A DNA stretch of 44,503 nucleotides, from positions 1 through 44,503 of the forward strand of contig NZ_NPEV01000045.1 of NCBI RefSeq assembly GCF_003258835.1, given 5' to 3'. Of this stretch, positions 1 through 44,503 are shown in pieces. The position numbers were made by a program, and so were the translations under genes. The notes under the pieces are model-generated. The model ran no database searches. It was not told the DNA's origin and saw nothing but the letters and a program-made list of their open reading frames with translations. Each line of letters starts with the position of its first letter. Within the stretch, counting starts at the first letter, position 1. Source of the stretch: Rhodobium orientis. Its GTDB lineage: Bacteria > Pseudomonadota > Alphaproteobacteria > Rhizobiales > Rhodobiaceae.

Positions 1-161
1 CGGAAGGTCTGCGAGCAGGTGCCGTGGTGGCGGTAAAAGGCCCCGACCGTGGCAAAGGCCGACGACCGGCCGGCCTTCACCTCCTCATATTCCCTGATCA
101 GGAAACGCCACTTCTGAACATAGTTCCGTTCAATCGTCCGGTCATAGCTGTTGTCGCGCAT
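1..161 (-). CDS. Transposase N-terminus (partial)
   Basis: The gene starts with ATG at 161 on the minus strand after a good AAAGGAG ribosome binding site and runs out of the window after 53 codons. The visible peptide begins MRDNSYDRTIERNYVQKW and is basic and helical, as expected of an N-terminal DNA-binding helix-turn-helix of an IS transposase. It is identical in protein sequence to the copy at the right end. I cannot see the DDE catalytic core, so the family (IS481- or IS3-like) is a guess from general resemblance; the mobile nature rests mainly on the duplicated, inverted, sharp-edged DNA. Confidence 0.65.
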   Translation of the reverse strand, partial: MRDNSYDRTIERNYVQKWRFLIREYEEVKAGRSSAFATVGAFYRHHGTCSQTF

Positions 162-209
162 GGGTCGCTCCTTTCCGCAATCCCATCAGCGAATATCTGA
201 ACTCGCACA
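1..209 (-). mobile_element. IS element terminus with 5' part of transposase gene (left, truncated by window edge)
   Basis: Bases 1..209 are the reverse complement of 44295..44503 with one mismatch (position 90, T here against C in the other copy's complement; synonymous GAA/GAG in the reading frame). The IS tip, read towards the outside, begins TGTGCGAGTTCAGATATTCG at 209; a TG-starting end is common among DDE-transposase insertion sequences. The rest of the element lies beyond the window. The inner junction is sharp: identity stops at 209/210, only 35 bp from the stop of the neighbouring dehydrogenase gene. Confidence 0.85.
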
Positions 210-243
210 GCAATGACGCTAAATCGTTGTATTCAGAGGCAGT

Positions 244-1543
<1,300 letters not shown>

Positions 1544-1551
<8 letters not shown>

Positions 1552-2557
1552 TGTAGTAGTTCCGGTACCAGGCAACGAAGGCGGCAACGCCCTCGGTGAC
1601 CGGCGTCCCTGGCGCAAAGCCGGTGGCGGCTTCGAGGTCGGAGGTGTCGGCATAGGTGGCGGCGACGTCGCCCGGCTGCATCGGCAGGAAGTTCTTCTTT
1701 GCGGTCGTGCCGAGGGCGGCTTCCAGCGCCTCGATATAGTCCATCAACTCGACCGGCCGCGAATTGCCGATGTTGAAGACCCGGTGCGGCGCGCGCCCGC
1801 TCGTTGCCGGATCGGGGTGGGTGCCGTCCCAGCCGGGATCGGGCTTCGGCGTGACCGTGGCGACCCTCAGAATGCCCTCCACGATGTCGTCGATGAAGGT
1901 GAAGTCGCGCCGCATTTTGCCATGGTTGTAGATGTCGATCGGCTCGCCCGACAGGATCGCCTTGGTGAACTTGAAGAGCGCCATGTCCGGCCGGCCCCAG
2001 GGACCGTAGACGGTGAAGAACCGGAGCCCCGTTGCCGGGATCGCAAAAAGGTCGCCATAGGCATGCGCCATCAGTTCGTTGGCGCGCTTGGTGGCGGCGT
2101 AGAGCGAGACCGGATGGTCGGCGACGTGGTGTTCGGAAAACGGCATCGCCGTATTGAGGCCATAGACCGAGGAGCTGGATGCATAGACCAGGTGGTCGAC
2201 CGCATGGTGCCGGCAGGCCTCCAGCACCGACAGGAAGCCGGTGAGGTTGGACTGCACATAGTCGAACGGGGCGTCCAGGCTGTGGCGGACGCCCGCCTGG
2301 GCGGCGAGGTTGATGACGATCTGGGGGCGGTGGGTCTCAAAGAGGCCCATCAATGCCGCCCGATCTTCCAGCGCCGTGCGCGAGAACGTGAAATTCGGCA
2401 CCTCGCCAATCCGGGCGAGCCGCGCCTCCTTCAGGGTCGGGTCGTAGTAGGCATCGACCCGGTCGACGCCGACGACCTCGTGACCGTCCTGCAGCAGCCG
2501 CAGCGCGACGTGGTTGCCGATGAAGCCGGCAACGCCGGTGACGAGGTAACGGGTCAT
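1544..2557 (-). CDS. lspL: UDP-glucuronate 4-epimerase (SDR family)
   Basis: 337 aa extended short-chain dehydrogenase/reductase. It interconverts UDP-glucuronate and UDP-galacturonate (or their N-acetyl relatives) through a 4-keto intermediate. Seen: the glycine-rich NAD site TGVAGFIGNHVA (7-18), the AAQAGVRHSLD segment that marks the UDP-GlcA 4-epimerase branch, the SSSSVYG and YAATK catalytic Ser/Tyr/Lys region, and the GRPDMALFKF and MRRDFTFIDDIV blocks also typical of LspL/Cap1J enzymes. ATG 2557 is preceded by GGGAGCGG. It is the first gene of a two-gene minus-strand unit with the dehydrogenase that follows. With Ugd at 17625 it would supply UDP-GalA for lipopolysaccharide or capsule. 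Confidence 0.86.
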
Positions 2558-2607
2558 GGGACCGCTCCCGATCTGAAACGGGCGACCGCGGAAAATGAGG
2601 AAAACGA

Positions 2608-2644
2608 AAGCGGCGCGGAGCCTTCATAGAACCCCGCGCCGCCG
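2608..2644 (-). terminator. Hairpin terminator after galU
   Basis: A perfect 9-bp GC-rich stem (2610..2618 with 2634..2642) with a 15-nt loop. Read on the minus strand it is followed by TTTCGTTTTCC, a moderately T-rich tail. It lies between the stop of galU (2755) and the start of lspL (2557), so it probably separates the two transcription units. The T run is interrupted, so termination may be partial. Confidence 0.5.
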
Positions 2645-2754
2645 ATCACAAGAAAGGCCCGATCTTAAGCGGCCACGATCTTAAAGGGCATTGACGACCA
2701 TCGTTTCCAAACGCCCGCAGCGTCTCGCGGTTGATGCCCGTTCGGAAAAATCCC

Positions 2755-3642
2755 TCAGCCGGTGCGATCCAGGATCGCTTGCAGTTCCGGGCGGAACTCC
2801 GGCGCAATGTCGCCGCGGGCGAGCGCATAGGCGACGTTCGCGGCCAGGAACCCGACCTTGGAACCGCAGTCGAAGGTGCGGCCGTCGAACTTCACGCCGG
2901 TGAAGGTCTGGGTCTTCATCAGCGCCAGCATGGAGTCGGTAAGCTGGATTTCGCCGCCGGCGCCGGTGTCCTGGCCCTCGATGAACTGGAAGATCTCCGG
3001 CTGCAGGATGTAGCGGCCTGTGATGATGAGGTTGGACGGCGCGGTTCCCGGCTTCGGCTTCTCCACCATGCCGGTGACCGGGAAAACCTTGTCGGAGCCG
3101 CCTTTGCCGACTTCGACGACGCCGTACTGGAAGGTCTGGTCCTCCGGCACCTCTTCGACGGCGATGACGTTGCCGCCGGTTTCGTTGAAGGCGTCGATCA
3201 TCTGAGCCAGGCAGCCCTTCTCGGCCTGCACCAGAACGTCCGGCAGCAGCACGGCAAACGGCTCGTCGCCGATCATGTCCTTGGCGCACCAGATGGCGTG
3301 GCCGAGGCCGAGCGGCTCCTGCTGGCGGGTAAAGCTGGTGCGGCCGGCGCGCGGGCGGCAGGCCTCGACGATGTCGAGCGCTTCGGTCTTGCCGCGTTCG
3401 CGCAGCGTGTGTTCCAGCTCGAACGAGATGTCGAAATGGTCGGCGATGACGCTCTTGTTGCGGCCGGTAACGAAGATCAGATGCTCGATGCCGGCATCGA
3501 TCGCTTCGTCGACGACGTATTGGATGATCGGGCGGTCGACGACCGTCAGCATTTCCTTGGGCATGGCCTTGGTCGCAGGCAGGAACCGCGTTCCGAGGCC
3601 GGCGACCGGAAACACCGCTTTGCGCAGCTTTTTGGTTGACAT
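2755..3642 (-). CDS. galU: UTP--glucose-1-phosphate uridylyltransferase
   Basis: 295 aa, the normal length for GalU. It makes UDP-glucose from UTP and glucose 1-phosphate, the precursor for GalE, Ugd and glucosyltransferases. Seen: the nucleotidyltransferase signature [20 protein letters not shown] with its G-x-G-T-R and Lys, the [18 protein letters not shown] block, EKPKPG, and GGEIQLTDS near residue 210. It starts at ATG 3642 and is transcribed away from galE across a 267-bp divergent intergenic region. A hairpin at 2610..2642 follows it. Its role in this locus is to feed the UDP-sugar enzymes on both sides. Confidence 0.95.
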
Positions 3643-3909
3643 GTTCTTTACCGTGGTTGGTGAGTGTTCGGACTATCTTCGAGGAATGGGCTTTGTGCCC
3701 CGCTATTGCGCACGAACTATGACACTTTCTTAGACAATTTACCGGAAGATGCTCCACGAGCTCGGGAATTTGCCATAGCCGGCCGCGATAAAAACGCGGC
3801 TCTTGGCCGGAGGTTCCCGTACGCCCGGTCGGATACTGCCGATTGTCCATTGCAAGAGGCAGCACATCGACCGCGGAAAGGCAACAGGGTGTTTTCGGGA
3901 GTTCGGGTC

Positions 3910-4899
3910 ATGACGGTTCTGGTGACGGGCGGTGCGGGGTATATCGGCAGCCACATGGTGCTGGCGCTCGTCGAGGCGGGCGAGGACGTGGTCGTTCTCG
4001 ACAACCTCTCCACCGGTTTTCGTGAGGCGGTCGCGCCCGAGGCGGCCTTCTACCGAGGCGATATGGCTGATGAGGCGCTGGTGATGCGCATCGTCGCCCG
4101 GCACGACGTCTCTGCGATCATCCATTTCGCCGGCTCGATCGTCGTGCCGGAGTCCGTCGCCGATCCGCTCGGCTACTATCTCAACAACACGGTGAAGTCG
4201 CGCAGCCTGATGGCGAGCGCCGTTGCCGCCGGTGTGAAGAACTTCCTGTTTTCCTCGACCGCCGCCGTCTATGGCGATCCGGCCGAGGTGCCGGTAACCG
4301 AGAAGGCGCCGTTTGCGCCGATGTCGCCCTACGGCACGTCGAAGATGATGACGGAGATGATGCTCGCCGACGTCGCCGCCGCCCACGATTTCACCTACAC
4401 GGCGCTGCGCTATTTCAACGTTGCCGGCGCCGATCCGGAGGGCCGCACCGGCCAGTCGACGGCCCGCGCCACCCATCTCATCAAGGTCGCCTGCGAGACC
4501 GCGCTCGGCAAGCGCAGCCATCTCGACGTTTACGGCACGGATTACCCGACGCCGGACGGCACCTGCGTGCGCGATTACATCCATGTGAGCGATCTCGCTA
4601 ACGCCCATCTGCTGGCGCTGGGCGCCATGCGGAACGGGGAGGGCAGTGCGGTCTTCAACTGCGGCTACGGCAAGGGATTTTCGGTTCTGGAAGTGGTCGA
4701 TGCGGTCAAGCGCGTTTCCGGCGCGGATTTCGCGGTCAAGCTGGCGCCGCGCCGTCCGGGCGACTCGCCGCAAATCGTCGCAGGCGCCGATCGGATCCGA
4801 AAAACCCTCGGCTGGGCGCCGAAATATGACGACCTCGACACCATCGTCGAGCACGCCTTCCGGTGGGAGCGGCACCTCGGACTCGCCAAGGCGAGCTGA
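3910..4899 (+). CDS. galE: UDP-glucose 4-epimerase
   Basis: 329 aa SDR epimerase interconverting UDP-glucose and UDP-galactose. Seen: NAD motif TGGAGYIGSH at the N-terminus, FSSTAAVYG (catalytic Ser), SPYGTSKMM (Tyr-x3-Lys), ALRYFNVAGADP, and DGTCVRDYIHVSDLA near residue 220, all GalE hallmarks. I start at ATG 3910 (MTVLVTGG); the reading frame is open from 3664 but the added peptide has no family counterpart. It is followed after 102 bp by cysQ on the same strand and may head a galE-cysQ-cysD-cysNC transcript. It would supply galactose units for the polysaccharide. Confidence 0.94.
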   Translation: MTVLVTGGAGYIGSHMVLALVEAGEDVVVLDNLSTGFREAVAPEAAFYRGDMADEALVMRIVARHDVSAIIHFAGSIVVPESVADPLGYYLNNTVKSRSLMASAVAAGVKNFLFSSTAAVYGDPAEVPVTEKAPFAPMSPYGTSKMMTEMMLADVAAAHDFTYTALRYFNVAGADPEGRTGQSTARATHLIKVACETALGKRSHLDVYGTDYPTPDGTCVRDYIHVSDLANAHLLALGAMRNGEGSAVFNCGYGKGFSVLEVVDAVKRVSGADFAVKLAPRRPGDSPQIVAGADRIRKTLGWAPKYDDLDTIVEHAFRWERHLGLAKAS

Positions 4900-5001
4900 A
4901 ACGCTTTTCCCGGAATCGGCCCATCGGCAAAAAGCCGCTGACTTGCGCCCCCTGGCAGCATGCGCTACACGCCCCGTGACCAGAGACATAGGGGCCTTCT
5001 T

Positions 5002-5820
5002 TTGACTGAGGACGCGCTGATCGACGCGCTCGCCGGCATCGCTTTGGACGCCGGCGCGCTGATCATGGACATCTACCGCACGGACTTCGACGCCCGGGTG
5101 AAATCCGATAATTCGCCTGTTACCGAGGCCGACGAAAAGGCCGAGGCGCTGATCCTTGAGAGGCTCGCGAGCCTTCAGCCGGACATTCCGGTGATCGCCG
5201 AGGAATCCGTTGCCGCCGGCCGGATCCCGGAGCTGAAGGACCGCTTCTTCCTCGTCGATCCGCTCGACGGCACCAAGGAGTTCCTGAACCGCAACGGCGA
5301 CTTCACCGTCAATATCGCCCTTGTGGAGAACGGAGTGCCGGTTCTCGGCGTCGTCTACGCCCCGGCGCGCAACCTGATCTTCACCGGCGGTCGCGAAAGC
5401 GGCGCCCGTATCGGCAGGGTCGAGGGCGACGGCCCGGTCGCCTATGCCCCGACCGCGGTGCGCCCGGCGCCGCAAGAGGGCATCGTCGCGGTCGCCAGCC
5501 GCTCGCACATGACCGACGAGACGAGGGAATTCGTCGACCGCTTCACGGTCACAGATCTGGTCTCTGCCGGCTCGTCATTGAAATTCTGCCGCGTGGCGAG
5601 CGGCGAGGCGGATCTCTATCCCCGGCTCGGCCGCACCATGGAATGGGATACGGCGGCAGGCGATGCAGTGCTGCGCGCGGCCGGCGGCAAGGTGACGACG
5701 GTCGACGGCACGCTCCTTACCTACGGCAAGCGCAACCAGGCCGACGACAGCGATTTCGCCAATCCCTGGTTCGTCGCCGCCGGCGGCTTCGACCCCTTCA
5801 AGGAGGCGGAGAGCGCCTGA
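5002..5820 (+). CDS. cysQ: 3'(2'),5'-bisphosphate nucleotidase
   Basis: About 272 aa, inositol-monophosphatase fold. CysQ hydrolyses PAP (adenosine 3',5'-bisphosphate) to AMP, removing the inhibitory by-product of PAPS-dependent sulfotransfer or PAPS reduction. Seen: the metal-binding EE of IAEESVAAG, the DPLDGTKEFLNRNGDFTVNI signature, and the C-terminal EWDTAAGDAVLRAAGG motif. Start choice: TTG 5002, with AGGGG a few bases upstream, gives a family-like N-terminus LTEDALIDALAGIA; an ATG at 4960 would add 14 residues. It lies directly upstream of cysD and cysNC, which make PAPS, so the three form a complete PAPS synthesis and recycling set. Confidence 0.93.
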   Translation: MTEDALIDALAGIALDAGALIMDIYRTDFDARVKSDNSPVTEADEKAEALILERLASLQPDIPVIAEESVAAGRIPELKDRFFLVDPLDGTKEFLNRNGDFTVNIALVENGVPVLGVVYAPARNLIFTGGRESGARIGRVEGDGPVAYAPTAVRPAPQEGIVAVASRSHMTDETREFVDRFTVTDLVSAGSSLKFCRVASGEADLYPRLGRTMEWDTAAGDAVLRAAGGKVTTVDGTLLTYGKRNQADDSDFANPWFVAAGGFDPFKEAESA

Positions 5821-5974
5821 GGATTTGCAGCTGCTCGCGTTGTCGGTCCCTGCGTCGCACAGCTGCGGCGAAAAGGTGACCAAAACGGCGGTTTTGCCGA
5901 ACAAAGAACACAAAGAGCTTCGACAGAAGGCGCCGTAACGAGGCGTCTCGTCACTGAGGAAGGATTTATCAGCG

Positions 5975-6883
5975 GTGTCCGTATCACGCACCTCCCACCT
6001 GAAGCGGCTGGAAGCGGAGAGCATCCACATCATCCGCGAAGTCGCCGCCGAGTTCCGCAATCCGGTCATGCTCTATTCGATCGGCAAGGACTCCTCGGTG
6101 ATGTTGCATCTGGCGATGAAGGCGTTCTATCCGTCCAGGCCGCCATTCCCGCTGATGCACGTGGACACGACCTGGAAGTTCCGCGAGATGATCAAGTTTC
6201 GCGACGACACGGTGAAACGGCTCGGCCTCGACCTGATCGTCCACACTAACCAGGAAGGCAAGGCCCAGAACATCAACCCGTTCGACCACGGCTCGGCCTA
6301 CTACACCCACGTCATGAAGACCGAGGCGCTGAAGGAAGCGCTGACATTGCACGGCTTCGACGCGGCCTTCGGCGGCGCGCGGCGCGACGAGGAAAAGTCG
6401 CGGGCCAAGGAGCGGGTATTCTCGTTCCGCAACGCCAACCACGTCTGGGACCCGAAGAACCAGCGCCCGGAGCTGTGGAACATCTACAACGCCCGGATCG
6501 CCAAGGGCGAATCCATCCGGGTGTTTCCGTTGTCGAACTGGACCGAGCTCGACATCTGGCAGTACATCATGTCCGAAGAGATCCCGATCGTGCCGCTCTA
6601 CTACGCCGCCGAGCGCCCGGTCGTGGAGCGCGACGGCATGCTGATCATGGTCGACGACGACCGCATGGAGCTGCGCCCCGACGAAAAGCCGGAGATGCGG
6701 CTCGTGCGGTTCCGCACCCTCGGTTGTTATCCGCTGACCGGCGCGATCGAGTCGCCGGCCGACGACCTGGCCGGGATCGTCAAGGAAATGCTGATCGCCC
6801 GCACCTCGGAGCGCCAGGGCCGGCTGATCGACCATGACGATTCCGCGTCGATGGAAAAGAAAAAGCGTGAAGGGTACTTTTGA
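5975..6883 (+). CDS. cysD: Sulfate adenylyltransferase subunit 2
   Basis: 302 aa, typical CysD/NodP length. It is the catalytic ATP-PPase-fold subunit that forms APS from sulfate and ATP, driven by GTP hydrolysis in CysN. Seen: the modified PP-loop [12 protein letters not shown] (34-45), [28 protein letters not shown], and the C-terminal [13 protein letters not shown] segment. GTG 5975 is the start, preceded by GAGGAAGGA about 15 nt upstream. Its stop overlaps the next gene's ATG as TGATG, so CysNC is translationally coupled. Confidence 0.96.
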
Positions 6884-8811
6884 TGATGGACACGCCGAAC
6901 ACGTCGTCCAACGACGAAGCGCTGGAGCTCACCGGCGAGGCGTTCGAGGAGTATCTCCAGCGCCAGGAAAACAAGTCGCTCTTGAGGATCCTCACCTGCG
7001 GCAGCGTCGATGACGGCAAGTCGACCCTGATCGGCCGGCTGCTCTACGACACCAAGCTGATCTTCGAGGACCAGCTCGCCGCGCTGGAGCGCGACAGCAA
7101 GCGCCACGGCACCGTCGGCGAGGACATCGATTTCGCGCTGCTGGTCGACGGCCTTGAGGCCGAACGCGAGCAGGGCATCACCATCGACGTCGCCTACCGG
7201 TTCTTCACCACCGACCGGCGCAAGTTCATCGTCGCCGACACGCCCGGCCACGAGCAGTACACCCGCAACATGGCGACCGGCGCCTCGAACTCCGACGTCG
7301 CGGTGCTGCTGGTCGATGCCCGCAACGGCATCGCCACCCAGACCCGCCGCCACGCCTTCATCGTCTCGCTGCTCGGCATCCGCCATGTGGTGCTGGCCGT
7401 CAACAAGATCGACCTCGTCAATTTCGACGAAGCCGTCTTCAAGAAGATCTGCAAGGATTTCCGGGCGTTCGCCGATTCCTTCGATTTCGACAGCATCGTC
7501 GAAATCCCGATTTCCGCGCGCTTCGGCGACAATGTGATGACCCGCAGCGAGCGCACGCCCTGGTACACCGGCTCCGCGCTGCTCGACCATCTGGAATCCG
7601 TCGAGGTCGAGAACGATCTGGCGGCCTCGCCGTTCCGCATGTTCGTCCAGTGGGTCAACCGGCCGAACCTCGATTTCCGCGGCTTTTCCGGCACCATCGC
7701 CTCCGGCCGCATCCGGCCCGGCGACGAGGTCGTCGCGGCGCTGTCCGGCCGCAAGTCGCGGGTCAAGCGGCTGGTCACCATGGACGGCGACCTGATCGAG
7801 GCGGGCCCTGGCGACGCGATCACCGTCGAGCTTGAGGACGAGATCGATATCTCCCGTGGCGAGATGCTCGCCGGCGCGGATGCCCGGCCGGACGTTTCCG
7901 ACCAGTTCGCCGCCCACCTCATCTGGATGTCGGACGCGCCGCTCTATCCGGGCCGCCCCTATCTCATCAAGCAGGGGACGCGCACCGTCACGGCGACGAT
8001 CACCGACATCAAGCACAAGATCGACGTCAACAATTTCGATCACCTGGCGGCCAAGACCCTCGACCTCAACGAGATCGCCTTCGCCAACCTGTCCCTGTCC
8101 GAGCCGATCGCGTTCGATCCTTACGAGGTCAACCGCGATACCGGCTCCTTCGTGCTGATCGACCGGCTGACCAATGCCACGGTCGCCGCCGGCCTCGTCT
8201 GGTTCGGCCTGCGCCGGGCCACCAACATCCACTGGCAGGCGCTCGATCTCGACAAGAGCGCAAGGGGCATCCACAAGGGCCAGAAGCCGACCATCCTCTG
8301 GTTCACCGGGCTTTCCGGCTCCGGCAAGTCGACGATCGCCAACATGGTGGAGAAGCGGCTGCATGCGATGGGCCGGCACACCTACGTGCTCGACGGCGAC
8401 AACGTCCGCCACGGCCTCAACCGCGACCTCGGCTTCACCGATGCCGACCGGGTGGAGAACATCCGACGCGTCGCCGAGGTGGCCAAGCTGTTCGTCGATG
8501 CGGGTGAGATCGTGCTCGTCTCCTTCATCTCGCCGTTCCGGTCCGAGCGCCGGATGGCGCGCGACATCGTCGAGGAGGGCGAGTTCATCGAGGTCTATGT
8601 GGACACGCCCATCGAGGTCTGCCGCGAGCGCGACCCGAAGGGCCTCTACAAGAAGGCCGACGAGGGCAAGATCAAGAACTTCACCGGCATCGACTCGCCC
8701 TACGAGCCGCCGGAGACGGCCGAACTGCACCTCGACACCACCAAGGCCGATCCGGCCGAACTGGCCGAGGTCATCATCGCCGAACTGAAGGCGCGCGGCG
8801 TGCTCCTGTAG
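6883..8811 (+). CDS. cysNC: Bifunctional sulfate adenylyltransferase subunit 1 / adenylylsulfate kinase (CysN-CysC fusion, NodQ type)
   Basis: 642 aa. The N-terminal half is the EF-Tu-like GTPase of ATP sulfurylase: P-loop GSVDDGKST (40-48), [17 protein letters not shown] (G3) and NKID (G4), then two beta-barrel domains to about residue 445. The C-terminal part (about 455-642) is APS kinase with its own P-loop GLSGSGKST near 476 and the [15 protein letters not shown] motif. The product is PAPS. The fusion is the arrangement known from rhizobial NodQ/CysNC. ATG 6883 overlaps the cysD stop. Because APS kinase is not needed for APS-reductase routes, the fusion next to cysQ and near a sulfotransferase points to sulfate-group donation. 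Confidence 0.96.
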
Positions 8812-8840
8812 CACCCGTCGCCACCTGCGAACCCGCTTCG

Positions 8841-8880
8841 GAAGGCGGTGCGGAGAGATCCGTGCCGCCTTCTTCGTTGT
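8841..8880 (+). terminator. Hairpin terminator after cysNC
   Basis: Stem of 13 pairs (8841..8853 with 8860..8872, two of them G-U in RNA), loop AGAGAT, followed by TTCGTTGT. It begins 30 bp after the cysNC stop, in the right place to end the sulfate-activation transcript. The T tract is weak. Confidence 0.55.
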
Positions 8881-9001
8881 CGCAGACACGGCGGAAAGAA
8901 CCGCCCGATGGTGACGGGCATCACAACGAGCGCGCCTGCCATCGCCTATTCCTTGACCATCGAAACCGCCGGGACACGGCGACACAAAGGGGTTAGGGAC
9001 C

Positions 9002-9412
9002 ATGCGCACGTTCGGGAAAATCGTCACTGCGTTCGTTTTCGCCACAGCAGCAATCGGCGCCACCGCGCCGGCAAGCGCCGCCATGGGCAGCCTCGGCAGT
9101 GCGGTCAAAACCGCGGCCGCTGCCGGAGAGACGGAAACGCTGACGACGAAGGTCGGCTACTGGCGCAAGCACCGGCGTTTGCGCCGCGAACGCGGGGCGC
9201 GCCGCTACACCTTTGCGCGCCGCTACCGGACCGCCCGGCGCCACCGGCACTTCGGCCGCCATCACGAAGGCCGCCGCTTCCGCCAGGCCCGCCGCTCCCG
9301 GGATCATCGGTATCACAATGGCCCGCGCTACAAGCGTCATCGGACCGGCACGGCCGCGAACACGGCCCTGGTCACGAAGTACTACACCTACATCGATCGC
9401 TACGCCGACTGA
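9002..9412 (+). CDS. Secreted Arg/His-rich small protein of unknown function
   Basis: 136 aa. Residues 1-26 form a clear Sec signal peptide (basic start, hydrophobic core FVFATAAIGA, cleavage at ASA-AM). After a short Ala-rich stretch, residues about 55-113 are extremely rich in Arg and His (for example RRHRHFGRHHEGRRFRQARR), then a short tail with tyrosines ending YTYIDRYAD. Predicted mature protein is strongly basic. Arg/His-rich exported proteins of this kind are common in Hyphomicrobiales but I know no established function; binding to anionic polysaccharide, nucleic acid or metal is possible. ATG 9002 is preceded by GGGGTTAGGGACC. A stem-loop at 9437..9467 follows. Confidence 0.7.
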   Translation: MRTFGKIVTAFVFATAAIGATAPASAAMGSLGSAVKTAAAAGETETLTTKVGYWRKHRRLRRERGARRYTFARRYRTARRHRHFGRHHEGRRFRQARRSRDHRYHNGPRYKRHRTGTAANTALVTKYYTYIDRYAD

Positions 9413-9436
9413 GCCGGACCACGGACAGGACATCGA

Positions 9437-9472
9437 CGGCGCGTCCGCGGAACATGCGGGCGCGTCGCTTTG
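9437..9472 (+). terminator. Hairpin terminator between convergent genes
   Basis: A 12-pair GC-rich stem (9437..9448 with 9456..9467, two wobble pairs), loop of 7 nt, then CTTTGCG. It sits 24 bp past the stop of the Arg/His-rich protein and between it and the convergent export permease. Confidence 0.45.
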
Positions 9473-9563
9473 CGTTCGACCGAAGGACGGCTTTTTTCCG
9501 TGCCGCTGCGAGCAACCGGACTTCGATGCGGGCTCCCGCGGTCCCGGGCAAGGCCCGCCCGCG

Positions 9564-10355
9564 CTACATCCGCGTCAGCACCTGCGGCCGCATCGTTCGC
9601 TCCAGCGCCAGCGCGATGAACAGCGCCGAGATGGTGAAGCCGTTGAGATAATAAAGGTCCAGGAAATCGCTGTTGAATTCGGCGAAATATCCCTGCCGCG
9701 TCCACTCGGTGATGTGAAGGATCGGATTGTAGTAAAGAATATTCTGGATCGACCGCGGCAACGATTCCGCGATGAAGAAGATACCAGAGATGAAGAACAT
9801 TGGCCGGCTCGTCATCTTGAAGATCTTGACCCAGGATTTGAACACCGACCCGATGCAGACATTGAAGACGCCGATGGAAAAGCCGATCAGCGCGGCATAG
9901 ATGAACGGTACGATCGTCATGATGAAGCTGTCCGGCAGGCCACCGCCGAACGCCACATGGTAGGAGACGAAGATCACCGACATGACAACCACCATCGTGG
10001 TGGTTTCAAGGACAGCCGATGCGACATAGGAATCGATCGGCTTGACGATCGGGAAGAACAGCAGGTTGCGATTGCCCTTGGCCGATCGGTTGATCGCACC
10101 TGTGACAGACTTGTAGGCCGAATAGGGCAGCATGCCGCTGGCAAAGAACAGGATGTAGCTTTCGCCAAGCGCCGGCTCGCGACCTTTCAGGCCGGTGGAA
10201 AACAGGAGAGCCAGCGCCGCGATCATGCCGACCGGCTCCATCACCGCCCACAGGAAGCCGAGGGACTGGTCGCTGAACCGGGTGCGCATGTCGCGCAGCA
10301 TCAGCGACCATACGTTCCTGAGAAAAATCTGAAACGGTGAACCGAGCGTCTGCAT
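9564..10355 (-). CDS. ABC-2 type polysaccharide export permease (KpsM/RfbA-like)
   Basis: 263 aa integral membrane protein of the ABC-2 family that moves capsule or O-antigen chains across the inner membrane. Hydrophobic segments are visible near residues 33-54, 67-84, 109-136, 143-169, 187-200 and 233-250, giving the usual six-helix layout; the N-terminal LMLRDMRTRFSDQSLGFLW is the typical cytoplasmic amphipathic start. ATG 10355. The partner ATPase (KpsT-like) is not in the window. Its codon use and lower GC differ somewhat from the flanking genes, a possible sign of transfer. Same strand as the sulfotransferase gene upstream, 104 bp apart. Confidence 0.85.
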   Translation of the reverse strand: MQTLGSPFQIFLRNVWSLMLRDMRTRFSDQSLGFLWAVMEPVGMIAALALLFSTGLKGREPALGESYILFFASGMLPYSAYKSVTGAINRSAKGNRNLLFFPIVKPIDSYVASAVLETTTMVVVMSVIFVSYHVAFGGGLPDSFIMTIVPFIYAALIGFSIGVFNVCIGSVFKSWVKIFKMTSRPMFFISGIFFIAESLPRSIQNILYYNPILHITEWTRQGYFAEFNSDFLDLYYLNGFTISALFIALALERTMRPQVLTRM

Positions 10356-10459
10356 GGTCGAGCCGCACGCCTTGAATGGAGAATAGGGATACCTAGTTCC
10401 CTATGTACGGTTTTCGGCATCTCGATGGCAAGGCGGTCGCCGCCTGACCGGCAAGGACC

Positions 10460-11257
10460 TTAGCTGTCGCCGCTGCCGGGATCGAACCACCGCGCCGCCG
10501 CATGAAGCGCCAGGTCGTCGCGGTTGTTGGCAATGAGGGTCTTCAGCGTTTCGGCCGAAAGGTCGAGCGCGGCCCCCGGCCGGTTGTGGGAGACGTTGCG
10601 CCGCCGCCGCACCGGACGGGAAAACCGCGCCGCCCTGGTATCGCATCCCTGCCGTTCGGCGAGCGCCTTGAAGAGGCCGGGAAAATCCTCGTCGATCCGG
10701 TCGGTGGTGGTGACGAAGGCAAGGCGTTCCAAAATGGCGAGCGCCGCCTGGAGCATGCTGCCGCCGGTCTGGCGGCTTTGCCGGCCGGTCAGTCCGGCGA
10801 TTCGCCGCGTCATGTAGTTGCGGGTGTAGGCCGTCAGGCGACGGTCGCTTGCGGCGACGAACGCACCGAAGGAGTTCTCCTGGCAGAATTGGCAGCGGAA
10901 AAGATGGGCCGGCTTTCCCCGCGTCCGGTCGCCGGGACCGCGATCCTCCGCCAGCCTGGCGCCCTCGCGGCGGAAGTGGAAATATTGCGAGATCATGCGG
11001 TCGACCGGATCGCGCAGCACGGTGAAGACAGGTGCGCCCGCAAACCATTCGGCGATCTGGTCGGAGCGCATGTGCCCGGCGACGACGGCCGCCTTGTTGA
11101 CCGGCGCATCCGGATCGGCAAGCTCGGCCCGCAGCCGCTCAAGGTTCTTGGCGTGATAGAGCCGCTCCATGCCGACGATCCGTCCCATCGCGTCGATGAT
11201 GCTGGTGCCGCCGCATTTGAAGAGGTGAAGAAAGACGATCGGCGGCGTTGTCCGCAT
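10460..11257 (-). CDS. Sulfotransferase-family protein, probably carbohydrate-directed
   Basis: 265 aa. The N-terminus IVFLHLFKCGGTSI (7-20) matches the 5'-phosphosulfate-binding loop of Golgi/bacterial carbohydrate sulfotransferases (K-x-G-GTS), and VFTVLRDPVDRMISQY (77-92) matches the 3'-phosphate-binding RDPxxR..S motif. These are the two PAPS-contact motifs of the family. A FRCQFCQENSF stretch at about 124 has two cysteines. It would transfer sulfate from PAPS to a sugar or other acceptor. Context fits: PAPS synthesis and PAP removal genes at 5002..8811, a polysaccharide exporter downstream and a glycosyltransferase divergently upstream. The acceptor is unknown. Confidence 0.78.
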   Translation of the reverse strand: MRTTPPIVFLHLFKCGGTSIIDAMGRIVGMERLYHAKNLERLRAELADPDAPVNKAAVVAGHMRSDQIAEWFAGAPVFTVLRDPVDRMISQYFHFRREGARLAEDRGPGDRTRGKPAHLFRCQFCQENSFGAFVAASDRRLTAYTRNYMTRRIAGLTGRQSRQTGGSMLQAALAILERLAFVTTTDRIDEDFPGLFKALAERQGCDTRAARFSRPVRRRRNVSHNRPGAALDLSAETLKTLIANNRDDLALHAAARWFDPGSGDS

Positions 11258-11506
11258 GGGGGTCCATTTGCCTTCAAGAGCCCGGGGCCGTTGGCCGTAG
11301 CGCCTTTTTTCGGCACTGCGGCGGGTGGCGAGCGCCGGCGCGTTTTAGCCGATGGGGTTCCGGTTCGGCAAGGCCTGCCGCGCCGGCGCTCCGTTGGCCA
11401 ACGGGGATGGACAGGTCGGGCGGAACCCTTATGATCGCGCGCGCTTTCGGCGCCGGACCTGTGTCCCGGCGATCCTTCACATATCCAACAAGGCGACGGA
11501 TCCCGC

Positions 11507-13771
11507 GTGACGATGACGACAGACACTGCCGGCGAGGACGCCGCGACCGGCTGGTCGGTCGGTGGCCGGCTGACGCTGCTCGAGATGACGGGGCGCCACG
11601 GCGCCCGCTTCCGGGCGGCCGGGCCTGAGGCCGCGATCCGCATCGACTTCGATCCGCCGTGGCGTGGCGGCTGGTGCACCATCGAGATCGACATGTGGTG
11701 CGATTCCTTCGCCAAGCCGCGGGCGCTGCCGGATTTCGGCGAGGGCATCGACGACGCCAAGGCGATCCCCTTCAAGCGCCTGCCGACCGGCGTCTACCGC
11801 GCCTTCGTCCGGCTGCCCGGCAAATTGCACGGCCTCGTCCTCAGGCCCGCCCAGGTGCCGATGACTTTCGAGATCTCCGACATGCGCATCGACCGCGTCG
11901 GCATTGTCGATCTCCTCGGCGTCGCCTGGCGCCATGCGCGGTTCAACTGGAACAAGGGGCCAAAGGCGTTCGTCAAATTCCTCGGCGAGGTTGTCGGCAT
12001 CGTCGCCCTGCCGAAGCGTTTCAGCGCCTTTCGTGATGCCGAGGCGGGAAGCGGGGGCAAGGACGACCGGCAACTGCGCTATGATGCGTGGTGCGCAAAG
12101 CGCGATTTCGACCGGGCCCGCGACGGCGCGGCCTTGCAGGCGCGGATCGATGCCCTGCCGGAAAAGCCGGTCGTCTCCGTCATCATGCCGGTCTGCGACC
12201 CCGAGGTCGCCTGGCTCGATGCCGCGATCCAGTCCGTCGTCGACCAGGTCTATGCCGACTGGGAACTCTGCATCGCCGACGATGCATCCACCAAGCCCGA
12301 CGTCATCGCCGCCCTGAACCGCTGGCAGGCGGCTGACGCTCGCATCAAAGTCGTATTCCGGGAGGAGAGGGGGCACATCTCACGCGCCTCCAACAGCGCC
12401 CTGGAGCTTGCCACTGGCACCTATCTCACCTGCCTCGACCATGACGACACCCTGGCGCCGCACGCGCTCGCCGAGACGGTCCTCGCCTTTGCCGCCGACG
12501 AGGCCCGCCGCATCGTCTATTCCGACGAGGACAAGATCGACGAGGCCGGACGACGTTTCGAACCGCACTTCAAGCCGGACTGGTCGCCGGACCTCTTCCA
12601 CAGCCTCAACTACCTGAACCACCTGACCGTCTATCGCCGCGCCGATGTCGTTGCCGCCGGCGGCTGGCGCATCGGCGTGGAAGGCAGCCAGGACTACGAT
12701 CTCCTCTGCCGGGTCATCGAGACGCTCCCCGACGGCGCCGTCCACCACCTGCCTCTCGTGCTCTATCACTGGCGCGCCATCGAGGGCTCTACGGCGCTGG
12801 CGACGGGCGAGAAGACCTACGCTGTCGTCGCCGGCCTCAAGGTGCTCCAGGAGCACGCCGAGCGTGCCGGCATTCCCGCAGACGTGGAGCCGCTGCCGGA
12901 CTATCCGTTCTACCGCTTCTGCTACCGGCTGCCGGAAAATCCGCCGCTCGTCTCCATCGTCATTCCGACCCGCAACGGGCTGGAGCATGTCCGCCGCTGC
13001 ATCGGCTCGATCCGCGAGCGCACCGACTACCCGAATTACGAGATCATCCTCATCGACAACCAGTCGGACGACGCCGAGGCGCTCGCCTATTTCGCCGAGC
13101 TGGACCGCTCCGCGGATGTGCGCGTGCTGCCGCACCCGCACCCGTTCAATTTCTCCGCGATCAACAATCGCGGGGTCGCGGAGGCGAGGGGCGAGATGAT
13201 CGCGCTCCTCAACAACGACATGGAGATCCTCAACGAGGACTGGCTGTCGGAGATGGTCGGCCATGCGCTGAGACCCGAAATCGGCTGCGTCGGCGCCAAG
13301 CTCCACTATCCGGACGGCCGCATCCAGCATGGCGGCGTCATCATCGGCATCGGCGGCATGGCCGGCCATTCCCACCTGTACATGCCCGGCGAGCGCGCCG
13401 GCTATTATGGCCGGCTGGTGGTGGCCCAGAACCTCTCCGCCGTCACCGGCGCGGCGATGGTGATGAGGAAGGAGATCTTCGAGCAGGTCGGCGGCTTTGA
13501 GGAGGCGCACCTCGGCGTTGCCCTCAACGACGTCGACCTCTGCCTGAAGATCCGCAAGGCCGGCTACCGCATCGTCTGGACGCCGTTCGCGCGCATGATC
13601 CACTACGAGTCGGTGAGCCGCGGCCTCGACAAGGACGACCCGGAAAAGCGCGCCCGCCACGAGCGCGAGAAGGCCTACATGCGCTCCGTCTGGGGCGAGA
13701 CGCTGAACCGCGACCCCTACTACTCGCCGCATCTGGAACTGCAGAGCGCCGATTTTTTGCCACTTGCCTGA
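11507..13771 (+). CDS. Two-domain family 2 glycosyltransferase
   Basis: 754 aa. Residues 1 to about 210 form an N-terminal domain I do not recognise. Two GT-A/GT2 domains follow: the first from about 220 (KPVVSVIMPVCDPE, later the DHDD metal motif), the second from about 479 (PPLVSIVIPTRNG, then LLNNDMEIL as the DxD-like motif and NDVDLCLKIRKAGYRIVW near the C-terminus). Tandem GT2 proteins of this form build O-antigen or exopolysaccharide chains and may add two different linkages. Start is GTG 11507 or ATG 11513. No transmembrane helices are evident. It converges on rmlA with 6 bp between the stops. It is the only evident glycosyltransferase in the window, so other assembly genes must lie elsewhere. 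Confidence 0.88.
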   Translation: MTMTTDTAGEDAATGWSVGGRLTLLEMTGRHGARFRAAGPEAAIRIDFDPPWRGGWCTIEIDMWCDSFAKPRALPDFGEGIDDAKAIPFKRLPTGVYRAFVRLPGKLHGLVLRPAQVPMTFEISDMRIDRVGIVDLLGVAWRHARFNWNKGPKAFVKFLGEVVGIVALPKRFSAFRDAEAGSGGKDDRQLRYDAWCAKRDFDRARDGAALQARIDALPEKPVVSVIMPVCDPEVAWLDAAIQSVVDQVYADWELCIADDASTKPDVIAALNRWQAADARIKVVFREERGHISRASNSALELATGTYLTCLDHDDTLAPHALAETVLAFAADEARRIVYSDEDKIDEAGRRFEPHFKPDWSPDLFHSLNYLNHLTVYRRADVVAAGGWRIGVEGSQDYDLLCRVIETLPDGAVHHLPLVLYHWRAIEGSTALATGEKTYAVVAGLKVLQEHAERAGIPADVEPLPDYPFYRFCYRLPENPPLVSIVIPTRNGLEHVRRCIGSIRERTDYPNYEIILIDNQSDDAEALAYFAELDRSADVRVLPHPHPFNFSAINNRGVAEARGEMIALLNNDMEILNEDWLSEMVGHALRPEIGCVGAKLHYPDGRIQHGGVIIGIGGMAGHSHLYMPGERAGYYGRLVVAQNLSAVTGAAMVMRKEIFEQVGGFEEAHLGVALNDVDLCLKIRKAGYRIVWTPFARMIHYESVSRGLDKDDPEKRARHEREKAYMRSVWGETLNRDPYYSPHLELQSADFLPLA

Positions 13772-13777
13772 GAGGGA

Positions 13778-14650
<873 letters not shown>

Positions 14651-14741
14651 GGTGTTCCCTGTTTCTTTTGTCACCGGCGCGTTCGCCGCCTCGTTTTCCG
14701 GTTTCGGTCTTTAAATCTCTTGGCGTGCGGTCGCCAATCGC

Positions 14742-15638
14742 TCAGGTCTTTTCCGCAACGATCCGCCCGACGCAGTCGCGCACGCCGACCCACCAGTCGG
14801 GCAGGTCGATGCCGAAGGTCGCTTTCAGCTTGCCGCAGTCGAGCCGCGAGTTGAGCGGGCGCACGGCTGGCGTCGGATAGTCCGCCGTCGGGATCGGATC
14901 GGCCGCGGCCGTCGGCCCGCCGAGGGCCGCGGAGGCGGCAAAGGCTTCCCTGGCGAGCCCGCGCCAGGTCGTCTCGCCGGCATTGGCGGCATGGAAGACG
15001 CCCTGATAGCGCTGCTGCCAGCCGGTCTCGGCGATTCTTTCCGCGATGGTCAGGATGGCGTCGGCCAGATCGAGGGCGTAGGTCGGTGAGCCCCGCTGAT
15101 CGTCGACGATCTTGAGCCGGTCGCGGGTTTCGGCCAGCGTCAGCATGGTCCTGACAAAATTGCGGCCGAACGGGCTGAACACCCAGGCAGTGCGGAGAAT
15201 GACGTGCCGGTCGGTGGCCTTAGCCACGGCCTCCTCGCCTGCGAGCTTGGCGCGGCCATAGACGCCGAGCGGGCGCGGGCTGTCGGTCTCCACGTACGGA
15301 CCGGTCTTGGCGCCGTCATAGACATAATCGGTCGAGATGTGGATGACCGGAACGCCGAGCTTCGCGGCCGCGCTGGCGACCCGTCCGGCGCCTTCGGCGT
15401 TGACGGCAAAGGCCGCGTCTTCCTCGTCTTCCGCCTTGTCGACGGCAGTGTAGGCCGCGGCGTTGACGACGACGGTCGGGGCGAAGGCGGCGGCCTGGTG
15501 AGGCAGGGTGTCCATCGTCGCGATATCGACCTCCGGCCGGCCGACGCACAAGGCCGGGATCTCCCGCGCCTCGGCACGCTCCAGGAGCGCTGTCGCGACC
15601 TGGCCGGACTTGCCGATAACGAGGACTCGCGCCCCCAT
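14742..15638 (-). CDS. rmlD: dTDP-4-dehydrorhamnose reductase
   Basis: 298 aa SDR enzyme that reduces dTDP-4-keto-L-rhamnose to dTDP-L-rhamnose, the last step. Seen: the nucleotide-binding VLVIGKSGQVATAL at the N-terminus, VVNAAAYTAVDKAEDE, HISTDYVYDG and the YGRAKLAGE Tyr/Lys motif, and AWVFSPFGRNFVRTML. I start at ATG 15638 (MGARVLVIG), 2 bp after the rmlB stop. The frame is open for 21 codons further upstream, inside rmlB. Confidence 0.95.
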   Translation of the reverse strand: MGARVLVIGKSGQVATALLERAEAREIPALCVGRPEVDIATMDTLPHQAAAFAPTVVVNAAAYTAVDKAEDEEDAAFAVNAEGAGRVASAAAKLGVPVIHISTDYVYDGAKTGPYVETDSPRPLGVYGRAKLAGEEAVAKATDRHVILRTAWVFSPFGRNFVRTMLTLAETRDRLKIVDDQRGSPTYALDLADAILTIAERIAETGWQQRYQGVFHAANAGETTWRGLAREAFAASAALGGPTAAADPIPTADYPTPAVRPLNSRLDCGKLKATFGIDLPDWWVGVRDCVGRIVAEKT

Positions 15639-15640
15639 CC

Positions 15641-16693
15641 TCAGTCCCCGTCCTTCAACAGGCCCTTGCGGCTTGCCGCGTGGTGCCGGAGCGGCTCCCA
15701 CCAGGCGGGGTGTTCGAGGTACCAGAGAACGGTCTTTTCGATGCCGCTCTCAAAATCCTCCATCGCCCGCCAGCCGAGCTCCGTTTCGATCTTCGTCGCA
15801 TCGATCGCATAGCGCCGGTCGTGGCCGGGCCGGTCCTTGACGAACTGGATGAGGTCGCGCCGCGACGTGCCGGCCGGTTTGTGCTTGTCGAGGAGGTCGC
15901 AGATGGTCTCGACGACCTGAAGGTTGGTGCGCTCGTTGCGCCCGCCCACATTGTATTTCTCGCCAGGAACGCCCGTCTCCGCGATCAGCTTCAGGGCGCT
16001 CGCGTGATCGTCGACGAACAGCCAGTCGCGCACATTCGCCCCGTCGCCATAGACGGGCAGGGCAACGCCCTCGATCCCGTTGAGGATCATCAGTGGGATC
16101 AGCTTTTCCGGAAGCTGGCAGGGGCCGTAATTGTTCGAGCAGTTGGAGATGATCACCGGCAGGCCGTAGGTGCGGTGCCAGGCGATCGCCAGATGATCGC
16201 TCGCGGCCTTCGAGGCAGAATAGGGCGAACTCGGGTCGTAAGGCGTCTTTTCGGTGAAGAAGCCGGTGGCCCCGAGCGAGCCATAGACCTCGTCAGTCGA
16301 GACATGGACGAACCGGAAGGCGTCGCGGGTGCTGGCCGGCGCGGCCTCGAAGTAGGCCCGCGCGGCCTCCAGCATCGTCATGGTGCCGACCACATTGGTG
16401 TCGATGAAGACGCCGGAACCGGTAATCGACCGGTCCACATGGCTTTCCGCGGCAAGGTGGATGACGATGTCGGGCTGCGCCTCGGCGAAGACTACGTCCA
16501 TCGCCGCCCGGTCGCAGATATCGGCCTTGACGAAGCTGTAGTTCGCCCGGTCGGCGACCTTGGCCAGCGACCCGATATTGGCCGCATAGGTCAGCTTGTC
16601 GACGTTGACGACGGTGTGGTGCCGCTCCGCGACCAGGAGCCGGCAGACCGCCGATCCGATGAAGCCGGCACCGCCGGTGACGAGGTAACGCAT
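15641..16693 (-). CDS. rmlB: dTDP-glucose 4,6-dehydratase
   Basis: 350 aa, typical RmlB. It dehydrates dTDP-glucose to the 4-keto-6-deoxy sugar with bound NAD+. Seen: [37 protein letters not shown] with the catalytic Asp-Glu, [12 protein letters not shown] (Tyr/Lys), [18 protein letters not shown], and [19 protein letters not shown] 16693 follows a GAGGA box. It is 9 bp downstream of rmlC and 2 bp upstream of rmlD, a tight operon. Confidence 0.97.
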
Positions 16694-16702
16694 GGTTCGT
16701 CC

Positions 16703-17269
16703 TCAGGCGCCGTAGGAAAAATAGTCGGGCAGGTCGGCAAGCAGCGGATGCGTCCGGTCCTTGGCCGAAAGGATCGCCGCATCAAGGTCCACCGGCCAGT
16801 CGATGGCAAGGGCCGGATCGTCGAACGCCAGCCCCTTGTCGCACTCCGGTGAGTAGTAGTCGTCGACCTTGTAGAGAACCTCGGTGTTCTCGGCGAGCGT
16901 GCAGAAGCCGTGGGCAAAGCCCGGCGGCACCCAGAGCTGGCGCCAGTTCTCCGCCGACAGCTCAATGGCGTCATGCCGGCCATAGGTCGGCGAGCCCTTA
17001 CGGATGTCGACGATCACGTCGAGGATCGCACCCGCAACCACGCGCACCAGCTTTCCCTGCGCATGCGGCGGCACCTGGAAGTGCATCCCCCGGATGACGC
17101 CCTTCTCGCCCGACAGCGAATGGTTGTCCTGAACGAACGGACCCGAAATGCCGATCTCCGCCCAGTCCCGCGCGTTGAAAACCTCGGAGAAAAACCCCCG
17201 CGCGTCGCCGAACTTCTTCGGCTCGATCAGGAGAGCGCCGTCAAGGGCAAGCGGGGTCGCGGCGGGCAT
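16703..17269 (-). CDS. rmlC: dTDP-4-dehydrorhamnose 3,5-epimerase
   Basis: 188 aa cupin-fold epimerase acting after RmlB. Seen: FGDARGFFSEVFN, FVQDNHSLSGEKGVIRGMHFQ with the catalytic His of RGMHFQ, DVIVDIRKGSPTYG, and PPGFAHGF. ATG 17269 is preceded by GGAG at an ideal distance (GGAGTTCCTATG); the frame is open 22 codons further upstream without support. First gene of the rml operon; its promoter must lie in 17270..17624. Confidence 0.96.
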   Translation of the reverse strand: MPAATPLALDGALLIEPKKFGDARGFFSEVFNARDWAEIGISGPFVQDNHSLSGEKGVIRGMHFQVPPHAQGKLVRVVAGAILDVIVDIRKGSPTYGRHDAIELSAENWRQLWVPPGFAHGFCTLAENTEVLYKVDDYYSPECDKGLAFDDPALAIDWPVDLDAAILSAKDRTHPLLADLPDYFSYGA

Positions 17270-17624
17270 AGGAACTCCGGGGTCGGGCCGGCGCTGCGGT
17301 CCAGTGAAAGGTAAGCGCCGCGGGTGTCGCCGCAATCCCTACTGCGAAGGGTGCGCCGCGATCAAGTGGACTGTTCCCGCAAGGCTCGATTTGCCGCCCG
17401 TTCGCGCAGGCCGAAAGATCCGTTTTCCGGTTTCATAGCGGGCACGGCGATCCCGCTATGCGATGCGGCAAATGGCTTGTTAATCCCGTTTTGTATCTTC
17501 GGTTCAATTCGCCCGGCGGGGCCTGTAAAAAGCGGGGACTGTAAAACTCGCGTCAAATAAATCGGAAATTTTACCGAGTCTTTCGGCGCCCCCTGGAGGC
17601 GCATTCAAACAGACGGCGGCTGTC
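17270..17624. promoter_or_regulatory. Divergent promoter region rmlC / ugd with perfect inverted repeat
   Basis: 355 bp between the divergent rmlC and ugd starts, clearly more AT-rich towards ugd. It contains a perfect 9-bp inverted repeat CATAGCGGG / CCCGCTATG at 17434..17442 and 17452..17460 separated by 9 bp, suitable as an operator or a 5'-UTR hairpin for either unit. I see no convincing consensus -35/-10 pair and no gene. Confidence 0.5.
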
Positions 17625-18941
17625 ATGAAAATCACGATGATCGGAACCGGCTATGTCGGTCTCGTCTCCGGAGCCTGTTTCTCCGAATTCGGCTTCGACG
17701 TCACCTGTGTCGACGTCGACGCGGCCAAGATTGCACGGTTGGAAAAGGGCGAGATCCCCATCTACGAGCCCGGCCTCGACGACCTCGTCGCCCGCGGCGT
17801 TTCCGCCGGCAGGCTCGACTTCACGACGAACCTTGAGGACTCGGTCCAGAACGCCGACGTCGTCTTCATTGCCGTCGGCACCCCGTCGCGCCGCGGCGAC
17901 GGCGAGGCGGACCTGCGCTATGTGCACGCCGCCGCGCGGCAGATCGCCAACGCCATGCGGCCGGGCACGGTCATCGCCATCAAGTCGACCGTCGTCGTCG
18001 GCACCTGCCGCGAGGTCCAGAGGATCGTCGCCGAGGAGCGGCCGGGCGTCGACTTTTCCATCGCCTCCAACCCGGAATTCCTGCGCGAGGGCTCGGCCGT
18101 CGAGGACTTCATGCGGCCCGACCGGGTGATCTGCGGCGTTGCCGATGAGCGCGGCGAGGAGACGATGCGCCGGCTCTACCGGCCGCTGAACCTGCGCGAG
18201 ACGCCGATGGTCATCACCACGCTGGAAAACGCTGAGCTGGCGAAGTACGCGGCCAACGCGTTCCTTGCCATGAAGGTCACCTTCATCAACGAGGTCGCCA
18301 ATCTGTGCGAGGCCGTCGGCGGCGACGTTCAGGTAATCGCCTCGGCCATCGGCCTCGACAAGCGCATCGGCAACAAGTTCCTCCATGCCGGGCCCGGCTT
18401 CGGCGGCTCGTGCTTCCCCAAGGACACCCGCGCCTATGCGGCGACGGGGCGTAAATACGGCCGGCCGCAGCAGCTCATCGAGGCCACCATCGAGGTCAAT
18501 GAGAGCCGCAAGATCGACATGGCCGAGCGCATCCTCTCCGCCCTCGGGCCCGATCCTGCCGGCAAGACCGTCGCCGTCCTCGGCATCGCCTTCAAGCCGA
18601 ACACCGACGACGTGCGCGAGGCACCGAGCCTCGTCATCGTCCAGACCCTGGAAGGGGCGGGGGTGACCGTCCGCGCCCACGACCCGGAGGCGATGGGCCC
18701 GGCCAAGGAGCTGCTGCCGAACGTCACCTGGTGCGACGCGCCCTACGAGACAGCCGAAGGCGCCGACGCCCTCGTCATGCTGACGGAATGGAACGCGTTT
18801 CGCGCCCTCGACCTGAAGCGCATGCGCGGCCTGATGCGCGGCGATGCGCTCGTCGACCTTCGCAACGTCTATCCGGCCGAGGACGCCAGGGACGCAGGCC
18901 TGCGCTACTTCCCGCTCGGCAAGGCCGCGCCCTCCGCCTGA
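17625..18941 (+). CDS. ugd: UDP-glucose 6-dehydrogenase
   Basis: 438 aa. It oxidises UDP-glucose to UDP-glucuronate using two NAD+. Seen: N-terminal MKITMIGTGYVGLVSGACFSEFGF region (Rossmann motif GTGYVGL), IYEPGLD, VGTPSRRGDGEADL, NPEFLREG, catalytic Cys263 in GFGGSCFPKDTRA, and LGIAFKPNTDDVREAP. This is the RkpK/TuaD-type enzyme and is distinct from the TviB-like dehydrogenase at the left end. It probably supplies UDP-GlcA directly and UDP-GalA through LspL. It is divergent from the rml operon and is followed by tRNA-Lys. Confidence 0.96.
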   Translation: MKITMIGTGYVGLVSGACFSEFGFDVTCVDVDAAKIARLEKGEIPIYEPGLDDLVARGVSAGRLDFTTNLEDSVQNADVVFIAVGTPSRRGDGEADLRYVHAAARQIANAMRPGTVIAIKSTVVVGTCREVQRIVAEERPGVDFSIASNPEFLREGSAVEDFMRPDRVICGVADERGEETMRRLYRPLNLRETPMVITTLENAELAKYAANAFLAMKVTFINEVANLCEAVGGDVQVIASAIGLDKRIGNKFLHAGPGFGGSCFPKDTRAYAATGRKYGRPQQLIEATIEVNESRKIDMAERILSALGPDPAGKTVAVLGIAFKPNTDDVREAPSLVIVQTLEGAGVTVRAHDPEAMGPAKELLPNVTWCDAPYETAEGADALVMLTEWNAFRALDLKRMRGLMRGDALVDLRNVYPAEDARDAGLRYFPLGKAAPSA

Positions 18942-19095
18942 CGGGTGCCGGCCTGGCCGCGTGCTGGCCAAAGTGGAGCTCCCGGGCTCCGGTTGCGCCG
19001 CGGCCGGAGCCGTGCCATATGCATGCCTTGACACCGCCTGCCGTTGCCGGTAGGCGGACGTCTCTTTCCGAAGCGGCCTCCGGCCCACCGGATGA

Positions 19096-19171
19096 GAGCC
19101 CGTAGCTCAGCTGGTAGAGCAACTGACTTTTAATCAGTAGGTCCACGGTTCGAACCCGTGCGGGCTCACCA
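19096..19171 (+). tRNA. tRNA-Lys (anticodon UUU)
   Basis: 76 nt with an encoded CCA end. Acceptor stem GAGCCCG/CGGGCTC pairs fully, D arm GCTC...GAGC, anticodon stem ACTGA/TCAGT with loop CTTTTAA (anticodon TTT), and T arm CACGG-TTCGAAC-CCGTG. No integrase or attachment-site duplication is visible next to it. Confidence 0.98.
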
Positions 19172-19519
19172 ATTTCCGATAAAAAGCAACCGCAGCGTGA
19201 ACCTTCCGTGACGGGTAGTTTTGCCGAGAGGCGTTGTGCCGCGCCTTTCGATACCGGCGGGCGGAGTTTTCCATCCGTGCGACCCGCCGCCAAAATGCTC
19301 TCGCCCTAAAATCCAATCAAAATCCTTTAAAAACAATATAATAGAAGGAGTCGTCGTGCCTGCGATGATCATCCGATCGCGACTTTTTACGAAGCCGCGG
19401 TCGGCGCCGCGCTCTTCGGCAGGTCAACCGCAGATTTTAGGGGGTTGGCGGTCCGTTCTGTCCGTCGGAATGTATACAGCGAATCCCGGCACCTGTTCCT
19501 ACAACCTGGCGGAGACGGC
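19172..19519. promoter_or_regulatory. AT-rich leader region upstream of the RTX gene
   Basis: 348 bp between tRNA-Lys and the RTX gene. Around 19305..19350 the base composition falls sharply to AT-rich and includes TATAAT at 19337..19342 and a strong AGAAGGAG Shine-Dalgarno-like box at 19343..19350, which precedes a short GTG reading frame. The TATAAT has no obvious -35 partner and would place a start point on top of the Shine-Dalgarno box, so promoter assignment is weak. Confidence 0.35.
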
Positions 19520-19523
19520 ATGA
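19356..19523 (+). CDS. Possible small upstream reading frame (55 aa) coupled to the RTX gene
   Basis: Starts with GTG 5 nt after AGAAGGAG and ends in TGA at 19521..19523, overlapping the RTX start codon as ATGA. The 55-residue peptide (begins VPAMIIRSRLFTKPRS) is not recognised and has no signal peptide. The strong ribosome site and ATGA junction suggest it is either a coupling leader peptide or chance. Coding character is not convincing on its own. Confidence 0.25.
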   Translation: MPAMIIRSRLFTKPRSAPRSSAGQPQILGGWRSVLSVGMYTANPGTCSYNLAETA

Positions 19524-22123
19524 TGGCAATCACAGGCACCAATGGCGCTGATACCCTCAACGGCACGGACACCTCCGAAGTTATCTCAGGCCTCGGCGGC
19601 GGCGATAGGATCAATGCGAGAGGGGGCGCCGATACGGTTTCGGGCGGTGACGGACATGACACCATTTACGGAGGAGACGGTGCCGACAGCCTGAACGGTG
19701 GCAACGGCAGGGATTCCATCTCCGGCGGCAATGGCAACGATTTCATCAATGGCAGCACCGGGTCGGATTCCCTCTACGGAGGCGAAGGAAGAGACACGAT
19801 CTGGGGTGGCGACCAAGGCGACTATATCGACGGCGGCGGTTGGTCCGATTCCCTCCTCGGTGGCCAGGGCAACGACACCATTTATGGCGGTGATGGAGCC
19901 GACACACTCGCCGGCGGTGATCAGAATGACGAACTGCACGGCGGCAATGGCAATGACAACGTGATCGGAGGAAACGGCAACGATTTCGTAGCCGGCGGGG
20001 AGGGTCACGACACGGTGACCGGAAGTACCGGCAATGACTCCGTCTACGGCAACAACGGCAACGACAACCTTCAGGGCGGCGATGGCGATGACGTCGTTCT
20101 CGGCGGCAATGGCGACGATGTCGTGGTCGGAAACGGGGACGATGACTACGTCCAAGGCAACGCCGGCAAAGACACGGTGCGTGGCGACGAGGGCAATGAC
20201 ACGGTTCGGGGCGGCGACGGCAACGACGTCCTGGACGGTGGCAGCGGCAACGATACGCTCTACGGCGATGGCGGCGACGACAGCATTTCGGGTGGCGACG
20301 GCGCCGACACGGTGGTCTTCACCGGCACCTGGGCCGACTACGACATAACGGTCAATCCGGACGGATCCTATACCATTTCGGATACCCGCGCCGGCTCTCC
20401 GGACGGAGTGGACACCGTTTACGGCGACGTTGAGACCTTTGCTTTCTCCGATGGCCACGGCGGTGTCGTCAGGATCGCCTATGCCGATGTCCCGAACGAT
20501 GCTCCGGCCGATATCGCGTGGGAGACCGGGAGCGCCGCCGTCGCCGAAGACGCCGCTGTCGGGGACATCGTCGGGACGGTTGCCGCGAGCGATGCCGATT
20601 CCGGTATTCCGTCCGAGACCACCTCCTTTGCGATCACTGCCGGCAATGAGGACGGGCTTTTCGAGATCGACACCGCAACAGGCATCGTGACGGTGGCGGC
20701 GGGGGCCTCCTTCGACTTCGAAACGACCCCTTCCTACGCGTTGACGGTCGCCGTCTCCGACGCGCACGGGGCGACATCGTCGCAAACGCTGACGATCGCC
20801 ATCGGCGACGTCAACGAGGCGCCGGATTCGCTGACGGTCTCGGTCTCTCCCATCTATGAGAATTCGGCGGCCGGCACGGTCATCGGCACCGCATCGGCGA
20901 GCGACCCGGATGCCGGCGACAGCGTCACTTACAGCCTCGTCGACGACGCCGACGGCGCCTTTGCAATCGACGCGACGACAGGTGAGATCACCGTCGCCGA
21001 TGCATCGCTCCTCGACTACGAGACTGCGAGTACGCCGGACATTATCGTGCGGGCAACCGACAGCGGCGGGCTCACAAGGGAGGCTGCCCAGACGATTGTC
21101 GTCCACGACGTCAACGAGGCGCCGGATTCCCTGACGGTGTCGCTTTCGACAATCGACGAGAACTCGGCCGCCGGCACCGTCGTCGGCACGGTATTGGCGA
21201 CAGATCAGGATTTCGGCGACAGCCTGACCTACAGCCTCGTCGACGACGCCGGCGGCGCCTTTGCGATCGACGCGACGACGGGCGAAATCACGGTCGCCAA
21301 CTCGTCGCTGCTCGATTACGAGACGGCGACATCCCTCGACATTGCGGTTCGCGCGACCGACACCGGTGGGCTCTATCTCGGCACCTCCGCGGCCGTCACC
21401 GTTAACGACGTCAACGAGGCGCCGGATTCCCTGACAGTGTCGCTTTCGACGATCGACGAAAACTCGGCCGCCGGCACCATCGTTGGAACCGTGTCGGCGA
21501 CGGACCCGGATGCCGGCGACAGCCTGACCTACAGCCTCGTCGACGATGCCGGCGGTGCCTTCGCGATCGACGCAAGCACCGGCCTGATCACCGTCGCCAA
21601 CTCGCTGCTCCTCGACTACGAAACCGCGAGCGCGCTGAACATCACGGTGAGGGCGACCGACAGCGGCGGGCTCCATCTGCAGTCGCCCGCGGCGGTGACG
21701 TTGAAGGATGTCGTTGGCGAGTCGGTCACCGGTTCCGTCGGCGACGATTCCATTGCCGGCGGCGACGGCAACGACATGCTGGACGGCGCTGCCGGCAACG
21801 ACTCGCTCGTCGGCGGCAACGATGACGACTATCTCGTCGGCGGAGCGGGCGACGACAATCTTGCCGGCTCGCTCGGCTCGGACACCTTCGTCTATTCCGC
21901 CGCCGGCTTCGGACATGACACCGTCACGGATTTCGTGGCGGGTGCCGGGACGGACGACGCCATCGAGTTCAGCACGGACCTGTTCGCCGATTTCAGCGCT
22001 GTTATCGCGGCGGCGAGCGACGACGGCATCGACACGACCATCACGCTGGACGGCGACAACACGATCGTCCTTCAAAACGTCGTGGTGAACGATCTGGACC
22101 AGGACGACTTCCTGTTCGCGTAG
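19520..22123 (+). CDS. RTX / cadherin-domain calcium-binding protein, probably type I secreted adhesin
   Basis: 867 aa. Residues about 10-270 are RTX nonapeptide repeats (GGxGxDxxx) that bind calcium in a beta-roll; about 270-320 is a VTFxGxWADYxI-like spacer often found in RTX proteins; about 330-430 is a diverged cadherin-like repeat; 430-729 are three near-identical 100-residue cadherin-like repeats each beginning DVNEAPDSLTVS; then a second short RTX block (about 740-790) and a C-terminal segment ending DQDDFLFA, like type I secretion signals. No enzymatic domain is visible, so matrix adhesin fits better than toxin or protease. Start ATG 19520 has GGAG upstream at 19511 and a second ATG follows directly. 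No TolC, HlyB or HlyD homologue is in the window. Confidence 0.9.
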   Translation: MMAITGTNGADTLNGTDTSEVISGLGGGDRINARGGADTVSGGDGHDTIYGGDGADSLNGGNGRDSISGGNGNDFINGSTGSDSLYGGEGRDTIWGGDQGDYIDGGGWSDSLLGGQGNDTIYGGDGADTLAGGDQNDELHGGNGNDNVIGGNGNDFVAGGEGHDTVTGSTGNDSVYGNNGNDNLQGGDGDDVVLGGNGDDVVVGNGDDDYVQGNAGKDTVRGDEGNDTVRGGDGNDVLDGGSGNDTLYGDGGDDSISGGDGADTVVFTGTWADYDITVNPDGSYTISDTRAGSPDGVDTVYGDVETFAFSDGHGGVVRIAYADVPNDAPADIAWETGSAAVAEDAAVGDIVGTVAASDADSGIPSETTSFAITAGNEDGLFEIDTATGIVTVAAGASFDFETTPSYALTVAVSDAHGATSSQTLTIAIGDVNEAPDSLTVSVSPIYENSAAGTVIGTASASDPDAGDSVTYSLVDDADGAFAIDATTGEITVADASLLDYETASTPDIIVRATDSGGLTREAAQTIVVHDVNEAPDSLTVSLSTIDENSAAGTVVGTVLATDQDFGDSLTYSLVDDAGGAFAIDATTGEITVANSSLLDYETATSLDIAVRATDTGGLYLGTSAAVTVNDVNEAPDSLTVSLSTIDENSAAGTIVGTVSATDPDAGDSLTYSLVDDAGGAFAIDASTGLITVANSLLLDYETASALNITVRATDSGGLHLQSPAAVTLKDVVGESVTGSVGDDSIAGGDGNDMLDGAAGNDSLVGGNDDDYLVGGAGDDNLAGSLGSDTFVYSAAGFGHDTVTDFVAGAGTDDAIEFSTDLFADFSAVIAAASDDGIDTTITLDGDNTIVLQNVVVNDLDQDDFLFA
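20807..21706 (+). repeat. Three tandem 300-bp units encoding cadherin-like domains
   Basis: Units at 20807..21106, 21107..21406 and 21407..21706 each start GACGTCAACGAGGCGCCGGA and have exactly the same 300-bp length (100 codons). Nucleotide similarity is high, including silent sites, so they arose by recent duplication or are kept alike by gene conversion. Units 2 and 3 are closer to each other than to unit 1. Confidence 0.9.
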
Positions 22124-22162
22124 GGCGGGGAGTTGCATCGACCGGACGTCCAGTGATTGATC

Positions 22163-22191
22163 GCCTGCCGGCGCCAGAGGTGCCGGCAGGC
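22163..22191. terminator. Stem-loop between convergent RTX and marR genes
   Basis: A perfect 10-bp stem GCCTGCCGGC / GCCGGCAGGC with a 9-nt loop, 40 bp after the RTX stop. No T run follows on either strand, so it may protect 3' ends or act as a weak bidirectional terminator. Confidence 0.45.
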
Positions 22192-22341
22192 TCGTTCCAA
22201 AACGCCGGGCATGTCTCTCGAACGTCGATGCTTGCCCGGGCGATCGTCATGCCACGCTCGGTCTTGTATGGGCGCCATAGAGCGTCGACCGACGGTGTTT
22301 TCCGGTTTGATGCGCCGCGGATCGCCGACGCCCCCTTGCTC

Positions 22342-22857
22342 TCAATCGCGACCGGCCGTCTCGAGCGCCTTCAGGAAGCGCTCCAGAAACGCATTGCCGG
22401 CCGCCAGGTCGGCTTTGGAAAAGCCAGCAGCGGCAAGCCGGCCGTGATAGGCATCGAGCAGCATGGCAATGGCATTTTCGGCGAGGGCTCGCCCGGCGGC
22501 CGTCAGCCGGATTGGCCGGCGCCGACGGTCGTCGTTGGCCGCGCAGGTCGGCCGTTCGATCAGCTCGCGCGCCTCAAGCCCCTTCATCACCTTGGTCAAC
22601 CCGCCGGACGAGATCAGCACGGCCTCGTAAAGCTCCGAGGGAATCATCTCGTGCGGCGGCGGACCGGAGCGGAGCGCCGCCAGGACTTCGAATTCGGTGA
22701 AGCTGAGGTCAAGCGGCGACAGGGCCCTGCGGGCGGTTTCGTCGAGCAGACGTGCCACGCGCTGGCACAGGACCACGCTGGCATGCTCCGCCGTCCGGCT
22801 CTCCGGCCAGTGCGCTTCGAGCCGCCCGAACAGCAATGCGGCGCTGCTCTTTTCCAT
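22342..22857 (-). CDS. MarR-family transcriptional regulator
   Basis: 171 aa winged-helix repressor. Seen: long N-terminal helix, LSFTEFEVLAALRSGPP (51-67), the recognition helix region ISSGGLTKVMKGLEARELIER (82-102) and the wing with NDDRRRRPIRLTAAG (108-122), the usual MarR order. Cysteines at 31 and 105 could sense thiol-reactive compounds. ATG 22857 has AAAGGAG upstream. It is divergent from an FMN reductase gene; the shared intergenic region carries two palindromes, so it probably represses both itself and the reductase. Confidence 0.88.
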   Translation of the reverse strand: MEKSSAALLFGRLEAHWPESRTAEHASVVLCQRVARLLDETARRALSPLDLSFTEFEVLAALRSGPPPHEMIPSELYEAVLISSGGLTKVMKGLEARELIERPTCAANDDRRRRPIRLTAAGRALAENAIAMLLDAYHGRLAAAGFSKADLAAGNAFLERFLKALETAGRD

Positions 22858-22892
22858 GCCGGTCTCCTTTCGCCGAACGGTATCGGAGGTCG

Positions 22893-22940
22893 AAATATCT
22901 TGCAAGAAAGATATTTTCCCTATATGTCTTTCTGGAAAGA
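22893..22940. promoter_or_regulatory. Two palindromic operators between marR and the FMN reductase gene
   Basis: Site 1 (22893..22916) is AAATATCTT-6 bp-AAGATATTT, a perfect 9-bp inverted repeat that also contains the inner palindrome CTTGCAAG. Site 2 (22927..22940) is TCTTTC-TG-GAAAGA, a perfect 6-bp inverted repeat. Their centres are about 29 bp apart, close to three helical turns, and both carry AAAGATA. Size and placement match MarR dimer binding sites. Confidence 0.65.
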
Positions 22941-23101
22941 TAGGGTGTGTCTGCCGAGAGCGGGGCCCGGTCTTGGACCAAAGGCACACGCAAGAACAAA
23001 TGCACGGCGTCGGTCGAGCGATTTCGGCCAGCGCCCCCATTTCCCCACAACAACCGCCGCGTCGCATCGCCGACCGGCGGCGGCAACCAAAGGAGTTCAT
23101 C

Positions 23102-23665
23102 GTGGAAGATAAATTCAAGGTAGCGGTCCTCGTCGGCAGCCTTCGCAAGGACTCGCTCAATCGCAAACTGGCCGAGGCACTCGCCGGGCTGGCACCGGAC
23201 AACCTGGCGTTCGACTTCGTCGAGATCGGCGATCTGCCGCTCTACAATCCGGACCTCGATGATGGCGACGTCCCCGCCGCCTGGCAGCGCTTCCGCAGCG
23301 ACATCCGCGCGGTCGATGCGATCCTGTTCGTCACCCCGGAATACAACCGCACGGTCCCCGCATCGATCAAGAATGCCCTCGATGTCGGCTCGCGGCCGAT
23401 GGGCGAGAGCGTGTGGAACGGCAAGCCGGCGGCCGTCGCCACGGGCTCGCCGGGCGGCATCGGCGGTTTCGGCGCCAACCATGTGCTGCGGCAGTCGTTG
23501 GTGTTCCTCAACGTGCCGGCCATGCAGCAGCCGGAAGCCTATATCGGCGGCCTCATGAACCTCTTCGACGACGACGGCAAGATCGCCAAGCCCGATACGG
23601 AAAAATTCCTGGAAACGATCATGGCGGCGTTCGCCACCTGGATCGCCCGGCACGTCGACCGGTAG
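23102..23665 (+). CDS. NADPH-dependent FMN reductase (ChrR/quinone-reductase type)
   Basis: 187 aa flavodoxin-fold reductase. Seen: the FMN phosphate loop GSLRKDSLNRKLA (12-24), the TPEYNRTVPASIKNALD motif (about 79-95) around the flavin, and GSPGGIGGFGA. Enzymes of this family reduce quinones, chromate or azo compounds by two electrons and protect against redox cycling. Start GTG 23102 follows an AAAGGAG box; the frame is open far upstream but without a start of this quality. Divergent from the MarR regulator, a common arrangement for quinone or electrophile response. Confidence 0.9.
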   Translation: MEDKFKVAVLVGSLRKDSLNRKLAEALAGLAPDNLAFDFVEIGDLPLYNPDLDDGDVPAAWQRFRSDIRAVDAILFVTPEYNRTVPASIKNALDVGSRPMGESVWNGKPAAVATGSPGGIGGFGANHVLRQSLVFLNVPAMQQPEAYIGGLMNLFDDDGKIAKPDTEKFLETIMAAFATWIARHVDR

Positions 23666-23912
23666 AGCAGCCGCGGGCGGCGGCGAGGGACGATCTGCCG
23701 TTCCGGCGTCCGACCCGGCATAGCGCTGTCTACAAATCTTCGTGAGTCGTCGCGTTCCTGTCGCCGATGTCGTCGACATTTCGGCTTCGCGCATCAGGTG
23801 TATGCGTGAGGCGGCTGCCAGTGCCGTGCCCGAAGCGTATTGGCACGGGCCGTCGCGAGCATGGACGCCAATAGAAACGATACGTCACCAACGACAGGGA
23901 GAACGAGCCGAC

Positions 23913-24662
23913 ATGACCCAGACAAAGACCCTTTTCGCCGCCGCCGTTGCGACCCTCTTCGCGGCCGGACCCGCGCTTTCCGACGATGTCGGCTACCAGG
24001 TCGACGGCAAGGACTTCACCGGCTATTTCGCCGCCGCCGACGAGCCCCAAGGCCTGGTGCTGATCGTCCACGACTGGGACGGCCTCGACGACTACGAACG
24101 CGGGCGCGCCGACATGCTGGCCGAGATGGGCTATGACGCCTTCGCCCTCGACATGTACGGCGCCGGCACGCCGACGGAGACCGTCGACGACCGCAAGGCC
24201 GCGACCGGCGCGCTCTACAAGGACCGTGCCCGCATGCGCCAGCTTATCCAGGCCGGCCTGGAACAGGCGCGCGGCCAGTCCTCGGCGGAGGGCCTCGTGG
24301 TCATGGGTTACTGCTTCGGCGGCGCCGTCGCCCTGGAGATGGCACGCTCCGACATGACCGGCGAGGCGGTCGGCTACGCCACCTTCCATGGCGGTCTGTC
24401 GACCCCGGACGACGAGAGCTGGCCGTCGGAGGCCCCGCCGGTGCTGGTCATGCATGGCGGCGCCGACACCGCCGTGCCGATGTCCGCCGTCGCAAAACTC
24501 TCCGAAGAGCTGGAAGCGGCGAAGGTGACCTACACCATCGAGGTCTATTCCGGCGCGCCGCACGCCTTCACAGTCAAGGGCAGCGAGCGCTACCAGGAGC
24601 GCGCGGACGAGGAGAGTTGGCAGGCCTTTTCCGACTTCCTCGACGAACGGCTCGGCGACTGA
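23913..24662 (+). CDS. Exported dienelactone-hydrolase-family protein
   Basis: 249 aa alpha/beta hydrolase. Residues 1-23 look like a Sec signal peptide (LFAAAVATLFAAGPALS). Catalytic triad visible: Cys134 in GYCFGG, Asp185 in GGADTAVP, His217 in APHAFT, the Cys-Asp-His set of dienelactone hydrolases. Exported members of this family are common and mostly of unknown substrate; a true role in chlorocatechol breakdown is doubtful because that reaction is cytoplasmic. ATG 23913 gives the signal peptide and is the sensible start. A strong terminator follows at 24704. Confidence 0.87.
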   Translation: MTQTKTLFAAAVATLFAAGPALSDDVGYQVDGKDFTGYFAAADEPQGLVLIVHDWDGLDDYERGRADMLAEMGYDAFALDMYGAGTPTETVDDRKAATGALYKDRARMRQLIQAGLEQARGQSSAEGLVVMGYCFGGAVALEMARSDMTGEAVGYATFHGGLSTPDDESWPSEAPPVLVMHGGADTAVPMSAVAKLSEELEAAKVTYTIEVYSGAPHAFTVKGSERYQERADEESWQAFSDFLDERLGD

Positions 24663-24703
24663 CCGCTCCGCTCGCTCGACCGGGCAGCTTTTCAACATGA
24701 CAG

Positions 24704-24738
24704 ACGGCTCCCGCGCATCCGCCGCGGGAGCCGTTTTT
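24704..24738 (+). terminator. Rho-independent terminator after the dienelactone hydrolase gene
   Basis: Perfect 12-bp stem ACGGCTCCCGCG / CGCGGGAGCCGT (24704..24715 with 24723..24734), 7-nt loop, running straight into TTTTT at 24734..24738. Confidence 0.9.
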
Positions 24739-24839
24739 GCGTATACCCCGTGGCGGCAAGGACTTGCCCCCGTCTGCTCGCCTGAAGTCTTTGACATGTA
24801 TGCAGAAAATGCCGTGAAACCGGACTCTCGAGGTGCGGT

Positions 24840-25709
24840 TTGCGCTCGGACAGCCCGGACATCTCAAGCGGCATCGGCGGCACGCTGATCGCCTATCTGG
24901 ACCGGCGCGACAACTACACCTGTTGCGGGGCAACGAACCTGTCCGACCGCGACATCGGCACCGGCGTTGCGAGCGACGGTTTCTATGCCATCGCCAATGC
25001 CGGGCCGGCGGCCGTCATTCTGGACGTCGGCTCCGCGAAAGCGCTGTCCGGGATCGCCATCTATGGCGGCTATGGCAACCGCGACGACGGGGCATACACG
25101 TTGAAGGACGGCAATGGCACCGTGCTCGGGTCCTGGACGGTCTCCAACACCAGCGGCGGCACCAATGACGGCATCGATTCCTACTGGCTGTCCTTCAAGA
25201 CCGTGGTCACGACCGACAAGCTCGTCATCGATACGGAAAATGCGGAAAACGGCACCAGCAGCTTCCGCGAGATCGAGGTGTTTTCCGCCAATTCGCCGGA
25301 GATACGCATCGCCGTGATCGGCGACTCCTACACCGAGGGCTATGGCGACAACTGCGATATCAATGTCTGCAGCCAGCTGCCGACGCCGAAAAGCGAATTC
25401 ACCACCAGCTACGAGGCCGCGCCGGTGATGCCGGGATGAGGCAACAAATATGGCTGGGCATCGAAGCTCGCCTATCGGATGAACGTGGTCAATCCGCACC
25501 GCCGGACCACGGTCGTAGGCCAGTGCACGCGAATAGGCGCCACCAGCACGGACATGTATGCGGCCGGCTGCGGCCCGATCTCCGCCGACAGGAACCCCAC
25601 ACATACGATCATCTTCGCCGGCATCGCGACGCAACCCTGTCAGCAGCACCCGAACGGAGCCAATTATTGGCGAATGGCCGAGAACCTGGTCTGGGCCGTC
25701 AACTGGTAG
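24840..25709 (+). pseudogene. Decayed SGNH-hydrolase-like gene with N-terminal carbohydrate-binding-like domain, interrupted by in-frame TGA
   Basis: One reading frame runs from 24795 to 25709 broken only by TGA at 25437..25439. The first part (200 codons from TTG 24840) has a beta-rich galactose-binding-like domain (NYTCCGATNLSDRDIG, later SSFREIEVFSAN) and then AVIGDSYTEGYGDNC, which matches the GDS nucleophile block of SGNH/GDSL hydrolases. After the stop the same frame continues GNKYGWASKLAYRMNVVN and ends with HPNGANYWRMAENL, like the C-terminal catalytic-His block. Missing are a convincing start and signal peptide, the middle GxND block, and the Asp of the DxxH motif. TGA could be a mutated TGG (Trp). 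Best read as a pseudogene. Confidence 0.6.
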
Positions 25710-25785
25710 CAGCGGGGCCGGCTTGCCCGTCGCCGCACCGCCCCCCGCAAGGAACCACGCCGGCGGGATGGCTCGGCCCTAGCTG

Positions 25786-25819
25786 TTTCGCCGGCAAGGA
25801 AAAAACTTTGCCGGCGAAA
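25786..25819. terminator. Perfect 12-bp hairpin downstream of the decayed hydrolase and the Gfo/Idh gene
   Basis: TTTCGCCGGCAA (25786..25797) pairs perfectly with TTGCCGGCGAAA (25808..25819) around a 10-nt A-rich loop. It lies between the convergent pseudogene end (25709) and the Gfo/Idh stop (25976). There is no long T run outside the stem, so it is an untypical terminator or an mRNA 3' protector. Confidence 0.5.
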
Positions 25820-25975
25820 TTACGTGCCGAACAATCGCTTCACGAAAGTGCCAGGCGATTGATTTCGCGAAACAAACCGATACGACGTGAGATCAATGGC
25901 TTGGCCGCGATTTCTCAAGCCATCTCTGCGCGATGTATGCGATGGCAGCATGCGAAGCCGGTCGCGGCCCTTGCC

Positions 25976-27115
25976 TCAAAGCGCGATCTTGACCCATCGC
26001 CCGCCGGCCTTGGACGAGCGCACGCAGGACGCGATGAAGGCCATGCCCTCAAGACCGTCCGAAATTCCCGGCAGCAGCGTCTCCGGCGTCTTGCCGGTGC
26101 GCCTGGTCAGGATCGCGTCGGCGGCCCCGGCATAGAGGTTGGCAAAGGCCTCCAGATAGCCCTCCGGATGTCCGTTCGGGATGCGCGAAACGCTGTTCGC
26201 CGCCGCGCTGGCGCCGGCGCCCATGCGGGTGAGGATCCGGGTCGGCTCGCCGAGCCGGGTAAAGCGCATCACGTTCGGGTTCTCCTGCGCCCAGTCGATG
26301 CCGCCCTTTTCGCCATAGACGCGCAGCCTCAGGGCATTCTCGTTGCCGGGCGTGACCTGGCTCGACCACAGCATGCCCTTGGCGCCGCTGTCGTAGCGCA
26401 ACAGCACATGGGCGTTGTCGTCGACCCGCCGGCCGGGCACGAAGCTGTCGAGATCGGCAAGCAGCTCGGCCGGCATCATGCCGGTGACGAAACGGGCGAG
26501 GTTGAAGGCATGTGTGCCGATATCGCCGATCGAGCCGCCGGCGCCGGAGCGTTCCGGATCGGTGCGCCAGGAGGCCTGCTTCTGCCCGGTTTCCTCCACA
26601 TTGGTCGCCAGCCAGTCCTGCGGATATTCCACCTGGACGACGCGGAGCGGCCCGAGATCGCCGTTCGCCACCATCTCGCGCGCCTGGCGGATCAGCGGAT
26701 AGCCGGTGTAGTTGTGGGTCAGCACGAAAAGGGCGTTGGATTTTTCGGCCAGTTTCGCCAGCTTTTTCGCGTCGGCCGGGGTCGAGGTCAGCGGCTTGTC
26801 GCAGATCACGTTGATGCCGCGCTTCAGGAATTCGGCCGCCGCCGGATAGTGCATGTGGTTCGGCGTGACGATGGCAACGGCCTCGATGCCGTTCTTCAGC
26901 CGCGCCTCGCGGATCGCCATCGTCTTGAAGTCGTCGTAGACGCGGTCGCCGGCAAGGCCGAGTTCGGCGCCGGACGCGCGCGCCTTTTCCGGGTTGGAGG
27001 AAAGCGCGCCGGCGACCAGTTCGAACCGGTTGTCGAGGCGAGCGGCGATGCGGTGCACCCCGCCGATAAAGGCGCCCTGGCCGCCGCCGACCATGCCCAG
27101 TCTGATCTTTTCCAT
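25976..27115 (-). CDS. Gfo/Idh/MocA-family NAD(P)-dependent sugar oxidoreductase
   Basis: 379 aa. N-terminal Rossmann domain with GMVGGGQGAFIGGVHR (7-22), VTPNHMHYPAA, and CDKPLTSTPADA, which is the (E)KP motif with the conserved Lys; C-terminal domain with GGSIGDIGTHAFNLARF supplying the catalytic Asp/His. Such enzymes oxidise or reduce hydroxyls of sugars, inositols or their glycosides. The exact substrate cannot be read from the sequence. It lies 31 bp downstream of a TIM-barrel sugar isomerase/epimerase, the classic partner in inositol-like and 3-keto-sugar pathways. Confidence 0.88.
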   Translation of the reverse strand: MEKIRLGMVGGGQGAFIGGVHRIAARLDNRFELVAGALSSNPEKARASGAELGLAGDRVYDDFKTMAIREARLKNGIEAVAIVTPNHMHYPAAAEFLKRGINVICDKPLTSTPADAKKLAKLAEKSNALFVLTHNYTGYPLIRQAREMVANGDLGPLRVVQVEYPQDWLATNVEETGQKQASWRTDPERSGAGGSIGDIGTHAFNLARFVTGMMPAELLADLDSFVPGRRVDDNAHVLLRYDSGAKGMLWSSQVTPGNENALRLRVYGEKGGIDWAQENPNVMRFTRLGEPTRILTRMGAGASAAANSVSRIPNGHPEGYLEAFANLYAGAADAILTRRTGKTPETLLPGISDGLEGMAFIASCVRSSKAGGRWVKIAL

Positions 27116-27146
27116 ATCTTCGCTCCGTCTGTCCGGGGAAGGGGCG

Positions 27147-28199
27147 TCAAATGCCGAGCATGCGCCGGTTGGCGGCCTCGTCGGTGCCGCCGTCCGCGAA
27201 ATCGTCGAACGCCTTGTCGGTGACGCGGATGATGTGGTCCTTGACGAAGGCTGCGCCCTCGCGCGCGCCGTCCTCGGGATGCTTCAGGCAGCATTCCCAT
27301 TCGACCACGGCCCAGCCGTCGAAATCGTTGGCCGCCATCTTGGAAAAGATCGCGCCGAAATCGACCTGGCCGTCGCCGAGCGAGCGAAACCGGCCGGCGC
27401 GGTCGATCCACGGCTGGAAGCCGCCATAGACGCCGGACCGCCCGGTCGGATTGAACTCCGCGTCCTTGACGTGGAACATGCCGATGCGGTCGCGGTAGAT
27501 GTCGAGATTGTCGATATAGTCGAGGCACTGCAGCACATAGTGCGACGGATCGTAGAGCATCTTGGCGCGGGCATGGTTGCCGACCCGCTCCAGGAACATC
27601 TCGAAGGTGACACCGTCATGCAGGTCCTCGCCGGGATGGATCTCGTAGCAAACGTCGATGCCGCACTCCTCGGCGTGGTCGAGCAGCGGCTTCCAGCGCC
27701 TGGCCAGTTCGTCGAAGGCGGTCTCGACGAGGCCCGCCGGCCGCTGCGGCCAGGGATAGAGGAACGGCCAGGCGAGGGCGCCTGAGAACGTCGCGTGGGC
27801 GGTGAGGCCCATGTTCTTTGAGGCGGTGAGGGCCTTCGTGACCTGATCGACGGCCCAGGCCTGGCGCGCGGCCGGATTGCCGCGGACTTCAGCAGCCGCA
27901 AAGCCGTCGAAGGCATCGTCATAGGCCGGATGGACGGCGACGAGCTGGCCCTGCAGATGGGTCGAAAGCTCGGTGACGGCGACGCCGTTCTCTGCCGCAA
28001 TGCCGCAAAACTCGTCGCAATAGTCCTTCGAGCCCGCCGCCTTGTCGAGGTCGATGAAGCGGCCGTCCCAGCTCGGCACCTGGACGCCCTTGTAGCCGCA
28101 GTCGGCGGCCCAGGCGGTGATCCCCGGCCAGGAGTTGAACGGCGCTTCGTCGCCGGCGAACTGGGCCAGAAACAGCCCCGGTCCCTTGATCGTTTTCAT
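27147..28199 (-). CDS. Sugar phosphate isomerase/epimerase-like TIM-barrel protein
   Basis: 350 aa xylose-isomerase-like (AP-endonuclease-2 superfamily) protein. Seen: YKGVQVPSWDGRF near the start, ELSTHLQGQLVAVHP, a metal-ligand segment DVCYEIHPGEDLHDG (Glu and His), YDPSHYVLQCLDY, MFHVKDAEF and VVEWECCLK. These carry the Glu/Asp/His ligands of a divalent metal site. It probably isomerises or epimerises a keto-sugar or inositol derivative. Start ATG 28199 has GGAGG upstream. First gene of a two-gene minus-strand unit with the Gfo/Idh enzyme; divergent from the dihydroxyacetone kinase operon. Confidence 0.85.
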   Translation of the reverse strand: MKTIKGPGLFLAQFAGDEAPFNSWPGITAWAADCGYKGVQVPSWDGRFIDLDKAAGSKDYCDEFCGIAAENGVAVTELSTHLQGQLVAVHPAYDDAFDGFAAAEVRGNPAARQAWAVDQVTKALTASKNMGLTAHATFSGALAWPFLYPWPQRPAGLVETAFDELARRWKPLLDHAEECGIDVCYEIHPGEDLHDGVTFEMFLERVGNHARAKMLYDPSHYVLQCLDYIDNLDIYRDRIGMFHVKDAEFNPTGRSGVYGGFQPWIDRAGRFRSLGDGQVDFGAIFSKMAANDFDGWAVVEWECCLKHPEDGAREGAAFVKDHIIRVTDKAFDDFADGGTDEAANRRMLGI

Positions 28200-28543
28200 G
28201 AAAGTGCCTCCGGGTTTGCCGGCGCGCTGCCGACCTCGGGTCAAGCTAGCACGGCGATCGGGCGCGATGCGAGGAGGCCGCCGCCGGCTTTTTTGTCGCC
28301 GCATTTTTGCCCAGCAAAACCACTACAGTAACTAAACATTTTATTTTAGTGCAGTGCAGCATCGCGGGCGGAAACATCTGGAAAGAAACATATATTCGGC
28401 GACGAAAACGATTACCTATCGGCCGCCGGAAGTCAATCCGGTCCTTGATTTTAGCTGCAGACTAAAGTTTAGTTACTAAAATTGTGGGTCCTGTCCGGCG
28501 CCGGTTCCGCGGTCGGCGGGAAGTGGAGAAGGAACGCGTTTCA
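28200..28543. promoter_or_regulatory. Divergent regulatory region with five ACTAAA/TTTAGT half-sites
   Basis: 344 bp, AT-rich in its middle. Half-sites: ACTAAA at 28331..28336, TTTAGT at 28345..28350, ACTAAA at 28461..28466, TTTAGT at 28468..28473, ACTAAA at 28475..28480. The last three form overlapping palindromes (ACTAAA-G-TTTAGT and TTTAGT-T-ACTAAA). The 11-mers AGTAACTAAAC (28327..28337) and GTTTAGTTACT (28467..28477) are exact reverse complements 129 bp apart, which would suit DNA looping by one regulator controlling the dha operon and the Gfo/Idh-isomerase pair. Confidence 0.65.
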
Positions 28544-29149
28544 ATGGACGACGCAACGCTCATCAGGGCTCTTGTTACGGCCTGTTGCGCCACGATCGAG
28601 GAGCACGCCGGCGAGTTGACGAAGCTCGACCAGGCAATCGGCGACGGCGACCACGGCCTCAACATGAGCCGCGGCTTCAAGGCGATCGCGGCGGAAACCG
28701 ACGCGCTTGCCGCCATGACCCTAGGCGATGCCCTGAAGAAGGCCGGCATGACGCTGGTCATGAAGGTCGGCGGCGCCTCCGGCCCGCTCTACGGCTCGCT
28801 GCTGATGGATATGGGCAAGTCCGCGAGCACCGCTCCGGCCAACGAGGCCGAAGTCGCGGAAATGTTCCGCGCCGGCATCGATGCTGTCAAAAAACGCGGC
28901 AAGTCCGACGTCGGCGCCAAGACCATGCTCGACGTGCTGGTCCCGGTCGCGGAAACGGTCTCGGAGGGCGGCGATCTCGAGGCCGTCCGCGCCCGCACCG
29001 ACGAAGCGCTTGAGGCGACCCGCGACATGCTGGCCATCAAGGGGCGGGCGGCCTTCCTCGGCGAGCGCTCGCTCGGTCATATCGACCCGGGCGCGCGGTC
29101 CTCGGCGCTCCTCATCCACGCCGTCTGCAACGTTCTGGAGGCCTCATGA
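28544..29149 (+). CDS. dhaL: PTS-dependent dihydroxyacetone kinase, ADP-binding subunit
   Basis: 201 aa. DhaL holds ADP as a permanent cofactor that is rephosphorylated by DhaM and passes phosphate to dihydroxyacetone bound on DhaK. Seen: LDQAIGDGDHGLNMSRG with the three Mg-binding aspartates Asp29, Asp34 and Asp36, GGASGPLYGSLLMDMG, and the C-terminal GHIDPGARSSALL. Start ATG 28544 follows AAGGAA. First gene of a six-gene operon; its stop overlaps dhaM as ATGA. Confidence 0.95.
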   Translation: MDDATLIRALVTACCATIEEHAGELTKLDQAIGDGDHGLNMSRGFKAIAAETDALAAMTLGDALKKAGMTLVMKVGGASGPLYGSLLMDMGKSASTAPANEAEVAEMFRAGIDAVKKRGKSDVGAKTMLDVLVPVAETVSEGGDLEAVRARTDEALEATRDMLAIKGRAAFLGERSLGHIDPGARSSALLIHAVCNVLEAS

Positions 29150-29535
29150 GCGAGACCGTTTCCATTGTCATCGTTTCCCACTCGCCGGAGGTTGCCAGCG
29201 GCGCCGCCGACATGGTCCGCCAGATGGTCGGCGAGGAGGTCCGGGTCGCGGCCTGCGGCGGCAATCCGGAGGGCGGGCTCGGCACCGATGTCGGCAAGAT
29301 CATGGAAGCGATCGAGAGCGTCTGGTCGGACAAGGGCGTCGCCATCCTCGTCGACCTCGGCGGCGCGGAGACCAATTCCGAAATGGCGATCGAGATGATC
29401 GGCGGCGCGCGTGCCGAAAAAATCGCGCTCTGCAACGCGCCGGTCGTGGAAGGTGCGGTGATGGCGGCGACGGAGGCCGCGGGCGGCTCCGACCTTCAAA
29501 CCGTGAAGGCAACCGCGGAGGACTTCCAGTCATGA
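29146..29535 (+). CDS. dhaM: Dihydroxyacetone kinase phosphotransferase subunit, EIIA domain
   Basis: 129 aa, mannose-EIIA-like domain. The phosphorylated residue is His12 in VIVSHSPEVASGA; later GGNPEGGLGTDVGKIM and VDLGGAETNSEMAIEM match the DhaM fold. It rephosphorylates ADP held on DhaL. In E. coli DhaM carries EIIA, HPr and part of Enzyme I in one chain; here only EIIA is present and HPr and Enzyme I follow as separate genes. ATGA overlaps on both sides (29146..29149 and 29532..29535). Confidence 0.93.
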   Translation: MSETVSIVIVSHSPEVASGAADMVRQMVGEEVRVAACGGNPEGGLGTDVGKIMEAIESVWSDKGVAILVDLGGAETNSEMAIEMIGGARAEKIALCNAPVVEGAVMAATEAAGGSDLQTVKATAEDFQS

Positions 29536-29825
29536 GCGAGGCCTGGCAAACGGAGTCCGCGGTCATCCAGGACGCCACCGGCCTGCACGCCCGCCCGGCG
29601 GTGAAGCTCACCAAGCTCGCCAAGCGGTTCGAGGCGCGCGTCGAAATCCGGCCGGAAAGCGCCGAGACCTGGATCAATGCGAAATCCCCCAGCGCCGTGA
29701 TGAAACTGAAGGCGCCGCACCTGGCGCGGCTGGAAATCCGCGCCTCCGGCGGGGATGCTCCGGCAGCGGTCGCGGCGCTTCGCGATCTGATCAACAGGGA
29801 TTTCAATGACAGCGCCGAACGCTGA
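29532..29825 (+). CDS. HPr-like phosphocarrier dedicated to the dihydroxyacetone kinase relay
   Basis: 97 aa. It takes phosphate from Enzyme I and passes it to DhaM. Seen: phosphorylatable His19 in DATGLHARPAVKL, and NAKSPSAVMKLKAP at the site equivalent to the regulatory Ser46 region. Start ATG 29532 overlaps the dhaM stop as ATGA, and its end overlaps the Enzyme I start by 20 bp. Position inside the operon argues for a dedicated carrier rather than the housekeeping nitrogen-PTS HPr. Confidence 0.93.
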   Translation: MSEAWQTESAVIQDATGLHARPAVKLTKLAKRFEARVEIRPESAETWINAKSPSAVMKLKAPHLARLEIRASGGDAPAAVAALRDLINRDFNDSAER

Positions 29826-31431
29826 ACGGAGATTTGAAGGCCGATCCGCCGCACCCGGCTTTGCCCTCGGGCCGGCCGTCCACCTTGGAGTCGGGCCGGT
29901 GGAGACCGCAGGTGAGGCGGCAAGCCCGGAGGAGGAGCGGGAACGGTTCGACGCGGCGCTCGCGGCATCCGCCGAACAGCTCAACATTCTTGCCGACGCC
30001 GCAGATGTGCTCGGCGCGGAGATCCTGGAATTCCAGCTCGCCCTCATCGAGGACGACGAGCTGCTCGACCCGGTGCGCGAGGCGATTGCCGGGGGCCGTG
30101 CGGCGGCCACCTCCTGGCGCGCGCGCTTGGATGAGGAAATCGCCGACTACCGGTCCGCCGAAGACGACTACATGGCCACACGGGCCTCGGACCTCTCCGA
30201 CCTTCGCGACCGGGTGCTCGCCAACATGAATGGCGGCTTTACGGCCGCCGACCTTCCCGACGGCGCCGTCATCGTCGCCGACGACCTCACCCCGTCGACC
30301 TTCCTCAGCCTCGACTGGCAGCGGCTTTCCGGCGCCGTGCTCTTCGGCGGCTCGTCGACCAGCCATGCCTCCATCCTTGCCCGCTCGCGCGGCGTGCCGA
30401 TGGTCGTCGATCTCGGTGCTGCCGAGATCGGCGAGGGCGATCTCCTCGCCGTCGATGCGGCGGCAGGATCGGTGATCGCGGAGCCGGGTTCCGACACCCT
30501 TGCCGCCTTCACGGCGCAGCGGGAGGCCGACGAGCGCCTCAACAAGAGGGCCGCCGAGCTCCTGAAGGCGCCGGCAAGGACCGGCGATGGCGTGCCGATA
30601 AAAGTGCTCGTCAACGTCAACGAGATTTCCGAGATCGATGACCTGTCGCCGGAGATCTGCGACGGCATCGGGCTCACCCGCACCGAGTTCCTGTTTTCCG
30701 GCGGCGCGCCGGAGGAGGCGCGGCAGTACGAGGTCTACCGGCGGCTCCTCGCCTGGGCCGAGGGGCGTCCGGTCACCATCCGTACGCTCGACGCCGGCGG
30801 CGACAAGCCCCTTGCCGGCATCACGGTCGATGGCGAAAGCAATCCGTTCCTCGGTGTGCGCGGCGTCCGCCTGTCCCTGAAGCGCCGCGAGATTTTCATC
30901 ACCCAGCTAAGGGCGCTCGCCCGGGCAGCAAGCCTCGGGCCGCTCAAGGTGATGGTGCCGATGGTGAGCGTTCCGGAGGAAATGGTCGCCGTCCGCCAGC
31001 TCCTGCGCCAGGCCGTCGCCGCGCTCCATGCGGAAGGCGTCACCGCCCGCGAGCCGGCGCTCGGCATGATGGTCGAGGTGCCTGCAGCGGCATTGATGGC
31101 GGACCGCTTTGCCGCGGACTTCTATTCCATCGGCTCCAACGACCTCATCCAGTACACCATGGCGGTCGCCCGCGACGTCGCCGGCCTCGGCCATCTGACC
31201 GCGGGGGACAACCCGGCGGTGATGGAGCTGATCCGGCGCACCGTTGCCGCCGGACGGGCGCGCGGCGTCGAGGTCAGCCTCTGCGGCGACATGGCCTCAC
31301 GGCCGGAATATGCGGCGCCGCTCCTTGCCGCCGGGCTGACGACCTTTTCCGTGGCGCCGGCCGCCGTCGGGCGGATCAAGCTGGCGATTTCCGAGGCACG
31401 GGCGCTGGGCGCGGAGGCAAGGGCCGGATGA
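29806..31431 (+). CDS. PTS Enzyme I-like phosphoenolpyruvate--protein phosphotransferase
   Basis: 541 aa, near full length for Enzyme I. It autophosphorylates from PEP and donates to HPr. Seen: N-terminal swivelling domain with active His187 in FGGSSTSHASILARSRGV; PEP-binding barrel with TEFLFSGGAP, IRTLDAGGDKPLAG, GVRGVRLSLKR, GSNDLIQYTMAVARD, and the catalytic Cys in SLCGDMASRPEY. All catalytic features are present, so unlike the truncated EI part of E. coli DhaM this should be a working Enzyme I. Overlaps HPr by 20 bp and the next gene as ATGA. Confidence 0.95.
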   Translation: MTAPNAERRFEGRSAAPGFALGPAVHLGVGPVETAGEAASPEEERERFDAALAASAEQLNILADAADVLGAEILEFQLALIEDDELLDPVREAIAGGRAAATSWRARLDEEIADYRSAEDDYMATRASDLSDLRDRVLANMNGGFTAADLPDGAVIVADDLTPSTFLSLDWQRLSGAVLFGGSSTSHASILARSRGVPMVVDLGAAEIGEGDLLAVDAAAGSVIAEPGSDTLAAFTAQREADERLNKRAAELLKAPARTGDGVPIKVLVNVNEISEIDDLSPEICDGIGLTRTEFLFSGGAPEEARQYEVYRRLLAWAEGRPVTIRTLDAGGDKPLAGITVDGESNPFLGVRGVRLSLKRREIFITQLRALARAASLGPLKVMVPMVSVPEEMVAVRQLLRQAVAALHAEGVTAREPALGMMVEVPAAALMADRFAADFYSIGSNDLIQYTMAVARDVAGLGHLTAGDNPAVMELIRRTVAAGRARGVEVSLCGDMASRPEYAAPLLAAGLTTFSVAPAAVGRIKLAISEARALGAEARAG

Positions 31432-31841
31432 CGAAGGATCCGCTGGTCGCCTACAAGACCTTCCTCAGCGCCGCCGTCGAAAAGCGGCCGTCGGGAACGC
31501 GGCGCAAGCTTGCCATGGCCTTCGGCACCCATCCGAGCTTCATTTCCCAGATCACCAATCCCGCTCTCAAGGTACCGCTGCCGGCCCAGCATATCCCGAC
31601 GCTCTTCCAGGTCTGCCATTTCACGCCGGAGGAGCAGGACGCCTTTCTGGATCTCTACAAACGGGCCCATCCGGCCCAGGCCGCCTCCATCGAGGAACTC
31701 GCCGAGAACGAAAAGAACGTCGTCAAGATCCTGCTGCCGCAATTCGACGATCCGGCCGTCAAGGCCGACGTCATCCAGGCCATCAGGGATTTTGCCGAAA
31801 ACGTGATCCGTCTCGCCGACGGCATCGCCAAACGCAAATAA
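31428..31841 (+). CDS. Small HTH protein inside the dha operon
   Basis: 137 aa. Residues about 22-43 (GTRRKLAMAFGTHPSFISQI) look like a lambda-repressor-type helix-turn-helix; the remainder is helical and acidic, with PEEQDAFLDLYKRAHP (66-81) and a C-terminal helix ending AKRK. Not a member of a family I can name. Start ATG overlaps the Enzyme I stop as ATGA and its stop is 11 bp before dhaK, so it is tightly embedded. A role as operon regulator, perhaps responding to the relay or binding the ACTAAA sites at 28327..28480, is inference. Confidence 0.8.
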   Translation: MTKDPLVAYKTFLSAAVEKRPSGTRRKLAMAFGTHPSFISQITNPALKVPLPAQHIPTLFQVCHFTPEEQDAFLDLYKRAHPAQAASIEELAENEKNVVKILLPQFDDPAVKADVIQAIRDFAENVIRLADGIAKRK

Positions 31842-31852
31842 GGGTGTTCAAA

Positions 31853-32845
31853 ATGAAGAAGCTGATCAACGCTGTCGACGACGTGCTGACGGAAAGCCTC
31901 GCCGGCTTCGGGCGCGCCCATGCCAATCTCGTCGAGGTCTCCACCGATCCCAAGCTGGTGACCCGCAAGGGCGGCGGCAAGAAGGGCAAGGTGGCGCTGA
32001 TCTCCGGCGGCGGCTCCGGCCACGAGCCGATGCATGCCGGCTTCGTCGGCATGGGCATGCTCGATGCGGCCTGCCCGGGCGAGGTGTCTACATCGCCAAC
32101 ACCGGACCAGATGCTGGCCGCGGCTGAAGCCGTCGACGGCGGCGCCGGCGTCCTGTGGATCGTCAAGAACTATGCGGGCGACGTCATGAACTTCGAGATG
32201 GCCGGCGAGATGTATGACGGCCCGACGGAAACGGTGCTGACCAATGACGACGTCGCGGTGGAGAGTTCGCTCCACTCGCAGGGCCGTCGCGGCGTTGCCG
32301 CCACCGTCATCGTGGAGAAGATCGTCGGTGCGGCGGCCGAGCGAGGCGACGACCTCGCGGCCTGCAAGGCCCTTGGCGACCGGGTCAACGAGGCCTCGGG
32401 CACCATGGGCATCGCGCTCACCTCCTGCACGGTGCCGGCGGCCGGAACCCCGACCTTTACGATCGGCGAGGGCGAGATGGAACTCGGCGTCGGCATCCAT
32501 GGCGAGCCGGGCCGCAAGCGCGTCGAGCTGATGAAAGCCGATGAGATCGCAGAAGCGCTGATCGCCGCCATCTGCGAGTCCATTGCGCCCTCCGGCGACG
32601 ATGACCTTCTCTTGCTCGTCAACGGCATGGGCGGCACGCCGCTGCTGGAGCTCTATCTCCTCTACAATTCGGCGCTGCAGGTGGTCGAGGAGAGGGGCCT
32701 GAAGATCGCCCGCTCGCTAGTCGGCAACTACTGCACCTCGCTGGAAATGGCCGGCGCCTCGATCACGCTGACCAAGCTCGACAAGGAGACGATGGAGCTC
32801 TGGGACGCCCCGGTGCACACGGCGGCCCTGCGCTGGAAGGCTTGA
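31853..32845 (+). CDS. dhaK: Dihydroxyacetone kinase, substrate-binding subunit
   Basis: 330 aa. DhaK binds dihydroxyacetone covalently as a hemiaminal on a histidine. Seen: MKKLINAVDDVL as in other DhaK proteins, ISGGGSGHEPMHAGFVG with His57, KNYAGDVMNF with Asp110, and GIHGEPGRKR with the substrate-binding His216. Start ATG 31853 (AGGG upstream); GTG 31844 would add three residues. Last gene of the operon, an unusual order because dhaK is normally first. Confidence 0.95.
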   Translation: MKKLINAVDDVLTESLAGFGRAHANLVEVSTDPKLVTRKGGGKKGKVALISGGGSGHEPMHAGFVGMGMLDAACPGEVSTSPTPDQMLAAAEAVDGGAGVLWIVKNYAGDVMNFEMAGEMYDGPTETVLTNDDVAVESSLHSQGRRGVAATVIVEKIVGAAAERGDDLAACKALGDRVNEASGTMGIALTSCTVPAAGTPTFTIGEGEMELGVGIHGEPGRKRVELMKADEIAEALIAAICESIAPSGDDDLLLLVNGMGGTPLLELYLLYNSALQVVEERGLKIARSLVGNYCTSLEMAGASITLTKLDKETMELWDAPVHTAALRWKA

Positions 32846-33012
32846 CCGGAGAGCCGAACAGCGGTTGCCTTGGGAGCGAAGGCGATCCGTCCGATGTCGG
32901 CCGGCTCGCGCGCCAATGCGGCGCGGCGGCCGGTCAAACCGATGTCACCCCGGCATGGTGTCTTGCTGCCGGCGGCGGAGCGCCGTCGTTTCATTTTTCC
33001 AGAGGAGTTGCC

Positions 33013-33558
33013 ATGAAATCCCTCATTCTTGCCGCCTGCCTCGGCCTTGCCGCCGGCAGCGCCCAGGCTTTCGAGCTGACCAGCGCCGATTTTGAGGACG
33101 GCGGCACGCTCGCCGACGAGTTCGTCTTCGACGGCTTCGGCTGCACCGGTTCCAACATGTCGCCGGCGCTTTCCTGGAGCGATGCGCCGGAAGGCACCAA
33201 GAGCTTTGCCCTGATGGTCCACGACCCGGACGCGCCGACCGGCGGCGCCGGCTTCTGGCACTGGATCGTGCTCGACATTCCCGCCGATACCACCGAACTG
33301 CCGAAGGGCGCCGGCGCCAAGGGCGGCGACAACCTGCCGGAGGGCGCCCATGCCATCGCCAACGACTATGGCTTTGCCGGCTGGGGCGGCCCGTGCCCGC
33401 CCAAGGGCGACGAGGCCCATCGCTACAACATCACGCTCTACGCCCTGCCGACCGAGAAGCTGGAGGTGCCGGACGGCGCCTCAACGGCGGTCACCGGTTT
33501 CATGATCAACGGCAATACGATCGGCAAGGCGACGCTGCAGGGCAAATACGGCCGCTGA
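33013..33558 (+). CDS. Exported PEBP-family protein (YbhB/YbcL, Raf-kinase-inhibitor-like)
   Basis: 181 aa. Signal peptide residues 1-19 (LILAACLGLAAGSAQA, cleavage before FELTS). The body has the PEBP signature: GCTGSNMSPALSWSDAPEGT, LMVHDPDAPTG, FWHWIVLDIP, GGPCPPKGDEAHRYNITLYAL. The conserved pocket binds small anions or phosphate groups; bacterial function is not established. Start ATG 33013 follows GAGGAG. Stands alone after dhaK with a 167-bp gap. Confidence 0.9.
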   Translation: MKSLILAACLGLAAGSAQAFELTSADFEDGGTLADEFVFDGFGCTGSNMSPALSWSDAPEGTKSFALMVHDPDAPTGGAGFWHWIVLDIPADTTELPKGAGAKGGDNLPEGAHAIANDYGFAGWGGPCPPKGDEAHRYNITLYALPTEKLEVPDGASTAVTGFMINGNTIGKATLQGKYGR

Positions 33559-33909
33559 GCCGACGGGGCGGGGAAGGGCGGTTTTGCTATCCCGTTCCGC
33601 CCCGTTGCAGCCTCAGCAATCCCATCATCAGGGCCGCGGGCGACCTCAAAGAGAGGTAGGCCGTGGCCTTTTCGTTCATGCCCGGACGACCCGCGCGACG
33701 GGCCAACGGCTTTGTAAAACCGGCGATTTTCCCGCAGGATCGGCCGTCTCCATTGATCCCGGCGCGGACCGGAAGCTGCCGGCTTCGGACATATCCGAAT
33801 TCCGCACCGCCAATTAAAAAACGTCATAAAACAAAAAAAACGGTTTTTTTGAGCGTCGGATTGTGGCACAACTGTCGGTAACGCTTGCAACGAAATCGCG
33901 GGCAAGAAA
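33559..33909. other. 351-bp intergenic region with A/T tracts
   Basis: Begins with an imperfect GC-rich inverted repeat (33563..33571 with 33597..33605), a possible terminator of the PEBP gene. From 33815 to 33850 there are long A and T runs (AAAAAACGGTTTTTTT), unlike the rest of the window and likely part of the promoter area for the ferredoxin-dioxygenase pair. No gene is supported here. Confidence 0.4.
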
Positions 33910-34236
33910 ATGACGAAGAACGTGGTCACCATCCTCGACACCGGGGAGACATATGGGTGCGCCCGGGAGGAAAACCTGTTGGATGCCATGGTCCGGCTCG
34001 GCCGGAAGGGCATTCCGTCCGGCTGCCACGGCGGTGGCTGCGGTGTATGCAAGATACATATCGTTGACGGCACCTGGCGCGGCAAGACAATGAGCCGCGA
34101 GCATGTCAGCAGTGACGAGGAGGCGCGCGGCATCGTCCTTGCCTGCCGGGCCTATCCGTCCTCCGACGTCACGCTGAAGGTGCTTGGAAAAATGAAAAAG
34201 GCCGTGTGCCGCGAACGGAAATACGGCCTGGTATAA
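33910..34236 (+). CDS. [2Fe-2S] ferredoxin, XylT-like
   Basis: 108 aa plant-type ferredoxin. Cluster ligands Cys39, Cys44, Cys47 and Cys79 in [15 protein letters not shown] and VLACRAYP (C-x4-C-x2-C-x31-C). XylT-type ferredoxins reduce the inactive ferric form of catechol 2,3-dioxygenase back to the ferrous form. The gene lies 29 bp upstream of such a dioxygenase on the same strand, which matches xylT-xylE order. Confidence 0.92.
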
Positions 34237-34265
34237 AAACAGCTCGAATGGAGGAGACGACGACA

Positions 34266-35210
34266 ATGGGTGTGATGCGAATTGGCCATATCAACCTTCG
34301 GGTGCTCGATATGGATGCGGCCCTCGACCACTACGAAAACACCATGGGCCTGTCCCGGACCGACACCGATGCCGACGGCAACGTCTACCTCAAATGCTGG
34401 GACGAGTGGGACAAGTACTCCGTCATTCTGACCGAGGCCGACACCGCGGGCATGAACTCCATCGCCTTCAAGGTGGAAAAGGACGCCGACCTCGACGCGT
34501 TCAAGAAGCGCATCACCGACTATGGCGTTGCGGTCACCGACATGCCGCCCGGCGAGATGAACGCCTGCGGCCGCGCCATCCGCTTCACCCTTCCGAGCGG
34601 CCACGACATGCGGCTCTATGCGGAAAAGGAATTCCTCGGCAAGGCAGTCGGCACCCTCAATCCCGAGCCCTGGCCGGACGAGACCAAGGGCGTCAAGGCG
34701 CACTGGCTCGACCACGCCCTGCTGATGTGCGAGCTGAACCCGGAAAAGGGCGTCAACAAGGTCGCGGAAAACACCAAATTCATGTCGGAGGTGCTCGACT
34801 TCCACCTCGGCGAGCAGGTGCTGGTCGGCCCCGACGGCGACATCCAGGCCGCGACCTGGATGTTCCGCACCTCGACGCCGCACGACATCGCCTTCGTCGG
34901 CGGCCCGAAGATGGGCCTCCACCACTGCGCCTTCTTCCTCGACGAATGGAGCGACGTCCTGAAGGCGGCCGACATCATGGCCAAGCGCAAGGTAAAGATC
35001 GACGTCACGCCGCAGCGCCACGGCATCACCCGCGGCTCGACGATCTATTTCTTCGACCCGTCCGGCAACCGCAACGAAACCTTCGCCGGCCTCGGCTATC
35101 TGGCCCAGCCGGACATGCCGCCGATCACCTGGACGGAAGAGAATTTGTGGCGCGGCATCTTCTACCACACCGGCGAGGAAGCCGGCGAATTCACCAGCGT
35201 CTACACCTGA
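34266..35210 (+). CDS. xylE: Catechol 2,3-dioxygenase (extradiol, type I)
   Basis: 314 aa, normal two-domain vicinal-oxygen-chelate extradiol dioxygenase. It opens the catechol ring next to the diol to give 2-hydroxymuconate semialdehyde. Fe(II) ligands seen: His150 (HWLDHALLM), His219 or His220 (GLHHCAFF) and Glu271 (GNRNETFAG). Acid-base residues equivalent to those in P. putida XylE are also present: His206, His252 (QRHGITRG) and Tyr261. Start ATG 34266 with GGAGGAG upstream. The rest of a meta-cleavage pathway is absent nearby. Terminator at 35261. Confidence 0.93.
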
Positions 35211-35260
35211 TCCTGAAGGGCACTGCAATTGTCGTTTCCCGACAGCCAACTTGCGGACCG

Positions 35261-35293
35261 CCGGGTGCTCCCATCGAGCACCCGGCGTTTTTT
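35261..35293 (+). terminator. Strong Rho-independent terminator after xylE
   Basis: Perfect 10-bp stem CCGGGTGCTC / GAGCACCCGG (35261..35270 with 35276..35285), 5-nt loop, two bases, then TTTTTT. It also faces the end of the convergent RpiR regulator gene. Confidence 0.93.
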
Positions 35294-35310
35294 CCCGTCG
35301 GTCGCAATGC

Positions 35311-36183
35311 CTAGCTGAATTTGCGGAACAGCCGGGTCTTGTCGAAGAGGTCTTCCAGGTCGGCCATCCGCTCCCGTGTGGTCTGCCAGGTAGCGGCCTG
35401 GATTTCCGCGATGATGGTCTCCACGACCACCAGCAGCGAGGCGGCGGAGTCCCAGGCCGACGGCACCTCGATGCGGCAATTGAAACGGTGCGCCACGTGC
35501 TTGCCGACGGGCGAGCCCCACTGGTCGGTGATCAGGATCATCTCCGCGCCCTTTTCCCCGGCCAACTCGGCGAGTTTCAAGAGCTCGTTCTCGTAGCGCC
35601 GGATGTCGAAGAGCAGGAGCACGTCGCCGTCCTCCATGTCCATCAGATGGTGCGGCCAGACATTCGCGCCGGTCGGCATCAGGGTGACGTCCGGGCGCAG
35701 CATCTGCAGGTGCCGGAACAGATAGTCGGCAAGGGTGTAGGTGATGCGCCCGCCGGCGATGTAAATCGACCGCCCGCGGTCGGCGAGCAGCGCGCAGCTC
35801 CGGTCGAAGTCTGCGGCATCGATGTGCAAAAGCGTCTGGCGCAGGTTCTGAACGACAGTCTCGGCAAAGCGGTTGAGGATGTGCTCGTCCGGCGCGTTCT
35901 CGGCCCAGCGGTCGTGCTTGGCGATCGGATTGGAGATCGTCGCCTCAAGCTCCCGGCGCAGCGCCTCCTGGAATTCCGGAAAGCCCGAAAAGCCGATTTT
36001 CTTGACCATGCGGGCCACCGTCGGCGTCGAAACGCCGGCCTTTTGCGCCACCGCCGTGATGCTGGCGAGCCCGGAAACCGGCCAGTTTTCCAGCAGCGAA
36101 TTGGCGAGCTGGCGCTCCGCCCGGGTCAGGTCGTCGAAGCGCTGCTGCAACAGGACGTCGACCGTCTTTTCCGCACCCGCCAT
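35311..36183 (-). CDS. RpiR/MurR-family transcriptional regulator
   Basis: 290 aa. N-terminal HTH_6 domain: LTRAERQLANSLLENWP, ITAVAQKAGVSTPTVARMVKKIG (about 40-63, helix-turn-helix), FPEFQEALRREL. C-terminal SIS domain (about 120-270) with IYIAGGRITYTLADYLF, DMEDGDVLLLFDIRRYENE and ILITDQWGSPVG, which binds phosphorylated or similar small metabolites. Start ATG 36183 has GGGAGGG upstream. It is divergent from the amidohydrolase-TRAP-ligase series and very likely controls it. SIS-type sensing suggests a pathway intermediate rather than the imported compound as effector. Confidence 0.92.
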   Translation of the reverse strand: MAGAEKTVDVLLQQRFDDLTRAERQLANSLLENWPVSGLASITAVAQKAGVSTPTVARMVKKIGFSGFPEFQEALRRELEATISNPIAKHDRWAENAPDEHILNRFAETVVQNLRQTLLHIDAADFDRSCALLADRGRSIYIAGGRITYTLADYLFRHLQMLRPDVTLMPTGANVWPHHLMDMEDGDVLLLFDIRRYENELLKLAELAGEKGAEMILITDQWGSPVGKHVAHRFNCRIEVPSAWDSAASLLVVVETIIAEIQAATWQTTRERMADLEDLFDKTRLFRKFS

Positions 36184-36278
36184 CCCCGTTTCCCTCCCAA
36201 CCCGTTGATTTGTCGCGGCTCTGATACTCTGATGCCCGAAGCGTTTCCAGCGATCCGGCCGCGCGTTTGGAAAAGATA

Positions 36279-36314
36279 TTGACAGCTCATTTCAACCTGT
36301 TCAAATATTTTCAA
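36279..36314 (+). promoter_or_regulatory. Promoter with three phased TTCAA repeats
   Basis: TTGACA (36279..36284), 18 bp, then AAATAT (36303..36308) is a good sigma-70-like promoter for the amidohydrolase-TRAP unit. TTCAA occurs at 36291, 36300 and 36310, spaced 9 and 10 bp, about one helical turn each, covering the spacer and -10 element. This would suit an RpiR dimer or multimer acting as repressor. Confidence 0.6.
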
Positions 36315-36330
36315 ACAGCGGGGACAGGGT

Positions 36331-37140
36331 GTGGCTGAGCAGCTCAACGCAGCGTTATTGTCGGAAGGGGATGGTCCCGCCGTGCGGGTCCGCAATCCCG
36401 GCGCCAGCAGCCCGATCCTCCTCGCCTGCGATCATGCCAGCAACCGCATCCCGGCCTCGCTCGGAACCCTCGGACTGGAGGCCGATGCGCTCGTCAGCCA
36501 TGTCGCCTGGGATCCGGGAGCCGAAGCCGTCGCCATCGCGATGGCCGAAATCCTCGATGCGACGGTCGTCTCGTCGGCGTTTTCGCGGCTTGTCTTCGAC
36601 GTCAACCGGCCACCCGGCGCGGAAGAGGCGGTCCGCCTCGTCAGCGAGACCGTCGAAATCCCCGGCAACCGCGATCTCGATCCGGCGGCATTAGCGGCCC
36701 GCGCCGATGCGCTCTATCATCCGTTCCACGATGCCATCGACGGCATCCTCGAAGAGCGCATCGCCGCCGGCACCGAGCCGGTGCTCGTCACCGTCCATTC
36801 CTTCACGCCGGTCTATTTCGGGCACACGCGGCCGGTGGAGCTCGGCATCGTCTTTGACGCCGATGCGCGGCTCGCCGATGCGGTCTTGAGGCTGGCGCCG
36901 GCGCACACGCGGCTCGCGATCCGCGCCAACGAGCCCTACGGGCCGAAGGACGGCGTCACCCACACGCTGGCGCGCCATGCCCTGCCGCGGCAGATCCCGA
37001 ATGTGATGATCGAGATCCGCAACGACCTGATCCGCACTGCCAGCGACCAGTCGCGCATTGCCGGGCAGTTGGCGGCCCTCGTCGGCGCCGGGGTTGAGCT
37101 TCTGACCTCCACCTCAAGGACAAGAGCGGGGCGCGCCTGA
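36331..37140 (+). CDS. N-formylglutamate amidohydrolase-family protein
   Basis: 269 aa FGase-family hydrolase. Seen: LLACDHASNRIPASLG (32-47) with the Asp-His pair, HVAWDPGAEAVA, FSRLVFDVNRPPG, VHSFTPVYFG, and MIEIRNDLIR near the C-terminus, which supply metal and substrate contacts. Known members release glutamate from N-formylglutamate in histidine breakdown, but no hut gene is near. In this setting, with a glutamine-synthetase-like ligase, it may instead hydrolyse a gamma-glutamyl amide. Start GTG 36331. Its stop is 2 bp before the TRAP small subunit. Confidence 0.88.
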   Translation: MAEQLNAALLSEGDGPAVRVRNPGASSPILLACDHASNRIPASLGTLGLEADALVSHVAWDPGAEAVAIAMAEILDATVVSSAFSRLVFDVNRPPGAEEAVRLVSETVEIPGNRDLDPAALAARADALYHPFHDAIDGILEERIAAGTEPVLVTVHSFTPVYFGHTRPVELGIVFDADARLADAVLRLAPAHTRLAIRANEPYGPKDGVTHTLARHALPRQIPNVMIEIRNDLIRTASDQSRIAGQLAALVGAGVELLTSTSRTRAGRA

Positions 37141-37142
37141 CC

Positions 37143-37649
37143 ATGCCGCAAGCCCTGAAGACCTTCGTTCGGGCGATCGACGCCTTCAATCGGGGCCTCG
37201 GCCGCATCACGATGTATCTGATATTCGTGATGATGGGGATCCTTCTGTGGTCGTCCTTTTCCAAGACCTTCCTGCTGCCGTCCCTTTGGACGCTGGAAAT
37301 GGCGCAGTTCACGATGACTGCCTACTACCTGATCGGCGGCCCCTACGCGCTGCAGGCGGGCGCCCATGTGCGCATGGACCTTTTCTACGGCAACTGGTCG
37401 GACCGCCAGAAGGCGTTCGCCGACGCACTGACCGTCGCCTGCCTGTTCTTCTATCTCGGCGTGCTGCTCTATGGCGGCATCGAGAGCACGATCTACGCGT
37501 TGAAATACGCCGAGCGCAGCTACTCGGCCTGGCGGCCCTACATGTCGCCGATCAAGATCATCATGTGCATCGGCATCTTTCTGATGCTGCTCCAGTCCCT
37601 CGCGGTCTTCCTCAAGGATATCGCCAAGCTGCGCGGGGAAGAGCTCTGA
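37143..37649 (+). CDS. TRAP transporter small permease (DctQ family)
   Basis: 168 aa with four predicted membrane helices (about 20-40, 56-72, 94-116, 134-154). Seen: LWTLEMAQFTMTAYYLIGGPYALQAGAHVRMDLFY region (the E-x5-Y...G-x2-H-x-R-x-D pattern is the DctQ signature). With DctM it forms the membrane part of a sodium-coupled uptake system. Stop and the dctM start overlap as TGATG. Confidence 0.93.
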   Translation: MPQALKTFVRAIDAFNRGLGRITMYLIFVMMGILLWSSFSKTFLLPSLWTLEMAQFTMTAYYLIGGPYALQAGAHVRMDLFYGNWSDRQKAFADALTVACLFFYLGVLLYGGIESTIYALKYAERSYSAWRPYMSPIKIIMCIGIFLMLLQSLAVFLKDIAKLRGEEL

Positions 37650-38971
37650 TGTCCTACGAGATGCTCGCCCTCATCCTGTTCGCATCGATGATGCTGATGA
37701 TGATGACGGGTCAGCGCGTCTTCGCCGCCATCGGCTTCGTCGCGGTCGCCGCGGCCCTGCCGCTGTGGGGCGTCGGCGGCTCCAACATCGCCTTTTCCGC
37801 AGCGATGAAGCTGATGAAGTGGTACCCGCTGCTGACGCTGCCGCTGTTCATCTTCATGGGCTACGTGCTGTCGGAATCGCGGATCGCCGACGACCTCTAC
37901 AAGATGTTCCACGTCTGGATGGGACCGCTGAATGGCGGTCTCGCCATCGGCACCATCGGCCTGATGGTGCTGATCTCGGCGATGAACGGCCTCTCCGTCG
38001 CCGGCATGGCGATCGGCGCCACCATCGCGCTGCCCGAACTTCTGAAGCGTGGCTACGACAAGCAGATGGTGACCGGCGTCATTCAGGCGGGATCCTCGCT
38101 CGGAATCCTGGTGCCACCATCCGTGGTGCTGGTCCTTTATGCCATGATCGCGCGCCAGCCGGTTGGCCAGCTCTGGCTTGCCGGCGTCGTCCCCGGGCTG
38201 ATGATGGCCGGTCTCTTCGTCCTCTACATCGTCATCCGCTGCTATTTCCAGCCGCAATTGGGGCCGGCACTGCCCGCCGAAGAGCGCGACGTCTCCCGGC
38301 GCGAGAAGCTGCGTCTCCTGAGCGCGGGCCTGCTGCCGCTGGCCATCTTCGGCGCGATGATGGTGCCCTTCATCAACGGCTGGACGAGCCTCGTGGAAAG
38401 CTCGGCCATCGGCGCGCTGACGGCATTCATCGCCGCCGTCCTGAAGCGGCGCATGACCTGGCACGTGTTCCACACCTCCGTGGAAAAGACCCTGTTCGTC
38501 TCCTGCATGTTCATGTGGATCATCCTCGCCGCGCTCGGCTTCGGCGCCGTCTTCGACGGTCTCGGCGCAGTCAAGGCGATCGAGGGCTTCTTCGTCGACC
38601 AGCTTGGCCTCGGCCCGTGGGAAATCCTCATCCTGATGCAGCTTTCCTACCTGATCATGGGCACCTTCCTGGACGACACCGCGATGCTGGTGATCGTCGC
38701 GCCGCTCTATGTGCCGCTGGTCCGGGCGCTCGGCTTCGACCTGATCTGGTACGGCGTCCTCTACACGATCACCTGCCAGATCGCCTATATGACGCCGCCC
38801 TTCGGCTACAATTTGTTCCTGATGCGCGCCATGGCCCCCAAGGAGGTCGGCCTTGGCGACATCTACCGCTCCATCGTCCCGTTCGTGCTCGTCATGCTCG
38901 TCGGTCTCGCGCTCATCACCGCGTTTCCCGAGATCGCGCTGTGGCTGCCGAACTACGTCTACGGGAAGTGA
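37649..38971 (+). CDS. TRAP transporter large permease (DctM family)
   Basis: 440 aa, very hydrophobic, 12-13 helices expected. Seen: LPLFIFMGYVLSES, GGLAIGTIGLMVLISAMNG, GVIQAGSSLGILVPPSVVLVLY (the DctM GxLGxLIPPS-like motif), GTFLDDTAMLVIVAPLYVPL and MTPPFGYNLFLMR. It is the translocation subunit. Start ATG 37649 overlaps the dctQ stop. Confidence 0.95.
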   Translation: MSYEMLALILFASMMLMMMTGQRVFAAIGFVAVAAALPLWGVGGSNIAFSAAMKLMKWYPLLTLPLFIFMGYVLSESRIADDLYKMFHVWMGPLNGGLAIGTIGLMVLISAMNGLSVAGMAIGATIALPELLKRGYDKQMVTGVIQAGSSLGILVPPSVVLVLYAMIARQPVGQLWLAGVVPGLMMAGLFVLYIVIRCYFQPQLGPALPAEERDVSRREKLRLLSAGLLPLAIFGAMMVPFINGWTSLVESSAIGALTAFIAAVLKRRMTWHVFHTSVEKTLFVSCMFMWIILAALGFGAVFDGLGAVKAIEGFFVDQLGLGPWEILILMQLSYLIMGTFLDDTAMLVIVAPLYVPLVRALGFDLIWYGVLYTITCQIAYMTPPFGYNLFLMRAMAPKEVGLGDIYRSIVPFVLVMLVGLALITAFPEIALWLPNYVYGK

Positions 38972-39071
38972 TCCCGTGCCTGTCGGGGCACGACACCGTT
39001 TCGGCCGGGCCTTGCCCTTTGCCGAATGCCACACGGGCCCTACCGGTGGCCAACCAGAAGGAGGAGAACTT

Positions 39072-40115
39072 ATGACGACGAGACGTGATTTCCTGAAGAA
39101 TGCGGGCGTAGCCGGCGCTGTCGGCGCGTCCTCCCTTGCCGCCCCGGCCGTCCTTGCCCAGGCACCGATCAAGTGGCGCCTGCAGACCTATGCCGGCCCG
39201 GCGCTGGCCGAGCATGTGGTCAAGCCGGCGATCGATTCCTTCAACAAGATCGCCGAAGGCCAGATGGAGATCGAGCTTTACACCTCGGACTCCCTGGTGC
39301 CGACGGGCGAATTGTTCCGCGCCATGCAGTCCGGCACCATCGACATGGTCCAGTCGGACGACGACTCCATGGCCTCACCGACGGAAGTCACCGTCTTCGG
39401 CGGCTACTTCCCGTTCGCCTCGCGCTATTCCCTCGACGTGCCGGTGCTGTTCAACAAGTACGGCCTCGCCGAGATCTGGGCGTCCGAATACGAGAAGGTC
39501 GGCGTCAAGCACCTGTCGGCCGGTTCGTGGGATCCCTGCCACTTCGCCACCAAGGAGCCGATCAACAGCCTTGAGGACCTGAAGGGCAAGCGCGTCTTCA
39601 CCTTCCCGACGGCCGGCCGGTTCCTGGCTCAGTTCGGCGTCGTGCCGGTCACCCTGCCGTGGGAGGACATCGAGGTCGCGGTGCAGACCGGCGAGCTCGA
39701 CGGCATCGCCTGGTCGGGCATCACCGAGGACTACACGGTCGGCTGGGCGGACGTCACCAACTACTTCCTGACCAACAACATCTCCGGCGCCTGGATCGGC
39801 TCCTTCTATGCCAACATGGACCGCTACAACGAGCTTCCCGACAATCTGAAGGAACTCCTGAAGCTGGCCATGGACTCCTCGCACTACTATCGCCAGTGGT
39901 GGTACTGGGGCGGCGAGGCCTCGCTGCGCGTCGACGGCACCAAGATGAAGCTGACCTCGATCCCCGACAAGGAATGGGATCAGGTCGAGGAGGCGGCCCA
40001 CAAGTTCTGGGACGAGATCGCCGCGGAGTCGGAGATCAAGGCCAAGGTCGTGGAGATCTTCAAGAAGTACAACGCCGACATGGCCAAGGCCGGCCGGCCG
40101 TATCGCTACACCTAG
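39072..40115 (+). CDS. TRAP transporter substrate-binding protein (DctP family, Tat signal)
   Basis: 347 aa. Twin-arginine signal TTRRDFLKNAG at 2-12, hydrophobic stretch to about 29 (cleavage near VLAQA). Body: IKWRLQTYAGPALAEHV, TGELFRAMQSGTIDMVQ, LEDLKGKRVFTFPTAGRFL (DctP ligand-Arg region), TGELDGIAWSGITEDYTVGW. Tat export implies folding in the cytoplasm. The ligand cannot be read from sequence; an organic acid or zwitterion is usual. It lies 100 bp after dctM, separated by a small hairpin (38975..38992, CGTGCC/GGCACG) that may allow higher expression of this subunit. Start ATG 39072 with AGGAGGAGAA upstream. Confidence 0.94.
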   Translation: MTTRRDFLKNAGVAGAVGASSLAAPAVLAQAPIKWRLQTYAGPALAEHVVKPAIDSFNKIAEGQMEIELYTSDSLVPTGELFRAMQSGTIDMVQSDDDSMASPTEVTVFGGYFPFASRYSLDVPVLFNKYGLAEIWASEYEKVGVKHLSAGSWDPCHFATKEPINSLEDLKGKRVFTFPTAGRFLAQFGVVPVTLPWEDIEVAVQTGELDGIAWSGITEDYTVGWADVTNYFLTNNISGAWIGSFYANMDRYNELPDNLKELLKLAMDSSHYYRQWWYWGGEASLRVDGTKMKLTSIPDKEWDQVEEAAHKFWDEIAAESEIKAKVVEIFKKYNADMAKAGRPYRYT

Positions 40116-40202
40116 AGGCCGCCAGCACATTGACGATGACGCCCTTCCCGCCCGCCGCGGGGAGGGCACTTCTCTTCCAGACCCTTTTTAAAGAGACCAG
40201 AA

Positions 40203-41570
40203 ATGTCCGGTAACCTGACACTTGACGAGCTCCAAGCCGCGGTCGCCAATGGCGAGATCGACACGGTGATCATGGCCCAGATCGACATGCAGGGCCGGCT
40301 GATGGGCAAGCGCTTCCACGCCCAGAACTTCCTCGACGCGGGCGTGGAGGAGACCCACTCCTGCAACTATCTCCTCACCGTCGACATGGAGATGGAGCCG
40401 GTGCCGGGCTACAAGTCGGCAAGCTGGGCCGCCGGCTACGGCGACTACACGATGAAGCCGGACCTCTCGACCCTGCGCCGCATCCCCTGGCTCGACGGCA
40501 CGGCCCTGGTGCTCTGCGATATCCTCGACCACCACACAAACGAGCCCGTTCCGGTCTCGCCGCGGGCGATCCTGAAGCGCCAGATCGCGCGGCTCGATGC
40601 CATGGGCCTTGTCCCGATGATGGCCTCGGAGCTGGAATTCTTCCTGTTCCGCGAGACCTTCGAGGAGGCCGTCGCCAAGGGCTATCGCGATCTCACGCTG
40701 ATCAGTCCCTACAACGAGGACTACCACCTCTTCCAGACCACCAAGGAAGAGGACGTCATGCGGGCGATCCGCAACGGCCTCTTCGGCGCCGGCATCCCGG
40801 TGGAGAACTCCAAGGGCGAGGCCTGGGCCGGCCAGGAAGAGATCAACGTGCGCTACGCCGAGGCGCTGACCAACGCCGACTACCACGTCATCACCAAGAA
40901 CGGCTGCAAAGAGATCGCCTGGAAGAACGGCCGCGCCGTCACCTTCATGGCCAAATGGGACTACCTTGCTGCCGGCTCCTCCTGCCACATCCACCAGTCG
41001 CTTTGGACCAGGGACGGCAGCCCGGCCTTCTTCGACAAGGACGCCCAGTACGGCATGTCTGAGACCATGCGCCACTACCTTGCCGGCCTCCTGAAATACG
41101 CCGGCGACTTCACCTTCTTCCTCGCCCCGAACATCAACTCCTACAAGCGCTTCCAGGCCGGCACCTTCGCCCCGACCAAGGCGGTCTGGTCCCAGGACAA
41201 CCGCACCGCCGGCTACCGCATCTGCGGCGACGGCACCAAGAACGTCCGGGTCGAATGCCGGGTCGGCGGCGCCGACCTCAACCCCTATCTCGCCTTCGCC
41301 GCGCTGCTCGCCGCCGGCATGGCCGGCATCGAGGAAAAGCTCGACCTGGAAGAGGAGTTCCGGGGCGACGCCTATGCCGCACGGCGGGCCCGCGAAATTC
41401 CCGGTACCCTTCGAGACGCGGCAACGGCCCTGAAGCGGTCAAAGATGCTGCGCGCGGCCCTCGGCGACGACGTCGTCGACCACTACGTCCATGCGGCGGA
41501 GTGGGAGCAGTTCGAATACGACCGCCGGGTCACCGACTGGGAAATTTTTAGAGGCTTCGAGCGGGCATAA
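40203..41570 (+). CDS. Glutamine-synthetase-family ligase (probable gamma-glutamyl-amine/amide synthetase)
   Basis: 455 aa, GS fold: beta-grasp N-domain (DTVIMAQIDMQGRLMGKR), catalytic domain with ASELEFFLF (metal Glu), AGQEEINVRYAEAL, GSSCHIHQSLW, NINSYKRFQAGTFAP, and RVECRVGGADLNPYLAFAA. It has the short PuuA/IpuC/GlnT-type layout and lacks the adenylylation loop of housekeeping GlnA. Such enzymes join glutamate to an amine with ATP. Placed directly before an aldehyde dehydrogenase and an iron alcohol dehydrogenase, so it probably gamma-glutamylates an imported amine or amino alcohol. Stop is 21 bp before the next start. Confidence 0.9.
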   Translation: MSGNLTLDELQAAVANGEIDTVIMAQIDMQGRLMGKRFHAQNFLDAGVEETHSCNYLLTVDMEMEPVPGYKSASWAAGYGDYTMKPDLSTLRRIPWLDGTALVLCDILDHHTNEPVPVSPRAILKRQIARLDAMGLVPMMASELEFFLFRETFEEAVAKGYRDLTLISPYNEDYHLFQTTKEEDVMRAIRNGLFGAGIPVENSKGEAWAGQEEINVRYAEALTNADYHVITKNGCKEIAWKNGRAVTFMAKWDYLAAGSSCHIHQSLWTRDGSPAFFDKDAQYGMSETMRHYLAGLLKYAGDFTFFLAPNINSYKRFQAGTFAPTKAVWSQDNRTAGYRICGDGTKNVRVECRVGGADLNPYLAFAALLAAGMAGIEEKLDLEEEFRGDAYAARRAREIPGTLRDAATALKRSKMLRAALGDDVVDHYVHAAEWEQFEYDRRVTDWEIFRGFERA

Positions 41571-41591
41571 GGCCCCGACAGAGAGTACGAC

Positions 41592-42974
41592 ATGACGACA
41601 CTGACCTGTATCTCTCCGATCATCGGCGAGCCCTTCGCCACGCGTGAGACCCATCCCGTTGGCGAGGTCGAGGCGCTCCTCGACAAGGCGCGTACGGCCC
41701 AGGAGGCCTGGGCGAGGCGCTCCCTTGCCGACCGCCGCGACATCGTCATGACGGCCGTCACGGCCCTCAAGGTCATGAACGACGACGTGGTCGTGGAACT
41801 TGCCCATATGATGGGCCGGCCGGTGCGCTATGGCGGCGAGATCGGCGGCGTCAAAGAGCGCGCCGACCATATGGCGAGAATCGCCGAAAAGACGCTCGCC
41901 GACGACGTCATCGAGGACGACAAGGCCTTCAAGCGCTATATCGCCCGCGAGCCGCTCGGCGTCGTCTTTGTCGTCGCACCCTGGAACTATCCGTATCTGA
42001 CGGCCGTCAACAGCATCGTCCCGGCGCTGATCGCTGGCAATGCCGTGATGTTGAAGCATGCGACGCAGACGCTGCTCGCCGGCGAGCGCTTCGGCGCCGC
42101 CTTCCAGGAGGCCGGTCTGCCCGAGGGGCTCTTCACCAACCTCTTCCTCAGCCACGACGACACCAGCGCGCTGATCGCCGCCGGAAGCTTCGATTTCATC
42201 AACTTCACAGGCTCCGTCAACGGCGGCCGGACCATGGAAAAGGCCGCTGCCGGCACCTTCACGCCGATCGGACTGGAGCTCGGCGGCAAGGATCCCGGCT
42301 ATGTCCGCGCCGACGCCGACCTCGACGCCGCGGTCGACACCCTCATCGACGGCGCGATGTTCAATTCCGGCCAGTGCTGCTGCGGCATTGAGCGCATCTA
42401 TGTCCACGAAAGCCTGTTCGACGCCTTCGTGGAAAAGGCCAAGGCCCTGGTCGAGACCTATGTCCTCGGCGACCCGCTGGACGACAAGACCACCATCGGC
42501 CCGATGGCCAATCTGCGCTTTGCCAATGTCGTCCGCGAGCAGATCGCCGAGGCCTTGGAGAAGGGCGCAAAGGCCCTGATCGACCCCAAGCTCTTTCCGG
42601 CCGATACCGGCGAGACCGCCTATCTGGCGCCGCAGATCCTCGTCGACGTCGACCACTCCATGAAGGTCATGCGCGAGGAAAGCTTCGGCCCCGTCGTCGG
42701 CATCATGAAGGTCTCGTCCGACGCCGAGGCCATTGACCTGATGAACGATTCCGATTTTGGCCTGACGGCATCCCTCTGGACGAAGGACGTGAAGGCCGCC
42801 GAAGAGATCGGCCGCCAGATAGAGACCGGCACCGTCTTCATGAACCGCTGCGACTATCTCGACCCGGCGCTCTGCTGGACGGGCTGCAAGGAGACCGGCC
42901 GCGGCGCGACGCTCTCCTCCCTCGGCTATCTGAGCCTCACCCGGCCGAAATCCTATCACCTCAAGAAGGCCTGA
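41592..42974 (+). CDS. NAD(P)-dependent aldehyde dehydrogenase
   Basis: 460 aa. Seen: VAPWNYPYLTAVNSIVPAL (cofactor site), FTGSVNGGRTMEKAAA, LELGGKDPGYV with the general-base Glu, and catalytic Cys263 in SGQCCCG (262-264 are all Cys, which is unusual), then ESFGPVVGI and FMNRCDYLDP. It oxidises an aldehyde to the acid. In context it would act on an aldehyde made by the adjacent iron alcohol dehydrogenase, possibly still gamma-glutamylated. 5 bp before the next start. Confidence 0.94.
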   Translation: MTTLTCISPIIGEPFATRETHPVGEVEALLDKARTAQEAWARRSLADRRDIVMTAVTALKVMNDDVVVELAHMMGRPVRYGGEIGGVKERADHMARIAEKTLADDVIEDDKAFKRYIAREPLGVVFVVAPWNYPYLTAVNSIVPALIAGNAVMLKHATQTLLAGERFGAAFQEAGLPEGLFTNLFLSHDDTSALIAAGSFDFINFTGSVNGGRTMEKAAAGTFTPIGLELGGKDPGYVRADADLDAAVDTLIDGAMFNSGQCCCGIERIYVHESLFDAFVEKAKALVETYVLGDPLDDKTTIGPMANLRFANVVREQIAEALEKGAKALIDPKLFPADTGETAYLAPQILVDVDHSMKVMREESFGPVVGIMKVSSDAEAIDLMNDSDFGLTASLWTKDVKAAEEIGRQIETGTVFMNRCDYLDPALCWTGCKETGRGATLSSLGYLSLTRPKSYHLKKA

Positions 42975-42979
42975 CCTCC

Positions 42980-44125
42980 ATGACTCCCACTGCCAACTGG
43001 AGCTATCCGACGACGATCCGCTTCGGCGCCGGACGGATCGCCGAACTCGCCGATGCCTGCAGGGCCACCGGCATCGCAAAACCGCTGCTCGTCACCGACA
43101 AGGGCCTTGCCTCCCTGCCGATCACCAAGGGCGCGCTGGACCTCATGGAAAAAGCCGGCCTCGGCCGCGGGCTCTTTTCCGACGTCGACCCGAACCCGAA
43201 CGAGAAGAACCTTGCGGCCGGCATTGCCGCCTTCAAGGCCGGCGGCCATGACGGCGTGATCGCCTTTGGCGGCGGCTCGGGCCTCGACCTCGGCAAGCTC
43301 GTCGCCCTGATGGCCGGCCAGACCGTTTCGGTCTGGGACCTGGAAGACATCGGCGACTGGTGGACCAGAGCCGACGCATCCGCCATCGCCCCGATCATCG
43401 CCGTTCCGACGACGGCGGGCACCGGCTCGGAAGTCGGCCGGGCAGGGGTGCTGACGAACTCGGAAACGGGCGTGAAAAAAATCATCTTCCACCCGAAGGT
43501 GCTGCCCGCGATCGTCATCTGCGACCCGGAACTGACCGTCGGCATGCCGCCCGCGATCACCGCCGGCACCGGCATGGACGCCTTCGCCCATTGCCTGGAG
43601 GCCTATTCCTCGCCCCACTACCACCCGATGTCGCAGGGCATCGCGCTGGAGGGCATGCGGCTCGTCAAGGAAAACCTCCTAAAGGTGTTTCGCGACGGCA
43701 GCGACCTTGAAGCCCGCGCCCACATGATGAGCGCGGCGATGATGGGCGCGACCGCCTTTCAGAAGGGTCTTGGTGCGGTCCACGCCGTCTCGCACCCGAT
43801 CGGCGCCGTCCACCACACCCACCACGGCACCACCAACGCCCTGTTCCTGCAGCCGGTGCTGACGTTCAACCGGCCGGCAATTGAAGAAAAAATCGACCGC
43901 CTTGCCGCCTATCTCGGCATCGCGGGCGGCTTCGAGGGCTTCTATGCCTTTGTGGGCGACCTCAACGCCGCCCTCGGCATCCCGACCTCACTCGCCGGCC
44001 TCGGCGTCGAAAACCCCGACCTCGACCGGTTGACGGCGGAAGCGCTGAAAGACCCCAGCGTCGGCGGCAACCCCGTCGCCATGACGCCGGAGAACACGCG
44101 GGCGTTGTTGGAATCGGTGCTGTAG
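42980..44125 (+). CDS. Iron-containing alcohol dehydrogenase (group III)
   Basis: 381 aa. N-terminal dinucleotide fold with FGGGSGLDLGKLVAL (97-111); metal ligands Asp200 and His204 in GTGMDAFAHCLEAY, His268 and His282 in GAVHAVSHPIG and HHTHHGTTNA. These match the FucO/DhaT set. It oxidises a primary alcohol to an aldehyde with NAD+, or the reverse. Last gene of the series; 170 bp of non-coding repeats and the right IS end follow. Confidence 0.95.
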   Translation: MTPTANWSYPTTIRFGAGRIAELADACRATGIAKPLLVTDKGLASLPITKGALDLMEKAGLGRGLFSDVDPNPNEKNLAAGIAAFKAGGHDGVIAFGGGSGLDLGKLVALMAGQTVSVWDLEDIGDWWTRADASAIAPIIAVPTTAGTGSEVGRAGVLTNSETGVKKIIFHPKVLPAIVICDPELTVGMPPAITAGTGMDAFAHCLEAYSSPHYHPMSQGIALEGMRLVKENLLKVFRDGSDLEARAHMMSAAMMGATAFQKGLGAVHAVSHPIGAVHHTHHGTTNALFLQPVLTFNRPAIEEKIDRLAAYLGIAGGFEGFYAFVGDLNAALGIPTSLAGLGVENPDLDRLTAEALKDPSVGGNPVAMTPENTRALLESVL

Positions 44126-44138
44126 GCCGGTCGTTCAC

Positions 44139-44285
44139 TCGACATGCTGCATTGTCTTTTGCATGCGCCATGCAGATGAACGTGCAGCATTTCGAGATCG
44201 GACTAAGCGACAGGTTGTCTTAAGCAAGTGACAAGATGATATTTTCCGAAAGGCCGACTGGATTGCCGCGTCGGCCTGTCGGCCT
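44139..44285. repeat. Inverted and direct repeats between the last gene and the IS
   Basis: TCGACATGCTGCA (44139..44151) pairs with TGCAGCATTTCGA (44183..44195) with one mismatch, and between them TGCAT/ATGCA forms a further small stem. Then AGGCCGAC (44251..44258) pairs with GTCGGCCT (44270..44277), which is itself repeated head to tail at 44278..44285. No T run is seen. They may end or protect the operon transcript. Confidence 0.5.
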
Positions 44286-44294
44286 CCTCGCAAT

Positions 44295-44503
44295 TGTGCG
44301 AGTTCAGATATTCGCTGATGGGATTGCGGAAAGGAGCGACCCATGCGCGACAACAGCTATGACCGGACGATTGAACGGAACTATGTTCAGAAGTGGCGTT
44401 TCCTGATCAGGGAGTATGAGGAGGTGAAGGCCGGCCGGTCGTCGGCCTTTGCCACGGTCGGGGCCTTTTACCGCCACCACGGCACCTGCTCGCAGACCTT
44501 CCG
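44295..44503 (+). mobile_element. IS element terminus with 5' part of transposase gene (right, truncated by window edge)
   Basis: Inverted copy of 1..209 with one mismatch (44414). The IS tip begins TGTGCGAGTTCAGATATTCG at 44295. Both copies read outwards and both stop at exactly the same internal base at the window edges, which is what an assembly gives when it cannot pass a repeated element. Confidence 0.85.
44343..44503 (+). CDS. Transposase N-terminus (partial)
   Basis: ATG 44343 follows AAAGGAG. 53 complete codons are visible before the window ends, with the same protein sequence as the left copy; the single base difference is GAG against GAA at codon 24. Contains a helical basic region and FYRHHGTCSQTF. 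No catalytic domain within the window; family uncertain. Confidence 0.65.
   Translation, partial: MRDNSYDRTIERNYVQKWRFLIREYEEVKAGRSSAFATVGAFYRHHGTCSQTF

Follow-up and report, generated by a model that had tools for sequence, protein, structure and literature searches.

The window analyzed here, a stretch of 44,503 nucleotides from Rhodobium orientis, carries a cluster of eight genes (Table 1), all of them intact open reading frames and each supported by a Pfam match. Gene set and gene order agree with the preliminary description, as does the divergent position of the RpiR gene, the sole minus-strand gene among the eight; the GS-like ligase, called short there, is a protein of 455 aa and not notably short.

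Table 1. Genes and predicted promoter elements of the cluster in the Rhodobium orientis window.
Feature	Position	Strand	Basis
RpiR/SIS-family regulator	35311..36183	-	Pfam HTH_6 + SIS; divergent from operon
Predicted -35 element TTGACA	36279..36284	+	Motif count in RpiR-FGase intergenic stretches; window position checked
Predicted RpiR operator, imperfect palindrome TGTTCAAATATTTTCA	36298..36313	.	Begins 19 bp past TTGACA start
FGase-family hydrolase, predicted gamma-glutamylglycine amidohydrolase (GGAH)	36331..37140	+	PF05013, 143.9 bits; GTG start
TRAP small permease EtoV	37143..37649	+	PF04290 DctQ
TRAP large permease EtoW	37649..38971	+	PF06808 DctM
TRAP solute-binding protein EtoX (DctP), predicted ethanolamine receptor	39072..40115	+	4uab/4xf5 match; Tat-type leader
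GS-superfamily ligase, predicted ethanolamine gamma-glutamylase (ETAGA)	40203..41570	+	Nearest structures 11zs, 5dm3 Csal_0679
Aldehyde dehydrogenase, predicted gamma-glutamylglycine-forming	41592..42974	+	PF00171
Iron-containing alcohol dehydrogenase, predicted gamma-glutamylethanolamide dehydrogenase	42980..44125	+	PF00465

Order and orientation of the eight genes are identical in 33 of the 55 named relatives whose flanking sequence is long enough; in the other 22, at least one gene of the set could not be located within the flank that was fetched. Of the further genomes from the same order that carry etoX, 37 in number, 17 likewise show the complete arrangement. The complete order is also present in the laboratory strain Paracoccus denitrificans PD1222, and at each of the 33 and 17 complete loci just counted the RpiR gene lies on the opposite strand. 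Because order and orientation are kept in these genomes, the eight genes form a set that chance proximity does not account for.

The closest solved receptor and a close ligase come from the gammaproteobacterium Chromohalobacter salexigens: Csal_0678 and Csal_0679 (4UAB, 4XF5, 5DM3). EtoX is orthologous to Csal_0678 (4uab/4xf5; E value 9.8e-180, about 80% identity), with the next structure following at an E value of 4.5e-19; the EtoX model itself is mediocre (pLDDT 65.8) and served only for reaching PDB titles. Csal_0678 was crystallized with ethanolamine (4UAB) and is without the usual carboxylate-binding Arg. The same holds for the window EtoX, in which Phe176 aligns to the Arg of 4pet and the acidic platform residue is retained, Glu219 presumably corresponding to Glu220 of the Csal protein. 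All 18 aligned EtoX proteins have Phe or Tyr at position 176 and keep Glu219. The ligase is of the Csal_0679 type (5dm3; E value 1.9e-191, 53-56% identity in Foldseek alignments). Alignment to the genome's own GlnA shows that it is missing two ammonium-site residues, the Asp of DGSS and the flap Glu, the latter's place being taken by Phe322 in 15 of 15 aligned ligases.

The hydrolase has 2ODF (Atu2144) as its nearest solved structure, and three further FGase-family genes of the R. orientis genome all lie on other contigs. No cut-off was reached by the aldehyde dehydrogenase among the 25 listed of 44 NCBIfam families, nor by the iron-containing alcohol dehydrogenase in any of 14; as neither reaches a curated cut-off, the substrate assignments of both rest on context.

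We read the locus, with high confidence, as the known EtoVWX operon for ethanolamine gamma-glutamylation, whose enzymatic steps and regulation we infer. EtoX would take ethanolamine in the periplasm and EtoVW would carry it into the cell, where the GS-like ligase could join it to glutamate at the expense of ATP to form gamma-glutamylethanolamide. The iron-containing alcohol dehydrogenase would then oxidize this alcohol to the aldehyde and the aldehyde dehydrogenase would convert it to gamma-glutamylglycine, which the FGase-family enzyme may cleave into glutamate and glycine; since this last step frees glutamate along with glycine, glutamate would be recycled. Ethanolamine, a constituent of cell membranes, is a common product of membrane-lipid breakdown, and this route would consume it without an ammonia-lyase.

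A published description of this cluster in marine bacteria exists, and the window therefore very probably holds one more ordinary example of a known pathway, at a new locus. In Phaeobacter sp. MED193, the order RpiR, GGAH, EtoV, EtoW, EtoX, ETAGA, aldehyde and alcohol dehydrogenases is given in the legend to Fig. 5 of PMC10132767, and the window agrees with this legend in its gene order; compared by order and assigned roles, the eight genes of the two operons are the same. In MED193, a different host, the operon proteins are raised on phosphoethanolamine and EtoX binds ethanolamine with a Kd of 7.9 uM (PMC10132767). Ethanolamine binding and induction have thus been established by others, for orthologues; the present analysis establishes genes, orthology, gene order, residue patterns, co-occurrence and the palindrome. 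The preliminary description had proposed TRAP import, gamma-glutamylation, successive alcohol and aldehyde oxidation, and deglutamylation by the FGase-family enzyme. This chemistry agrees with the published scheme, with ethanolamine as the amine, but the pathway is not undescribed nor the combination uncharacterized, as PMC10132767 (2023) contains the same order, roles, induction and EtoX binding.

The same chemistry is described for the GlnA4 cluster of Streptomyces coelicolor (PMC6529630), which combines a gamma-glutamylethanolamide synthetase and dehydrogenases with a proposed hydrolase for gamma-glutamylglycine; an enzyme of the formylglutamate-amidohydrolase family was already proposed for gamma-glutamylglycine in this 2019 paper. 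Alike in chemistry, the two clusters differ in their parts: where the window has the iron-containing enzyme, the TRAP system and RpiR, the GlnA4 cluster has a short-chain dehydrogenase, a permease or no importer at all, and the regulator EpuRI (PMC6529630). PMC10132767 and PMC6529630 both refer to older studies of C. salexigens. The Eut ammonia-lyase pathway also consumes ethanolamine, and at 2 of 117 loci (L157 and L064) EutB and EutC genes neighbour a TRAP system of the same type as that of the window. Its lyase chemistry yields acetaldehyde. For R. orientis this pathway was rejected, as EutB (PF06751) found no match in the organism's own genome.

The names that databases give to genes at this locus, including that of PD1222, are "glutamine synthetase family protein" and "N-formylglutamate amidohydrolase", and would fit a nitrogen or histidine operon with an ordinary glutamine synthetase and HutG. 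Such an operon is highly improbable, since the hydrolase scores 22.6 bits against the HutG N-formylglutamate deformylase family (TIGR02017, cut-off 278.75) and the ligase, which lacks both ammonium-site residues, scores 251 bits against type I glutamine synthetase (TIGR00653, cut-off 429), while both of these residues are retained in a separate GlnA of the genome. Because the current names are generic or misleading, recognizing the cluster would correct annotations. We see scarcely any chance for a polyamine or alkylamine pathway of the PuuA/IpuC/GmaS type: the ligase superfamily is shared and NF045547 (gamma-glutamylputrescine synthetase) does match at 215 bits, but this score (214.9) is far under the cut-off of 650, and an alcohol dehydrogenase would be required only for an amine that bears a hydroxyl group. 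Both readings are also at odds with a receptor that is nearest to an ethanolamine receptor.

A closer competitor keeps the pathway and changes the substrate, with a related small amino alcohol as its natural input, for example 2-amino-1-propanol, which would be converted via gamma-glutamylalanine to alanine. Identical chemistry would suit this route, and because we take the ligand of the second solved Csal_0678 entry, 4xf5, to be 2-amino-1-propanol, other small amino alcohols may indeed be used. As the natural substrate they are nevertheless improbable in view of the ethanolamine binding and phosphoethanolamine induction published for MED193 (PMC10132767). The position of the same TRAP type next to eutBC in two loci likewise speaks for ethanolamine, though EutBC is also able to accept aminopropanol.

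For the ethanolamine operon, the stretch between the RpiR and FGase genes suggests a mode of control. TTGACA is present in 56 of 72 such intergenic stretches (shuffle mean 2.7), and the strict palindrome TGWA-N8-TWCA, a consensus picked by eye from the same 72 stretches in which it was counted, is present in 57 (shuffle mean 0.8). Six alternative palindrome spacings occur in 0-1 of the 72 stretches each, and simple GAAA/TTTC palindromes in only a few. The window copy matches the looser TGW-N10-WCA only, which is found in 70 stretches against a shuffle mean of 11.2. The promoter palindrome TGWA-N8-TWCA is likely the RpiR operator, and the divergent RpiR probably represses the operon via this palindrome overlying the promoter.

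Co-occurrence was assessed in 101 genomes of the order, 38 with and 63 without etoX. A ligase orthologue is present in 32 of the 38 transporter-bearing genomes versus 17 of the 63 others, and is absent from six of the 38. Ligase and EutB tend toward mutual exclusion in the 101 genomes, while the association of EtoX with EutB (4/38 versus 17/63) is not significant (p 0.075); the two occur together in four genomes of the order and are adjacent in G064 only. Follow-up of etoX loci without a nearby ligase covered six genomes from the order plus nine of the named set. A second GS-type ligase, about 32% identical to the usual one, is present in three of the six (G008, G048, G094) and in L094, L129 and, as a partial match, L105. 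EutB is present in G077, G099 and L157, and the usual ligase is located elsewhere in the genome in L135 and L144. Neither the second type nor EutB was found in G058 (83% complete), L099 is missing these two and the usual ligase, and L140 and L146, searched for the usual ligase and EutB, have neither. A different function of etoX loci without a nearby ligase was first suspected and may still apply to the four last-named.

Importers vary as well, being of the TRAP or the APC type; in a related ligase cluster (L176), the APC protein resembles an ethanolamine permease (TIGR00908, 359 bits, under the cut-off of 382). We give even chances to a modular organization in which RpiR, FGase, ALDH and ADH tend to stay and the importer (TRAP EtoVWX or APC) and ligase are exchanged, the second, distantly related GS-superfamily ligase substituting, as an ethanolamine gamma-glutamylase, for the known enzyme in lineages from which that is missing. 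We regard this second type as an addition of the present study, without claiming its absence from print. The exchange of importer and ligase and the predicted operator are our additions to the known system, and both are testable.

L061 and L064 were tentatively taken for glycerol loci because of their FAD-oxidoreductase neighbours, for which Pfam gives DAO and Fer2_BFD, with weaker matches. There is no EutB in the L061 stretch; the L064 stretch includes one.

The locus belongs to a known pathway and is well conserved. Its proteins carry the Pfam domains SIS/HTH_6, FGase, DctQ, DctM, DctP, Gln-synt_C, Aldedh and Fe-ADH, with the regulator divergent from seven plus-strand genes, the last of which ends at 44125. 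Several genes almost touch and DctQ and DctM overlap by one base, which gives the locus an operon-like layout. The gene list and coordinates of the preliminary description agree with the open reading frames and Pfam assignments. Its chemistry, deduced from sequence alone (glutamate is added to an imported amine or amino alcohol, the alcohol is oxidized, and an FGase-like enzyme releases glutamate), is likewise correct and agrees with the published pathway. The pathway had been considered undescribed, but it is already in the literature, as the gene order and roles in Phaeobacter MED193 (PMC10132767) and the proposals of the GlnA4 paper (PMC6529630) indicate in the passages available. The MED193 Fig. 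5 legend names, by rising locus tags, RpiR, gamma-glutamylglycine amidohydrolase, EtoV, EtoW and EtoX, followed by ethanolamine gamma-glutamylase, aldehyde dehydrogenase and alcohol dehydrogenase, which is the gene order of the window (PMC10132767). According to the same source, MED193 EtoX binds ethanolamine with a Kd of 7.9 uM, phosphoethanolamine raised five of these proteins, and EtoX was raised without phosphate, too; Vetting et al. (reference 32 therein) are cited regarding C. salexigens and A. tumefaciens. The other paper describes Streptomyces GlnA4, proposes an enzyme of the formylglutamate-amidohydrolase family for gamma-glutamylglycine, and calls the C. salexigens pathway an in silico prediction, with reference to Gerlt 2016 and to a FASEB abstract from 2015 (PMC6529630). 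These passages suggest that direct enzyme evidence is thinner than the gene names imply.

The best PDB match of the window DctP is 4uab (E 9.8e-180), identical in sequence to 4xf5; both entries are titled as Csal_0678, a TRAP receptor from Chromohalobacter salexigens, and the next-best structure is 4pet (E 4.5e-19). Foldseek, run with a mediocre DctP model (pLDDT 65.8), returned 4uab and 4xf5 again, at 80% identity. Csal_0678 is reported as crystallized with ethanolamine (4UAB), whose amine and hydroxyl are held by Glu220 (PMC12410723), and as devoid of the Arg to which most TRAP receptors owe their specificity for carboxylates (PMC4646407). In the alignment with 4pet, this Arg position is occupied by Phe176 of the window protein. 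Among 18 aligned EtoX proteins (the window protein and 17 of the other 37 from the order), 16 have Phe and two have Tyr at position 176, and Glu219, by alignment the probable counterpart of Csal_0678 Glu220, is conserved in all.

A second EtoX clade (loci L040, L061, L063, L064, L065, L067 and L068; 59-64% identity to window EtoX) retains Glu219 and carries Ala for Asp at 98, Leu for Cys at 156 and Val for Phe at 178; its ligand range may differ. Adjoining the etoX gene of this clade in L061 is an FAD oxidoreductase (DAO and BFD), with genes that by eye resemble another oxidoreductase and a glycerol kinase; neither ligase nor EutB was found in this stretch.

The window ligase scored under the cut-offs of the profiles for type I GS, type III GS and gamma-glutamylputrescine synthetase, and its nearest PDB structures are 11zs and 5dm3 (Csal_0679). 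Aligned with GlnA of its own genome, it is missing the DGSS-motif Asp and the flap Glu, which are ammonium-binding residues of type I GS, and Phe322 at the flap position is invariant in 15 of 15 aligned ligases, the window's included. These features argue for an amine-type rather than an ammonia-type ligase, and the enzyme is thus predicted to be built for an amine. The structure nearest to this family, 11zs, is a 2026 PDB entry titled glutamine synthetase from Brucella melitensis, which may be a misnaming. As HutG, the FGase-family protein was rejected (22.6 bits, cut-off 278.75); among solved structures, 2ODF (Atu2144, from Agrobacterium) is closest to it. Neither ALDH nor ADH reached a cut-off among the listed NCBIfam families, and their substrates are therefore assigned by context.

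Within the order (101 genomes, its own and 100 relatives), etoX orthologues (>=60% identity; next full-length match <30%) occur in 38, ligase orthologues (E 1e-120 or better) in 49 and EutB, which is absent from the own genome, in 21. With kinship ignored, ligase and etoX co-occur (ligase in 32/38 etoX genomes vs 17/63 others; Fisher p 1.7e-8), ligase and EutB tend toward mutual exclusion (EutB in 3/49 with vs 18/52 without ligase; p 4.5e-4), and etoX and EutB are not significantly associated (4/38 vs 17/63; p 0.075). The gene set is well conserved: all eight genes stand in order in 17 of 37 loci of the order, one from every etoX genome except the own, several others being cut by contig ends. 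The scan of named genomes took the best 80 loci among the matches listed and is therefore skewed toward near relatives. Sufficient flank was available for 55 of these loci; 33 are complete in the same order and strand, and at least one of the eight genes was not found in 22. Both sets pooled, which may overlap, 53 of 117 loci hold all eight genes (named ones among the matches listed), and the full set occurs under generic names on Paracoccus denitrificans PD1222 plasmid 1 and in Ruegeria sp. B32.

Independent support for ethanolamine comes from the EtoVWX-type TRAP beside Eut genes and from an ethanolamine-permease-like neighbour of the ligase. Such a TRAP adjoins EutB and EutC (Pfam) in Vibrio hannami (L157) and EutB (Pfam) with an EutC-like gene (tblastn only) in L064, that is, in 2 of 117 loci examined (named ones among the matches listed). 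Within the order, four genomes carry both etoX and EutB (G059, G064, G077 and G099), adjacent in G064 only. Seven usual-ligase clusters without adjoining TRAP genes were compared (L174-L180): L176 encodes the ethanolamine-permease-like protein (359 bits, cut-off 382), L175 and L180 encode amino-acid-permease (APC) relatives under the cut-off, and no importer stood out in L174, L177, L178 and L179.

In genome G048, etoX is followed by a distinct GS-like gene (~32% identity to the window ligase). Of the 101 genomes from the order, 8 carry orthologues of this second ligase. Three of these (G008, G048, G094) belong to the six etoX genomes that lack the usual ligase, and the remaining five are without etoX; orthologues are also present in the genomes of loci L094, L129 and L105. 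ALDH and ADH relatives adjoin it or lie within a few kb in L164-L167, while RpiR relatives and a permease, APC by scan (L169-L171) or by resemblance (L172), are near it in L169-L172; FGase is nearby in L169-L171, ALDH in L169, L170 and L172, and ADH in L170. No such neighbours were recognized in L168 and the short contig L173.

The RpiR-FGase intergenic region was compared in 72 stretches (the window and 71 of 117 loci, named ones among the matches listed). TGWA-N8-TWCA, which was picked after inspection of these same, related sequences, occurs in 57 of them, against a mean of 0.8 and a maximum of 3 in 50 shuffles that preserve base composition alone; six alternative spacings occur in 0-1 of 72 each. 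Of the 72 stretches, 56 contain TTGACA, whose start is most often 19 bp from that of the palindrome (22 times). The window palindrome misses the strict consensus and fits a looser form, which 70 of 72 stretches contain (mean of 11.2 in shuffles). The palindrome within 36279-36313 is a likely RpiR operator, and its layout with TTGACA would fit a repressor site over a promoter.

Coordinates of features in the window and in fetched loci (L-handles)
Feature	Position	Strand or place	Remark
RpiR/SIS regulator, divergent	35311-36183	-	Pfam SIS/HTH_6
TTGACA	36279-36284	window	conserved intergenic hexamer
TGTTCAAATATTTTCA palindrome	36298-36313	window	starts 19 bp after TTGACA start
GS-like ligase	40203-41570	window	
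Second GS-superfamily ligase	L074:107-1579	-	also L164-L173
Eut genes	L157:11121-13405		beside TRAP
EutB and EutC-like gene	L064:6550-8711		beside TRAP
Stretch adjoining second-clade etoX	L061:12301-16406		
Open frame at contig end	44343-44503	window	
Putative kinase set upstream of operon	28484-32845	window	

The contig ends ~380 bp past the operon, inside an open frame that by eye resembles the start of a transposase. Upstream of the operon, a candidate DhaL/PTS/DhaK-type dihydroxyacetone kinase set was recognized by eye.
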